NCBI RefSeq assembly: GCF_014700075.1
Contig: NZ_JACXBU010000001.1
Span: 558,001-622,000, forward strand
Length of the DNA: 64,000 nt
Direction of reading: 5' to 3'
Source: Pseudomonas sp. JM0905a
GTDB taxonomy: Bacteria > Pseudomonadota > Gammaproteobacteria > Pseudomonadales > Pseudomonadaceae
In this document: positions 1 to 64,000 of the stretch, in pieces
Layout: every line of letters begins with the position of its first letter
How positions within the stretch are numbered: the first letter of the stretch is position 1
The notes under the pieces: generated by a model
Told to the model about the DNA's origin: nothing
Seen by the model: only the letters and a program-made list of their open reading frames with translations
Databases searched by the model: none
Program-made: the position numbers and the translations under genes

Positions 1-548
1 CGGTGGTCTTCGGTTGGCAGGCCTGGCAGAAGTACGAAACCAATCAGGCCCAGGGCGCCTCGGTCGTTTACCAGCAACTGCTGGAAACCGCGCTGAATCC
101 CAGCGGCACTCCGGATTCGGCCAAAGTCGCTGAACTGGCCGGCAAGCTGAAGAGTGACTTCGGTGGCACCCACTACGCCCAGTACGGCAGCCTGTTCGTG
201 GCCAAGGTCGCGGTCGAGGCGGGCAAGCTGGACGACGCCGCTGCCGAGCTCAAGGCCGTGCTCGACAAGCCCGCCGATGCGACCCTCGGCGAACTGGCCC
301 GCCAGCGCCTGGCCCGTGTCCTGGCTGCCCAGGGCAAGGCCGAAGATGCCCTCAAGCTGCTGGAAGGCGACGCCGACAAGGCCTTCGCCGCCAGCCGCGA
401 AGAACTCAAGGGCGACCTGCTGGTGCAGCTGGGTCGTGCCGATGACGCGCATGCCGCCTACCTGAAGGCCAAGGCCGCACTGCCCGAAGACGCCGCCGTA
501 GGTGGCCTGCAGATGAAGCTTGACGACCTGGCAAAAGGGGACGCGTGA
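1..548 (+). CDS. YfgM-like tetratricopeptide membrane protein, C-terminal part (5' end outside window)
   Basis: The open frame reaches the left edge and begins inside what looks like the end of a membrane helix (VVFGWQAWQ), followed by a helical, alanine-rich, TPR-like domain. This matches the YfgM family, inner-membrane proteins with a large periplasmic TPR domain that associate with the SecYEG translocon and periplasmic chaperones. The in-frame GTG near position 3 is not a plausible start because the transmembrane segment would be cut. The stop lies one base before the bamB start, and yfgM-bamB-der is a common proteobacterial gene order. Together these support a role in envelope protein biogenesis. 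Confidence 0.85.
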   Translation, partial: VVFGWQAWQKYETNQAQGASVVYQQLLETALNPSGTPDSAKVAELAGKLKSDFGGTHYAQYGSLFVAKVAVEAGKLDDAAAELKAVLDKPADATLGELARQRLARVLAAQGKAEDALKLLEGDADKAFAASREELKGDLLVQLGRADDAHAAYLKAKAALPEDAAVGGLQMKLDDLAKGDA

Positions 549-549
549 C

Positions 550-1692
550 GTGATGCGCTGGAAGAATGCCGCAGTGCTGGCCCTGGCCGTTCTGGCCGTG
601 GGCTGCAGCAGCAACAGCAAGAAGGAACTGCCGCCGGCCGAGCTGCCCGATATCACTGAAGAGGTGAGTCTGGACAAGGGTTGGAGCCGCTCCATCGGCG
701 ATGGCCAGGGCGAGACCTATAACCTGCTGGTGCCCGCCGTCGACGGCGACACCATCTATGCCTCGGACGTCAACGGCGAGGTCATGGCGCTCAACCGCTT
801 CAATGGCGACGTGATCTGGAAGCAGGATCTGGAACTCCCGGTATCCGGCGCCGTGGGCGTTGGCTACGGCCTGGTGATGGTCGGCACCCTGAAAGGTGAA
901 GTCGTTGCCCTGGACGCCACCAACGGTGAAGAAAAATGGCGCGCCCGCGTCAACGGCGAAGTGCTGGCTCCGGCGGCCAACAACGGTGACGTGGTGGTCG
1001 TGCAGACCCAGAACGACACCCTGTTCGGTTTCGATGCCGCCACCGGCAACCAGCTCTGGATCTACGAGAACACCCCGGCGGTGCTGACCCTGCGTGGTAC
1101 CGGCGCGCCCATCGTGACCAACAACCTGGCCGTGGCCGGCCTGTCCACCGGCAAGGTGCTCGCGCTGGATATCAAGCGCGGCATTCCGGTCTGGGAACAG
1201 CGCGTAGCCGTGCCCCAGGGCCGCTCCGAGCTGGATCGCGTAGTGGACATCGACGGTGGCCTGCTGCTGTCCGGCGGCACCCTCTACGTGGCCACTTACC
1301 AGGGCCGCGTCGCCGCCCTGGATCTGGAAAGCGGCCGTGTGCTCTGGCAGCGCGAAGCCTCCAGCTACGCCGGCGTCGCCCAGGGTTTCGGCAACGTCTA
1401 CGTGAGCCTGGCCAATGGCACGGTGGAAGGCGTGGATGAGCGTTCCGCCTCCGCCCTGTGGAGCAACGACGCGTTGGCCCGCCGCCAGCTGTCCGCTCCG
1501 GAAGTCTTCTCCAGCTACGTGGCTGTGGGCGACTTCGAAGGTTACCTGCACCTGCTGAGCCAGGTGGACGGTCACTTCGTCGGCCGCGTGAAGATCGATG
1601 GCGACGGCCTGCGTGCCCGTCCGTTGGTGGTCGGTGAGTGGATGTATGCCTATGGCAACGGCGGCAAGCTGGTTGGCCTGACCATCCGCTAA
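550..1692 (+). CDS. bamB: Outer membrane protein assembly factor BamB
   Basis: About 380 residues. The start is GTG at 550 or ATG at 553, just after the yfgM-like stop. The N-terminus is a lipoprotein signal (LAVLAVGC, then SSNSKK), so the protein should be lipidated and sorted to the outer membrane. The rest shows repeated beta-propeller blades with PQQ-like repeats (for example ALDATNGEEKWRARVNGEV and GFDAATGNQLWIYENTPAV). BamB is the periplasmic scaffold subunit of the BAM complex that inserts outer-membrane beta-barrels. It lies between yfgM and der, as in many gammaproteobacteria, and is followed by a strong hairpin terminator. Confidence 0.96.
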   Translation: MMRWKNAAVLALAVLAVGCSSNSKKELPPAELPDITEEVSLDKGWSRSIGDGQGETYNLLVPAVDGDTIYASDVNGEVMALNRFNGDVIWKQDLELPVSGAVGVGYGLVMVGTLKGEVVALDATNGEEKWRARVNGEVLAPAANNGDVVVVQTQNDTLFGFDAATGNQLWIYENTPAVLTLRGTGAPIVTNNLAVAGLSTGKVLALDIKRGIPVWEQRVAVPQGRSELDRVVDIDGGLLLSGGTLYVATYQGRVAALDLESGRVLWQREASSYAGVAQGFGNVYVSLANGTVEGVDERSASALWSNDALARRQLSAPEVFSSYVAVGDFEGYLHLLSQVDGHFVGRVKIDGDGLRARPLVVGEWMYAYGNGGKLVGLTIR

Positions 1693-1710
1693 GCTGAAGC
1701 CTGATGTCGG

Positions 1711-1740
1711 GCCGCTGCCGTCAAACGGCAGCGGCCTTTG
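1711..1740 (+). terminator. Rho-independent terminator after bamB
   Basis: An 11-bp perfect stem (GCCGCTGCCGT at 1711-1721, complement at 1725-1735) with a 3-base loop is followed by CTTTGTGTTTT. It separates bamB from der, although der follows closely and may also receive readthrough. Confidence 0.85.
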
Positions 1741-1770
1741 TGTTTTCTGAAATAACGAGTGGAGAGCCTC

Positions 1771-3249
1771 ATGGTTCCCGTAATTGCCCTGGTGGGTCGG
1801 CCCAACGTCGGCAAGTCCACCCTGTTCAACCGCCTGACCAAGACCCGCAACGCGATTGTCGCGGAATACGCAGGTCTGACCCGTGACCGCCAGTACGGCG
1901 AGGCGAAATGGCAGGGTCGCACCTATATCGTCATCGACACCGGGGGTATCTCGGGCGATGAGGAAGGCATCGACGCGAAGATGGCCGAGCAGTCTCTACA
2001 GGCCATTGAAGAAGCCGATGCGGTGCTCTTCATGGTCGACTCCCGCGCCGGCATGACCGCGTCCGACCAGATGATCGCCGAGCACCTGCGCAAGCGTAAC
2101 AAGCGCAGCTTCCTGGTGGCCAACAAGGTCGACACCGTTGACCCGGACCTCGCCCGCGCCGAGTTCAGCCCTCTGGGCCTGGGCGACGCCCTGCCGATCG
2201 CTGCCGCGCACGGCCGTGGCATCAGCCAGATGCTGCAGGTCGCATTGGGTGAGTTCCCGCGCGATGACGGCGCCGACGAAGAGGAAGCGGCCAGCACCGA
2301 GGAAGTCGCTGAGGGCGAAGAAGCCAAGCGCATTCCCGGCCCGAGCGAGAAGGATGGCATCAAGATCGCCATCATCGGCCGCCCCAACGTCGGCAAGTCC
2401 ACCCTGGTCAACCGTATGCTCGGTGAAGAGCGGGTGATCGTGTACGACCAGGCTGGCACCACCCGCGACAGCATCTACATCCCCTTCGAGCGCAACGAAG
2501 AGAAGTACACCCTGATCGACACCGCCGGCGTGCGCCGCCGCGGCAAGATCTTCGAGGCTGTGGAAAAGTTCTCGGTGGTGAAGACCCTGCAGGCCATCCA
2601 GGACGCCAACGTGGTGATCTTCGTGATGGACGCGCGCGAGGGTGTCGTCGAGCACGACCTCAACCTGCTGGGCTTCGTGCTGGAAACCGGCCGTGCGCTG
2701 GTCATCGCCCTGAACAAGTGGGACGGCATGGAGCCAAGTGAGCGCGACTACGTGAAGACCGAGCTGGAGCGCCGGCTGTTCTTCGTTGACTTCGCCGACA
2801 TCCACTTCATTTCCGCGCTGCACGGCACTGGCGTCGGCCACCTGTACAAGTCGGTGCAGGAGTCGTTCCGCTCCGCCATCACCCGCTGGCCCACCAGCCG
2901 CCTGACGCAGATCCTCGAGGACGCGGTACAGGAGCACCAGCCGCCGCTGATCAACGGCCGCCGCATCAAGCTGCGTTACGCCCACCTGGGTGGTGCCAAC
3001 CCGCCGCTGATCGTGATCCACGGGAACCAGGTGGAATCGGTGCCCAAGTCCTACTCGCGCTACCTGGAGAACACCTACAGGCGCGTGCTCAAGCTGGTCG
3101 GTACGCCGATCCGCATCGAGTACAAGGGTGGCGAGAACCCCTACGAGGGCAAGAAGAACACCCTCACCGAGCGTCAGGTGAACAAGAAGCGCCGTCTCAT
3201 GTCGCACCACAAGAAGGCCGAGAAGAAGCGCCGCGACAAGAAGCGCTGA
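1771..3249 (+). CDS. der: Ribosome-associated GTPase Der (EngA)
   Basis: 492 residues. The ATG at 1771 has GGAG seven bases upstream; the earlier in-frame GTG at 1759 has no such site and would add four unconserved residues. There are two tandem GTPase domains, each with a P-loop GRPNVGKS (residues 9-16 and 203-210), DTAG/DTGG switch elements and NKxD motifs. A KH-like C-terminal domain and a lysine/arginine-rich tail follow. Der is an essential GTPase of 50S ribosome assembly. The acidic linker between the G domains (about residues 168-190) is a variable feature of the family. Confidence 0.98.
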
Positions 3250-3266
3250 TACCGGCTGGAAGAAGA

Positions 3267-3292
3267 GGGCGCCCATGGGCGCCCTTTTTCTT
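3267..3292 (+). terminator. Rho-independent terminator after der
   Basis: GGGCGCCC at 3267-3274 pairs with the same palindromic octamer at 3277-3284 and is followed by TTTTTCTTT. It lies 18 bases after the der stop. Confidence 0.85.
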
Positions 3293-3316
3293 TCCGGGTG
3301 GAACTTGTCTTTACGC

Positions 3317-3377
3317 AGGAGCGAGCTCTGCTCGCGAATCGGACTGACACGCTGTTTCGCGAGCCGAGCTCGCTCCT
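3317..3377. repeat. REP-like inverted repeat between der and the aminotransferase
   Basis: A 22-base arm (AGGAGCGAGCTC...) and its near-complement (...CCGAGCTCGCTCCT) are separated by about 17 bases. This is the typical form of the pseudomonad REP/repeated extragenic palindromes. It lies between a terminator and the next gene, so it is probably a mobile palindrome rather than a regulator. Confidence 0.7.
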
Positions 3378-3456
3378 AGAGGGCCATTCCTGTGGTGGCG
3401 AAATCCCCCAGGGCTTAAGCTATGACCCACTTCCCAGTCGCCAGCAGCCTGAAGAA

Positions 3457-4605
3457 ATGATCGCCAGCAAGTTGCCCAACGTCGGCACCACCATCTTCAC
3501 CCGCATGTCCCAGCTCGCCGCTGAAGTCGGCGCCATCAACCTGTCCCAGGGCTTCCCGGATTTCTCCGCGCCAGCCGCCCTGTGCGACGCGGTCGGCCGG
3601 CACATCGCCGCCGGACATAACCAATACGCCCCGATGACCGGCCTGCCCGCGCTGCGTGAACAGGTGGCGGCCAAGGTGGCCGCTTTCTACGGCCGTGCGG
3701 TCAGCGCCGATGCCGAGGTGACCATCACTCCCGGTGCCACCGAAGCTATTTTCTGCGCCATCCAGGCGGTGGTCCGCGCCGGTGACGAGGTGATCGTCCT
3801 CGACCCCTGCTACGACAGTTACGAACCATCCGTGGAGCTGGCCGGCGGCCGCTGCGTCCACGTGCCGCTGGCACTGCCGGGCTTCTCCATCGACTGGCAG
3901 CGCATGCGCGACGCCCTCAGCCCGCGCACGCGCATGATCATTCTCAACAGCCCGCACAATCCCAGCGGCGCGCTGATCTCCCGCGCCGAACTGGACCAGT
4001 TGGCCGAGCTGATCCGTGGTCGCGATATTTATCTGGTCTCGGACGAAGTCTACGAGCACCTGGTGTTCGACGACGTCAGCCACGTCAGCGTGCTCGCCCA
4101 TGACGAGCTCTACGCGCGCGCCTTCGTGGTCAGCTCCTTCGGCAAGACCTATCACGTCACTGGCTGGAAGACCGGCTACGTGGTTGCCCCGCCGGCGCTT
4201 TCGGCCGAGCTGCGCAAGGTCCACCAGTATGTGAACTTCTGCGGCGTCACTCCGTTGCAGTGGGCGCTGGCCGACTTCATGGCGGCGCATCCGGAGCACC
4301 TGGCCGAGCTGCCGGCCTTCTACCAGGCCAAGCGTGACTTGTTCTGCGACTTGCTGGCCGGCTCGCGCTTCGGCTTCACCCGTGCCGCCGGTACTTACTT
4401 CCAACTGGTGGACTACAGCGCCATCCGCGACGACCTGGATGACGTGGCCATGTCCGAGTGGCTGACCCGCGAGCACGGCGTCGCCGCCATCCCGGTTTCG
4501 GTGTTCTACCAGCAGGCGCCCAAGGACCTGCGCCTGGTGCGCTTCTGCTTCGCCAAACGTGAGGAGACGCTGCGTCAGGCGGCGGAAAAGCTATGCGCGA
4601 TCTGA
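3457..4605 (+). CDS. Pyridoxal-phosphate aminotransferase, methionine/glutamine type (YbdL-like)
   Basis: 382 residues from the ATG at 3457; upstream in-frame codons run through the REP element and are not coding. It is a fold-type I aminotransferase: GATEAIF binding loop, NSPHNPSGA substrate/PLP motif, SDEVYEHL (the PLP Asp-x-x-Tyr) and the PLP-lysine motif SSFGKTYHVTGWK. The best family fit is YbdL/KAT-like methionine or glutamine transaminases. Its stop overlaps the start of an omega-amidase gene by 13 bases. Such a pair fits the glutamine transaminase/omega-amidase route, which pulls transamination of keto acids (such as the methionine-salvage keto acid) forward. The substrate is inferred. 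Confidence 0.88.
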   Translation: MIASKLPNVGTTIFTRMSQLAAEVGAINLSQGFPDFSAPAALCDAVGRHIAAGHNQYAPMTGLPALREQVAAKVAAFYGRAVSADAEVTITPGATEAIFCAIQAVVRAGDEVIVLDPCYDSYEPSVELAGGRCVHVPLALPGFSIDWQRMRDALSPRTRMIILNSPHNPSGALISRAELDQLAELIRGRDIYLVSDEVYEHLVFDDVSHVSVLAHDELYARAFVVSSFGKTYHVTGWKTGYVVAPPALSAELRKVHQYVNFCGVTPLQWALADFMAAHPEHLAELPAFYQAKRDLFCDLLAGSRFGFTRAAGTYFQLVDYSAIRDDLDDVAMSEWLTREHGVAAIPVSVFYQQAPKDLRLVRFCFAKREETLRQAAEKLCAI

Positions 4606-5387
4606 CCACCTTGCCGGACCTCAAGCTTGCCCTGGTGCAGACCACCCTGGCCTGGCACGACTGCGCCGCCAACCACGCGCACTTCGAAGCGCTGCTGGAG
4701 CAGGCGAGGAGGGCGGACCTGATTGTCCTGCCGGAGATGTTCACCACCGGCTTCTCCATGGATTCATCGGCCCTTGCCGAACCTGAACAAGGCCCGACCC
4801 ATGCCTGGCTGCGCGAGCAAGCCAGGCGCCTCGATGCGGTGATCACCGGCAGCCTCATCATCCAGGCCGCCGACGGCAGCCATCGCAACCGCCTGCTCTG
4901 GGCGCGCCCGGATGGTGAAGTCTTGCATTACGACAAGCGACACCTGTTCCGCATGGCAGGCGAGCACAAGCACTACACGCCGGGCGAAACCCAGGCGCTG
5001 TTCGAGCTCAAAGGCTGGCGGGTGCGTCCGCTGATCTGCTACGACCTGCGTTTCCCGGTGTGGAGCCGTGATCCGCACGACACCGACCTGCTGCTCTACA
5101 CCGCCAACTGGCCTGCGGCCCGTCGCCACCACTGGAACCGCCTGCTGCCGGCGCGCGCGATCGAGAACCTCTGCTTTGTCGCGGCAGTGAACCGTGTAGG
5201 GACCGATGGCAAGGGGCATGGCTACAGCGGCGACAGCCAGGTGCTGGACTTCCAGGGCGACAGCCTGCTGGATGCCGGCGATGGCGACGGCGTGTTCTTC
5301 GCCAGCCTGTCGGCTTCGCAGCTGGCTGCTTACCGCGAGCGCTTCCCGGCGATGCGTGATGCGGACGCTTTCGATCTGCATCTCTGA
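4593..5387 (+). CDS. Omega-amidase / nitrilase-superfamily amidohydrolase (YafV-like)
   Basis: 264 residues, carbon-nitrogen hydrolase fold. The catalytic triad is visible: Glu in VLPEMFTTGF, Lys in YDKRHLFRMAGE and Cys in RPLICYDLRFPVWSR. These are the signatures of YafV/NIT2 omega-amidases, which hydrolyse alpha-ketoglutaramate or ketosuccinamate to the dicarboxylic keto acid and ammonia. The start overlaps the upstream aminotransferase, implying translational coupling and a shared substrate stream. The product is cytoplasmic because no signal peptide is present. Confidence 0.9.
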   Translation: MRDLTTLPDLKLALVQTTLAWHDCAANHAHFEALLEQARRADLIVLPEMFTTGFSMDSSALAEPEQGPTHAWLREQARRLDAVITGSLIIQAADGSHRNRLLWARPDGEVLHYDKRHLFRMAGEHKHYTPGETQALFELKGWRVRPLICYDLRFPVWSRDPHDTDLLLYTANWPAARRHHWNRLLPARAIENLCFVAAVNRVGTDGKGHGYSGDSQVLDFQGDSLLDAGDGDGVFFASLSASQLAAYRERFPAMRDADAFDLHL

Positions 5388-5400
5388 GCCCGGAGCGACC

Positions 5401-5766
5401 ATGAGCGAACACAAGCCGCTACCTGCCGAAGGCAACCTGCTGGTGGCGGGGGAGAAGGTTTACAACACGCCGGTGGAAGTCACCCTGGCGGTGATTGGCG
5501 GCAAGTGGAAGTCGCTGCTGGTCTACCACCTGATCCCCGAGGCGCGGCGCTTCTCCGAGCTCAAGCGCCTGGTGCCGGGCATCACCGAGAAGATGCTGAC
5601 CCAGCAGCTGCGTGAGCTGGAGCGCGACGGCATTGTCTCGCGCACGGTGTATGCCGAAGTGCCACCGCGGGTGGAGTACAGGTTGACCGAACATGGCATC
5701 AGCCTGAAACCGGTGCTGGATTCCATGTGCGCATGGGGTAAGTGCCACTGGCAGCAGCAGGGCTAG
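5401..5766 (+). CDS. HxlR-family winged-helix transcriptional regulator
   Basis: 121 residues; the ATG at 5401 follows GGAGCGACC. It carries the HxlR signature: IGGKWKSLLVYHL, the recognition region FSELKRLVPGITEKMLTQQLRELE, and the wing VPPRVEYRLTEHG. It also has a C-terminal Cys (MCAWGKC) and lacks the N-terminal redox cysteine of the aldehyde/quinone sensors, so its signal cannot be predicted. It starts 13 bases after the amidase and is probably cotranscribed with it. Confidence 0.88.
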   Translation: MSEHKPLPAEGNLLVAGEKVYNTPVEVTLAVIGGKWKSLLVYHLIPEARRFSELKRLVPGITEKMLTQQLRELERDGIVSRTVYAEVPPRVEYRLTEHGISLKPVLDSMCAWGKCHWQQQG

Positions 5767-5784
5767 GGCGGGTGTCGCTCTAGG

Positions 5785-5881
5785 GTAGGGGCGAATTCAT
5801 TCGCCAAGGGCGGCGTAGCCGCCGCAATTGGGATCCGATGACGGACCTGCGGCCCGTTTGGCGATTGAAATCGCCCCCACA
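5785..5881. repeat. REP-like element (GGGGCGAATTCATTCGCC family)
   Basis: GTAGGGGCGAATTCATTCGCC at the left and GGCGATTGAAATCGCCCCCAC at the right are each partly palindromic and complement each other. The centre holds further short stems (GGCGGCGTAGCCGCC). The same family recurs at 15568-15664, 59677-59704 and within 60810-61080. Confidence 0.75.
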
Positions 5882-5904
5882 AGGAATAGGCCCACGGACA
5901 AAAG

Positions 5905-5932
5905 AAAACCCCGCCAGATGGCGGGGTTTTTT
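5905..5932. terminator. Bidirectional terminator between the HxlR gene and leuA
   Basis: AAAACCCCGCC - AGAT - GGCGGGGTTTTTT. The A-run and T-run on both sides let it stop transcripts from either convergent gene. Confidence 0.88.
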
Positions 5933-5947
5933 ATTGCGCTATCGGCT

Positions 5948-7618
5948 TCAGGCCGCTTCGGCCTCGGCCTGGCTCAGGGCGCGGTTGAGGGCGCTGAACA
6001 GGGCACGGAAGCTGGCGGTGGTGATGTTCTCGTCGATGCCGATGCCGTGCAGGGCACGGCCACCGTTGACGCGCAGCTCGATGTAGGCCGCGGCCTTGGC
6101 GTTGGTGCCGGCGCCGATGGCGTGCTCGGAGTAGTCCATGATCTCTACCTTCACCGGCAGGCTCGCTACCAGGGCCTCCAGCGGGCCCTTGCCCATGCCA
6201 CGCAGGTGCTGGGTTTCACCGTTGAACTGAACTTCGATATCCACGGCGCTGGTGCCGTTCTCTTCCTGCAGGCGATGGCCTTTCAGGGTGAACGGAGTGC
6301 TGGCCTGCAGGTATTCGGCGTCCAGCAGCTTGTAGATCTGCTCGGCGGTCATTTCCAGGCCCAGGCGATCGGTTTCCTTCTGCACCACCTGGCTGAATTC
6401 GATCTGCATGCGGCGCGGCAGGCTGATGCCGTATTCCTGCTCCAGCAGGAAGGTGATGCCGCCCTTGCCGGACTGGCTGTTCACACGGATCACCGCTTCG
6501 TAGCTGCGGCCGATGTCGGCCGGGTCGATCGGCAGGTAGGGCACTTCCCAGACGGCGTCTTCCTTCTGCTGGGCGAAGCCCTTGCGGATGGCGTCCTGGT
6601 GGGAACCAGAGAAGGCGGTGTGCACCAGATCGCCCACATAGGGGTGACGCGGGTGGACCGGCAGTTGGTTGCATTCTTCGACGACCTTGCGCACGGCATC
6701 GATGTCGGAGAAGTCCAGTTGCGGGTGCAGGCCCTGGGTGTACATGTTCAGCGCCAGGGTCACCAGGTCGACGTTGCCGGTGCGTTCGCCGTTGCCGAAC
6801 AGGCAGCCTTCCACGCGGTCTGCGCCGGCCATCAGGCCCAGCTCGGTCGCGGCTACGCCAGTGCCACGGTCGTTGTGGGTGTGCAGGCTGATGATCACGG
6901 AGTCACGACGGCTGACGTGGCGACCGAACCATTCGATCTGGTCGGCGTACACGTTCGGCGTGGCGCATTCCACGGTGGCCGGCAGGTTGAGGATGATCTT
7001 CTTCTCAGGAGTCGGCTGCCAGACGTCGATCACGGCGTCGCAGACTTCGACCGCGAACTCCAGCTCGGTGGAGCTGAAAATTTCCGGCGAGTATTGGAAG
7101 GTCCAGTCGGTGCCGGGCTGCTCGGCGGCCAGCTTCTTGATCAGCTTGGCGGCGTTGGTGGCGATCTCGATCACGCCGGCCTTGTCCTGGTTGAAGACGA
7201 TGCGGCGGAAGGACGGCGCGGTGGCGTTGTAAACGTGGACGATGGCCTTCTTCGCGCCCTTCAGGGACTCGAAGGTGCGGGTGATCAGGTCCTCGCGGGC
7301 TTGGGTCAGCACCTGGATGGTCACGTCATCCGGAATGTGGCCGCCTTCGATCAGTTCGCGGACGAAGTTGAAATCGGTATCCGAGGCGGACGGGAACGCC
7401 ACCTCGATTTCCTTCAGGCCCACCTGCACCAGGGTCTTGAAGAAACGCATCTTCTTCTGCGCGTCCATCGGCTCGATCAGCGACTGGTTACCGTCGCGCA
7501 GGTCGGAGCTGCACCAGATGGGGACTTCGGTGATGGTCTTCGACGGCCAGGTACGGTCCGGCAGGTTGATGGCCGGGAACGGACGGTACTTGTTGGACGG
7601 GTCTTTCAGCATGCTCAT
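5948..7618 (-). CDS. leuA: 2-isopropylmalate synthase
   Basis: 556 residues, the length of the long (LeuA2-type) enzyme found in pseudomonads and actinobacteria. The N-terminal TIM barrel has the metal and substrate motifs RDGNQSL and [11 protein letters not shown]. The C-terminal part is the regulatory LeuA dimer domain (around [20 protein letters not shown]), where leucine feedback is expected. The enzyme condenses acetyl-CoA with 2-oxoisovalerate, the committed step to leucine. A Leu/Arg-rich leader peptide is encoded about 80 bases upstream, suggesting control by attenuation. Confidence 0.97.
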
Positions 7619-7696
7619 GGGGCAAATCCTTTTTACTGCGGGCCGTGTGAAGGTCGGCCAGGCATTGGAAATCGGCGGGTGCGGCGGAGTTCGGAT

Positions 7697-7774
7697 TCAG
7701 CCACGCAGTCGGGGGCTGACCAGTCGCAGGCAGGCGTGTTGGCGCAGAAGGATGAGAGTGTGTGCGGTTTTCAT
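7697..7774 (-). CDS. Leu/Arg-rich leader peptide upstream of leuA
   Basis: A 25-codon frame beginning MKTAHTLILLRQHACLRLV and ending PRLRG-stop lies 78 bases before the leuA start on the same strand. It contains six leucines (three within four residues) and four arginines, including rare-looking CTC and CTT leucine codons in a genome that prefers CTG. Composition and position are those of an attenuation leader for a leucine-biosynthesis gene. No strong terminator hairpin is obvious in the 78-base spacer; a GGCC...GGCC pairing is the best I see. The mechanism could instead be ribosome-coupled translation or Rho-dependent termination. Confidence 0.65.
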   Translation of the reverse strand: MKTAHTLILLRQHACLRLVSPRLRG

Positions 7775-7973
7775 AGGGGCTAACCCTATTCATCGTGAGT
7801 GAATATGGCAAGCATCGTGGAAAAAATGGTGAAAAAGAGCGCAAGAATCTGCAAAGCGGAAAATTATTGCGTGAACGGAGCGGGTTTCTAGGAATGATTG
7901 CGCGGCTTCTTTGGCGCGAGGCAGCCAGCCCGCGAAAGGCCCATTGCCGGGCAATCCGCGGGCAGTGCTCGGA

Positions 7974-9197
7974 TCATTGCGCGGGAGGCAGGCGCAGTGT
8001 GCGCATGTCCGCACCGCTTGGGTGCTGGAAGACCCGCAGGCCGAACTCCGGAAGTATTGCCAGCAGGTGGTCGAAGATGTCGGACTGGATGGCCTCGTAG
8101 CGGGCCCAGGCGGTGGTGTTGGTGAAGCAGTACAGCTCCAGGGGCAGTCCATCGGCGGTGGGGGCCATCTGCCGCACGAGCAGGGTCATGTCCTTGCGGA
8201 TGTCCTGGCTCTCCCGCAGGTAGTTCTCCACATAGGCGCGGAAGGTGCCGAGGTTGGTCAGTTGGCGGCTGTTGACCGGCAGGCGCTCGTCTTCGTCCAG
8301 CTGGCTGTTCCAGGACAGCAGCTCGCTCTGCTTGACGGTGAGGTAGCTGTCCAGCAGGCGGAAATCGTGCAGTCGCTCAATGTCGTCCTGATTGAGGAAG
8401 CGCACGCTGTTCTGGTCCAGGTACAGGCAACGCTTGATCCGCCGGCCCCCCGATTCCTGCATGCCGCGCCAGTTCTTGAACGAATCGGTGATGAAGCGCT
8501 TGGTGGGAATGGTGGTGATGGTCTTGTCCCAGTTCTGCACTTTTACCGTGTGCAGGGCGATGTCGATGACGTCGCCATCGGCGTTGAGCTGCGGCATTTC
8601 CACCCAGTCGCCGACGCGGATGATGTCGCTGGAGGTGATTTGCACGCTGGCCACCAGGGACAGCAGGGTGTCCTGGAAGATCAACAGCAGCACGGCGGCC
8701 ATGGCGCCCAGGCCGGAGAGCAGGATCAACGGCGAGCGGTCGATCAGGCTGGCGATGATCAGAACGGTGGCGATGGCGAAGATGGCGATCTTCAGCACCT
8801 GGATATAGCCCTTGATGGGCCGCAGGTGGGCGTCCTTGCGGCGCAGATACAGGCCGTTGACGATGTTCAGTGCGGCGCTCAGGGCCAGGGCGATGGTGAG
8901 GATGATGAAGGCGGCACAGACGTTGGTGATGATCTCCACCAGCGCATTCGGCAGGTTTGGCACCACCCGCACGCCGCCGGTCAGCACCAGGGCGGGCACC
9001 ACGTTGGCCAGGCGCTTGATCAGTCCGTGGTCCTGGATATGCACGCCAGTGAGGCGGAACAGGCCACGGATCAGGATGCGCTGGACGATCCAGTTGGAAA
9101 TCCACGCGAGGAGGAGGAGGACGGCGGTGGTGACGATGGTGTGCAGCTCTTCATGCTGCCGCAGCCAGGCGAGCCAGGGGGTGACATCGTTCTGCAT
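7974..9197 (-). CDS. Mechanosensitive channel, MscS family (YbdG/MscM-like)
   Basis: 407 residues with about five hydrophobic helices in the first 180 (for example HTIVTTAVLLLLAWIS and IFAIATVLIIASLI). A pore-lining glycine/alanine helix (LLSGLGAMAAVLLLIFQDTLL) and the MscS beta domain (SSDIIRVGDWVEMP, VKVQNWDKTITTIPTKRF) follow. The long cytoplasmic tail and overall length match YbdG-type miniconductance channels rather than the 286-residue MscS. It acts in the inner membrane to release solutes on hypo-osmotic shock. It stands alone, 108 bases from the peptidase gene upstream. Confidence 0.9.
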   Translation of the reverse strand: MQNDVTPWLAWLRQHEELHTIVTTAVLLLLAWISNWIVQRILIRGLFRLTGVHIQDHGLIKRLANVVPALVLTGGVRVVPNLPNALVEIITNVCAAFIILTIALALSAALNIVNGLYLRRKDAHLRPIKGYIQVLKIAIFAIATVLIIASLIDRSPLILLSGLGAMAAVLLLIFQDTLLSLVASVQITSSDIIRVGDWVEMPQLNADGDVIDIALHTVKVQNWDKTITTIPTKRFITDSFKNWRGMQESGGRRIKRCLYLDQNSVRFLNQDDIERLHDFRLLDSYLTVKQSELLSWNSQLDEDERLPVNSRQLTNLGTFRAYVENYLRESQDIRKDMTLLVRQMAPTADGLPLELYCFTNTTAWARYEAIQSDIFDHLLAILPEFGLRVFQHPSGADMRTLRLPPAQ

Positions 9198-9305
9198 GGG
9201 CGCTCCCTTGGAGAGTCTGGTGAGCGGGGTGGGCCCCGGAAAGCGCCGGACCTTAGCAAATCCTCCAGGCCCGCCCCAGGCCTGGGGTGTAAGCGTAGAT
9301 GTCGG

Positions 9306-10127
9306 TCAGGGTTTGTAGGCGCCAATGAAGATGGCCGGGTCCACGCGCACATCGTTGAGGCTGACGTTCCAGTGCATGTGCGGGCCGGTGGCACGTCCGG
9401 TGGCGCCGACGCGGCCCACCACGCCGCCGCGTGGCAGCTGTTGGCCGAGCTTCACCTCTACCTTCGACATATGACAGAACATGCTGATCAGGCCCTGGCC
9501 GTGGTCGACGAACACTGTCCTGCCGTTGAAGAAGTAATCGCCGATGAGGATCACCTTGCCCGCCGCCGGGGCCTTGATCGGCGTGCCGGCGCCCACGGCG
9601 AAGTCCAGGCCGGAATGCGGGTTGCGTTCTTCGCCATTGAAGAAGCGACGCAGGCCGAAGGGGCTGGAAAGCGGGCCGTTCACCGGCTTGTCGAACAGCA
9701 GGTTGCTCGGTGTTCCGGGGCTGAAGCGGCGGTAGGCGGTAGTCTGCTCGGCCAGTTCGCGGTCGATGCGCTTGAGGTCTTCCGGCAGCGGATTCACCTG
9801 GCGCTTGTTGGTCAGTTTGATGTGCTGCTCGCGATAGGTGCGTGGGCCGACGCTGAAGGCCAGCTTGCGTCCATCGCTCACGTCTATCTGCTGCTGACCC
9901 GCCTTGGTCCCCAGCGGAATGCCGACGATGGCGATCCAGTCGCGACCATCTTCTTTCACCACCAGCACCGGTTTGCCCTGGTAGCGTGCAGTGGGCGCCT
10001 GGGTGGCGCTGCCGAGCTGGATCACTGCCACGCCGCCCGGTACCGGCTTGTTCAGCAGGCGGGTGATGAAACCTTCGGCATGGACGGGCAGGGCGAGGCA
10101 GAGGAGCAGGGCGGCGAGCAGGCGCAT
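9306..10127 (-). CDS. M23-family murein endopeptidase, exported
   Basis: 273 residues with a signal peptide ending PVHA. The C-terminal LytM/M23 domain has the zinc ligands in NPHSGLDFAVGAGTPI (HxxxD) and HMHWNVSL (HxH), plus the conserved VFVDHGQGLISMFCHM segment. The catalytic set is complete, so it should be an active DD-endopeptidase or amidase-like peptidoglycan hydrolase in the periplasm rather than an EnvC-type activator. It starts two bases after the xseA stop and is very likely cotranscribed with it. Confidence 0.92.
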   Translation of the reverse strand: MRLLAALLLCLALPVHAEGFITRLLNKPVPGGVAVIQLGSATQAPTARYQGKPVLVVKEDGRDWIAIVGIPLGTKAGQQQIDVSDGRKLAFSVGPRTYREQHIKLTNKRQVNPLPEDLKRIDRELAEQTTAYRRFSPGTPSNLLFDKPVNGPLSSPFGLRRFFNGEERNPHSGLDFAVGAGTPIKAPAAGKVILIGDYFFNGRTVFVDHGQGLISMFCHMSKVEVKLGQQLPRGGVVGRVGATGRATGPHMHWNVSLNDVRVDPAIFIGAYKP

Positions 10128-10129
10128 GG

Positions 10130-11509
10130 TCAGTCCAGCAGGGAGAGGTTCACGGGGGTGAGGTGATTGTCTTCGACTCGCACGTCCAGCTCGCCCTCGG
10201 CGAGGCGGGCCTTCAGGCGCTGGCCGGGGCGTGTCTGGCTGGCGGCGCGGATGGCCTGGCCGCGTTCGTCCAGCAGGATGCTGTAGCCGCGGCCGAGGGT
10301 GGCCAGGGGGCTGACCACGTGCAGGGTCTGGGCCAGGGCGTCGAGCTTCTGTCGACGGTCCTTTATGGCGTCTCGGGCGGCGCGGGGCAGGCGCTCAGCC
10401 AGGCTGTCCAGCCGCTGACGCAACAGCGCCAGGGTGCGCCCTGGATGCTGCGCGGCGAGACGGGTATCGAGGCGCACCAGGCGTTCGTGGCGAATTTGCA
10501 GCTGGCGCTCGAAGGCCCGGCGCAGGCGCATGTCCAGGTCGTCCAGACGCTGGGCCTGCTGGCGCAGTCGTTCGCCGGGGTGGCGCAGGCGGCGGAACAG
10601 ACCGTCCAGGCGCAGGCGCTCGCGGGTCAGGTGTTCCCGCATGCGCAGGACCAGGCGTCGATGCAGGCTGTCCAGGCGCTGTTGCAGTTCACTGGCGTCC
10701 GGGGCCAGCAACTCGGCGGCGGCGGAGGGGGTTGGAGCGCGTACGTCAGCGACGAAATCGCTGATGGAGACGTCCGTCTCGTGGCCAACGGCGCTGACGA
10801 TGGGCGTCTTGCAGGCGGCCACCGCGCGGGCGACGGCTTCTTCGTTGAAGCACCAGAGGTCCTCCAGCGAGCCGCCGCCCCGGGCCAGGATCAATGCATC
10901 AAAGCCCTGCGCATCGGCCAGCGCCACGGCGCGGACGATCTGTGCGGTGGCTTCGCGGCCCTGCACCGCGGTGGGGATCAGGGTCAGCTGCACCTGGGGG
11001 GCACGGCGGCGGAATACGCTGATGATGTCGCGGATCACCGCGCCAGTGGGCGAGCTGACGATGCCGATGCGCTGCGGGTGGGCAGGCAGCGGGCGCTTGC
11101 GTTCGGTGGCGAACAGCCCCTCGGCGGCAAGCTTTTCCTTCAGTGCTTCGAACGCCAGGCGCAGGGCGCCGTCGCCGGCGGGTTCAACGGTGTCGGCGAT
11201 CAGCTGGTAGTCGCCACGGCCTTCGAACAGCGAGACCTTGCCGCGCACCCGCACGGCGAGGCCATCACGCAGGGCCTGACGCACGCGCTGGGCATTCTGT
11301 CGGAACAGCGCACAGCGGACCTGAGCCTGGGCATCCTTGAGGGTGAAATAGAGGTGGCCGGAAGCGGGGCGGGCGAGGTTGGAAATCTCGCCTTCCACCC
11401 AGACCTGCGGGAACACGTCCTCCAGTAGATGGCGGGCGCGCTGGTTGAGCTGGCTGACGGTCAGCACCTCGCGGTCGAGGCCGAGCCGTTGGAAGGGGTC
11501 TTTGAGCAT
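10130..11509 (-). CDS. xseA: Exodeoxyribonuclease VII large subunit
   Basis: 459 residues from the ATG at 11509, the usual length; an in-frame ATG at 11539 would add ten residues. It has an N-terminal OB fold (FPQVWVEGEISNLARPASGHLYF), the catalytic core (RIGIVSSPTGAVIRDI, ILARGGGSLEDLWCFN, SAVGHETDVSISDFVAD) and a long Arg-rich coiled coil. It forms the single-strand exonuclease with XseB, which is not in this window. It heads a two-gene unit with the M23 peptidase. Confidence 0.95.
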   Translation of the reverse strand: MLKDPFQRLGLDREVLTVSQLNQRARHLLEDVFPQVWVEGEISNLARPASGHLYFTLKDAQAQVRCALFRQNAQRVRQALRDGLAVRVRGKVSLFEGRGDYQLIADTVEPAGDGALRLAFEALKEKLAAEGLFATERKRPLPAHPQRIGIVSSPTGAVIRDIISVFRRRAPQVQLTLIPTAVQGREATAQIVRAVALADAQGFDALILARGGGSLEDLWCFNEEAVARAVAACKTPIVSAVGHETDVSISDFVADVRAPTPSAAAELLAPDASELQQRLDSLHRRLVLRMREHLTRERLRLDGLFRRLRHPGERLRQQAQRLDDLDMRLRRAFERQLQIRHERLVRLDTRLAAQHPGRTLALLRQRLDSLAERLPRAARDAIKDRRQKLDALAQTLHVVSPLATLGRGYSILLDERGQAIRAASQTRPGQRLKARLAEGELDVRVEDNHLTPVNLSLLD

Positions 11510-11608
11510 GGGCGGAAATGATAATGGCTTTGCCGCCATGCGCCATAGTTGACGGTTGAAGGGCGATGGTTAAGCTGCGCGCCCTTTCCACCGCAGCAGG
11601 AGCCAGAG

Positions 11609-12160
11609 ATGGAATCGAGCCAGTTGATCATCGTGCCGCAGATATCCACCGTTCCCGGGCATCAGGCCCTGGTCGGGCGCATGCTGCGCTGGCTGGCCCA
11701 GCGCGAGGTGGTCGAAGCGCTGCCGAGCACCTGTGGGCTGCGCGGCAATCGTATGGCCTATGCCATCGCCGCCGGTGCGCGGAACGTGGTCGAGCATCCC
11801 GAGCGTCTGCCATACGGCCAGCCGGTGAATGGCCTGGAGCTGGTGGACAAGCGCTGTATCTACACGCCTACACGCGACTTCCTCAATGAAGCGGGCTGCC
11901 CCGAATGCCGCCAGGAAGTCGGCGAACCGCTGTTCGAAAGCCTGGAAGAATGGTGGCCGGGGCATACCGACAACTTCAGCTGCCCGGAATGCGGCTTCGA
12001 GGACGACATCAATGGCTTCCTCTTCCTGCAACCCTGCGGCTTTTCCAATCTCGGTTTCATCTTCAACGGCTGGGGCGAAACCCGCTTCACCCAGGCCTTC
12101 CTCGACGCCTTCGGCGAGCGACTTGGATACCCGGTGCGCCAGGTTCGGGCGGACGGGTGA
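11609..12160 (+). CDS. Conserved hypothetical protein with CxxC zinc-ribbon motifs
   Basis: 183 residues from the ATG at 11609, preceded by CAGGAG. I do not recognise a characterised family. Two CxxC pairs stand 43 residues apart (AGCPECRQEVG and FSCPECGFEDD), the arrangement of a structural zinc knuckle. The intervening segment is acidic and tryptophan-containing. No signal peptide or membrane helix is present, so it is cytosolic. It is divergent from xseA and 188 bases before guaB, which has its own promoter, so it is probably an independent transcript. A nucleic-acid or protein-binding role would be a guess. Confidence 0.75.
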   Translation: MESSQLIIVPQISTVPGHQALVGRMLRWLAQREVVEALPSTCGLRGNRMAYAIAAGARNVVEHPERLPYGQPVNGLELVDKRCIYTPTRDFLNEAGCPECRQEVGEPLFESLEEWWPGHTDNFSCPECGFEDDINGFLFLQPCGFSNLGFIFNGWGETRFTQAFLDAFGERLGYPVRQVRADG

Positions 12161-12237
12161 CCGGGGGCGTGATTTTCGTCGCGAAACGGCGTGGAGGGCT
12201 TCGTTTCGTCGATTGTGGGGCTGCGTTTTGAAATTAA

Positions 12238-13818
<1,581 letters not shown>

Positions 13819-13840
13819 GGCTGACTGAAAGCTAGTGCGT

Positions 13841-13872
13841 CACGGGGCTGTCTGATTCAGCCCCGTGTCGTT
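13841..13872 (+). terminator. Hairpin between guaB and guaA
   Basis: A 10-bp perfect stem CACGGGGCTG / CAGCCCCGTG (13841-13850 and 13858-13867) with a 7-base loop is followed by only a weak T-rich tail (TCGTTTGTG). It may be a partial terminator or an RNA-stability element that sets the guaB:guaA ratio. Confidence 0.5.
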
Positions 13873-13898
13873 TGTGAATTCCGTAACGAGAGATGGCC

Positions 13899-15476
13899 AT
13901 GTCCCAAGACATTCACGCCCACCGGATCTTGATCCTCGACTTCGGTTCCCAGTACACCCAGCTGATCGCCCGCCGCGTGCGCGAGATCGGCGTGTACTGC
14001 GAAATCCACCCGTTCGACATGAGCAATGAGGCGATCCGCGCCTTCGCTCCGCGCGGCATCATCCTCGCCGGTGGCCCGGAGTCGGTTCACGAAGCCAACA
14101 GCCCGCGCGCCCCGCAGGCTGTGTTCGACCTCAATGTGCCGCTGTTCGGCATCTGCTACGGCATGCAGACCATGGCCGAGCAGTTGGGCGGCAAGGTGCA
14201 GGGTTCCGACCTGCGCGAATTCGGTTATGCCCGTGTCGACGTGGTGGGCAAGGCCCGCCTGCTCGACGGCATCGAAGACCACGTGGACGACGATGGCGTC
14301 CTCGGCCTCGACGTGTGGATGAGCCACGGCGACAAGGTCACCGACATGCCTGCCGGCTTCCACATCCTGGCCAGCACCCCGAGCTGCCCGATCGCCGCCA
14401 TGGCTGACGATCACCGCGCCTACTACGGCGTGCAGTTCCACCCGGAAGTGACCCACACGAAGCAGGGCGGTCGCATCCTTTCCCGCTTCGTGCTGGACAT
14501 CTGCGGCTGCGCCGCCCTCTGGACCCCGTCCAACATCGTCGAAGACGCCATCGCCACCGTGCGTGCCCAGGTGGGCTCGTCCAAGGTGCTGCTGGGCCTG
14601 TCCGGCGGCGTGGACTCCTCGGTGGTTGCGGCCCTGCTGCACAAGGCCATCGGCGACCAGCTGACCTGCGTCTTCGTCGACAATGGCCTGCTGCGCCTGC
14701 ACGAGGGCGACCACGTGATGGCCATGTTCGCCGAGAACATGGGCGTACGCGTGATCCGCGCCAACGCCGAAGAGAAGTTCCTCTCCCGGCTGGCCGGCGT
14801 TGCCGACCCGGAAGAGAAGCGCAAGATCATCGGCCGCACCTTCATCGAGGTGTTCGACGAGGAAGCCACCCGGCTGCAGGGCATCAAGTTCCTCGCCCAG
14901 GGCACCATCTACCCCGACGTGATCGAGTCGGCCGGCGCCAAGACCGGCAAGGCCCACGTGATCAAGTCGCACCACAACGTCGGTGGCCTGCCGGAAGACA
15001 TGCAGTTCGAACTGGTCGAGCCGCTGCGCGAGCTGTTCAAGGACGAAGTGCGCAAGATCGGTCTGGAACTGGGCCTGCCTTACAGCATGGTCTACCGCCA
15101 CCCGTTCCCCGGCCCGGGCCTGGGCGTGCGCATCCTCGGCGAAGTGAAGAAGGAATACGCCGATCTGCTGCGTCGTGCCGACCACATCTTCATCGAAGAG
15201 CTGCACAAGGCGGACTGGTACCACAAGACCAGCCAGGCCTTCGTGGTGTTCCAGCCGGTGAAGTCCGTCGGCGTGGTCGGTGACGGCCGTCGCTACGCCT
15301 GGGTCGTTGCCCTGCGCGCGGTGGAAACCATCGACTTCATGACCGCCCGCTGGGCGCACCTGCCCTACGAGCTGCTGGAGACTGTCTCCAACCGCATCAT
15401 CAACGAGATCGAAGGCATCTCCCGCGTCACCTACGACGTGTCGAGCAAACCGCCGGCGACCATCGAGTGGGAATGA
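13899..15476 (+). CDS. guaA: GMP synthase (glutamine-hydrolysing)
   Basis: 525 residues. The ATG at 13899 has GAG eight bases upstream, while the ATG at 13893 is too close to it. The N-terminal class I glutamine amidotransferase has the nucleophile Cys86 in FGICYGMQ and His/Glu in FHPEVTH. The ATP-pyrophosphatase domain has the PP-loop LSGGVDSSV, and the C-terminal dimerisation domain ends in PPATIEWE. It converts XMP to GMP. It is terminated by a strong hairpin. Confidence 0.98.
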
Positions 15477-15504
15477 TGCGAGTGCGCAAGCATTAGCGAA
15501 ACGG

Positions 15505-15540
15505 AACCGGCCAGGCCTCAAAGCCTGGCCGGTTTGTTTT
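15505..15540 (+). terminator. Rho-independent terminator after guaA
   Basis: AACCGGCCAGGC - CTCAAA - GCCTGGCCGGTT followed by TGTTTT; a 12-bp stem placed 28 bases past the stop. Confidence 0.88.
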
Positions 15541-15567
15541 GGGGGGCGCTTGCGGGCCGGGCTCTTT

Positions 15568-15664
15568 GTGGGGGCGAATTCATTCGCCAAGGGCAGCGCA
15601 GCTGCCCCAGTGCTCTTTTGGAGCAGGCCTGCGGCCTGCCTGGCGAATGAGTTCGCCCCTACAG
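15568..15664. repeat. REP-like element (GGGGCGAATTCATTCGCC family)
   Basis: Left arm GTGGGGGCGAATTCATTCGC, right arm GGCGAATGAGTTCGCCCCTAC, with internal stems GGCAGCGCAGCTGCC and GGCCTGCGGCC. It has the same architecture as the copy at 5785-5881 and fills the gap between the convergent guaA and dioxygenase genes. Confidence 0.75.
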
Positions 15665-15666
15665 GA

Positions 15667-16320
15667 TCAGGCATTGGCGCGGGTATCCACCACCAGCGTC
15701 AGCCGGGCGATGAATCCGTCACCGTCCTCCACCAGCGCCGCCACCGACTGTTCCCCGCCCTGTCGGCGATAGATGTAATCCTGCTCCCGGGGCGTCCAGG
15801 CCTGGCCGGGATGCGCGTAGGGCGGCCGGGCCATGGCTGGGCGGATGATTGCTTCCGGGAAGTACAGCTGGCCTGTGTGGATATCCTGTTCGCCCAGATG
15901 CACCTTGAGGTGCACGTGATTGGTCCGCCCCGGGTAGTAGCCGGGAAGAATGCTGCGGAATTCCGCGCGGCCATCATCGTCAGTAATCTGCACGCCGCGC
16001 AGGAAGCGGCTCGCCGAATCGGCGCCGACGCCCGAGTAGGCGCCCTGGGCGTCGCAGTGCCAGATCTCCAGGGCGGCATCCCCCAGCGGGCGGCAACCGT
16101 CCGCCTGCAGCACGTCGAATTGCAGTCTCAGGGGCGTGCCCGGCCTGCCATCGGTGATGTCCTGGCGCAGCAGCGCATCTTCCAGGTAGAAGGGCCCGGC
16201 CGTCTGTTCCGGGCTGAGGCGGCAGACTCCGGTGCCTTCGGCCTGGCCCAGGCGAGGCCAGTTCAGCAGCACGAATCCTCCAATGCAGAGCTGCATCATT
16301 TCGCGGCGGGTGGGATGCAT
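15667..16320 (-). CDS. Exported intradiol ring-cleavage dioxygenase-like protein
   Basis: 217 residues from the ATG at 16320, preceded by AGAGGAGC. The N-terminus resembles a Tat signal (TRREMMQLCIGGFVLLNW). The C-terminal fold is that of protocatechuate 3,4-dioxygenase-type enzymes. The ferric-iron ligands can be seen as a Tyr in GAYSGVG and Tyr, His, His in LPGYYPGRTNHVHLKVH. The family includes catabolic and secreted variants, and an exported single-subunit form is of unknown substrate. It is divergent from, and 207 bases away from, a Tat-exported multicopper oxidase. This makes a joint role in extracytoplasmic oxidation of phenolic compounds possible but unproven. Confidence 0.8.
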   Translation of the reverse strand: MHPTRREMMQLCIGGFVLLNWPRLGQAEGTGVCRLSPEQTAGPFYLEDALLRQDITDGRPGTPLRLQFDVLQADGCRPLGDAALEIWHCDAQGAYSGVGADSASRFLRGVQITDDDGRAEFRSILPGYYPGRTNHVHLKVHLGEQDIHTGQLYFPEAIIRPAMARPPYAHPGQAWTPREQDYIYRRQGGEQSVAALVEDGDGFIARLTLVVDTRANA

Positions 16321-16527
16321 GGGCGTGCTCCTCTGGGGCCAACTTCTCCATCCTACGCCCGGCGGTGAAGGGCGGCTGCGCCCATCGGTCGCGGCTAATG
16401 CAGATGCTTTCACTTATCTTTCACAGTCCCGGGGTGTATCTTGTGCGCCCCGAAAGCCAGCCCGGCAGAGGCTGGTTCGATTAGCCGATGGGACAGCCCC
16501 GTTCTTCCCCAGAGGAGCCTGACCCCC

Positions 16528-18391
<1,864 letters not shown>

Positions 18392-18667
18392 CTCGGGCGC
18401 TGCCGACAGGCTATTCGACCAAGGTCGGGACCATTCTCACTAGACCCAGAAACTTCCTGTGCTAAGGTGCGCGGCCGCCCGAAAAGGGGCGTCCCAGAGC
18501 GGCTCGAGCATGAGTCGCTGGGGAAGGCTCCGGCATGGGGCCACCGCCAGGAGGCATCCGCAATCCCGTTGTCCCGCAGTGCCCGATTCACCGTTTGACG
18601 GAAAGGCCATGGCAGCTTCAGGTCAGGGGCCTCCTGAAAACGTGAATGTGTTGTTGAGGGTGCTGTT

Positions 18668-19924
18668 ATGAGTGAAACCAGGGTCCAGTCTTACCAGGAT
18701 CAGGTTGGGGCGGAACAAGTCGATTCGTCGGGCTTGGCGGTCCATCGGCTGAGCTTCCTTGAAGCGGTCGCCATGATCGTAGGCACCAATATCGGGGCGG
18801 GCGTGCTCTCCATGGCCTACGCCAGCCGCAAGGCCGGCTTCATGCCCCTGCTGCTGTGGCTCGCGGTGGCGGGCGTGTTCACCACCATTTCCATGCTCTA
18901 TGTGTCGGAAACCGCGCTGCGAACCCGCACCCACAACCAGCTGAGCGGCCTCGCGCAGCGCTATGTGGGGTCGTTCGGTGCCTGGGCCATCTTCCTTTCC
19001 GTCGCGGTCAACAGCATCGGTGCGCTGATCGCCTATATGAGCGGCAGCGGCAAGATCCTCAGCGCCTTCCTCGGCATCAGTCCGGCACTGGGCAGCCTGC
19101 TGTTCTTCCTGCCGGCGGCGCTGGTGCTCTATCTCGGCCTGGGCGCCATCGGCAAGGGGGAGAAATTCATCAGCATCGGCATGGTCAGCATGATCGTCCT
19201 GCTGGTGGTCGCCACCCTGGTCAACGAAAACACCGACGTCGCCCGCCTGCTGGAAGGTGACTGGATCTACATGGTGCCGGTGTTCAACATCGCGGTGTTC
19301 TGCTTCTCCGCGCAGTACATAGTCCCGGAGATGGCCCGTGGCTTCAGCCATGCCCCGTCGCAACTGCCCAAGGCGGTGATCACCGGCATGCTGGTGACCT
19401 TCTGCCTGCTGGCGATCGTGCCCATGTCCGTGATCTCCCTGAACGGGCTGGAAAACCAGACCGAAGTCGCCACGCTGGCGTGGGGCCAGGCACTGGGACA
19501 GTGGGCGTTCTACACCGCCAACACCTTCGCTCTCTGCGCCATGCTGACGTCCTACTGGGGGCTGGGTGGCAGCTTCCTGACCAACATCTTCGACAAATTC
19601 CACAAGCTCGGTCCGGAGAATCAGCCGAAGACCCGCCTGCTGGTACTCGGGATCGTGTGCGTGCCGCCGTTCCTGCTGGCCTACAGCGGCATGGTCGGGT
19701 TCGTTAACGCGCTGTACTTCGCCGGTGCCTTCAGTGGTGTGATCCTGTCCATCATGCCGATCCTCATGCTGCGCTCCGCCCGTCGCCACGGTGATCTGCA
19801 ACCGGCCTGGCAATGCGGCTGGATCGCCCATCCGCTGATCCAGGTGTTCATCGTGATGATCTACCTGGCCAGCGCCGCCTATGCCATCTGCAGCGTGCTC
19901 AGCCTGCTGCCGTCCGGCTGGTGA
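18668..19924 (+). CDS. Aromatic amino-acid permease (HAAAP/TyrP-Mtr family)
   Basis: 418 residues with about eleven hydrophobic helices. The first helix carries the family motif MIVGTNIGAGVLSMAYA. Other features are VLYLGLGAIGKGEKFI and the PxFLLAYSGMVGFVNALYFAG segment of the Tyr/Trp-specific transporters. It should be an inner-membrane, proton-coupled importer of tyrosine, tryptophan or a related amino acid. The start is supported by GAGGG upstream. The 276 bases between tadA and this gene hold no other gene and presumably its promoter, though I see no clear consensus boxes. Confidence 0.88.
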   Translation: MSETRVQSYQDQVGAEQVDSSGLAVHRLSFLEAVAMIVGTNIGAGVLSMAYASRKAGFMPLLLWLAVAGVFTTISMLYVSETALRTRTHNQLSGLAQRYVGSFGAWAIFLSVAVNSIGALIAYMSGSGKILSAFLGISPALGSLLFFLPAALVLYLGLGAIGKGEKFISIGMVSMIVLLVVATLVNENTDVARLLEGDWIYMVPVFNIAVFCFSAQYIVPEMARGFSHAPSQLPKAVITGMLVTFCLLAIVPMSVISLNGLENQTEVATLAWGQALGQWAFYTANTFALCAMLTSYWGLGGSFLTNIFDKFHKLGPENQPKTRLLVLGIVCVPPFLLAYSGMVGFVNALYFAGAFSGVILSIMPILMLRSARRHGDLQPAWQCGWIAHPLIQVFIVMIYLASAAYAICSVLSLLPSGW

Positions 19925-19936
19925 TCGCCTGAAATG

Positions 19937-19965
19937 AAAAAGCCCGCTTCGATGCGGGCTTTTTG
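19937..19965. terminator. Bidirectional terminator between the permease and mltF
   Basis: AAAAAGCCCGC - TTCGAT - GCGGGCTTTTT, symmetrical, between two convergent genes. Confidence 0.9.
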
Positions 19966-19981
19966 TGGCTGGAATGACGCT

Positions 19982-21511
<1,530 letters not shown>

Positions 21512-21538
21512 TCAGGCGACACGAGGCACCTTCAGAGG

Positions 21539-21567
21539 TGCCGGAATGCGGCGCTTTGCGCTAGAAT
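21539..21567 (+). promoter_or_regulatory. Possible purL promoter
   Basis: TAGAAT at 21562-21567 is a good -10. At 17 bases upstream the -35 position reads TGCCGG, a poor match. The predicted start is about 40 bases before the purL ATG. No PurR-type operator was recognised. Confidence 0.4.
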
Positions 21568-21611
21568 GCACGGCCTCCAAGCACACCCCTTCCCCAGAGG
21601 CTGTCCCGAAG

Positions 21612-25508
<3,897 letters not shown>

Positions 25509-25649
25509 AAGGCCGCAGGCCATCTGATGACCCTCTCTCGCTTGCGGGGGAGGGTGCCCGAAGGGCGGGAGGGGGCTGTTTCAGCCAGTCCAGGCTTCTG
25601 TCCAGCAGGCACGAGAGGACTCAGATTGGCCCGCTCGGACATCGACAGG

Positions 25650-25686
25650 AAAAGGCGGGAGAAGGCACTCTTCTCCCGCCTTTTTC
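25650..25686 (+). terminator. Rho-independent terminator after purL
   Basis: AAAAGGCGGGAGAA - GGCACTC - TTCTCCCGCCTTTTT; a 14-bp stem with U-tract. A degenerate CCCTCTC/GGGAGGG repeat lies between it and the purL stop. Confidence 0.9.
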
Positions 25687-25703
25687 GTTTCCGAGCCGCG
25701 CCC

Positions 25704-25964
25704 ATGCCGGACCCGATCCTTCCTGAAGTCCGCCTGCTGCAGCCCGGCGATCAATGCCTTCTTTGCCGTTGCGGTCGTTCGGCACGAATGCCCGATTGTC
25801 CGTCCGGCTGCCCTGACGGTCTCAGCCTGACCGCCCGCCGCGAACAGCGCCTGCTGCTCTGTCGATGCGGCCAGTCCACGCGGCTGCCCTGGTGCGATGG
25901 CAACCACAGCCCGCCCACCCCGAGTCTTGGGCAGCGCTGGCGGCGCTTCTGGAAAGGTGAGTAA
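25704..25964 (+). CDS. Small CDGSH-type iron-sulfur protein
   Basis: 86 residues; the ATG at 25704 follows shortly after the purL terminator. It has two cysteine-rich halves. The second, CRCGQSTRLPWCDGNH, is a CDGSH-type 2Fe-2S ligand set (Cys, Cys, Cys, His) with Asn replacing the usual Ser before the final His. The first, CRCGRSARMPDCPSGC, is degenerate and lacks the C-terminal His. Paired CDGSH domains of this size are known in bacteria, with electron-transfer or redox-sensing roles proposed. No Shine-Dalgarno is conspicuous (CCGAGCC), so the start could be slightly different. Confidence 0.75.
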   Translation: MPDPILPEVRLLQPGDQCLLCRCGRSARMPDCPSGCPDGLSLTARREQRLLLCRCGQSTRLPWCDGNHSPPTPSLGQRWRRFWKGE

Positions 25965-26121
25965 GGCTTCACCTTTATCGCCAGATGCACTTTCCCGTGG
26001 AGAACGCTTTTGCGCACCATGGGTCCAACTCGCCATATGTGAACAGCGCCTCGGCAAAATGACGTCAAAGTGCCATCATTGCCGGGTATGAACCCGTCGT
26101 TGGATCCACGCGGAGAACCCG

Positions 26122-26142
26122 ATGTACAAGCTGTGTTTCTAT
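26122..26142 (+). repeat. Left attachment site (attL core)
   Basis: ATGTACAAGC...TTTCTAT, identical over 21 bases to 33603-33623. Downstream of it the reading frame of the host gene is replaced, giving a 14-codon remnant (MYKLCFY, then NYFNKSL and stop at 26166). It retains the native ribosome-binding site CGGAGAACCC just upstream. Confidence 0.92.
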
Positions 26143-26198
26143 AATTATTTCAATAAATCCTTATAAATCAACAGCTTAAGATTATTTCTCGGCTGCAA

Positions 26199-26219
26199 TT
26201 CTACCCGTTTTTTCTACCC
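26199..26219 (+). promoter_or_regulatory. Integrase arm-type sites, left end (two copies)
   Basis: TTCTACCC at 26199-26206 and 26212-26219, 13 bases apart. The same octamer with the same 13-base spacing occurs three times at the right end. These are the expected footprints of the amino-terminal domain of the tyrosine integrase. Confidence 0.75.
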
Positions 26220-26423
26220 ATACCCTGCATTTCCGAGTTAGTAAAGCGGACCGCCGCAGATACTGCCGCTGGCAAGTCGATCAAAAATCAACCAGTAACA
26301 GGCAGATTAACAGCATGAAATACATCTTTTCATAATTATAAAAACGCAAGACCCTAACTCGGACGCCAGTATCTACGTGGTATTCGGCCCCAAAATACTA
26401 AGCCCTGCCCTTTACCTACCCCT

Positions 26424-26501
26424 GTTTTCATAATTTAGAATAAACTTTTGTTTTCATAATTAAGAATAAAAATACGTTTTCTAAATTAAGAAATAATTGT
26501 T
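26424..26501 (+). repeat. Three 26-bp AT-rich tandem repeats
   Basis: Starts at 26424, 26450 and 26476, each opening GTTTTC and continuing ATAATTTAGAATAA or a close variant (CATAATTAAGAATAA; TAAATTAAGAAATAA). A partial copy, CTTTTCATAATTATAAAAA, begins near 26326. The array lies upstream of the RHH-like gene and could be its operator, an excisionase site or an AT-rich origin unwinding element. The rest of 26143-26659 holds the arm sites and one weak 39-codon frame (26537-26656, starting MIRNLSTQD); no other gene is visible. Confidence 0.75.
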
Positions 26502-26659
26502 TCACCAAACAGTTCCAAAGAACAAAAACTGTTGATATGATCCGCAACCTGTCCACCCAGGACAGTATCTCCCGATACTTCATTGGCACGCATTTCGCCG
26601 CAACGCAATTTGCCTCGCATGGCTTTGTCGCGACAACATCCAATAAGGAAAAATAATGA

Positions 26660-26809
26660 ATGCTTGATCTTAGATTAAAGCCTGCGACATTCGCACGCCT
26701 GAAAGAAATAAGTGTCGCCAACGGAGTTTCCGTTGCCGCACTCATAGCCCGCCTGCTTGACGAACTGACGCAAGGAAAGCAGCCCAATGATAAACCCGAA
26801 ACCATTTAA
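26660..26809 (+). CDS. Small ribbon-helix-helix-like protein
   Basis: 49 residues, starting MLDLRLKPATFARLKEISVA. A short beta strand (LDLRLKP) is followed by two helices (ATFARLKEISVANG and VSVAALIARLLDEL), the order of Arc/CopG/MetJ-fold DNA-binding proteins. AAGGAA lies ten bases before the ATG. It sits between the 26-bp repeats and the helicase gene, 32 bases before the latter, so it is probably the element's repressor or copy-control protein acting on the upstream repeats. Function is inferred from fold and place only. Confidence 0.6.
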   Translation: MLDLRLKPATFARLKEISVANGVSVAALIARLLDELTQGKQPNDKPETI

Positions 26810-26841
26810 CAAATCACACCATCTCACACGAAGGAGAGTCC

Positions 26842-28095
26842 ATGACCAACGTTGTAAACATAAAGAAAGATGCAGCCCTTGAAGCTGTCAGAGCGCGATT
26901 CGTTCGCGTTCCCTCGAATAACTCCTATCCTCGATTTCGTGACTTAGTGACGGGGCAGGATCAGGGCGACGCCTACGTCTTAGAGGCTTTCTACAAACAG
27001 CAAGGCGGCACGAACTATGATGGGGCTGGCCTGCTGAAAGTCATCCCACTGACGTATGGAGAAGGCTTCAAGCCCAGGGCTGGAAAGATTCTGCCGGGCG
27101 ACTTGGTGAATCTATGGGAGGCCCCGGAGATACGCCCAAGCGGCAAGATCGTGGCTAGGGAAGAGGTGGGGCCGTTCATGGAGTTCCTACAGCGTTGGTT
27201 CCCCGATGAAGACGAACGGATTTACTTCGGGACTTGGTTAACTTGGACAATCCGCTATCCCGATCAACGGATTGTTGCTACGCCAGTTCTCCGCAGTGAA
27301 CACGGCGTTGGCAAGGGATTCTTTGTCGAAACCCTGATGGCCGAGCTACTCGGAAAGAAGGCCGTCGCAGCCTGTCACATCAAAGACGTGGTTGGTGACT
27401 TTAACGATGTAATCGAGGGCAAGACCCTTATCCTGATTGACGAAATGTACAAGTCAGGGAAGTCCACGGTGGATGCTCTCAAAAGCTTCCAGGGAAACGC
27501 GACGATGCCGCTACGCCGTAAACATAAGCCAGTGGTTCCGATTGACAATTATGTTAACTTCATCATTACCAGCAACGATCACAGCCCGATTGAATTGGAG
27601 AAGGGGGACAGACGCTTCTGGGTTCCTAAGTTCATCAGGCATAAGGTTGACAAGGATGAAACATCCAGATTTCTCAATGACGTTTTCAAACCCTGGCTCT
27701 TGAAAGGGGGGTTCCAACTGGTACGCGATTATCTGGAAACGGTGGACTTGTCGAAGTTTCGTCCTAACGATGCGGCCCCTGGGACTGCAAGCAAGCTAGA
27801 CATGCTCGGTTTCAGTCCAGCCGACAAGCTGGAGGAACTTCTAGAAGTCCATTTGGAAGGTGTGCAGGTTGTTACGTTGGCCACCGTAAAGGCTTGGTTC
27901 AAAGGTGAGTTCGAACAGATGCCATCCGATATGGCCATTGGTTCTGCCCTGAGTGCGGCAGGTTGTGAATCGAAGCGGTCGAAGACTACGCGCTACTACA
28001 TCACTCCACATGGCAAAGCTTCGGGGTTGAGCCAGTCCAGTAAGCCGCAGGAGTTGGACGCAATTCTGGAGGCTGGGCTACCTGAAACTATCTAG
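26842..28095 (+). CDS. SF3-like replicative helicase (phage/plasmid primase-helicase family)
   Basis: 417 residues; AAGGAGAG lies immediately before the ATG. Its P-loop ATPase core has Walker A EHGVGKGFF (Lys158) and Walker B LILIDEM (Asp200, Glu201). A polar sensor-like segment (NFIITSNDHSPIELEKGDRR) follows. This order is that of SF3-type helicases of mobile-element replication proteins (D5-like/DUF5906 group). No N-terminal primase motif is evident, and a small C-terminal domain (about residues 320-417) may bind DNA. Two arrays of short direct repeats follow the stop and are the likely origin. It probably replicates the excised circular form. Confidence 0.82.
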   Translation: MTNVVNIKKDAALEAVRARFVRVPSNNSYPRFRDLVTGQDQGDAYVLEAFYKQQGGTNYDGAGLLKVIPLTYGEGFKPRAGKILPGDLVNLWEAPEIRPSGKIVAREEVGPFMEFLQRWFPDEDERIYFGTWLTWTIRYPDQRIVATPVLRSEHGVGKGFFVETLMAELLGKKAVAACHIKDVVGDFNDVIEGKTLILIDEMYKSGKSTVDALKSFQGNATMPLRRKHKPVVPIDNYVNFIITSNDHSPIELEKGDRRFWVPKFIRHKVDKDETSRFLNDVFKPWLLKGGFQLVRDYLETVDLSKFRPNDAAPGTASKLDMLGFSPADKLEELLEVHLEGVQVVTLATVKAWFKGEFEQMPSDMAIGSALSAAGCESKRSKTTRYYITPHGKASGLSQSSKPQELDAILEAGLPETI

Positions 28096-28097
28096 AA

Positions 28098-28210
28098 GGT
28101 GACAGCCAGGGTGACAGGGTGACAGGTGGGTGACAGGTATTTCAAAAAGCCGTCACCCGCTGGAGGCCCTGTCATTACTAGCACTCCGGCAAAAGGTGAC
28201 AGGGTGACAG
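28098..28210 (+). repeat. GGTGACAG iteron-like array
   Basis: Six direct copies of GGTGACAG start at 28098, 28110, 28118, 28129, 28195 and 28203, with partial inverted copies (GTCACCC, CTGTCAT) between the fourth and fifth. The array begins three bases after the helicase stop codon. Dense short direct repeats beside a replication protein gene are typical origin iterons. Confidence 0.75.
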
Positions 28211-28232
28211 CTTTGTGTCGCCTATTTTAGAA

Positions 28233-28302
28233 AGTGAACAGTAAGGCACGCGAAGAGTGAACGAAGTGAACGCCGTGCCGCACAAGTGAACGCCAGTGAA
28301 CG
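28233..28302 (+). repeat. AGTGAACG iteron-like array
   Basis: Five copies of AGTGAAC(G/A) start at 28233, 28256, 28265, 28285 and 28295. The unit differs from, but resembles, the preceding GGTGACAG unit. Two related repeat types side by side suggest two binding modes for the initiator. I recall GTGAAC-type iterons at the phage P4 origin, but that comparison needs checking. Confidence 0.7.
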
Positions 28303-28320
28303 CACACGCGATTCCTTTCA

Positions 28321-28343
28321 GCCCTTGCAGGGCGTTTCTTTTC
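28321..28343 (+). terminator. Short terminator after the iteron arrays
   Basis: GCCCT - TGC - AGGGC followed by GTTTCTTTTC. It would stop rightward transcription from the helicase gene before the opposing membrane-protein gene. Confidence 0.6.
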
Positions 28344-28351
28344 ATTCATGG

Positions 28352-29059
28352 TCAAAGGCTGTTAAGGATTCTTTGCTGCTCTTCAAGGAACGCCTTGGCC
28401 CCTGCATATCGCTGACTGATCTTGTTCATGTCCCACTCTCCCACGTCGTCTATTTCATCGCCTCGGGATTCTGGCCAGTCTAGGAACGAGTACACAACAT
28501 AGATGGAGTTCGGTTCCATGCCGATATCGTGGTTCATAGGTTCGAAGAAGGATGGGACGTAGGTATGTCCGTAGGCGTCAGGGTTGAGGAATATTCTGAA
28601 TCTGTTTCGCCAGTCTTCCGCTGTCCCTTCGTACAGTAGCTTCACGCCCTTGTTCCTAATCATCTGGGCGCTCTTTTCAGCGTTCAGTAGCCAGCGGGCA
28701 CTTGTAAGCCACATCGCCCGTCCTCGGACAGGTCCGTCCACGCCTTCCCGTTGTAGTGCGTTGAATGCCCTTTCGAGACAGGAGATAGCGTGGTTAAGGT
28801 ATACCTCATCCTCTCGCATTTCCTTGTCCTTCCGCATGTGGTTGTCCTGAACCCATACGGTGTACAAGAGTCCGGCAAAACTGAAGGCGGCCAACACCGT
28901 GGCCAGCACGCCCCCGATGTAATCCCCGAACTGGCCCCAGTGGGCAGGGTCATTGCTCATTGCGTGGTTGCGGAAGTTTCCGAGCCAGGGCGCCACTGTA
29001 ATTGCGATTGCCAAGGCAAGTCCTACAACGGCCCATATCCAGAGCTTCTTGTTGCCCAT
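28352..29059 (-). CDS. Two-helix membrane protein, PutAbiC-like (putative phage abortive-infection family)
   Basis: 235 residues. TM1 (IWAVVGLALAIAITVAPWL) and TM2 (GGVLATVLAAFSFAGLLYTV) flank a short loop with the W-G-x-F-G-D-Y-I-G-G-V-L motif that I associate with the PutAbiC family. A charged helix (DNHMRKDKEMREDEVYLNHA) and a cytosolic domain of about 150 residues rich in aromatics follow. The family is named from predicted abortive-infection proteins, with little direct evidence for individual members. It lies on the opposite strand from its neighbours inside the element, as accessory cargo often does. Confidence 0.65.
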   Translation of the reverse strand: MGNKKLWIWAVVGLALAIAITVAPWLGNFRNHAMSNDPAHWGQFGDYIGGVLATVLAAFSFAGLLYTVWVQDNHMRKDKEMREDEVYLNHAISCLERAFNALQREGVDGPVRGRAMWLTSARWLLNAEKSAQMIRNKGVKLLYEGTAEDWRNRFRIFLNPDAYGHTYVPSFFEPMNHDIGMEPNSIYVVYSFLDWPESRGDEIDDVGEWDMNKISQRYAGAKAFLEEQQRILNSL

Positions 29060-29352
29060 TCCATCAGTTCCTTAACAGTGGCGGTAACAGGGGTTTAATC
29101 CCGTGAGAATGGTCAGCATGTTAACCACGCCCCTTCATGAAGCCCAGCAACTCCAGGGCATAGGCCAGTCGGTTGCCCAACTAACCCGCGTTTCTGCACC
29201 TGATCTTTCAAAACGGTTGTGAAAGTTGAAAGCGCGCGTAGTCCCCAACAAACGAGAAGTTGATTAACTGGCCGTAGTTGATAGCGGGTGTCTATGGCTG
29301 GCAGACGGGCATCCGGAATCGGGCCAGTCCTGGCAGGAAGGGGGATTAGGCG

Positions 29353-29470
29353 TGTGTCATTACGGGTACACCTGACACAGCACGGGGATACGGGTCGGAA
29401 TCCGTGTCATTAAATGGGCTTTTCAGATTCAAACTGACACAGTAGAATGTGATACACCCAAACTGACACA
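29353..29470 (+). promoter_or_regulatory. res site of the serine recombinase (three inverted-repeat subsites)
   Basis: Three imperfect dyads with TGTGTCA/TGACACA ends lie at 29353-29379 (27 bp), 29403-29441 (39 bp) and 29448-29470 (23 bp), separated by 23 and 6 bases, directly before the recombinase ATG at 29484. Tn3/gamma-delta res has subsites of about 28, 34 and 25 bp with 22- and 5-bp spacers in this same order relative to the resolvase gene. The match predicts crossover in the first subsite and autoregulation. The rest of 29060-29352 shows only a CTTTCA...TGAAAG hairpin near 29210-29231 and no gene. Confidence 0.75.
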
Positions 29471-29483
29471 ATGGACTTCAGCC

Positions 29484-30104
29484 ATGTTCATCCGGGCCTA
29501 CCTGCGAGCCTCCACCAGTGAGCAAGACGCCAGCCGTGCTAAACAGGCGTTGATTGACTTTGTGGCCAGCCACGGCCAACGAATCGCCTCTTTCTACGTG
29601 GAGAACGAATCCGGGGCGAAGCTCCAACGCCCGGAGCTGTTTCGCCTGCTGGACGATTGCCAACCGGGTGACGTACTCCTAACCGAACAGGTTGACCGAC
29701 TGTCCCGCCTGAACGCTGAGGATTGGGAAAGCCTGAAAGCCATCATCGCGGCTAAGAAAGTAACCATCGTCACCCTGGACCTCACCACAAGCCACGCGGT
29801 GTTTAAACCGGAAAAGGATCAGGACGCTTTCACTAAAGGCATGATCGCGGCAGTTAACGGGATGCTGCTGGACATGCTCGCTGTAGTCGCTCGCAAGGAC
29901 TACGAAGATCGCCGCCGCCGTCAGGCTGAAGGGATTGCAAACGGTAAGGCTCAGGGTGTTTACAAGGGCCGTCCGGCTGACGCAGAGCTGCACGCCAAGA
30001 TCGCGGAACTGCTGAACGATCACAAGTCCATCCGCCGCATTGCGGAGTTGCTGGATTGCTCCACAACCACAGTTCAGAAGGTTAAACGGACCGTGTCCGC
30101 ATAA
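29484..30104 (+). CDS. Small serine recombinase (resolvase/invertase family)
   Basis: 206 residues. The N-terminal catalytic domain has Ser10 in YLRASTSEQDASRAKQ and the arginine cluster in VLLTEQVDRLSRL. A long E helix (around MIAAVNGMLLDMLAVVARKDY) and a C-terminal helix-turn-helix (IRRIAELLDCSTTTVQKVKR) follow. Size and order match Tn3-type resolvases and Pin-type invertases. The res-like site upstream favours a resolvase that reduces multimers of the circular element. It is not needed for integration because a tyrosine integrase is present. Confidence 0.92.
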   Translation: MFIRAYLRASTSEQDASRAKQALIDFVASHGQRIASFYVENESGAKLQRPELFRLLDDCQPGDVLLTEQVDRLSRLNAEDWESLKAIIAAKKVTIVTLDLTTSHAVFKPEKDQDAFTKGMIAAVNGMLLDMLAVVARKDYEDRRRRQAEGIANGKAQGVYKGRPADAELHAKIAELLNDHKSIRRIAELLDCSTTTVQKVKRTVSA

Positions 30105-30125
30105 GCCCCGTCATACGCCCCACAC

Positions 30126-30154
30126 AAGCCCGTCAACGCGGGCTTTGTTGTTTA
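30126..30154 (+). terminator. Terminator after the serine recombinase
   Basis: AAGCCCG - TCAACG - CGGGCTT followed by TGTTGTTT, 22 bases past the stop. Confidence 0.75.
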
Positions 30155-30234
30155 TGCGTGTCTGCCAGCGTGGTTAATGTTCCGCGTGCTGTTGGGCCTT
30201 CCAGGGCTGCTCCAGGGCCGTCGATATTATGAAT

Positions 30235-30417
30235 TTACTTAACCTTGGATGACCCCCATGTCCGCAGGGTTAAGTAGCACTCACACAGGACCCGTCCCGA
30301 TAGTTCGCTGATGCTCAGATACTTTCCGCCAGCCCAAACAAAGCGACCCCCACCCCATGTGTTCCCGGTCCGAAAAAGGGGCAGGGGTTGGCCAATCCAG
30401 AAATGCTCCCCGCTCAT
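30235..30417 (-). CDS. Possible small protein, weakly DUF2924-like
   Basis: A 60-codon frame starting MSGEHFWIGQ. The middle (GRFVWAGGKYLSISELSGRV) faintly resembles the G-F-x-W-x-G-x-x-Y-x-S-L-S core of DUF2924 proteins, which occur beside serine recombinases. The upstream AAGGTG is too close to the ATG to be a good ribosome-binding site. It could equally be noncoding. Confidence 0.25.
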   Translation of the reverse strand: MSGEHFWIGQPLPLFRTGNTWGGGRFVWAGGKYLSISELSGRVLCECYLTLRTWGSSKVK

Positions 30418-30481
30418 CACCTTCAGATGCGGATGTTTACCCGTGAACTAACCTCAAAATTGCCCTCACTAGATTGAGGAC

Positions 30482-30546
30482 AGTGGCCACTGCGAGGCAC
30501 CTTCTCTATCCAATGGCGTTTCGTTGCTGTGTCCGTGGTGGCCACT
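30482..30546 (+). ncRNA. Structured RNA candidate A (long hairpin)
   Basis: AGTGGCCAC at 30482-30490 pairs with GTGGCCACT at 30538-30546 around a 47-base loop. The 3' arm contains CCGTGGTGGCC, the same 11 bases as the 3' arm of candidate E at 31097-31107. The left arm is itself a 10-bp palindrome. No U-tract follows, so this member is the least convincing. A weaker fifth structure (CCGCC/GGCGG, 30567-30610) lies between it and candidate C. Confidence 0.35.
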
Positions 30547-30694
30547 TCAAGTTAAGGTCGTAACTTCCGCCTTCGTCTCACCCCACAGCGAATGCTCACA
30601 GCGGTGGCGGCCTCTTTTCGTCCTGCCGCTTGTCATTGGCCCGTGTGCAGGACCACATCGGGTGTATCCTAAAGTTGTCCCACTAAGAGGACTG

Positions 30695-30753
30695 AAAGCC
30701 ACCGCAAGCCCTCACCCCATCGGGCAACGGAACGCGGTGGCTTTCTTGTTTCC
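30695..30753 (+). ncRNA. Structured RNA candidate C (11-bp stem, C-rich loop, U-rich tail)
   Basis: AAAGCCACCGC (30695-30705) pairs perfectly with GCGGTGGCTTT (30734-30744). Inside is a second stem, GCCC/GGGC, presenting the loop TCACCCCATC. The tail reads CTTGTTTCC. CTAAGAGG lies 12 bases before the stem, as a related CTAAGATGG does before candidate E. It could be a small RNA, a terminator with an unusually large loop, or an untranslated regulatory leader. Confidence 0.5.
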
Positions 30754-30799
30754 GGGGTACGTCAGGGGGTGGCCGTTTGGGGGGCTGAAAAAGGGAGGC

Positions 30800-30908
30800 A
30801 TTGCGGGGGGTGCGGAGGAGGTCTCGTGCCGCAATACCTCACTCTCCTTCCGCGAGAAGCACTAAAGGCTTCTGTCTCCCTTCCGAGGAAGAGGTTGCGG
30901 CCTTTTTG
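30800..30908 (+). ncRNA. Structured RNA candidate D (two mutually exclusive stems, terminator-like end)
   Basis: GCCGCAA-TA-CCTC (30828-30840) pairs with GAGG-TTGCGGC (30891-30901) and is followed by CTTTTTGG, a terminator form. The inner hairpin AGAAGC/GCTTCT spans 30855-30873. The left arm can instead pair with ATTGCGG at 30800-30806 (partner CCGCAAT at 30829-30835). Such exclusive pairings are the hallmark of attenuators or antisense-controlled leaders. No gene begins immediately downstream. Confidence 0.5.
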
Positions 30909-31045
30909 GCACCCGAACTCCGACGGGCATCTTTCACCCTACGCTGATTAAGGCGGCTTCGCAGACTTATTCAATACCCTCCAGCGCGTGTCCGTTTGTC
31001 ACCTTCGAGGCCATGTGAATAGCACTTCGCTAAGATGGGGTGTTT

Positions 31046-31110
31046 GGCCACCACGGACTCACCTCCTCCAGCGGAGGCGCACCCCACGTCCCGCAACCGT
31101 GGTGGCCCTT
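31046..31110 (+). ncRNA. Structured RNA candidate E (11-bp stem, anti-Shine-Dalgarno-like sequence)
   Basis: GGCCACCACGG (31046-31056) pairs perfectly with CCGTGGTGGCC (31097-31107). Inside is a 5-bp stem, CCTCC-AGC-GGAGG (31065-31077). The segment ACTCACCTCCTCC closely resembles the 3' end of 16S rRNA (the anti-Shine-Dalgarno). CTAAGATGG precedes it. The stretch 30155-31117 outside these structures and the weak 60-codon frame shows no supportable gene. Confidence 0.5.
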
Positions 31111-31117
31111 ATTACCG

Positions 31118-31309
31118 CTATGGGAGCGTCATCGCGAGATACAACGCGAAGCATCCCGCAGCTGCAACACTGCCCAGCAACAGGCCATTCGCCCAATTCA
31201 ATCCGCGCTCCTGGTGTTCACCGGCAACCTTGGTGAAAACTAAAATTAGTCCGGCTTGCAGTAGCCAGATGAACACGCACAAACCCGTTAGAACAACTTC
31301 CCTGTCCAT
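31118..31309 (-). CDS. Possible small two-helix membrane protein
   Basis: 63 codons from an internal ATG at 31309 preceded by GGACAGG (68 codons if the ATG at 31324 is used). Two hydrophobic segments (VVLTGLCVFIWLLQAGLIL and GLLLGSVAAAGCFALYLAMTL) are joined by a charged loop (FTKVAGEHQERGLNW). This is a clean membrane-hairpin pattern, and the region has no competing frame on the other strand. It resembles no family I know; holin-like or toxin-like small proteins share the topology. Confidence 0.45.
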   Translation of the reverse strand: MDREVVLTGLCVFIWLLQAGLILVFTKVAGEHQERGLNWANGLLLGSVAAAGCFALYLAMTLP

Positions 31310-31490
31310 GTCCTGTCCGTTCATTCACTGCAATACGTTCTAGTGTATAGCCATGACATTTGGTGTGGGGCCCACACGACGCCCGCCACGGCCTCTCCCT
31401 TCTACATCGCTCCAGGCATGGGAGCAGCTAGTTTGCGAAAGGGCGCTGCTGATACGCTGCCTACACTTCCACACCTTCAGGGACGACGTA

Positions 31491-31928
31491 ATGGCAGAGA
31501 ACAGTAGAAGCGAAAGCCTCCACGCGGTGTACACGGACGCCATTTCCAAGTTCGATCACTTCCTGATGGGCGCCACCCTTGCCGTGTGTGGTTATCTCGC
31601 CCAGTCCAACCCATACGCCAAGCTCGGTTTGAATCTCCCGACGCTGTATCTGATTAGCTTGGTGTTCTTCGCCCTGGCTGCGTTCTGCTGCTACAAGCGG
31701 TTGGAACACACCATCGTACTGCTGAGTGACAACGTGGGCATGTTGGAGGCACATGAAGCGGAGAGGCATGACCGGGCTAAACAATACCGGGCCCGGCTGA
31801 AAGCAGTGTCCCGCCGCACGAATCTTTACTACAAGGCCCGTTTCTGGATGTTGGTTGGTGGCTTCGTCACGTACACCGCCGCGAAGGTGTTGGGCCCCTA
31901 CGTCACACCCTGTCAGCCCCCCATCTAG
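31491..31928 (+). CDS. Hypothetical three-helix membrane protein
   Basis: 145 residues from the ATG at 31491, which has AGGGA eight bases upstream; the open frame extends back to 31353 without a good site. Helices are at LMGATLAVCGYLAQ, LYLISLVFFALAAFCCY and FWMLVGGFVTYTAAKVLG, with a charged cytosolic helix (EAHEAERHDRAKQYRARLKAVSRR) between the second and third. I do not recognise the family. It converges on the integrase gene and their stop codons share the four bases CTAG. Position beside the integrase is typical for accessory cargo of integrative elements. Confidence 0.6.
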   Translation: MAENSRSESLHAVYTDAISKFDHFLMGATLAVCGYLAQSNPYAKLGLNLPTLYLISLVFFALAAFCCYKRLEHTIVLLSDNVGMLEAHEAERHDRAKQYRARLKAVSRRTNLYYKARFWMLVGGFVTYTAAKVLGPYVTPCQPPI

Positions 31929-33493
31929 TCGGATTCCTGTGTGTTCTTGCGATTGGGCATGTCTTGAAAATTGAATTGCAATTTCTCAATGGCTTCCCGC
32001 TTCTGTTCAAGACTCGGCCCTTTCCCGTACACGTCGAACGTGATGTGCCCGACAAGGTGGCCAATCGTGGCGGGGATGACGATGGGTGATACTCCCGCTC
32101 GGAGCAGCATCGTTGCGGCGGTGCCCCGGAAGGAGTGGAACACATGCCGGTCCCCGAACTGTTCTGCACGCTTCAGCTTGCTAAACCGCTGCCCCAATGC
32201 ACTCAGGCGTAGCTCATGTTTGGTGTCGGAATTGCCGGGGAACAGGAATCCCTCATCCCCCTGCGGAGAGGCTAGGCGCTTCTGATACAGCGGCAGTAGG
32301 GCCGAGTGAATCGGGACTTCCCGGATACCGGCGGGAGTCTTGGCTTTATCCACCTTGAACGCGATGGGTAAACCAGATTCATCGAGGATCGTTGTCTCTC
32401 GACGGATTCGGCCCAGCTCTTCAATCCGGCAGCCGGTGTAAGCCCCGAAGGCGATCAGGTCAGCAAGGTCAGTGTCACCCTTGGCCAGTGCGGCGGCGTG
32501 TAACTGTTCGACTTCCTTCTGCGTGTAGTCCGCCCAGTTGCCCCCTGCGTTTTCACCCACGCGGGGATGGGTGTGGTTGTCGAATGGATTCTTCGCGTCT
32601 GCGTAGATGCCCCGGTAGTACGTGTCATACCGGCAGGCCCATTCGTGGAATCGTTGCCACGCGGCGATGTAGCCCGTGCGTGTCTGGCGATTCTGGGAGG
32701 TCTGGTCCAGGAACTCAGCCACGGCATCGAAGTTCAGCTCCCGTCCGTTCGTGGTCAGCCACTTGGAAAGCTTCTGAACCTTGGACACGTACACATCACG
32801 AGTGCGGACGTTATCGTTCTGCGTAAGGTAGAACTCGGAAAATCGCTCGATGCTGGTGGCAGAGATAGGCGACTTCGGCCTGTAGCTGGCGGGGTCGCTG
32901 GCAAGGGATAGGGCTTCGGACAGCTCCGATCCGTTGAGCGTGTGTCTGGCCTTTGCACTGTGAGCCAATACCTTCTGTTGCAGCTCGGAGGCGCGTTTGA
33001 CCTTCTCTACGAGCGGAAGGCTTTCATCATCGTAAATCGCCCTCCATTCGCTTTGGAGGCCCGACAATCCTAGTTCCTGCCCCAGCTGTTCAAGGTCGGT
33101 GTTTAGCTCCGCTTCCATGTTTGCGAGGTTAGCGGCGTTTGCCTCCAATTCCTCCAGCGTTCGGGCCGGTGATCGGGTTGCTTTGAGCGTTCCCTTGATG
33201 GTCGCCAGTAGTACCCCGTCTGCCTTCTCGTGGTGTGCTTTGGCGGTAGTGTGAAGCTCTTCACGCCAGCGATCACCCGCGCGGATTTTGGCGTCTCGGA
33301 TGGCACGAAATTCCGCCTTCCACTGTCCAACCTGCGTGCTGGCTAGTTCTTGGGCAAGGCGCTTGTCACCTGTCCGAAGACTCTTGCTCAGGATGCTACG
33401 GTTTCCAAAAGCAGGGCGTAGTTCAGCAGGGATATCAATGCGAACGTGCCAAGTTGATCCACGTAACAGAAGGTGATTCGTCTGTGATGGCAT
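31925..33493 (-). CDS. Tyrosine recombinase / integrase
   Basis: 522 residues from the ATG at 33493; an in-frame ATG at 33526 would place the start inside the arm-site repeats. It has an N-terminal arm-binding region, a core-binding SAM-like domain (about 200-310), and a catalytic domain. The first Arg is in GAYTGCRIEELGRIR (about 355), the H-x-x-R is in FHSFRGTAATMLLRAGV (about 450), and the Tyr nucleophile is in GHITFDVYGKG (about 489). It lies next to the right attachment site and should integrate and excise the element at the NIF3-like gene. Its length and domain order suit phage and satellite integrases. Confidence 0.93.
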   Translation of the reverse strand: MPSQTNHLLLRGSTWHVRIDIPAELRPAFGNRSILSKSLRTGDKRLAQELASTQVGQWKAEFRAIRDAKIRAGDRWREELHTTAKAHHEKADGVLLATIKGTLKATRSPARTLEELEANAANLANMEAELNTDLEQLGQELGLSGLQSEWRAIYDDESLPLVEKVKRASELQQKVLAHSAKARHTLNGSELSEALSLASDPASYRPKSPISATSIERFSEFYLTQNDNVRTRDVYVSKVQKLSKWLTTNGRELNFDAVAEFLDQTSQNRQTRTGYIAAWQRFHEWACRYDTYYRGIYADAKNPFDNHTHPRVGENAGGNWADYTQKEVEQLHAAALAKGDTDLADLIAFGAYTGCRIEELGRIRRETTILDESGLPIAFKVDKAKTPAGIREVPIHSALLPLYQKRLASPQGDEGFLFPGNSDTKHELRLSALGQRFSKLKRAEQFGDRHVFHSFRGTAATMLLRAGVSPIVIPATIGHLVGHITFDVYGKGPSLEQKREAIEKLQFNFQDMPNRKNTQESD

Positions 33494-33513
33494 AATGATG
33501 TCTGTCGACTGGT

Positions 33514-33547
33514 TTCTACCCAGCAATTCTACCCAGAATTTCTACCC
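33514..33547 (+). promoter_or_regulatory. Integrase arm-type sites, right end (three copies)
   Basis: TTCTACCC at 33514, 33527 and 33540, exactly 13 bases apart and in the same orientation as the two copies at the left end. They overlap the likely integrase promoter region, so integrase may repress itself. Confidence 0.78.
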
Positions 33548-33590
33548 AATTATAGGTTGGTTCCCTTGCAGGCCGCGTGTTTGCTGGGTC

Positions 33591-33623
33591 GGAGGGTTAA
33601 ACATGTACAAGCTGTGTTTCTAT
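33591..33623 (+). repeat. Right attachment site (attR core) with element-derived ribosome-binding site
   Basis: The 21-bp core is 33603-33623. GGAGGG at 33591-33596, contributed by the element, stands six bases before the host ATG and replaces the native GGAG now left at 26112-26115. The host gene is therefore reconstituted and equipped with a new translation signal. Confidence 0.88.
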
Positions 33624-33920
33624 GTTCCGGAGAGCCATCTGGAACCTGTGAAAAAAGCCATTTTCGCGGCTGGCGGGGGGCGCATTGGCGCCTATGACAG
33701 CTGCTGCTGGCAGGCACTCGGACAGGGTCAGTTCCGTCCGCTCGAGGGCAGCAGTCCCTACCTGGGCCAGACCGGCACCGTCGAGCATGTAGCCGAATGG
33801 AAAGTGGAAATGGTCGTCGCCGACGAACTGATCCACGAGGCGGTCAAGGCCCTGAAGAAGGCCCATCCTTATGAGACGCCGGCCTTCGAGGTCTGGCGCC
33901 TCTCCGACCTGGTGTTCTGA
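33603..33920 (+). CDS. NIF3/YqfO-like small protein (target gene of the element)
   Basis: 105 residues, starting MYKLCFYVPESHLEPVKKAI. Features include GGGRIGAYDSCCWQALGQGQFRPLEG, the acidic SPYLGQTGTVEHV and a C-terminal ALKKAHPYETPAFEVWRL. It corresponds to the free-standing YqfO/CutA-like domain inserted in NIF3 proteins; its biochemical role is unknown. The element integrated exactly at its first seven codons and restored the full frame, leaving purL and the CDGSH gene as the original left-hand neighbours. It converges with the AraC-type gene, their stops being adjacent. Confidence 0.88.
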   Translation: MYKLCFYVPESHLEPVKKAIFAAGGGRIGAYDSCCWQALGQGQFRPLEGSSPYLGQTGTVEHVAEWKVEMVVADELIHEAVKALKKAHPYETPAFEVWRLSDLVF

Positions 33921-34793
33921 TCAGCGAAACGCCGCGCGGTAGGCCCCCGGCGTAGCGCCTACCGCCGCGCGGAAGCGATTGCTGAAGTGACTGGCGCTGG
34001 CGAAACCGCACGCCAGGGCGATTTCCCCAAGGGGCAATTCACCATCCCGCAGCAACTTGCGCGCCCGCTCCAGCCGGCGCGCCAGCACGTACTGGTGCGG
34101 CGGCATGCCGAAGCTTTCGCGGAACATCCGCGCGAAGTGATACTCCGACAGCGCCGCAAAGGTCGCCAGTTCGCCCAGGCTGATGGGCTCGGCCAGGCGA
34201 TTTTCGATGTACTCCATGAGGCGCCGGCGCAGCATCGGCGCCAGTCCCCCTTTCAGGCGCAGGCCATCACGCATCCCGGCCTGGGTCAGCAGGCTGTGGT
34301 GGATCATGTCGTGGGCCAGGCTGGTCGCCCGCAGGCGCTCTGCGGGCTCGTCCCAGTCCAGGGCGATCAGCTGGCGGAAGTTCCGCGCCTGCTGCGGATC
34401 GTCGAGGAAGGTGCGTTCGCGCAGCTGCAATTCACGGGGTTCCCGATCCAGCAAGGTGACCGCGGCCTGGGCGAAGTGGTCGGCGCTGAAGTAGAGGTGG
34501 GCCAGGCGGATTTCGCCGTTGATCACCCATGAGGATTCATGCCCGGCGGGCAGGATACACAGCTTGTCCGGCGCGCCCTTGGTATCCGGACGCTCGCGGC
34601 GGAAGGTGCCAGTGCCGCCCGCCAGGTAGCAGGACAGCGTGTGCACCTTCGGCCCCTGGTAGTCGCGGGCGTCGTGGTGGTTGCTCCAGAGTGCCGCGCC
34701 CAGGCCGTCGCCCAGCTCCGCGCAATGCTCCAGGCGAGCGTTGGGCGAACTGCTGAGGGACTGGAAGACCTGATTCTGTTCGAGTAGCGACAT
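33921..34793 (-). CDS. AraC-family transcriptional regulator
   Basis: 290 residues from the ATG at 34793 (another in-frame ATG is at 34799). The N-terminal part is a cupin-like effector domain (YLAGGTGTFRRERPDTKGAPDKL). The C-terminal double helix-turn-helix has ISLGELATFAALSEYHFARMF and ELPLGEIALACGFASASHFSNRFR. It is divergent from the DMT-family transporter, which starts 148 bases away, so that transporter is its likely target. The ligand is unknown. Confidence 0.9.
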   Translation of the reverse strand: MSLLEQNQVFQSLSSSPNARLEHCAELGDGLGAALWSNHHDARDYQGPKVHTLSCYLAGGTGTFRRERPDTKGAPDKLCILPAGHESSWVINGEIRLAHLYFSADHFAQAAVTLLDREPRELQLRERTFLDDPQQARNFRQLIALDWDEPAERLRATSLAHDMIHHSLLTQAGMRDGLRLKGGLAPMLRRRLMEYIENRLAEPISLGELATFAALSEYHFARMFRESFGMPPHQYVLARRLERARKLLRDGELPLGEIALACGFASASHFSNRFRAAVGATPGAYRAAFR

Positions 34794-34941
34794 GGGCATG
34801 GCCGGCCGGTTGGCGAATGAGGTCCATGCTAACGCGCGCGGAGGGGCGCCGGCAGTCTCCCGACGAGATAAGCGCAAGTTTGTGCAAGCGGCGCAGAGGG
34901 GGCGGGCGGAGACTGGCGCCATCGAAACCGGAGTCACCGTG

Positions 34942-35847
34942 ATGAACCTGTCCCTCTACCTGCTCACCGTCCTGATCTGGGGCACCACCTGGATCGCCAT
35001 CAAGCTGCAGATGGGCAGCGTCGCCATTCCCGCCTCCATCGTCTATCGCTTTGCCCTGGCCGCTGCCGTGCTGTTCGCCATCCTGCTGCTCAGCCGCCGC
35101 CTGCAGAAGCTCGACAGCCGCGCCCAGATGATCTGCCTGGCCCAGGGCCTGTGCCTGTTCTGCGTCAACTTCATGTGCTTCTACACCGCCAGCCAGTGGA
35201 TCCCCAGCGGCCTGATCGCCGTGGTGTTCTCCACCGCCACCCTGTGGAATGCCCTCAATGCACGCATCTTCTTCGGCCAGCGCATCGCGCCCAACGTGCT
35301 CGCCGGTGGCGGACTCGGCCTTCTCGGCCTGGGGCTGCTGTTCTGGCCGGAACTCTCGCACCACAGCGCCAGCCGTGAAACCTTCATCGGCCTGGGATTG
35401 GCCCTGCTCGGCACCCTGTGCTTCTCCGCCGGCAACATGCTTTCCAGCCTGCAACAGAAGGCCGGCCTCAAGCCGCTGACCACCAATGCCTGGGGCATGC
35501 TCTACGGCGCCCTGATGCTCAGCGCGTGGTGCCTGGTCAGCGGTACGCCGTTCGGCATGGAATGGAACGCCCGCTACATCGGTTCGCTGCTCTACCTGGC
35601 CATTCCCGGCTCGGTGATCGGCTTCACCGCCTACCTGACCCTGGTGGGCCGCATGGGGCCGGAGCGCGCCGCCTACTGCACCGTGCTGTTCCCGGTGGTG
35701 GCGCTGAACATCTCGGCCTTCGTCGAGGGCTACCAGTGGACGCTGCCGGCGCTGTTCGGCCTGGCCCTGGTGATGGCCGGCAACGTGCTGGTGTTTCGCA
35801 AGCCCAAGCCGGCCATGCCGGCCGCTGCCACGGCGGGCCGCGCATGA
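34942..35847 (+). CDS. EamA/DMT-family transporter
   Basis: 301 residues, ten hydrophobic helices in two EamA repeats, beginning LYLLTVLIWGTTWIAIKLQMG. This family exports amino acids, metabolites or drugs from the inner membrane. GGAG stands before the ATG at 34942. The next gene (cupin) overlaps its stop in an ATGA arrangement. The divergent AraC regulator suggests inducible expression. Confidence 0.88.
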   Translation: MNLSLYLLTVLIWGTTWIAIKLQMGSVAIPASIVYRFALAAAVLFAILLLSRRLQKLDSRAQMICLAQGLCLFCVNFMCFYTASQWIPSGLIAVVFSTATLWNALNARIFFGQRIAPNVLAGGGLGLLGLGLLFWPELSHHSASRETFIGLGLALLGTLCFSAGNMLSSLQQKAGLKPLTTNAWGMLYGALMLSAWCLVSGTPFGMEWNARYIGSLLYLAIPGSVIGFTAYLTLVGRMGPERAAYCTVLFPVVALNISAFVEGYQWTLPALFGLALVMAGNVLVFRKPKPAMPAAATAGRA

Positions 35848-36164
35848 GCGCCGGGCAGTTGGTACGCACACGCGATTTCACTGCGGACAGGGCCTGGGGC
35901 GCGCTGGACATCGCCAATCTCGACGGCACCACAGTGCGCCTGCACTGGACCGACCAGCCCTACATCTGGCACGTCAACGACGGCCAGGAGGTCTTCGTGG
36001 TGCTGGATGGCGAGGTGGAAATGCGCTACCGGGACGCGGGAGAAGAACGTCGGGTCCAGCTGGGCGTGGGGGATATCTTCTACGCCGGGGTCGGCTGCGA
36101 GCATGTCGCTCATCCCAGGGGGGCGGCACGCATCCTCGTGATCGAGAAGGAGGGCAGTATCTAG
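35844..36164 (+). CDS. Small cupin-domain protein
   Basis: 106 residues forming a single cupin barrel: first motif YIWHVNDGQEVFVVLDGEVEMRY and second GDIFYAGVGCEHVAHPRGAARIL. Metal-binding His and Glu positions are largely kept. It is translationally coupled to the DMT exporter through a 4-base overlap, so it may act on or bind the exported metabolite. Substrate unknown. Confidence 0.85.
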   Translation: MSAGQLVRTRDFTADRAWGALDIANLDGTTVRLHWTDQPYIWHVNDGQEVFVVLDGEVEMRYRDAGEERRVQLGVGDIFYAGVGCEHVAHPRGAARILVIEKEGSI

Positions 36165-36171
36165 CCCGCCT

Positions 36172-36708
36172 TCAACCTGTGAGTTGATGGCTCAGATAGA
36201 GCGCGACTTCTTCGGGCGCCACCTCGGTCGGGTCATAGAGCATGGTGTTGAGGCCGCAGAAGGTGAAGCCGGCGCGCTGGTAGAAGCCAATGGCCGGGTG
36301 GTTGCTGGTCTGGGTTTCCAGCCAGAGGCAGCGCATTGCCTGGCTGCGTGCATAGGTCATGGCGCCGCCCAGGAGCGTCCGGCCGATTCCCTGGCCCTGG
36401 TGCTTGGGTGCCACGAACAGCGCGCTCAGTTCGGCGCTGCGGTTCCAGGGCACGAGGCGCACGCAGGCAAAACCGGCCAGGCTGCCGTCGCGGGCTTCGG
36501 CGGCCAGGGCGAAGTCGGCATCGGCCACATCATCGGGGAAGCCCCTGGCGTCATAGGCCTTGTGGAAGGGCTCGGGCAGCGCTTCTTCCACCAGCCGCAG
36601 GGCCAGGCCATCGGCCTCGACTCGCCAGATATGGGACGTGCAGTAGGAGGCATCGAATGCGGCGAGCCGCTCGCTGTCGGCCGGTACGCGAAGGGGACGG
36701 TAGTTCAT
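36172..36708 (-). CDS. GNAT-family acetyltransferase
   Basis: 178 residues from the ATG at 36708, nine bases after AAGG; the ATG at 36717 abuts that site and is unlikely. It has the GNAT core with acetyl-CoA loop VAPKHQGQGIGRTLLGGAM and the motif WLETQTSNHPAIGFYQRAGF. Substrate unknown. The next gene upstream starts 390 bases away, and its stop is 22 bases before this start, so the two probably form one unit. Confidence 0.87.
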   Translation of the reverse strand: MNYRPLRVPADSERLAAFDASYCTSHIWRVEADGLALRLVEEALPEPFHKAYDARGFPDDVADADFALAAEARDGSLAGFACVRLVPWNRSAELSALFVAPKHQGQGIGRTLLGGAMTYARSQAMRCLWLETQTSNHPAIGFYQRAGFTFCGLNTMLYDPTEVAPEEVALYLSHQLTG

Positions 36709-36729
36709 GGTGGACATCCTTGTGGGGCG

Positions 36730-37098
36730 TCAGCGGAATCTCGCAAACACCCGTTCCGACAGTAGCAATGTGGCCATTACCGGATAGCAGAGGTAATGCA
36801 CTAGGAGCAGCAGGACGCCCATGGGACTGGGAGTGTCCTGCAAGGTCATCATCGCCAGCAGTCCTAGGTATAGCAGCCCGAGCAGGCAGCCGTAGCCGAG
36901 GACGATGCGCCAGCGCTCGCCCGGTTCCGGTGCGCGACGCTGGATGAAGCGGAAGGCCAGGGCCAGCAGGGCGGCCGTGGCAGCGGCGATCAGCAGGGTG
37001 GCGAAGATGCCGCCAACTTTGGCGAAGCTGCGCAGGAGCAGGTTCAGGACGATGGCCAGGGCCACGCCGCCGACGGCGTAGCGCATGGGAAGCGACAT
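36730..37098 (-). CDS. Hypothetical four-helix membrane protein
   Basis: 122 residues from the ATG at 37098, which has GAGGAA upstream. The hydrophobic stretches are YAVGGVALAIVLNLLL, GIFATLLIAAATAALLALAF, IVLGYGCLLGLLYLGLLAMM and GVLLLLVHYLCYPVMATLLL. No recognised domain. Its stop is 22 bases before the acetyltransferase start. Confidence 0.7.
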   Translation of the reverse strand: MSLPMRYAVGGVALAIVLNLLLRSFAKVGGIFATLLIAAATAALLALAFRFIQRRAPEPGERWRIVLGYGCLLGLLYLGLLAMMTLQDTPSPMGVLLLLVHYLCYPVMATLLLSERVFARFR

Positions 37099-37198
37099 GG
37101 TGGTTCCTCGGGACCAGGGCGGGGATAACTCTAGCTGATAGGCCATGAACGCACGTCGCGTTGTGCCTCGCTGCGCTCGTCGCCAACCTACGGGGGCG

Positions 37199-38029
37199 TC
37201 ACAACTCGACGCTGAGGCCGAAGCGCTTCTTCAGCACCCGGTCCAGCAACGATCTCGGTATCCAGCGCGCCAGCAGGGGCAGGGCGCGGCTGCCGTTGCC
37301 GATGCGGACCAGCGACGGGCGTGGTTTGCGTTGCACCGCAGCAAGCAGGGTGCGGGCGAAGTCTTCGGCCGGGGTGGGATTGTCCTGGGAAGCGCGTGCG
37401 CGTGCGCGGATGCCTTCACGCACCGGCCACCAGGGCGAACCCTCGGCGATCAGGTTTTCCGCCTCGCGGGTGGCGCTGGCGCCGAAGCTGGAGGCGATGG
37501 CGCCGGGCTGCACTTCCATCAGGTCGATGCCGAAGGGCGCCAGTTCCAGGCGCAGGGCATCGGAGAGGGCATGCACGGCCGCCTTGGAGGCGCAGTAGGC
37601 GCCGGCGAAAGGGGTGACCAGCACGCCGGAGACGCTGCCGATGTTCACCACCAGGCCACGGCGCGTGCGTAGCAGCGGGAAGCAGGCGCGGGTCACATCC
37701 ACCAGGGCGAAGACGTTGGTGTCGAACTGCTTGCGCAGGGCTTCGATGCCGCCATCCAGCAGCGGCCCCATGGCGCCGAAACCTGCGTTGTTCACCAGCA
37801 CGTCGAGGCCGCCTTCCTCGCATTCCAGGCGCTCGGCGAGGGCCGCCACAGCCGGTTGGTCGTTGACGTCCAGCGTAACGGCGGTGAATCCGGCGGCTTC
37901 TAGGACTGCCAGGTCCTGCGGCTTGCGGGCCGTGGCCCAGACGGTATAGCCGGCAGCCTTGAAGGCGTCGGCCAGGGCGCGGCCGATGCCGCTGGAGCAA
38001 CCGGTGATCAGGGCGGTGGGGGAGGGCAT
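37199..38029 (-). CDS. Short-chain dehydrogenase/reductase
   Basis: 276 residues, classical SDR: cofactor loop ITGCSSGIGRALADAF, NNAG motif (VLVNNAGFGAMG) and catalytic YCASK with the upstream Ser in NIGSVSGV. A basic residue after the first strand (ATARKPQDL) suggests NADPH. Substrate not predictable. It is flanked on both sides by the GGCTTCGCTTCGC-type repeat. Confidence 0.9.
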   Translation of the reverse strand: MPSPTALITGCSSGIGRALADAFKAAGYTVWATARKPQDLAVLEAAGFTAVTLDVNDQPAVAALAERLECEEGGLDVLVNNAGFGAMGPLLDGGIEALRKQFDTNVFALVDVTRACFPLLRTRRGLVVNIGSVSGVLVTPFAGAYCASKAAVHALSDALRLELAPFGIDLMEVQPGAIASSFGASATREAENLIAEGSPWWPVREGIRARARASQDNPTPAEDFARTLLAAVQRKPRPSLVRIGNGSRALPLLARWIPRSLLDRVLKKRFGLSVEL

Positions 38030-38046
38030 GGCGTGTCCTTGTACGC

Positions 38047-38087
38047 GGGATGTTGGGCTTCGCTTCGCTCTGCGCCAACCTACGGTC
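38047..38087. repeat. Repeat family TTGGGCTTCGCTTCGCTCTG
   Basis: TTGGGCTTCGCTTCGCTCTG then CGCCAACCTACGG. The TTGG(C)/GCCAA ends form a small hairpin. Related copies lie at 37155-37195 (degenerate) and 49493-49527, so it is a dispersed extragenic repeat. Confidence 0.65.
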
Positions 38088-38100
38088 GCTGGCCGGGCGA

Positions 38101-38565
38101 TCAGTCGACGAATGTGCCACGCAGATTAGCGGCGCGAAACTCCAGGGATTGTGCGCGATAACCCTGGCGAATGGGCGGCAGGGCGAGGCAGTCCTGCCAC
38201 TGGGCGCCAGGCTGCAGTTCGGAGGGGCCGAGGTAGCGCGGATGGTCGTAGCTGGGCTGGGCCAGGTTGATGGTGTCGCCGGGGCGGAAGGCCTGTACCT
38301 GCCAGGCGAAATCACGCAGCACCGCGTCGCCGCCGTTGCGTACCTGGATCGACAGCGGGCGGTCGGCGGGGCAGTTTTGCGGAGCGTAGGAGAGCTGGAT
38401 ATCGAGGCGGGAGAAACGGCGTTCCGTGTCGCGTTCTTCCCAGAGTACCCAGAGGGCGATCAGGGCCACGCCGAGGACAGCCGCCAGGGACAGCGGCAGG
38501 GCCTTGGCCGGGTAGCGCAGCAGCAGGATCAGCCAGGTCAGGAAGAGAACAGCGCCAATCAGCAT
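38101..38565 (-). CDS. Hypothetical inner-membrane protein
   Basis: 154 residues with GGAGG upstream. Two N-terminal helices (LIGAVLFLTWLILLL and LSLAAVLGVALIALWVLW) anchor an extracytoplasmic beta-rich domain (LDIQLSYAPQNCPADRPLSIQVRN). Such proteins are sometimes annotated as multidrug transporters but lack transporter features. Function unknown. It lies 74 bases beyond the last alginate gene on the same strand, though no evidence ties it to alginate. Confidence 0.75.
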   Translation of the reverse strand: MLIGAVLFLTWLILLLRYPAKALPLSLAAVLGVALIALWVLWEERDTERRFSRLDIQLSYAPQNCPADRPLSIQVRNGGDAVLRDFAWQVQAFRPGDTINLAQPSYDHPRYLGPSELQPGAQWQDCLALPPIRQGYRAQSLEFRAANLRGTFVD

Positions 38566-38639
38566 GGAAAGACCTCCTTGAGGCCCTCCATGCTAGCGCA
38601 AGCGCAGCCCGGCACTGTACCGGGCCGCACATGGCGGGC

Positions 38640-40082
38640 TCAGCGAGCGATGCTGTGCACCGTCGCGCTCTGCGGCGCGCGGCCATAGACGTCATCCAGA
38701 CGCTCGATGTCGTCCTCACCCAGGTAGCTGCCGGACTGCACCTCGATGATCTCCAGCGGGATCTTGCCGGGGTTGGCCAGGCGGTGCACGGAGGCGATCG
38801 GGATATAGGTCGACTGGTTCTCGGTGAGCAGGAACACCTTCTCGTCGCAGGTCACCTGGGCGGTACCGGAAACCACGATCCAGTGCTCGGCACGGTGGTG
38901 GTGCATCTGCAGCGAAAGCTGCGCGCCCGGCTTCACGGTGATGTGCTTGACCTGGAAGCGGCCACCCATGTCCACCGAGTCGTACGAACCCCAGGGGCGG
39001 TACACGGCGCAGTGGTTCTGGGTTTCGCTGCGGCCATCGGCGTCCAGCTTGTTGACCAGCTTCTTGACGTCCTGCACGCGGTCCTTGTGGGCGATCATCA
39101 TGGCGTCCTTGGTCTCGACCACCACCACGTCGTCCAGGCCGATCACCGACACCAGCTTGCCGTTGCCGTGGACCAGGCAGTTGTGGCTGTCCTGCACCAC
39201 CACGTCGCCCTTGGTGACGTTGCCGTCCTGGTCCTTGTCGTGCACTTCCCAGATGGAGCTCCAGCTGCCCACGTCGTTCCAGCCGGCCGAAAGCGGCACC
39301 ACGCAGGCGCGCTCGGTCTTCTCCATGACCGCGTAGTCGATGGAGTTGTCCGGGCAGCAGGCGAAGGTGGCCGAGTCGATGCTCACCGCGATGCCGTCAC
39401 GCTTGCTGCGCTCCAGGGCCAGCAGGCAGGTGTCGTAGATGTCCACGTCGTGGTGCTTCAGCTCTTCCAGGAAGCGGCTGGCGCGGAACAGGAACATGCC
39501 GCTGTTCCAGAAGTAGTCGCCGGACTCCACGTACTGGCGGGCCAGGTCTTCGTTCGGCTTCTCGACGAACTCGGCAACGCGGCTGATGCCATCCGGCAGG
39601 CGGACGTCGGCCTTGCTGCGGATGTAGCCATAGCCGGTTTCCGGGCGCTCGGCGGGAACGCCGAAGAGCACCATTTCGCCTTTCTCGGCGGCGATGGTGG
39701 CCAGTGCCAGGGCCTGCTGGAAGGCACGCTGGTCGCGCAGCACGTGGTCGGCTGGGAGCACCAGCATCAGCTCGTCACGGCCTTCGGCCAGAAGCTGCAT
39801 GGCGGCGATCGCCACGGCCGGCGCGGTGTTGCGGCCGAAGGGCTCGAGCAGCATGGCCTGGGCCTGGATGCCGACGGCGTCGAGCTGCTCCTGCACGATG
39901 AAGCGGTGATCCTGGTTGGCCACCAGGACGGCCTGTTGCATACCGTCGAAGTTCAGGCGCAGCAGGGTCTGCTGGAACAGGGTCTGTTCGCCGGTGAGGG
40001 CGAGGAACTGCTTGGGATACTGCTTGCGCGAAAGAGGCCAGAGGCGAGAGCCGCTACCGCCAGAGAGGATCACGGGAATCAT
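38640..40082 (-). CDS. algA: Mannose-1-phosphate guanylyltransferase / mannose-6-phosphate isomerase
   Basis: 480 residues from the ATG at 40082 (AGGAG upstream). The N-terminal nucleotidyltransferase has VILSGGSGSRLWPLSRKQYP. The C-terminal cupin isomerase has the metal-binding QMHHHRAEHWIVVSG and YIPIASVHRLANPG. It supplies GDP-mannose for alginate: first isomerising fructose-6-phosphate, then, after AlgC, adding GMP. It is the last gene of the operon, as in P. aeruginosa. Confidence 0.97.
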   Translation of the reverse strand: MIPVILSGGSGSRLWPLSRKQYPKQFLALTGEQTLFQQTLLRLNFDGMQQAVLVANQDHRFIVQEQLDAVGIQAQAMLLEPFGRNTAPAVAIAAMQLLAEGRDELMLVLPADHVLRDQRAFQQALALATIAAEKGEMVLFGVPAERPETGYGYIRSKADVRLPDGISRVAEFVEKPNEDLARQYVESGDYFWNSGMFLFRASRFLEELKHHDVDIYDTCLLALERSKRDGIAVSIDSATFACCPDNSIDYAVMEKTERACVVPLSAGWNDVGSWSSIWEVHDKDQDGNVTKGDVVVQDSHNCLVHGNGKLVSVIGLDDVVVVETKDAMMIAHKDRVQDVKKLVNKLDADGRSETQNHCAVYRPWGSYDSVDMGGRFQVKHITVKPGAQLSLQMHHHRAEHWIVVSGTAQVTCDEKVFLLTENQSTYIPIASVHRLANPGKIPLEIIEVQSGSYLGEDDIERLDDVYGRAPQSATVHSIAR

Positions 40083-40220
40083 GGTGTTTCTCCTAGAACT
40101 GTCATGGTTTGAGGGCACTGCTTCCATCGATCACATTTCTTTCTTTCCCGCCCTCTGCGTGGCGGGTAATGACCGGCGCGGTTCGTCCCGCACCGGTTCT
40201 CGCTCCGTTGAGGCCTGGCC

Positions 40221-40865
40221 TCAGGATTCGGCCGGGCGCTTGACCCAGACCGGGGAGAGCTTGCCGCCGCTGCCGGTGATGTAGAGGCAGACCACTTCAC
40301 CGCGCTGCAGGGAGACGGGCTTGAGGTCGCTGACCTTGCGGGTACCGTCGAACAGGGCGAGGCCGACTTTCACCGGGTTGATCTCACGCTCGCCGCGGCC
40401 TTGCGGAGCCACGTCCTCGACGACCGGGGTCTTGCCGTCGGCGGTCTTCAGGGTGAGCTTCGCGTCGGACAGGTTCTGCACGCGCAGCAGGGCCTTCTGC
40501 TTGTTCGTGTAGGGCGGTTCTTCCACCAGTTGCGGGTTTTTGCCGGTTTGGTTGACCAGGGTGTAGTAGCGGTCGGCTTCCAGCTTCACCGGGAGGTTGC
40601 TGCTGCCGACCTGGGCGCTGTAGTTGCCCGCCGGGAGGAACTTGAAGTCGCTGGAGCCGAGCGGAGGCACGTCGTTCAGCGCAGTGTTGCCGACGTTGAT
40701 GCTGAGCTCGCTGCTGCTGGCGTTGTAGGCGCGGACGAATGCGGAGCCCTTGGGCGCCTGCGGGCCGTACAGGCCACCTTCATCTGCCTGGGCCTGCAGG
40801 GCGCCGAGGCCGAGCACGAGGGCGCAGGCATAAGACGTCCAGCTGCGGTTGTTCTGTCGGTTCAT
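40221..40865 (-). CDS. algF: Alginate O-acetylation protein AlgF
   Basis: 214 residues from the ATG at 40865 with GAGGAAC upstream. A signal peptide (ALVLGLGALQAQA) precedes a beta-rich periplasmic domain. AlgF is required with AlgI and AlgJ to O-acetylate polymannuronate. It follows algJ by about 70 bases and precedes algA by 138 bases. Confidence 0.95.
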   Translation of the reverse strand: MNRQNNRSWTSYACALVLGLGALQAQADEGGLYGPQAPKGSAFVRAYNASSSELSINVGNTALNDVPPLGSSDFKFLPAGNYSAQVGSSNLPVKLEADRYYTLVNQTGKNPQLVEEPPYTNKQKALLRVQNLSDAKLTLKTADGKTPVVEDVAPQGRGEREINPVKVGLALFDGTRKVSDLKPVSLQRGEVVCLYITGSGGKLSPVWVKRPAES

Positions 40866-40934
40866 GAGGTGTTCCTCCATCTGCTCTCTTGATCGGGCCG
40901 GTTTCGGCCCTGTTTTCCCCTCGTGAGGGGAGAT

Positions 40935-42083
40935 TCATTTGCCCGAGCGCGAAGCCAGGCGTTCATCGGTGCCGGCGCCCTTGCGCAGGCTGGCGATCCA
41001 TTCGGGATCGAAATCGGACAGGTCGCTCAGCATCGGCAGGTAGCGTTCCGGGAATTCCCAGATCACCAGCTGCGGCGGGGCGTCCTTCAGTTCGTCGCTC
41101 TTGAGGTACTTGAGCATCGGCAGGATCGGCCCGTGGCCATCCTCGGCGTGGTTCACCAGGTCGCGCTGCAGGGCCTGGCGCAGGGCACCGGCGAAGTTCC
41201 ACTTGTCGTTGGCGCTGTAGCTGGTGCCCACCAGCACCACCGGCACATCGCTTTCGGCGAACAGCGCGTCGTCAGCGGCGGCCCCTTCGTTCTGGCTGCG
41301 GGTGGAGCGCTTCTGCAGCTGGTCCGGAGCCGGCATCAGGTTCTCGAACAGCGGGTCCAGGGGCAGGAAGCGGGTCAGGTCGCCCTTGTAGGTATCCACG
41401 CCCTGGATGTCGGTCACGTAGGGCTGTGGGTTTCCACGCAGGCTCATGGCCTCGCCCACGGCCTTGCCCAGGCTGCCGGCCACGGCTTCGGCGCCCAGCG
41501 GCGTCCAGTGGGTATCGGTCCGCAGGAACACCTGGCCGTTGTCCTTGGCCTGTTCCAGGGTGGCGAGCAGGTCAGGGGCGAGGATTCCGGCTTTGCGCGC
41601 CACGCCACGGAAGCGCTCATAGAGGTCCTGGCGCAGGGCGGTGGGAGTGGTTTCGCCCACGTACTCGGGGTAGAGGCGGGACTTGGCCGGGATGATGGCC
41701 AGCATCAGCTCCACGTTGTGCTTCGCCAGTTCGTCGCGCACGCCCCCGATCAGTGCCAGGTTGTCACGCACATGGCGATTGCCCTCGGCCACCGGGTCGA
41801 ACTCTTCGTCCGAGAAGAGCCAGCCGTCCTGGCCGATGACCACGCCCTGGCGGCCTTCGCCGAACAGCTTGTAGTCCAGCAGTGCCCAGAGGTTGGTGCC
41901 CAGTTGCTTGATCGGGAACTGGTCGTCGTAGCGCTTCTCGAAGGCTTGGGCCAGCTTGCCGTCCAGCACACTGGTTTCACTGGACACGGAGAAGCCCAGC
42001 ACTCCGCGCAGGGACCAAAGGCTGAGGGCCAGCAACAGCGCGGAGAAGAGCAGGATGTAGAGCAGGTTCAGGGTTCTGTTCAT
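40935..42083 (-). CDS. algJ: Alginate O-acetyltransferase AlgJ
   Basis: 382 residues from the ATG at 42083; GTGGAG, directly after the algI stop, serves as ribosome-binding site. One N-terminal helix is an uncleaved signal or anchor. The SGNH-like catalytic residues are kept: Ser in LVGTSYSANDKWNFAG and the Asp-x-His in RTDTHWTPLGAE. It acts in the periplasm, passing acetyl groups from AlgI towards AlgX. Confidence 0.96.
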   Translation of the reverse strand: MNRTLNLLYILLFSALLLALSLWSLRGVLGFSVSSETSVLDGKLAQAFEKRYDDQFPIKQLGTNLWALLDYKLFGEGRQGVVIGQDGWLFSDEEFDPVAEGNRHVRDNLALIGGVRDELAKHNVELMLAIIPAKSRLYPEYVGETTPTALRQDLYERFRGVARKAGILAPDLLATLEQAKDNGQVFLRTDTHWTPLGAEAVAGSLGKAVGEAMSLRGNPQPYVTDIQGVDTYKGDLTRFLPLDPLFENLMPAPDQLQKRSTRSQNEGAAADDALFAESDVPVVLVGTSYSANDKWNFAGALRQALQRDLVNHAEDGHGPILPMLKYLKSDELKDAPPQLVIWEFPERYLPMLSDLSDFDPEWIASLRKGAGTDERLASRSGK

Positions 42084-42095
42084 GGTCGGCTCCAC

Positions 42096-43589
42096 TCAGA
42101 ACTGGAAGTACAGGAAGGGCGAGAAACTCTGCGCCGAGAGCTTCAGCACCGAGGCGGCGAACAACAGCAGCACGGCGGCGTGGAAGGCGAGGGCGCCGAG
42201 CTTCACGCGGCTGACGGTGAGGGTGGCGCTGCCGTCCGCATTGATGGCGATGCCGTCGTCCTCATCGCGGGCCTTCGCCTTGGGCGCGCCGGCCAGCGGC
42301 TGGGCGTAGAACTGGCGGATGCCGAAGATGGCCAGCACCACGTAGGCCAGCACCAGGGTGGCGATCTGCAGGCTGGTGAGCTGGGCGCGGTTGAGCTCGG
42401 AGAGGCTCCAGTCGCCGAAGCTGAACATGGCGGCGTACATGCGCCAGGCCACGTCCAGGTTCTCGGCGCGGAAGATCACCCAGCCGATCACCACCAGCAG
42501 GAAGGTGAGGGCCCACTTCAGCGGGTTGAGCGCGCGCGGCGCGGCGTTCACGCCCAGGGCGCGCTCGATGGCCAGCCAGGTGCCGTGCCAGGCGCCCCAG
42601 ATGATGTAGGTGAAGTTGGCGCCGTGCCACAGACCGCCCAGCAGCATGGTGAGGAACAGGTTGCGGTAGGTCTGGAAGGTACCGCCACGGTTGCCGCCCA
42701 GGCTGATGTACAGGTAGTCCCGCAGCCAGGTGGACAGGCTGATGTGCCAGCGCCGCCAGAATTCGGTGATGGACTGGCTGATGTACGGCTGGTTGAAGTT
42801 CTCCATGAAGCGGAAGCCCATCATCAGGCCGAGGCCGATGGCCATGTCGCTGTAGCCGGAGAAGTCGAAGTACAGCTGCGCGGTGTACGCCAGCGCGCCG
42901 AGCCAGGCGTCCCCCGTGGTCGGGTCGGAGAGGGCGAAGCAATGGTCGGCGATCGGCGCGATGCTGTCGGCGATGAAGACCTTCTTGATGAAGCCCTGCA
43001 TGAAGCGCGTGCAGCCCTCGGCGAACTTGTCCACCGTGTGGGTGCGGTGGTTGAACTGGTCCACCAGGTCACGGAAGCGCAGCACCGGGCCGGCGATCAG
43101 GTGCGGGAAGATCGCCACGAAGGCCGCGAAGTCGATCAGGTTGTGCGTCGCCGGGGTGTCGCCGCGGTAGACGTCGATGATGTAGCTGATGGACTCGAAG
43201 ACGTAGAAGGAGATCCCGATCGGCAGCAGGATGTGCGTGAGCACGAAGGGCTCCATGCCGAAGGAGGTGATGATGGCGTTGAGGCTGTCGACGCCGAAGT
43301 TGGCGTACTTGAAGTAACCGAGGACGCACAGGTCCACCACCACGCCGAGGATCAGCCATTTCTGTGCCGTTTTCGTGCGCACGCCGGCCGCGCCTATGCG
43401 CAGGCCGATCCAGTAGTTGAATACCGTGACGGCAGCGAACAGCGCCAGGAAGTCGATACGCCACCAGGCGTAGAAGATGTAGCTGGCGACCAGCAACAGC
43501 AGGTTTCTGTAGCGTGTCCCGACCAGGTAATACAAGCCGAGGAATGTCGGCAGGAACAGGAACAGGAACACGTTGGAAGAAAAGACCAT
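42096..43589 (-). CDS. algI: Alginate O-acetyltransferase AlgI (MBOAT family)
   Basis: 497 residues with multiple membrane helices. The MBOAT signature contains the catalytic His region (LFLTMLLGGLWHGANFTYI) and the RRWHISLSTWLRDYLYI motif. It is thought to move acetyl groups across the inner membrane for alginate acetylation. It is separated from algL by about 230 bases filled with palindromic repeats, an unusual gap inside the operon. Confidence 0.97.
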   Translation of the reverse strand: MVFSSNVFLFLFLPTFLGLYYLVGTRYRNLLLLVASYIFYAWWRIDFLALFAAVTVFNYWIGLRIGAAGVRTKTAQKWLILGVVVDLCVLGYFKYANFGVDSLNAIITSFGMEPFVLTHILLPIGISFYVFESISYIIDVYRGDTPATHNLIDFAAFVAIFPHLIAGPVLRFRDLVDQFNHRTHTVDKFAEGCTRFMQGFIKKVFIADSIAPIADHCFALSDPTTGDAWLGALAYTAQLYFDFSGYSDMAIGLGLMMGFRFMENFNQPYISQSITEFWRRWHISLSTWLRDYLYISLGGNRGGTFQTYRNLFLTMLLGGLWHGANFTYIIWGAWHGTWLAIERALGVNAAPRALNPLKWALTFLLVVIGWVIFRAENLDVAWRMYAAMFSFGDWSLSELNRAQLTSLQIATLVLAYVVLAIFGIRQFYAQPLAGAPKAKARDEDDGIAINADGSATLTVSRVKLGALAFHAAVLLLFAASVLKLSAQSFSPFLYFQF

Positions 43590-43639
43590 CCGAGTCTCTC
43601 CGTTGAACGTTTGATGTCAGACCCGCCTGTAGGGGCGGG

Positions 43640-43820
43640 GGCGTTTTTCTCCCCTCTCCCATTGGGAGAGGGGCCGGGGGGGAGGGGGCTGAACTCCGTG
43701 CAGAGCGCAATTCCCCTCACCCCAGCCCTCTCCCGGAGGGAGAGGGGGCTATCTGTGCCATGCCGAACACTTGCGCCGGCTGCTTCGACGTCCTCTCCCG
43801 CTTGCGGAAGAGGGGGCTGT
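43640..43820. repeat. CCCTCTCCC-type palindromic repeats inside the alginate operon
   Basis: CCCCTCTCCCATTGGGAGAGG, then CCCTCTCCCGGAGGGAGAGG, then CCTCTCCCGCTTGCGGAAGAGG, three adjacent hairpins between algL and algI. Related sequences occur after purL (25531-25580) and at 60818-61022. In RNA they would be stable and may affect distal operon expression. Confidence 0.75.
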
Positions 43821-43822
43821 TG

Positions 43823-44920
43823 CTAGCTCCCGCCCTCCTTCTTCGGGTGGAAGACCTGGGTCACGTCCCCGCCGAGGCGGAAGGTCTTGTAGGGGCCCAT
43901 CTCGTCCTTGCGTTCGAGGGTTTCGGACGAGCACTGGTAGAGCGAGCACCAGGGCTCCAGCCAGGAAAACTTGCTGTGCTTCTTCAGCTCGCTCATGTCC
44001 TGGTCCTTGCCGGTCTTGTCGCTGAAGTCGTCCTGGTCATCCACGCCGGCCAGTACCTTCTCGCCGAGGCGGCGCAGTGCACCGTCGTTCTCCTCGCGCA
44101 GGTCCACGCCGTTGGCCTGGGCGAAGCTGGCGATCATCGCCAGCGGCGGCAGGCTGTAGTTGTGGTAGGCCAGGGCGCGCTGGCGGCGCTTGAGTTCGTT
44201 GGGCAGGAAACCGTCCTCGTCCACCTGGCCGGCGGCCACACGGAATTGCGCCACCGACCAGTCGAAGAGGTCCTGGCGGTTGGTTGCTACGGCGGTGGCC
44301 ATTACCGACCAGGCGGCCCAGTAGGAGTGGTTGTTGATCTGCTTCAGCGGCAGGTCGCTCCAGTCGTGCACCACCTGGTCGGCCAGGCGCGAGAACCAGG
44401 ATTCGATCACCTGGGTCTGCGCGGCGTAGGGCGCCAGCGGCTGCGACTCGGAGAACTTCAGGCGCAAGTAGGCCGAAGCCATGCTGCCCAGTGCCCATTT
44501 GCGCATGGACTTGCCGGTGTGGTTGTACTCGGTGCTCAGCAGGGCGTTGGCCTGGGCCCAGCTACCCAGCCATTGCAGGGTGCATTCGAGCTGGGTGCGC
44601 TGGCCCTTGCGCATGTAGTCCGTGACCATCTTGCTGACACCGCGCTCCATTTCAGTGATGGCGGCAGTCTTCTCACGGAAGGCTTTTTCCGCTTCCGGAT
44701 TGAGCGTGGAGCGGGCCTTGTCGGAGCCTTCGTACTTGCTGCGGAACTCCAGCTTGGCGGTGTAGGGCGTCGGTGGCGCCTTGCAGGTGCCGCCGGACTT
44801 GGCGTTGCCCGCAATGGCCGCGAAATAGCCTTTGGGCGGCACCAGGTCGGTGGCATGGGCTTGCCCTGCGAGCAGCATGCCCGCGAGCAGGGGAGCGATC
44901 AGCCAGTGTCTGGTGTTCAT
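43823..44920 (-). CDS. algL: Alginate lyase
   Basis: 365 residues with signal peptide ending AGQAHA. The PL5 family motif [13 protein letters not shown] (catalytic His) and surrounding helices are intact. The periplasmic enzyme degrades misguided alginate during export and belongs to the biosynthetic complex. It overlaps no neighbour; algX ends 17 bases upstream. Confidence 0.96.
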
Positions 44921-44936
44921 GGGAACCTCCTCATCC

Positions 44937-46358
44937 TCACTCGGCGTTGGCCGTGAGGTTGCCGCCGCCCTTGCCGGGACGCGCGCAGACGCTGACGTCG
45001 ACGCTGAGTTCCTGGGGCATGGGTTCGGGGCTGTGGACTTCCAGGGCGAGCATGTTCAGGTCGGCCCAGTCCGCTTCATTGCGCAGCTCGAAGGCATAGC
45101 GCCCGCCGGTATCGATGCGGTCGCTCTGTTCCAGCTTGAAGTTTTCGCGACGGCCGTTGAGGTACCAGACGGTGGTCTTCAACTCGTGGATGGACGGGTC
45201 GCTGAGGCGCAGGTCCACCTGGTAGTCGCGGCCGCGCAGAGGGAGGCCGTTGCTGTTGACCAGCACCTCGTTGGCGCCGGGCTTGAGCTTGATCTTGTTC
45301 TTCAGCACCTTGGGCCGGCCTTCGCAGCCGTTGTTCACCATCGGCACCGCCTGGCGATAGAAGCTCGCCTCAGCCATGTCGTAGTGAGTGGCGAATTCCC
45401 AGATCAGCACCTTCGGCGTGTTCTCGTGGAATTCCTTGCTGCTCATGTACTGCATCAGCGCGCTTTCGAAGCCGCCGCCGCTGACCGCCATGTTGAGCAC
45501 CTCGGCGCCGCTGTGTTGCTGCAGGAAGCCCGCGAAGTTGTAGGCCGGGCCGCTGTTACTGGTGCCGACCAGGACCACCTGCGGGTTGGACTCGTCGCCG
45601 AACAGGCTGTCGCCACTGCCGCCGTCGCCCGAGGCTTCGGTCTCGTAGCGGTCGACATACTGGGTCGCGTAGCCGGTGCCGCAGAACTGCGCCGCGGTCT
45701 TGTGCAGGGTGCCAGCCTTGGGTAGCAGGCCCACCACCTTGCTCTCGTATTCCTTCTTCGGGATGTCGCCGAAGCCGGGGATCTGCTTCAGGGTCTCGGC
45801 CACCAGCTTGGCGGTGCGGTCGGCACCGGCCGGGGTCCAGTGGTGGTCGGCCTTGAAGTAGTAGTCGGTGTCCACGCCCTTCTCGTCGAACAGCGGCGAG
45901 AGGTCGGTCACCCAGATGCCGGCCTTGCGGAAGTGGTCCACGGCGGCGAGGTAGTTCTTCTTCGCCAGTTCGTAGTTGAAGCGGGCCTTCTCCTCCGGGG
46001 TCAGCTTCTCGCGATCGATCAGGCCACGGGTGGGCTGGTAGACCACCATCAGCTCGACGCCCTTGGCCTTGAGCGCATCGCGCAGGCGCTTCAGCTGGCT
46101 CCAGCCGAATGGCGTGGTACCGAAGTCGGTACGCAGGTCGTTCTGGCTACGGAACAGCCAGTCGCCCTGTCCCTGCACCAGGGTGGTGAAGAAACTCAGG
46201 TACTTGGTGTTGTAGTTGGCCGGGTTCTGCGCCGCGGCACAGAGTGGGCCGGTGGCCTGTACGCTGTACTCCGGCGCCGCGTGCGCGCCCTGGGCGGCGG
46301 CCAGCAGGGCCGCAGCCAGGGCGGAGGGGGTGAACCACTTGCGGGATAGTCTGGTCAT
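44937..46358 (-). CDS. algX: Alginate biosynthesis protein AlgX
   Basis: 473 residues with a signal peptide ending GAHA. The SGNH-like acetyltransferase domain has Ser in [17 protein letters not shown] and Asp-x-His in [12 protein letters not shown]. The C-terminal carbohydrate-binding module is at about 340-473. AlgX adds acetyl groups to the polymer and bridges the periplasmic complex. Confidence 0.97.
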
Positions 46359-46369
46359 GGGCGGATACC

Positions 46370-47929
46370 TCAGTCCTGGAGCTCGGCCTGGCTTTCGACG
46401 GGGTCGATCAGCACCGCCTTCTTGCGGCGCACCATCAGGTCGAGGATTTCGTCCTGCTTTTCGCCGAGCACGCCGGCGAAGCTGATGCCGGTGGATTTGC
46501 TCGGGGCGAGCAACTCGACGCGATACAGCTCGACCGACAGCGGCGAGTCGATGGAAAGGGGGCTGGAACCGTTACCGGCAAGCTTGCCGCCTACCAGGAT
46601 CAGCGAGACCTTGGTGTCGAAGGGGTCGAGCTTGACGTTCCGGTCGGTGTTGGAGAGGTCCTTGATGTGGCCATACACGCCGGTCAGGCCGTTGGCCGCC
46701 GAGAGGTTCTCGTACAGGCGGATGTTCACGCTGTTGCGCACGCGGATGCCGTGGCGCTGGTTGCTGAGGATCTTGTTGCCCCACAGCAGGTTGTTCGAGC
46801 TCTCGTAGAGGGTGATGCCGTCGGAATGGTTCTGGTACACCTCGTTCCAGGCCACGAGGTTGTTCACCGAGTTACGGTCGATGACGATGCCCGAGAGCTT
46901 GTTGTCGTAGGTCTTGTTGTGAACGATCCAGCTGTCGTCCACCTCACGGGAGATGATGATCCCGTGCTTCTTCTTGGTCCCGAAGACGGTGTTGTGGGCG
47001 ATGAGCAGGCCCCTCGAACGGTCGTGGGGGTCGATGCCGTAGACAATGTTGTCGCGGTAGGTATTGCCCTTGATGACCACGTTTTCGGCTTCGAAGCAGT
47101 AGAAGCCGTACCAGTGGTCGACGAACTCCGAATCCAGCAGCCAGCCGGTGGGCGCGGCGCGCTTCAGGCGCTTGGCCTGGCCCGGGGTGTACTGGGTGAT
47201 GGAGACGCCGTAGGACTTGGAGTTGTCGTAGCCCAGGCTCGTGACCTTGCTGCCGACGATGTACAGCTCGCTGCCACCCCAGGACACCAGGAACGGGCGG
47301 AACTCCTCGGGCTTGCGGAACCAGGCCGGCGACTTGTTCTTTTCGTTCCAGGCGGTGAGCTGGGTGCCGGTGACGAATAGCTTGCCGTCGTTGACCAGGA
47401 AAGCGCCGCGCTCCTGGGAGAGACGGAAGTCCTTGGTCTCCTTGCCAATCTGCAGGCTTGCGCCTTGGGCCACCACCAGCGGCAGGCGGGCGAGGTACAC
47501 GCCGGGCTCGGTCTCGCTGAACTGGCTGTCGGGCAGGGCTTTGGCCAGGTCTTCCGGGGTCACGTAGCCGCCCTCGACGAAGATCGCCTGGGGCATGCCA
47601 TGCTGGCGCTGGACCCACTCGCGCAGGCGCTCGTTACCGCCGATGAAGTCCTTCAGGGCATCCTGCTGGAGCATGCGCCGGACCACTACGCGGCCACGGG
47701 TGCTGCGGTCGATCTTCGCTTCCACGGCCTCGGCCGTGTAGCCGGTCATGTCCGGCAGCTTGGGCGTGTCCAGGTGCAACTGCTCGACGGGCGCGGTGAG
47801 CACCTTGTAGTTCTTGATCGGCTTGAGTTGCTGGGTCAGCTCCTCGCCCTGGACCCAGGGCGAGGCGAACTGCAGGGCGCCAAGAATGACGCCCCCCGCC
47901 AGCAGTGTGGTTCCCATGCCACGTTTCAT
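46370..47929 (-). CDS. algG: Mannuronan C5-epimerase
   Basis: 519 residues from the ATG at 47929 (GAGGAAC upstream), with a signal segment. The right-handed beta-helix has successive N-rich turns (HNKTYDNKLSGIVIDRNSVN, WNEVYQNHSDGITLYESSNN). The catalytic DPHD motif is present in YGIDPHDRSRG. It converts mannuronate to guluronate in the polymer and protects it from AlgL. Confidence 0.97.
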   Translation of the reverse strand: MKRGMGTTLLAGGVILGALQFASPWVQGEELTQQLKPIKNYKVLTAPVEQLHLDTPKLPDMTGYTAEAVEAKIDRSTRGRVVVRRMLQQDALKDFIGGNERLREWVQRQHGMPQAIFVEGGYVTPEDLAKALPDSQFSETEPGVYLARLPLVVAQGASLQIGKETKDFRLSQERGAFLVNDGKLFVTGTQLTAWNEKNKSPAWFRKPEEFRPFLVSWGGSELYIVGSKVTSLGYDNSKSYGVSITQYTPGQAKRLKRAAPTGWLLDSEFVDHWYGFYCFEAENVVIKGNTYRDNIVYGIDPHDRSRGLLIAHNTVFGTKKKHGIIISREVDDSWIVHNKTYDNKLSGIVIDRNSVNNLVAWNEVYQNHSDGITLYESSNNLLWGNKILSNQRHGIRVRNSVNIRLYENLSAANGLTGVYGHIKDLSNTDRNVKLDPFDTKVSLILVGGKLAGNGSSPLSIDSPLSVELYRVELLAPSKSTGISFAGVLGEKQDEILDLMVRRKKAVLIDPVESQAELQD

Positions 47930-47958
47930 GGCTGTTCCTCCCTTGCGCCCAATGCCCA

Positions 47959-49404
47959 TCAGAAGCGCCAGATGAAGTCGACGAAGGCGCGGTGCATCAC
48001 CGAGTCGGTGCCGCTGGCATAGGCATCGCCGGGCTTGAACACGCCGCCACGGAAGCGCACCAGGGCCGAACGCTCGTCCATGTGCTCGGCCATGGACGCC
48101 GGCAGCAGGCCCTGCTTGAAGTAGCGGGTGACCACCAGGTCCATCTCCTGGCCGATGTCTTTCTCGCCGTCTTCCAGCGGCGCGATGATTCCGCTCTGTC
48201 CGACGTCCTGGTTGTCGTCCACCCGCCAGAAGCGGTGGTAGACGACGCTCGCGTCGTAGTCCTCGCCCATCTGCCAGGAGGTGAAGGCGGTGGCCACTTG
48301 CAGGTTGCTCAGCTCGCCGCGGAAGGCTTCACCGAAGCGGTGCATGCGTGATTCGGTGCCGGTGAAGTTGGAGCGGTTGCTCTCAAGGCCGGTCTGGCGG
48401 AACTGCTCGGAACTGTCGTTATCGCCACCGCCGCTGCCACGGGCGTAGGCGCCGCCGACCTTCCACTGATCGTCGATGTTCCAGCGCAGGCCGAGGTCGA
48501 CGGCCCAGGCGTCGACGTCGACATTGCGCTTGCCGCTGGCGATGTTCTGGTTGCCCACGGGCGTCTGCTGCAGCTCGTCCACGTCGCCGGTCAGCCAGGT
48601 GGCCTGGGCCCAGTAGTTCAGCGGCAGGGTGGAGCGGCGGTCGAAGAAGCCGCCATCGGCTTCCAGGCCCAGCCAGGTCAGGTCGCCGGTGGTGCGCTTG
48701 TCGAGTTCATCCACTTCCTCGCCGACGTTGGCCAGGTTGCCGTTGTCGCGGCTGTGGTGAAGCTTGGCGCCGACCCAGTGGCCAGGGCGCCATTGGGTGG
48801 AGATGTCGCCGAAGAAGTGCTGGCGGTCCTCGTCTTCCGGGGCCAGTTCATCGATGTCGGTGCGGTAGTCGCTGAAGCGCTCGGCGACGCCGGCGTGGGC
48901 GCGCAGCAGGGTGGTGTCGAAGCTCCAGCGCAGGGCTTCGATGTTGGTATCCCACCAGGTGCCTTCTTCGCTGCGGACGCGCTGGCGGCCGAAGCGCAGG
49001 TGCTCGCCGGGGTAGGCGGTGAGGCCGCCGTAGTCGACCCAGAACTCGCGCATGGCCAGGTAGCTCTTGTCCGGCTCGCGGCCGTTGTTGCGCTGGCCGG
49101 CGTCGGCTTCGATGTCGCTGGATTCCAGGGTGTCGGTTTCGACGATGTCGGTGGCGGTGACCGCCTGGCCCATGGCGAAGGCGCTCCACTCGCCGCGCTC
49201 GCCGTAGACCCAGGGGCGCAGGTCGAGACCGATACCGTTCACGTCGCCGCCATCACGGGTGCCAAGGTCGCGGTCGTCTTCCGATTGGGCGGTGATCTTC
49301 ACGTCCAGCCCGAAATTCTTGCCATCGGGCTCGGCAGCGTGGGCGATGCTTGCGGCCAGCAGGGACAGGCCGATGCCTGCCTTGATCCAGGGGGTCTTGT
49401 TCAT
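47959..49404 (-). CDS. algE: Alginate outer-membrane export porin
   Basis: 481 residues from the ATG at 49404; the frame open further upstream runs through a dispersed repeat. Signal peptide [11 protein letters not shown], then alternating beta-strands typical of an 18-strand barrel, ending in the outer-membrane signature FVDFIWRF (terminal Phe). AlgE is the alginate-specific pore that docks on AlgK. Confidence 0.96.
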
Positions 49405-49492
49405 GTGCGTTTCATCTCTCTCGTTCCGCTGCCGTGCTTTTCGTAGGTTGCGACTGAGCTGTGTGAAGCCCGACGTCTGCCGTACTCCGCTG

Positions 49493-49527
49493 TTGGGCTT
49501 CGCTTCGCGCTGCGCCAACCTACGGGG
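49493..49527. repeat. Repeat family TTGGGCTTCGCTTCGCGCTG, inside the alginate operon
   Basis: Nearly identical to the copy at 38047-38087. It lies in the 139-base gap between algE and algK. Confidence 0.65.
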
Positions 49528-49543
49528 GAGCTGCGGATGGAAT

Positions 49544-50905
49544 TCATAGGCTGCTCATCTGGGTGTCTGGAACCGCGGCGCCACGGGCTGCACGTTCTTC
49601 ACGCAGCAGTTGCTCGGCGCGAGCGCGGTCGGCCGGTGGCAATTGCTGCGCCACCTGCTGTGCCAGTTCCTGGGCCTGCGGGGTGTTCTTGGGCAGGGCC
49701 AGTTGGCTGAAAACGTAGGCATTGACCAGGTTGCGCTGGACACCCTTGCCCTGGACGTACATCTGGCCGAGGGCGAAGTCGGCGTTGATCTGGCCGTTGC
49801 GGGCGGCGCTCAGCAGCCGCTCAAGGGCCTTCTGCGGATCGATTTCACCCAGGTAGCCGCGCAGGTAGATCTGACCCAGCAGGTAGTTGGCGCGGGGCTC
49901 GGTCGGCGCGGCTTTCAGCAGGTGTTCTTCGGCCTTCTTCGGGTCCAGCGGCACCAGCTTGCCTTCGTAGTAGAGGCGTCCCAGCAGCAGCTCGGCCTGG
50001 GGGAGGGACGCGGCGCGGCCCTTTTCCAGGTAACCCAGCAGCTGTTCGGTATCGCCCTGGCCCGGGTAGTCGTAGAGCAGCTTGGCCAGGCTGACCCAGG
50101 CGGCGGGGTAGGTGGGCGCGACGGCTTCCAGGAGTTCCTTGGCCTTGCCGTCGTCCGGCTTGCCAAGGTCGGCGTCGGCCAGCACGTTGGCCACCGAGTC
50201 CACGCGCTGGGCGGGAATGCGCCCGGCGCGGTAGCCGGCCATCAGCTGGTCCAGCAGCTTCTGCTGGGCATCGGCGTTGCCCTGCTTCTGGTAGACGGTG
50301 GCCAGCTCGACGTAGCAGACATCGGCCAGCGCCAGGTTGCGGGTGCAGATCTGTTCGATCTCGCCCAGGTGCTGATCGTAGGTGCCCTGGGTGCGATAGA
50401 AGAGGATCTGCGCCAGCTCGGCCTGGGTGTGACCTTCGGCGCGCCACTTGGCGATGCGCGCCGGCACGTTCACCTCGGGGAAGTCCTGCGGGTATTGCAG
50501 GTAGAGCATCACCAGCGGCAGCAGGCTGCTTTCTTCTCCGGCGGCGAAGGACTCTTCCAGCAGCTGCGCGGTCTCGCGGCGCTCGGCCGGGCTCAGCTCG
50601 GTCTTGCGCGTCAGCAGTTTGCCCAGGCGTGCCTTGGCGCGGGGCGACTGGTCCATGGCCTGGCGATAGGTCTGCTCGGCCTTGGCGAGCTGCTCGGGGT
50701 CACCGCTGGCCACCTGCAGGTCGGCCAGACCGACCGCAGCGTCGGCATAGCCGAGATCGGCCAACTGGCGGAAGTTCTGCTCGGCGGTGGCGTTGTCACC
50801 GCGTTTCAGGGCTTCGCGGGCGAGGCGCTCGTCGGGCAGGCCGGCGCAGCCGGCCAGGGCGATGGCCGCGGCCAGCAGCAGGACGGGAGTAGCGTGATGG
50901 GCCAT
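49544..50905 (-). CDS. algK: Alginate export lipoprotein AlgK
   Basis: 453 residues. Lipoprotein signal AIALAGCAG, then a chain of TPR/SEL1-like helical repeats (for example [19 protein letters not shown]). AlgK is the periplasmic scaffold lipidated to the outer membrane that positions AlgE. GAGGAGG precedes the start, and alg44 ends 13 bases upstream. Confidence 0.96.
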
Positions 50906-50918
50906 GGCGGCGCCCTCC

Positions 50919-52079
50919 TCAGAAACCTGTCGCCAGGGCGCGATCGATCAGCCAGTCGAGGGACGGGCCGCGATCGACACTGACTTCCACCGGCTGGCCG
51001 GCGAGGGTGCTGGGCAGCGGCTCGTCGGGCTGGATGGTGGCGCGGATGTCGGCGGACATGCTGCCGTCGTGCAGATTGCTGCTGAGGATCTTGCCGTGGC
51101 GTACCTGGTCCTCACCGGCCACCTGGAAGGTGACGCGGGCGCCGGGCTTGGCCTGGGCGATGTTGCGGAACGGGAAACGCGCCTGGACGGTAGCCTGGGT
51201 GTCCTGGGGGACCAGTTCGAAGATCACATCGCCCTTGCTGGCGAACTGGCCGTCGGCCACGAGCTGGCGGGCGATCTTGCAGTTGCAGGGGCTGGTGAGG
51301 GTGCCCTTCATCTGCTTGCCGAAGAGCTCTTCGACGTTTTTCGGAGTGAGCTGGTCGTCGGTCAGGTGGCCCTTGAGCATCTCCAGCATGGTGGCGTTGA
51401 AGGACGCGATGGGCGCGCCTTTTTCCACGCTGGCATCGGCGCTCACCAGGCTCTGCACGGTGCCTTCGCGCGGCATGGTGACCTGCATGGAGGGCACCGC
51501 GACCATGGCCGAGTCGGCGTGGGTGACGAAGTACAGGCCGTACAGGGAATTGAGGATGTAGCCGAAGGCCGTGACGCCGACCACGAAGATGCCGGCACTG
51601 AGGCCGACCGCCTTCAGGCGCGCCAGGGGGCCCATGCCGCCGCCCGCACCGCCCTTGCGCGGCTTGGTGAAGTTCTCGCGCTGCAGGGTGTTGAGCAGGT
51701 CGCCGGCGCTGACCAGCTCGCCGGAAAGGTGGGCGCTGATCAGGTAGCGCAGGGTGGCGATATCGCGCGGCTGCAGGCTGTGGAAGACGCAGCCGACTCG
51801 CTCGTTGCGCGCATCCACGGCGCGCACCTGGAACTCGATGTCCAGGCCGAGGCTGAGACCGTCGATCTGGAACATCAGGCGGCCCTTGTGGTGGTCGCCG
51901 ATGTTGGCGCCGGAGCGCCCGCCGGTGAAGGCGAAACCGCCTGCGGAGATGTCCAGCAGCGACGCTTCGAAGCGTTCGCCGCGAGCGATGTAGCGGACTT
52001 TGCCGGGGATCTTCACCCGCGCGTGCTGGCGCTGGGCTTCGGATTCATGCACCACATTGAGATTGACGGCTGTATTCAT
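50919..52079 (-). CDS. alg44: c-di-GMP receptor / copolymerase Alg44
   Basis: 386 residues from the ATG at 52079. The N-terminal PilZ domain has both signature parts: RQHARVKIPGKV (R-x3-R) and DISAGGFAFTG (D-x-S-x-x-G). One membrane helix (VGLSAGIFVVGVTAFGYIL) leads to a periplasmic HlyD-like domain. Binding of c-di-GMP activates polymerisation by Alg8. Confidence 0.97.
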   Translation of the reverse strand: MNTAVNLNVVHESEAQRQHARVKIPGKVRYIARGERFEASLLDISAGGFAFTGGRSGANIGDHHKGRLMFQIDGLSLGLDIEFQVRAVDARNERVGCVFHSLQPRDIATLRYLISAHLSGELVSAGDLLNTLQRENFTKPRKGGAGGGMGPLARLKAVGLSAGIFVVGVTAFGYILNSLYGLYFVTHADSAMVAVPSMQVTMPREGTVQSLVSADASVEKGAPIASFNATMLEMLKGHLTDDQLTPKNVEELFGKQMKGTLTSPCNCKIARQLVADGQFASKGDVIFELVPQDTQATVQARFPFRNIAQAKPGARVTFQVAGEDQVRHGKILSSNLHDGSMSADIRATIQPDEPLPSTLAGQPVEVSVDRGPSLDWLIDRALATGF

Positions 52080-52108
52080 GGCTTCGATTCCTGTCAGGTT
52101 CCTTGTGC

Positions 52109-53590
52109 TCACACGATCGCCAGCAGCGTGGCGATGAATACGCTTGTTGCGGAGAAGGTCATGGCGCGTGAGGACCAGGTGTTGAACCAGCGCGAGAAGC
52201 TGGCGAGGTCACGGTTGAGCTTGGTGTTCTGGCGGGTCCAGGACTGCTGGTCGAGGCGGAAGAAGACGTAGATCTTCACCAGGGCCCCGACGATCTGGTT
52301 GTAATAGAGGATCAGCGGGTAGGCCGGCCCGATCCGGTGCCCGGTAATGCTGAGCAGCAGGGTCAGGACGAAGCGGGTGATGCCGATCCACAGCAGGTAA
52401 ACCAGCAGGTAGGCGATGCTGTACTTCAGGCTGGCGATGATGGCCACGGCCAGGCCCAGCAGGCAGGTCCACATCGACGCGCGCTGGTCGGCGAGCACCA
52501 CGGTGGTGAACCAGCCGAGGCGGCGCGGACCCAGCGCCAGGGCGCGGGAGTTCTGTCGCAGGTTGTTGCCGTACCAGCGGAACATCAGCTTGCGGCTGGC
52601 CTTGATGAAGCTCTTCTCCGGCGGGTGCTCGACCGTGTTGATCGCCGCATCCGGCACGTAGAAGGTGTCGTAGCCCAGGCGCATCAGGCTGTACCAGCTG
52701 GACTTGTCGTCACCAGTGAGGAACTGGAAACGACCCAGGCGCCAGTGGTCCAGGTGATCGCTTTCCACGTCGGCGATGAAGTCCGGATCGGTCACCACGC
52801 TGGCGCGGAACACCGACATCCGCCCGGTCATGGTCAGCACGCGCTTGGAGAGCGCCATCGAGCACATGTTGAGGTGGCGCTGGGCGAAACGCAGCTTGTG
52901 CCACTCGCTCATGATGTAGCTGCCGCGCACCTCGCAGAACTCGTTGGTGGTCAGGCCGCCGACATTCGGGAAGAGCTTGAACCAGGGCACGGTCTTCTTC
53001 ACCACGCCTTCGGCCAGCACGGTGTCACCATCGATCACTGCCACCACCGCGTTCGCGTCCGGCAGTTGCCGGGAGATGGCGCGGAAGCCATAGGCCAGGC
53101 CATCACGCTTGCCGGTTCCGGGAATGCGCACGAAGTCCAGCTTGACCCGCGGCGGCGGCGCCAGCTTGGTCCAGATGTTCTTCACCAGCAGCTCATCGGA
53201 CAGCTCGACGATGGAGCAGACCACGGTGGTCGGGTAGCCGCAGTCGATGGCTTCCTGGATCACCGAGCGGTAGACCATGGCGGTGGTCAGGGCCTCGATG
53301 CGGAAACTCGTCACCATCAGGAATACGTGGGACGGGTCCGCCGCGTTGCCGAGCTTGGCCAGGCGCCGCTTGTACCAGGGGTAGATGAAGTAGAGGAACA
53401 GCGTGCCGCGCGCAAAGTGCAGGGCGCCCATGGAGTAGCGCCAGATGCCCACGGCCCCGATCAGCAGCAGGAAGTGCTTGGAGTCGGGATCGAAGACGGA
53501 CTTGGGCAGTGCCAGTGCCAGCAGCATCAGCGCGATGAGGTAGAACAGCCAGCCCGAGGCTTCGAGCAGGCCACCTTTGAGTTTTTCCAT
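52109..53590 (-). CDS. alg8: Alginate polymerase (family 2 glycosyltransferase)
   Basis: 493 residues from the ATG at 53590. Membrane helices at both ends flank a GT2 domain with [14 protein letters not shown] and the acceptor/catalytic motifs [18 protein letters not shown]. It joins mannuronate units from GDP-mannuronate and moves the chain across the inner membrane. Confidence 0.96.
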
Positions 53591-53657
53591 TGGGATAGTC
53601 GTCCTGTACTGGTCGTTTCGGGCGTGCCTCCTCCCACAAGGGGAGGAGGCAGGGCGC

Positions 53658-54968
53658 TTACCAGCAGATACCCTCGGCATTGCCTTGGGTGCCCTTGGGC
53701 ATGAAGCCCACCAGGTCGATCACCTGCTTGCCGGCGGGAGCCTGTTGCGCCAGCGGGGCGAACAGCTCGTCACGGTTGCCCAGGACGATGATGTCGGCCT
53801 TGTCCACCACGGCGTCGAAGTTGCTGTTGAGCAGCGAGGACACGTGGGGGATCTTCGACTCGATGTAGTCCTTGTTGGCGCCGTAGACACGGGCGTACTC
53901 GACGTTGCGGTCGTAGATGCTGAGGTCGTAACCCTTGCCGATCAGCATCTCGGCCAGCTCCACCAGCGGGCTTTCGCGCAGGTCGTCGGTACCGGCCTTG
54001 AACGACAGACCGAGCAGCGCGACGCGGCGCTTGTCATGGCCGGCGATGATGTCGAAGGCCTTCTGCACCTGGCCGGCGTTGCTGCGCATCAGCGAGCCGA
54101 TCAGCGGGGAGTCCACGTCCAGGGAGGTGGCGCGGTAGTTCAGCGCGCGCACGTCCTTGGGCAGGCAGGAACCGCCGAAGGCGAAGCCCGGGCGCATGTA
54201 GTACTTGGACAGGTTCAGCTTGTGGTCCTGGCAGACCACGTCCATCACTTCACGACCATCGACGCCGACGGCCTTGGCGATGTTGCCGATCTCGTTGGCG
54301 AAGGTGACCTTGGCCGCGTGCCACACGTTGCAGGTGTACTTGATCATCTCGGCCACTTCGATGTCCTTGCGGATGATCGGGGCGTCGAGTTCGCGGTACA
54401 GGGTTTCCAGGACGTCGCCGGCGGCCTTGTCCAGTTCGCCGATGACGGTCATGGGCGGGTAGTCGTAGTCCTTGATCGCGGTGCTCTCGCGCAGGAACTC
54501 GGGGTTCACCGCCACGCCGAAGTCCACGCCGGCTTTCTTGCCGGAGCAGTCTTCGATGATCGGGATCACCACGTTCTTCACGGTGCCCGGCAGCACGGTG
54601 CTGCGTACCACCACGGTGTGGCGCTCGGCCTTGTCGCGCAGGGCGAAGCCGATCTCGCGGCAGACGCCCTCGATGTAATCCAGCGACAGGTCGCCGTTCT
54701 TCTTGCTCGGAGTGCCGACGCAGATGAAGGACACCTGGGTATCGCGCACGGCACCGGCTACATCGGTCGTGCCGCGCAGGCGGCCGGTCTTCACGCCCTG
54801 TTGCAGAAGTTCCTCAAGACCCGGTTCGACAATTGGCGATTTGCCATTGTTGATCAGGTCGATCTTGGTCTGAGAGACATCGACACCGACAACTTCATGA
54901 CCACGAGCAGAGAGGCAGCCGGCGCACACTGCACCAACATAGCCCAAACCGAAGATGCTGATTCGCAT
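53658..54968 (-). CDS. algD: GDP-mannose 6-dehydrogenase
   Basis: 436 residues from the ATG at 54968 with GAGGTG upstream; a start at 54977 would add three residues. The NAD-binding loop is [19 protein letters not shown], the catalytic Cys is in [15 protein letters not shown], and the terminal EGICW matches AlgD of P. aeruginosa. It commits GDP-mannose to alginate and is the first, most regulated gene of the operon. Confidence 0.98.
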
Positions 54969-55421
54969 CGTATTCACCTCGTCCTTTCAGCACGCTGTTT
55001 AATATGTGACGTAAGTGTCACTTCCGTTTGCACCGTTATGTCGCAACTGCAACTTTGCGGTGCACAGGCATGATTAATACCGGACGCCAAATTTAGGGCG
55101 CCTGAACTGGGCATGTAATATTGATTGCCCGGGTAGAGTCCTGAGCTGATCGCCACGAAGGCTCTGGCTCGTTGGTTTTGTCCAGTAGGTCGAGTTTGTT
55201 GCGCTTCTCCTTAATAAACTTCTTTGGTTTTCACCAGATAAAAACTACCCCTCGGCTTTACGCCGATAGTTATCCAGGCAGTTGGAATTCACACAGCACA
55301 AAACGTGTGAGGAATTTAGGTATCGGGGGGTATGAGTATCTGCGTTTTCGGATAGTTCCTACCGTTCGTCCCCGGTTTGATTTATTGCAGAATCTTGACT
55401 ACGCACGATTCCGCTCTGACG
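54969..55421 (-). other. Long untranslated leader of algD
   Basis: About 450 bases separate the predicted AlgU start from the algD ATG, with no convincing gene on either strand; algD of P. aeruginosa also has a leader of several hundred bases. On the opposite strand ACCGTTCGTC occurs at 55361-55370. This is the core of the AlgR-binding consensus, but it lies downstream of the predicted start, not upstream as at classical sites. Confidence 0.55.
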
Positions 55422-55427
55422 GAATGC

Positions 55428-55455
55428 TCAGAGTTTTGCGGTTCTAAAAAAGTTC
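55428..55455 (-). promoter_or_regulatory. AlgU (sigma-22) promoter of the alginate operon
   Basis: On the minus strand GAACTT (55455-55450), 17 bases, then TCTGA (55432-55428): a full match to the extracytoplasmic sigma factor AlgU/RpoE consensus. Predicted start near 55421. The 300 bases further upstream are AT-rich, contain no gene and presumably hold activator sites. Confidence 0.85.
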
Positions 55456-55777
55456 CTGATAGTGCGAAATGCAATTTTTTCATGATTGCATTTTGCAAGT
55501 TGGCCACTACTTTGGGGCTAAGTTGGCCAGTATATAAATCGAAGTTGTGAGGGCTAAATGATTTTGAAGTGATATTGGATTTAGGGTTTGAAGGCGGGAA
55601 TTGCGGAACAGGCGTGCCAGGTTTGCACCGGTGATCGCTGTCGGTGCGGGAATGCGATTTTTCGATCGCCGATGAGGGGCGCTGAATCGGCGGGCGGGGC
55701 ACCGGGAATTGTTGCGCGTTCCAGGTGTCGTGGGTTGGCAGGGGTGACCACACCCCTCATACGCCCCCTAAAAAACG

Positions 55778-55806
55778 AAAACCCCGCCGTTCGGCGGGGT
55801 TTTTCT
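55778..55806. terminator. Terminator after yaaA (bidirectional)
   Basis: AAAACCCCGCCG - TT - CGGCGGGGTTTTT. It lies just downstream of yaaA and upstream of the algD control region, insulating the alginate promoter. Confidence 0.88.
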
Positions 55807-55810
55807 CATC

Positions 55811-56590
55811 TCACTCCTGCGGTTCGTCGCGCAGGAAAACCAGGCTGTCCGGCTTGGAGTGTTCCGCCGAGTAACGGTAGCCCTGGTAGTTGAAGTCCTT
55901 GAGGCCTTGCGGGTCCTGCAGGCGCTCCTTGATCACGTAGCGGGCCATCAGGCCGCGGGCCTTCTTGGCGTAGAAGCTGATGATCTTGTACTGGCCGTTC
56001 TTCAGGTCCTTGAATTCGGTATCGATGATGCGGGCGTTCAGCGCCTTGCGCTTCACCGAGCTGAAGTATTCGTTGGAGGCGAGGTTGAGCAGGATGTCGT
56101 CGCCCTGGGCCGCCAGGGCCTCGTTCAGCCAGCCGCTGATGCGATCACCCCAGAAGGCATAGAGGTCCTTGCCGCGGGCATTGGCCAGCTTGGTGCCCAT
56201 TTCCAGGCGGTAGGGCTGCATCAGGTCCAGCGGGCGCAGCAGACCGTAGAGGCCGGAGAGCATGCGCAGATGCTGCTGGGCGAAGTCGAAGTCGGTTTCG
56301 CTGAAGTCTTCGGCGTTGAGGCCGGTGTAGACGTCACCCTTGAAGGCGAGCAGGGCCTGCTTGGCGTTGTCGGGGGTGAAATCCGGGTGCCAGCTACCGT
56401 AGCGCGCGGCGTTCAGACCGGCGAGCTTGTCGGACAGGTGCATCAGCTCGGCGATCTGCGCGGGGCTGAGTTCGCGCAGTTGCTGGATCAGCTCCTGGGA
56501 ATGGTCGAGGAACTCCGGCTGCGTGAAGCGCGAAGTGGCCGGCGGGGTCTCGTAGTCCAGGGTCTTGGCAGGGGAAATCACCAACAGCAT
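55811..56590 (-). CDS. yaaA: Peroxide stress protein YaaA (UPF0246)
   Basis: 259 residues; AAGGAGAC precedes the ATG. Family motifs are [13 protein letters not shown] at the start, [18 protein letters not shown] and [16 protein letters not shown]. coli YaaA lowers free iron during peroxide stress, and the fold binds DNA. It is divergent from phoH with 420 bases between. Confidence 0.93.
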
Positions 56591-57010
56591 CGAATCGTCT
56601 CCTTCGGGAACGGGGCGATTCTAGGGATTTGCGTCGGTTGGCTCCACCTATCCCGCCGATAGGCCGGCTGGATGCAGGAACGGGATGACCGCCCAGGGCG
56701 GAAAAAACGGGGAATTTCGGGGGGAGGGGACTTTCGACTTTAACGGGCGATCCCCTACGCGCCAAGGGCTTTTTGTCGCACTGTGAAAAAAGATCCGAAC
56801 AGGCAAAAAAGTTCTTTTTTCTGTCATCCCGAATGGAGTAAAAAAAAATACAGACCGCCGAACCCTGCAGACAGGTGGCGGCCATAGGCCCTCACCTTGT
56901 TGGCTCCATCCTCTACCCGGCATGACCCGGAGCGGGGAGGTCGGCGGTCCCCCGCGGCGGAGCGCCTGTCTGGCATTCCGTCGCCTGGCCCTATAAGAAG
57001 GTGACCGAGT
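56591..57010. other. Intergenic region between yaaA and phoH
   Basis: No gene is supportable. It has an AT-rich stretch (56760-56860) with runs of A and T, including GAAC-AGGCAAAAAA-GTTC, and CTATAAG at 56991-56997, a possible -10 for phoH, but without a good -35. The long upstream frames on the minus strand are shadows of phoH. Confidence 0.5.
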
Positions 57011-58402
57011 ATGGATGACCACGGACGCTCCAGCCCTACCGCTCCAACCTTGTACGCGCTCGACACCAACGTCCTGATCCACGACCCCAACGCCTTGTTC
57101 AACTTCCAGGAACACCACGTGGCCATTCCGATGACCGTGTTGGAGGAACTGGACAAGCTCAAGACCGGCAAGCAGGGCGTTGCCGCTGAATGTAGGCAGG
57201 CCATCCGTAACATCGACAAGATCCTCAGTGGTGCCACCCCCGAGGAAGTGGAGCACGGTGTACCCATCCAGCGAGAGAAGAGCGGCCCGTGCGGTTTTCT
57301 CTCGATCCTCATGAGCAAGCGCGCAGCTCCGATCACCTGGCTGCCCGAAGACCTCAACGACAACAAGATCATCAACCAACTGGTGGAACTGAAGAGCCGC
57401 AAGCCGGGCATGTCCGTGGTGCTGGTGACCAAGGACATCAACATGCGCCTGAAGGCGCGGGCCTGCGGGATCGACTCGGAGGACTACCACACCGACCAAT
57501 TGGTGGACGACGTCTCCCTGCTGTCTCGTGGCTACCACGATATGCCGGGCTCGTTCTGGGACCGCGTGAGTACGGTGGAGACGCGCCAGGACCATGGCCG
57601 GACCTGGCACCGTGTGCAGCTCACCGACAACCTGCCAGCCGTGCACGTCAACGAGTTCATAGTCGACGAGCAGGGCTTCGTTGGCTGGATCAAGGGCATC
57701 AAGGCCGATGAGCTGCTGATCCTCGACCTGCATCAGGAACCGCTGCTGCACCAGGAAGCCTGGGGGCTGCGCCCGCGCGACGTGTATCAGGCGCTAGCGC
57801 TCTACGCATTGCTGGATCCGGACATCCACCTGGTCAACCTCAGTGGCGCGGCGGGGTCGGGCAAGACCATCCTGGCGCTGGCCGCGGCCATCGAGCAGAC
57901 CATGGTCAGCAAGCGCTATCGCCGCATCATCGCCACCCGCAGCGTGCAGGGACTGGACCAGGAGATCGGTTTCCTGCCCGGTACCGAGGCGGAGAAGATG
58001 GAACCCTGGCTGGGGGCGATTACCGACAACCTGGAAGCCCTGCACATGGATGACGAGAACACCCACGGCAGCGTGGACTACATCCTCAGCAAGGTGCCGC
58101 TGCAGTTCAAATCCCTGAACTACATCCGGGGCCGCAGCTTCCAGCAGAGCCTGATCATCATCGACGAATGCCAGAACCTGACGCCGCACCAGATGAAAAC
58201 CATCATCACCCGTGCCGGTACTGGCTCCAAGGTGATCTGCCTGGGCAACCTGGCGCAGATCGACACTCCTTACCTTTCCGCGCCGAGCTCCGGCCTGACC
58301 TACCTGACCGAACGCTTCAAGGACTTCCCCCACGGCGTGCACATCACCCTCCAGGGAGTGCCGCGCTCCGTGCTGGCCGAGTTCGCCGAAGCCCATATGT
58401 GA
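57011..58402 (+). CDS. PIN-PhoH fusion ATPase (PhoH2 type)
   Basis: 463 residues, with GAAGG before the ATG. The N-terminal PIN ribonuclease domain is at about 13-145 (YALDTNVLIHDP; acidic residues Asp18, Glu and Asp further on). The C-terminal PhoH helicase-like ATPase has Walker A LSGAAGSGKTILALA and Walker B LIIIDECQNLTP. PhoH2 proteins are RNA-unwinding ribonucleases; the gene can belong to toxin-antitoxin pairs in actinobacteria, but no antitoxin-like partner is visible here. Confidence 0.92.
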   Translation: MDDHGRSSPTAPTLYALDTNVLIHDPNALFNFQEHHVAIPMTVLEELDKLKTGKQGVAAECRQAIRNIDKILSGATPEEVEHGVPIQREKSGPCGFLSILMSKRAAPITWLPEDLNDNKIINQLVELKSRKPGMSVVLVTKDINMRLKARACGIDSEDYHTDQLVDDVSLLSRGYHDMPGSFWDRVSTVETRQDHGRTWHRVQLTDNLPAVHVNEFIVDEQGFVGWIKGIKADELLILDLHQEPLLHQEAWGLRPRDVYQALALYALLDPDIHLVNLSGAAGSGKTILALAAAIEQTMVSKRYRRIIATRSVQGLDQEIGFLPGTEAEKMEPWLGAITDNLEALHMDDENTHGSVDYILSKVPLQFKSLNYIRGRSFQQSLIIIDECQNLTPHQMKTIITRAGTGSKVICLGNLAQIDTPYLSAPSSGLTYLTERFKDFPHGVHITLQGVPRSVLAEFAEAHM

Positions 58403-58416
58403 CCTCAGTATCCCGC

Positions 58417-58436
58417 CGGGCGGCAGCTGCCGCCCG
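58417..58436. repeat. 20-bp perfect palindrome between phoH and moaC
   Basis: CGGGCGGCAGCTGCCGCCCG, with no loop spacer. It lies 15 bases after the phoH stop and 47 before the moaC start. It may work as a hairpin ending the phoH transcript (GGGTTTCTGT follows) or be a dimeric operator. ATACAAT at 58451-58457 is a possible moaC -10. Confidence 0.6.
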
Positions 58437-58483
58437 ACGCGGGTTTCTGTATACAATCTGTCTCCTGTCCAAGGAGACGTGCA

Positions 58484-58954
58484 GTGCTTACCCATCTCGA
58501 TTCCCAAGGCCGCGCCAACATGGTCGACGTCACCGACAAGGCGGTGACTTCCCGTGAAGCGACGGCTGAAGCCCGTGTGCGCATGCGCCCGGAAACCCTC
58601 GCCATGATCCAGGCAGGCGGCCACCCCAAGGGCGATGTATTCGCCGTGGCGCGCATCGCCGGCATCCAGGCGGCGAAGAAGACCTCCGACCTCATTCCCC
58701 TGTGTCACCCGCTGATGCTCACCAGCGTCAAGGTAGAGCTGGAGGCGGAAGGGGATGACTGCGTGCGCATCGTCGCCCGCTGCAAGCTGGCCGGGCAGAC
58801 CGGGGTTGAGATGGAAGCCCTCACCGCCGCCAGCGTCGCTGCCCTGACGATCTACGACATGTGCAAGGCGGTGGATCGCGGCATGACCATCGAAAACGTA
58901 CGCCTGCTGGAAAAGCTGGGCGGCAAGAGCGGCCACTACCAGGCCGGGGAGTAA
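58484..58954 (+). CDS. moaC: Cyclic pyranopterin monophosphate synthase
   Basis: 156 residues with a GTG start at 58484 preceded by AAGGAG. Motifs are [29 protein letters not shown] and [25 protein letters not shown]. It acts in the second half of the first step of molybdenum cofactor synthesis with MoaA, which is not in this window. First of three genes moaCDE with overlapping or touching ends. Confidence 0.97.
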
Positions 58955-58956
58955 TG

Positions 58957-59205
58957 ATGATTCGCGTGCAGTATTTCGCCCGTTACCGTGAAGCGCTCGG
59001 CATTGAAGGCGAGCAGCTCAGCTGGGACTCGGCGTTCGCGAAACTGGATGACCTGCGCCAGCACCTGCTGGCCCGTGGCGGCGTGTGGGAAGTGCTCGCC
59101 GAACAGAACCTGATGTGTGCCCGCAACCAGGAACTGTGCAGCCTGGACGAGGCCCTCGCCGATGGCGACGAAGTCGCCTTCTTCCCCACGGTCACAGGAG
59201 GCTGA
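58957..59205 (+). CDS. moaD: Molybdopterin synthase small subunit
   Basis: 82 residues, ubiquitin-like, ending in the Gly-Gly tail (FPTVTGG) that is thiocarboxylated. Two adjacent ATGs occur (58954, overlapping the moaC stop, and 58957); GGGGAG spacing favours 58957. It delivers sulfur to the cofactor precursor together with MoaE. Confidence 0.95.
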   Translation: MIRVQYFARYREALGIEGEQLSWDSAFAKLDDLRQHLLARGGVWEVLAEQNLMCARNQELCSLDEALADGDEVAFFPTVTGG

Positions 59206-59206
59206 G

Positions 59207-59656
59207 ATGGCCATTCGCGTGCAGGAAGGCGCATTCGATCCCGGTGTTGAACTCAACGCGCTGCACGCGGCCAACGTCGGCATTGGCGCCGTGGTCGGTT
59301 TCGTTGGCTACGTGCGCGACTTCAATGACGGCCAGGAAGTGGCGGGGATGTTCCTTGAGCATTATCCGGGCATGACCGAAAAGGCCCTGGAGAAGATCGA
59401 GGTGGAGGCGCGGGAACGCTGGCCGCTGCTCAGCGTGGAGATACTCCACCGCGTTGGCCGCCTGGAGCCGGGCGAGCCTATCGTCTTCGTCGGCACCGCC
59501 AGTGCCCACCGCCAGGCGGCGTTCGATGCCTGCAACTTCGTGATGGACTACCTCAAGACCCGCGCGCCCTTCTGGAAGAAGGAAGACACCGCCGAAGGCC
59601 CACGCTGGGTGGAAGGGCGGTGCAGCGACAAGGCGGCCGCCGAGCGCTGGGAATAA
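59207..59656 (+). CDS. moaE: Molybdopterin synthase catalytic subunit
   Basis: 149 residues; CAGGAGG lies before the ATG at 59207, which follows the moaD stop by one base. Motifs are GFVGYVRDF, LEHYPGMTEKALEKI, HRVGRLEPGEPIVFVGTASAH and the catalytic Lys pair in APFWKKE. It ends the moaCDE operon. Confidence 0.97.
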   Translation: MAIRVQEGAFDPGVELNALHAANVGIGAVVGFVGYVRDFNDGQEVAGMFLEHYPGMTEKALEKIEVEARERWPLLSVEILHRVGRLEPGEPIVFVGTASAHRQAAFDACNFVMDYLKTRAPFWKKEDTAEGPRWVEGRCSDKAAAERWE

Positions 59657-59676
59657 TCCGATTGGAGAAAACTTTC

Positions 59677-59704
59677 TGTAGGGGCGAATAAATTCGCCCC
59701 TACA
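59677..59704. repeat. Minimal REP palindrome after moaE
   Basis: TGTAGGGGCGAAT and ATTCGCCCCTACA form an almost perfect 28-bp hairpin; this is the half-unit of the larger REP elements at 5785 and 15568. Confidence 0.75.
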
Positions 59705-59727
59705 AGGTTGTGCCCAGTATCCCGAGC

Positions 59728-59753
59728 AAGCCCGGACTCACCGGGCTTTTTCA
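59728..59753 (+). terminator. Terminator after moaE
   Basis: AAGCCCGG - ACTCA - CCGGGCTTTTTC. The 206 bases from here to the next gene hold a GAGTCCA-GTA-TGGACTC hairpin (59779-59795) and no gene. Confidence 0.85.
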
Positions 59754-59958
59754 TGGGTGATTGACGATATGTACATTTGAGTCCAGTATGGACTCACAAG
59801 TACAAGTTAGCGGCATCCATGATGATCCACAGCCAGCTACCCACCTCATCCCCATCCCGGCCGTCCATGGCCGTGTCTTCTTCTGCCTCGCAAACCCATT
59901 CCGAACCTGCTCGTCCTATCCTGTGGCGAGCATCCATCCGTACTGCGGGAGTCGCACC

Positions 59959-60735
59959 ATGAAGAAACTCGTTCTGCTGGGCAGCCTTGCCCTGAGCCTG
60001 CTGGCCTCCAGCGTGTTCGCCGCCGACAAGCCTCTGCGCATCGGCATCGAAGCTGCCTATCCGCCCTTCGCCTTCAAGACGCCGGACGGCCAGATCTCCG
60101 GCTTCGACTACGACATCGGCAATGCCATGTGCGAGGAGATGAAGGTCAAGTGCCAGTGGATCGAGCAGGAGTTCGACGGCCTGATTCCTTCCCTCAAGGT
60201 GAAGAAGGTCGACGCCGTGCTGTCGTCCATGACCATCACCGATGAGCGCAAGAAGTCCGTGGACTTCACCGGCAAGTACTACTACAGCCCGGCGCGCCTG
60301 GTGATGAAGAAGGGCAGCGTGGTCGACCCCGAGTTCAAGAGCCTGGTGGGCAAGACCATCGGCACCCAGCGCTCCACCACCACCGACCGCTTCGCTGCTG
60401 AAGTCCTGGAGCCCAAGGGTGTGAAAGTGGTGCGTTACAGCACCCAGAACGAGATCTACCTGGACGTGCTGTCCGGCCGCCTGGATGGCGTGCTGGCCGA
60501 CGTCTTCCCGCTCAACGAAGGCTTCCTCAAGACCGAGAACGGCAAGGGCTACGAGTTCGTCGGTCCGGTGCTGAACGATCCGAAGTACTTCGGCGAAGGC
60601 GCCGGCATTGCCGTGCGCAAGGGCGATAACGAGCTGCGCGAGAAGTTCAACAACGCCATCAAGACCCTGAGGGAGAATGGCAAGTACCAGGCGATCCAGG
60701 CCAAGTACTTCGATTTCGATATTTACGGCGAGTAA
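59959..60735 (+). CDS. Amino-acid ABC transporter periplasmic binding protein (HisJ/ArgT-like)
   Basis: 258 residues from the ATG at 59959; earlier in-frame codons lack a signal peptide. The signal peptide ends SSVFA. The family 3 signature is [16 protein letters not shown], with ligand residues typical of lysine/arginine/ornithine/histidine binders ([34 protein letters not shown]). It stands alone between two terminators, with no permease genes attached, and is not the cognate binding protein of the opposing aap operon, whose own aapJ should lie beyond the right edge. Confidence 0.9.
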
Positions 60736-60752
60736 GTCCCGCCGTAGGGAAG

Positions 60753-60778
60753 AGCCGCGCGATTGCGCGGCTTTTTTC
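60753..60778 (+). terminator. Terminator after the binding-protein gene
   Basis: AGCCGCGC - GATT - GCGCGGCT followed by TTTTTCTG. Confidence 0.88.
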
Positions 60779-60817
60779 TGTCTGGACGAAAGCAGTCATA
60801 GCGTTGCACGGACTACC

Positions 60818-61080
60818 CCCTCTCCCGCCTGCGGGAGAGGGCTGGGGTGAGGGTTGCTCCGGCTGGCTCGGTGCTCGGCCGTATTGCGAATGAATTCGCT
60901 CCTACAAAGGCAGGGCTGCGCCCTGCATAGCGATTGAAATCGCCCCCACAGGTATGCGCGGGCGCCGAAGTTGAGCCGAGAGTCACCCCTCTCCTCTTCA
61001 GGGGGAGGGGCCGGGGGAGACGGTTGTTTCGGGTTGGCTTGGTGCCAATCCTTTCGCGAATGAATTCGCTCCCACAGGGG
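60818..61080. repeat. Cluster of REP-like palindromes
   Basis: In order: CCCCTCTCCCGCCTGCGGGA..., GCGAATGAATTCGCTCCTAC, GCGATTGAAATCGCCCCCAC, CCCCTCTCCTCTTCAGGGGG..., and GCGAATGAATTCGCTCCCAC. Two repeat families alternate within about 260 bases between convergent genes; no gene is present. Confidence 0.75.
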
Positions 61081-61094
61081 GCACGCGCCAAAGA

Positions 61095-61122
61095 AAAAGA
61101 GAGCCCGAAGGCTCCCTTTTTC
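61095..61122 (-). terminator. Terminator after aapP
   Basis: On the minus strand GGGAGCC - TTCG - GGCTCTC followed by TTTTTCTTT, 17 bases past the aapP stop. Confidence 0.85.
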
Positions 61123-61138
61123 ATTTCGCGTCCAATCC

Positions 61139-61900
61139 TCAGTGCAGGATTTGCCCCAGGAACAGCTTGGTCCGCTCGTTCTGCGGGTTGTCGAAGAAGG
61201 CGTTGGGCTCGTTCTGTTCCACGATCTCCCCCTTGTCCATGAAGATCACCCGGTTGGCCACGGTGCGGGCGAAGCCCATCTCGTGGGTCACGCAGAGCAT
61301 CGTCATGCCGTCGTGGGCCAGGCCGATCATGGTGTCGAGCACTTCCTTCACCATCTCCGGGTCGAGTGCCGAAGTGGGTTCGTCGAACAGCATGATCTTC
61401 GGCTTCATGCACAGGGCGCGGGCAATGGCCACGCGCTGCTGCTGGCCGCCGGAGAGCTGGCCGGGGAACTTGTTCGCCTGCTCCGGAATGCGTACGCGCT
61501 CCAGATAGTGCATGGCGATTTCCTCGGCCTGGCGCTTGGGCATCTTGCGTACCCACATTGGCGCCAGGGTGCAGTTTTGCAGCACGGTGAGGTGAGGGAA
61601 CAGGTTGAAGTGCTGGAACACCATGCCCACTTCGCTGCGGATCGCTTCGATGTGCTTGAGGTCGCTGGTCAGCTCGGTGCCGTCGACGATGATGCGGCCC
61701 TGCTGGTGCTCTTCCAGGCGGTTGATGCAGCGGATGGTGGTGGACTTGCCGGAACCGGACGGACCGCAGAGGACGATGCGCTCGCCCTGCTGCACGTCGA
61801 GGTTGATGTCCTTCAGTACGTGGAACTGGCCATACCACTTGTTCACGCCCTGCAGACGGATGATCGGCTCGCCGGCTACTTTTTTGCTTGCTTCAGTCAT
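61139..61900 (-). CDS. aapP: Polar amino-acid ABC transporter ATPase (AapP)
   Basis: 253 residues: Walker [17 protein letters not shown], signature [16 protein letters not shown], Walker [16 protein letters not shown] and the H-loop CVTHEMGFA. It energises the AapQM permease. The start lies 10 bases after the aapM stop. Confidence 0.94.
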
Positions 61901-61910
61901 GGGATGACTC

Positions 61911-63008
61911 CTAACGCTTGTGGCCGGTGTCCAGCTTGCGCTCCAGGCTCATGGAGTAGCGGGACATGCCGAAACAGAAGATCCAGAACACCAGGGCGGC
62001 GAAGACGTAGCCTTCGGTAGCCATGCCCAGCCAGGCCGGGTCGGTGGTGGCTTGCTTGATGCTGTTGAGCAGGTCGAACAGGCCGATGATGATCACCAGG
62101 CTGGTGTCCTTGAACAGCGCGATGAAGGTGTTGACGATGCCGGGGATCACCAGCTTCAGGGCTTGCGGCAGGATCACCAGGCCCATCATCCGCCAGTAAC
62201 CCAGGCCCATGGCCGCGGCGGCTTCGTACTGGCCCTTGGGGATCGCCTGCAGGCCGCCACGCACCACTTCGGCGATGTACGCCGACTGGAACATGATCAC
62301 GCCGATCAGCGCCCGCAGCAGCTTGTCGAAGGAAAGGCCTTCCGGCAGGAACAGCGGCAGCATCACCGAGGACATGAACAGCACGGTGATCAGCGGAACG
62401 CCACGCCAGAATTCGATGAAGGTCACGCAGATGACCTTGATCGCCGGCATGTTCGAACGCCGTCCCAATGCCAGCAGTATGCCCAGCGGCAGCGCGCCGA
62501 CGATGCCCACCGAGGCAATCACCAGGGTCAGCATCAGGCCGCCCCATTGGCTGCTGGACACGGTGCTCATGCCGAGGAAGCCGCCGTGCAGCAGCCAGTA
62601 GGCGAGGATCGGGTAGATCACCAGGAAGCTCAGGCCGTACACCGCCTTGCGCGAGAAGCGCGGGATGAACAGCGGGGCGGCACCGATGATGGCGATCCAT
62701 ACCGCCAGGTCCACTCGCCAGCGCAGGGCTTCGGGGTAGAAGCCGTACATGAACTGCGAGAAGCGCATCTTGATGAAGACCCAGCAGGCCCCTTCGCTGG
62801 TGCAGTCGGCGCGGGTGCTGCCGTTCCAGTCAGCCTGGAGGAAGGCCCACTTGATCAGCGGCGGCAGGACCAGCCACACCAGGTAGATGGCGAACAGGGT
62901 CAGCAGGGTGTTGAACCAGTTCGAGAACAGGTTGGCGCGCAGCCAGCCCAGTACACCGACGCTCATCCGGGGTGGCGGCTGGTCGGGCTTGAATACGTGT
63001 GTCGTCAT
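61911..63008 (-). CDS. aapM: Polar amino-acid ABC transporter permease (AapM)
   Basis: 365 residues with an N-terminal extension of three helices and a C-terminal HisM-type permease domain carrying the EAA loop ([20 protein letters not shown]). The extension and length are those of AapM rather than the shorter HisM/GltK. It starts 10 bases after aapQ. Confidence 0.93.
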
Positions 63009-63018
63009 GGTTCGCCCC

Positions 63019-64000
63019 TTACCGCTCGACTAGCGCAATGCGCTTGTTGTACCAGTTCATCAGCAGGGAAATGCTGATGCTGATGGCCAGGTAGACGCTC
63101 ATGGTGATGGTGACCACCTCGATCGCCTGGCCGGTCTGGTTCAGCACCGTACCGGCGAACAGCGAGACCATGTCCGGGTAGCCGATGCCGGCTGCCAGGG
63201 ACGAGTTCTTGGTCAGGTTCAGGTACTGGCTGGTGAGCGGCGGGATGATCACGCGCAGGGCCTGCGGGATGATCACCAGACGCAGGGTCTTGGCGGCGGG
63301 CAGGCCGAGCGAGCGCGCGGCTTCGGTCTGGCCATGACTGACCGCCTGGATGCCGGAGCGCACGTTCTCGGCGATGAACGCCGCGGTGTACACGGTCAGC
63401 GCCAGGGTCAGGGCGATCAGTTCCGGAATCACCACCCAGCCGCCGCGGAAGTTGAAGCCTTGCAGCTCCGGAATGCTCCACTCGAACGGGCGGCCGAAGA
63501 CCAGCGCGACCAGGCCGGGAATCACCACCAGCAGCACGATCGAGGTGATCAGTACCGGGAAGCGCTGGCCGGTGGCTTCACGTTTGGCCTTGGCCCAGCG
63601 GGCGAGGGCGATGATCGCCAGCAGCACCAGTACCAGACTGACCAGAAAGGGCATGAAGCCGTCGGCAATGGTCGGGGCCGGCATGTACAGACCGCGGTTG
63701 TTGAGGAAGAAGTGCTCGCCGATGGCCAGGCTCTGGCGCGGCCCCGGCATGGGCAGCATCACCGCGAAGTACCAGAAGAAGATCTGCAGCAGCGGCGGGA
63801 TGTTGCGGAAGGTCTCGATATAGACGGTCGCCAGCTTGCGGATCAGCCAGTTCGGCGACAGCCGCGCCACGCCCAGGAGGAAGCCGAGGATGGTGGCGAA
63901 GAAGATGCCGATACCCGAGACCAGCAGGGTGTTGAGCAGACCGATGACGAAAACGCGGCCGTAGCTGTTGCTTTCGTTGTAATCGATCAGGTGTTGGGAA
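63019..64000 (-). CDS. aapQ: Polar amino-acid ABC transporter permease (AapQ), 5' end outside window
   Basis: The frame is open to the right edge: codons upstream of the internal GTG at 63870 read NTLLVSGIGIFFATILGFLL, the expected first helices of AapQ. The EAA loop is at ENVRSGIQAVSHGQTEAARS. The gene is thus truncated by the window, not in the genome. aapJ is expected further to the right. Confidence 0.92.
   Translation of the reverse strand, partial: SQHLIDYNESNSYGRVFVIGLLNTLLVSGIGIFFATILGFLLGVARLSPNWLIRKLATVYIETFRNIPPLLQIFFWYFAVMLPMPGPRQSLAIGEHFFLNNRGLYMPAPTIADGFMPFLVSLVLVLLAIIALARWAKAKREATGQRFPVLITSIVLLVVIPGLVALVFGRPFEWSIPELQGFNFRGGWVVIPELIALTLALTVYTAAFIAENVRSGIQAVSHGQTEAARSLGLPAAKTLRLVIIPQALRVIIPPLTSQYLNLTKNSSLAAGIGYPDMVSLFAGTVLNQTGQAIEVVTITMSVYLAISISISLLMNWYNKRIALVER

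What the first reader, a model, noticed from the sequence alone, without database searches (positions are those of the whole stretch)
26122..33623. Compact 7.5-kb element with integrase, resolvase/res, SF3-like helicase and iterons but no structural genes
Seen: a perfect 21-bp direct repeat, inboard arm sites, a tyrosine integrase, an SF3-like helicase beside two short-repeat arrays, a serine recombinase with a res-like site, and three membrane-protein genes. Known: phage satellites and integrative plasmids carry integrase plus replication module, but a Tn3-style resolution system in one this small is uncommon. Inference: the element excises, replicates as a circle, resolves multimers, and either parasitises a helper phage or is inherited as a plasmid.
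Basis: partly seen in the sequence, partly recalled or inferred. Interest (0 to 1): 0.85.

Follow-up and report, generated by a model that had tools for sequence, protein, structure and literature searches.

The report
Small satellite-like element in Pseudomonas relative
A 7.5-kb mobile DNA element sits in a bacterial chromosome and belongs to an apparently unnamed family of small elements, about half of which carry a phage tail gene, so they probably spread by hitching rides in the particles of phages.

Summary
A perfect 21-bp repeat (26122-26142, 33603-33623) bounds a 7.48-kb element with an intact tyrosine integrase, TTCTACCCA arm sites, a DUF5906 (SF3-type) helicase with an iteron array, a serine recombinase with a res-like array and small membrane-protein ORFs. 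In the same genus the site is occupied in 3 of 18 genomes and empty in 15.

I mapped direct repeats for 21 related elements (6.6-12.5 kb) in Pseudomonadaceae. All 21 pair the integrase with a second small recombinase (18 serine, 3 tyrosine), so the resolvase is a hallmark, not a curiosity. Eighteen carry a protein (P156) of unknown function. Ten carry a phage tape-measure gene, two of these with a Dit-like tail gene; the ORFs scanned showed no capsid, portal or terminase. This resembles the Vibrio PLE satellites, whose own tape measure enters chimeric tails.

Best reading: a phage-satellite family. The window copy is a compact member without tape measure or P156, so its own helper dependence is inferred. 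Rivals: integrative plasmid, or reduced satellite. No virion, excised circle or helper was shown. The papers searched hold no description of it that I saw.

The parts
26122..26142 (+). attL core (21-bp direct repeat; displaced start of the target gene)
   Evidence: junction by comparison with empty sites
26199..26220 (+). left arm sites TTCTACCCG and TTCTACCCA
   Evidence: two such sites in 4 of 4 left ends aligned, some with a changed base
26423..26500 (+). three 26-bp A+T-rich tandem repeats
   Evidence: family D1 (85% and 69% identity to the first copy)
26660..26809 (+). small ribbon-helix-helix-like protein (49 aa)
   Evidence: RHH_4 E 0.0014, below Pfam's cut-off (scanned from 26663)
26842..28095 (+). 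DUF5906 / VapE-like SF3-type helicase, 417 aa, open frame
   Evidence: Walker A, Walker B and arginine residues (motifs recalled) invariant in 6 aligned relatives
28098..28210 (+). iteron array GGTGACAG x6, probable replication origin
   Evidence: repeats at the same place after the helicase in relatives
28352..29059 (-). two-helix membrane protein memA, 235 aa, probable cargo
   Evidence: 38% identical homologue inside the G040 element L095; PHROG 8999 5.1e-11, unknown function
29354..29469 (+). res-like array of GTGTCA/TGACAC half-sites
29484..30104 (+). serine recombinase (probable resolvase), 206 aa
   Evidence: nearest solved chain 2r0q 1.2e-11; conserved Ser and Arg residues kept
31118..31324 (-). 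short membrane ORF memC, 68 aa
   Evidence: no family above cut-off
31491..31928 (+). membrane ORF memB (ORF opens at 31353)
   Evidence: no family
31925..33526 (-). tyrosine integrase with DUF6538 N-terminal domain
   Evidence: integrases at the same site 67, 64, 50 and 48% identical
33514..33548 (+). three right arm sites TTCTACCCA
   Evidence: array kept, with some changed bases, in 5 of 5 right ends aligned
33603..33623 (+). attR core (21-bp direct repeat, start of the target gene)
33603..33920 (+). target gene (CutA1-like, 105 aa); element supplies its new upstream region
   Evidence: CutA1 1.7e-4, 21.8 bits, cut-off 22.4

Best explanation
The element is a member of an apparently undescribed family of small integrative elements of Pseudomonadaceae that most likely live as phage satellites. 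SHOWN from sequence: precise integration at the start of a CutA-like gene beside purL; an open integrase gene with conserved arm sites; an open DUF5906 helicase gene followed by an iteron array; an open serine recombinase gene with a res-like array; relatives with the same plan, of which many add a phage tape-measure protein and two a Dit-like tail protein, while the ORFs scanned showed no capsid, portal or terminase family. INFERRED: infection by a helper phage triggers excision; the helicase starts replication at the iterons with host or phage polymerase; copies join as multimers or concatemers; the resolvase cuts these to monomers, either before packaging or after arrival in a new cell; the DNA travels in helper particles; in tape-measure-bearing members the satellite protein replaces the helper's in the tail, as shown for PLE. 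The window copy lacks the tape measure and the P156 protein, so it would use unmodified helper tails.
For: Empty and occupied sites: 3 of 18 genus genomes occupied (own, G010, G016), 15 empty; two genomes of another genus, G151 and G194, also carry the integrase at this site. 21 mapped elements: integrase 21, second recombinase 21, P156 18, tape measure 10, DUF5906 helicase 6, another replication-type protein PRIM490 10. Tape measure: 14 of 16 proteins match Pfam TMP_3 at 1e-3, best 1.7e-15. Dit-like protein 1.2e-15 in L094; 2 of 67 ORFs match it, and L097's 265-aa protein has the same PHROG. Of 67 ORFs from the window and the ten tape-measure elements, Pfam's 12 families and the 25 of 39 PHROG families shown include no capsid, portal or terminase. 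The 748-aa tape measure of L038 is nearest to those of 95-102-kb Pseudomonas phages, two of which are 783 and 771 aa by their coordinates. Anti-phage-like cargo: AbiJ_NTD4 and AbiGi, Mrr_cat in L071. Integrase under purifying selection: dN 0.26, dS 1.13 against G016.
Against: The window copy has no tape measure or P156, even in a loose six-frame search, and no Dit match in the ORFs scanned. Of the 13 mapped elements not fetched through the tape measure, only 2 (L014, L038) carry it; two more such loci without mapped ends, L019 and L070, do. Scans of viral contigs with helicase, tape-measure and integrase alignments confirmed no relative, though the pattern step can miss them; packaging is thus not seen in public viromes. 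No AlpA, terminase or capsid-remodelling gene was recognised. Distant relatives with the helicase are plasmids. Nothing here shows excision, replication or a helper.
Confidence: 0.6

Rival explanations
1. Integrative plasmid. The element excises, replicates as a low-copy circle from its iteron origin, uses the resolvase for multimer resolution and reintegrates; it spreads by transformation, mobilisation or chance transduction, with no dedicated helper.
For: The helicase's distant relatives include plasmids of Klebsiella, Citrobacter and Vibrio of 6.5-9.3 kb. At DNA level the element matches 273 plasmid records; all five listed match at the serine recombinase gene, and no phage record matches. 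The window copy lacks any recognised virion gene.
Against: Elements at the same site carry tape-measure genes (L014, L038, L070). One of the plasmids, V. vulnificus pMP1, itself carries a tape-measure-like protein, so a plasmid form does not exclude satellite life. No mobilisation gene was recognised in the window ORFs scanned, and the 7 plasmids with the helicase are typed non-mobilizable.
Confidence: 0.25
2. Reduced satellite. The copy descends from a tape-measure-bearing satellite, lost P156 and the tail module and now persists as an integrated remnant with defence-like cargo.
For: L014 at the same site has the same helicase type plus P156, P76 and tape measure. About 0.7 kb at 30430-31100 has no convincing gene.
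Against: Integrase, helicase and recombinase are open frames with conserved residues kept, arm sites and both att cores are complete, and other members (L039, L105) also lack P156, so the compact form recurs.
Confidence: 0.12
3. The second recombinase is not a resolvase but an invertase or a regulator of excision.
For: PHROG 125 is named DNA invertase; 10 of 18 serine recombinases and all 3 tyrosine ones showed no significant half-site array by my count.
Against: In the window copy 5 of the element's 7 half-site hexamers form one cluster directly upstream and there is no second cluster of three or more, so nothing to invert against was seen. Nearest solved chain is named Tn552 invertase bin3; gamma-delta resolvase chains also match, more weakly. 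Three elements use a small tyrosine recombinase instead, which fits resolution of multimers as the common task.
Confidence: 0.15

Closest known systems
PLE satellites of Vibrio cholerae (PMC12987554: section 8 and passages read)
   Same: Integrated element that takes its capsid from the helper but encodes its own tape measure and baseplate component, used in chimeric tails; defence function.
   Different: PLEs carry a large serine integrase (recalled); this family mostly uses a tyrosine integrase and adds a second recombinase; the window copy has no tape measure. Function shown for PLE, not here.
PICMI, small Vibrio satellites (PMC10803314: passages read)
   Same: A 6.1-kb minimal element with integrase and primase, no capsid remodelling genes; helper is a virulent phage; DNA packaged as a concatemer.
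   Different: PICMIs sit by fis and need alpA; here the site is a CutA-like gene (elsewhere tRNA-Ser, tRNA-Gly or SRP RNA) and no AlpA was found; 'resolvase' does not occur in that text.
GN-PICI / HE-PICI satellites (PMC10111431: passages read)
   Same: DUF5906 replication proteins; [quoted passage not shown]
   Different: There the resolvase is one group's peculiarity, here a second recombinase is in every mapped member; 'Pseudomonas' does not occur in that text.
P4-type replication modules (recalled)
   Same: SF3 helicase with iterons beside its gene; TIGR01613 P4-family primase C-terminus matches at 3.5e-5.
   Different: Match is far below the curated cut-off; no AlpA, Sid or Psu recognised.
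tmRNA-site genomic islands moved by jumbo phage in P. fluorescens (PMC12595487: abstract and outline read)
   Same: Pseudomonas islands with tyrosine integrase, direct repeats and defence cargo, moved by a jumbo phage.
   Different: Different site; the text read does not mention a helicase, resolvase or tape measure.

Membership tests
Site-specific integrative element | direct repeat att cores, open integrase gene, empty sites in relatives | tested here: met
   (15 of 18 empty, 3 occupied)
Phage satellite | lacks a full set of virion genes | tested here: met
   none recognised in the window element
Phage satellite | recognised gene that alters helper particles (not required: PICMI has no capsid-remodelling gene) | tested here: not met
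   not met in the window copy; relatives have a tape measure in 10 of 21 mapped elements
Phage satellite | induced by and packaged with a helper phage | not testable with these tools
   needs infection experiments; no virome contig confirmed
PLE | own tape measure used in chimeric tails | tested here: not met
   no tape measure in the window copy
cf-PICI | own capsid and terminase genes | tested here: not met
   no such family among the ORFs scanned (25 of 39 PHROG families were shown)
PICI / PICMI | AlpA-type regulator | tested here: not met
   no AlpA match among the 10 window element ORFs scanned (7, 3)
P4-type satellite | P4-family primase-helicase | tested here: inconclusive
   TIGR01613 3.5e-5, 22.8 bits against a cut-off of 108.7
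Tn3/gamma-delta-type resolution system | serine recombinase plus three-site res with canonical spacings (recalled) | tested here: inconclusive
   recombinase met; three half-site pairs span 25, 37 and 21 bp, from positions, one half-site degenerate
Plasmid | autonomous circular replication | not testable with these tools
   iterons and helicase present but no circle observed

The most novel reading that the evidence does not exclude
A family of Pseudomonas satellites that needs only four functions: integrase, origin plus helicase, a dedicated resolvase and, in many members, its own tape measure. The resolvase found in every mapped member exists because the DNA is packaged as head-to-tail concatemers filling full-size helper heads and must be cut to unit circles on arrival, and the satellite tape measure marks the tails built for satellite particles. 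Serine and tyrosine recombinases have replaced each other in this role.
Probability: 0.3. Interest if true: 0.85.

Novelty: new variant of a known kind. Interest (0 to 1): 0.66.

Why it matters
Chimeric tails with a satellite-made tape measure were reported in 2026 for Vibrio PLEs, with putative tape-measure genes in PLE-like elements and cf-PICIs (PMC12987554, section 8 and passages). A family in Pseudomonadaceae in which the tape measure is often the only recognised virion gene would make that trick widespread and testable in laboratory Pseudomonas, and one member's tape measure points to a definite kind of helper, the ~95-kb Pseudomonas myoviruses. A second recombinase in every mapped member gives a handle on an open question: in what form small satellites travel inside helper heads.

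Tried and rejected

Limits of the counts. The 21 mapped elements are not independent: integrases form 17 clusters at 70% identity and 9 at 50%, serine recombinases 9 and 5. Eight of 29 Pseudomonadaceae loci had no repeat that I accepted as ends (L015, L017, L019, L070, L092, L096, L101, L103) and are left out of the 21; ends were picked by eye, and the exact repeat is only 14 bp in L108 and in L039. In L102 the integrase is read as two ORFs. Of the 29 loci, 28 carry a second recombinase; L017, whose helicase is interrupted, has none. Of 29 genomes with an integrase match I read the wider regions of only some. The 67 ORFs are 65 of the 72 unassigned ORFs of 75 aa or more listed for the window and the ten tape-measure elements, plus two assigned ones; the unassigned ORFs of the other ten elements were scanned only in part. 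Arrays after the helicase in relatives were not tested against chance, only the window's.
Full report
OBSERVATION. The window lies at C11:558001-622000 of a 5.79-Mb genome in 43 contigs; no name is given, but its family holds genomes that I take, by equal contig lengths, for Pseudomonas poae, Azomonas macrocytogenes and Stutzerimonas kunmingensis. The element is 7481 bp from core to core (positions). One control speaks against a naive count: six GGTGACAG in 64 kb is not rare (6 of 100 shuffles); it is their clustering that is.

SITE. The target is the start of a CutA1-like gene beside purL. All 18 genomes of the genus that were searched, own included, have the gene; in 15 purL lies 454-759 bp upstream and no arm site is near, that is, an empty site, and in 3 (own, G010, G016) an element end with arm sites lies there. 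The left junction of the window continues an empty-site sequence up to the core, and the right junction resumes the gene. Two genomes of another genus, G151 and G194, carry such an element there too, though in G194 only one core was found. Arm sites of the TTCTACCCA type stand in threes on the right in 5 of 5 aligned elements and in twos on the left in 4 of 4, with some changed bases. The element end also replaces the upstream region of the target gene by a stretch kept among the five; that it restores expression is inference.

FAMILY. The helicase has relatives in 7 of 398 family genomes at 1e-18, own included, and, by alignment, in 11 of 341 order genomes at 1e-15, of which only the two in Pseudomonadaceae are strong. 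The integrase gave 29 of 398 genomes at 1e-60 and a tape-measure alignment 15 of 398 at 1e-15, missing the more divergent one of G010. I mapped 29 Pseudomonadaceae loci and 4 plasmids with local profiles and accepted direct repeats as ends for 21: 6583 to 12476 bp between cores, median 10717. Loci were found by helicase, target gene, integrase or tape measure, never by the second recombinase. Contents of the 21: integrase 21; second recombinase 21 (18 serine, 3 small tyrosine); P156 18; tape measure 10; DUF5906 helicase 6; PRIM490 replication-type protein 10. P156 is missing from the window, L039 and L105. PRIM490 has no Pfam family in the two members scanned, so its role is inferred from its place. 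Sites: tRNA-Ser in L016, L071, L072, L093, L102 and L104-L107, tRNA-Gly in L018; SRP RNA in L097, L098, L100.

TAIL GENES. All 16 loci with the tape measure also carry P156 and a second recombinase. Of the 16 proteins 14 match Pfam TMP_3 at 1e-3 and 10 match PHROG 2335; L014's own Pfam score (39.5 bits) is just under the cut-off of 41. L094 and L097 add a Dit-like protein next to it. The 748-aa protein of L038 is nearest to tape measures of Pseudomonas phages of 95-102 kb: 10 of 11 phage records matched are of Pseudomonas, at 24.6-29.1% identity over about a third of the length; two of these are 783 and 771 aa long by their coordinates, so tail length would be nearly kept. L014's protein matches only four Caulobacter phage records, weakly. 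In PLE11 the satellite tape measure is built into chimeric tails and its deletion cuts transduction by about 99.9% (PMC12987554, section 8 read).

REPLICATION. Directly after the helicase gene stands a run of repeats: GGTGACA in the window, L072, L015 and L016, GGTAGAC with GGTGACA in L014, GGTAGAC in L071, CTCTGAC in L018, and other 7-mers in L019 and the four plasmids. L017 is interrupted there by another sequence. Only the window's array was tested against chance. That repeats of different sequence stay at one place argues for an origin recognised by each helicase (inference).

RECOMBINASE. The window's serine recombinase keeps the residues conserved among 26 aligned relatives, including the Ser and Arg that I recall as catalytic. 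Its half-site array at 29354-29469 is not chance and has no second cluster in the element. At DNA level the element matches 273 plasmid records; the five listed all match at this gene and four of them are annotated recombinase family protein. Resolution of multimers is the simplest task, since a different class of recombinase takes its place in three elements. A resolvase in a satellite is not unheard of: one tRNA-Phe group in PMC10111431 has one (passage).

WINDOW COPY. A loose six-frame search finds no P156 or tape measure. The copy instead has memA, whose 38% identical homologue lies inside a tape-measure-bearing element, L095, and memB, memC. Other members carry AbiJ, AbiGi or Mrr-like genes, so memA-C may be cargo of that kind (inference; PADLOC found nothing). 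The integrase is under purifying selection: dN 0.26 and dS 1.13 against G016, dN 0.29 and dS 1.71 against G010.

LITERATURE. Searches for satellite with tape measure protein, primase-helicase and integrase (none), phage satellites with Pseudomonas and other terms (16 papers), phage satellite with tape measure, PICMI, DUF5906 with satellite, chimeric tail and TcaP showed no description of this family in the listings; I read only parts of four papers. The library lacks most subscription journals.

VERDICT. A real, probably functional mobile element and a member of a family best explained as phage satellites; 'satellite' is inferred for this copy.

Noticed in passing
L122 (G000:C39:420000-439900), 7870-8457 and 9353-10894: A second integrase plus serine recombinase pair of the same families in the window's own genome, without helicase, P156 or tape measure by the local profiles.
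   Followed up: partly
L003, L004 (Klebsiella plasmids of 6.5-6.6 kb): Small plasmids carry P156 and helicase homologues and a serine recombinase, with no annotated integrase: a plasmid-form cousin of the family.
   Followed up: partly
L006, 3281-5071 (V. vulnificus pMP1): A 7.6-kb plasmid with a related helicase and a 596-aa tape-measure-like protein.
   Followed up: partly
window 30430-31100: About 0.7 kb without a convincing gene, with a 17-bp inverted pair at 30528-30544 and 31045-31061 and no Rfam match.
   Followed up: no
L017, 8590-10962: Helicase gene split by an inserted sequence that reads like a transposase.
   Followed up: no
L070, from 17770: The element at the purL site in G194 runs into transposase-like ORFs and its second end was not found.
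   Followed up: no
L075, 11625-12110 (P156): Hallmark protein of unknown function with an alpha/beta head and a helix of about 75 residues; weak, non-significant likeness to a PLE capsid-scaffold chain.
   Followed up: partly
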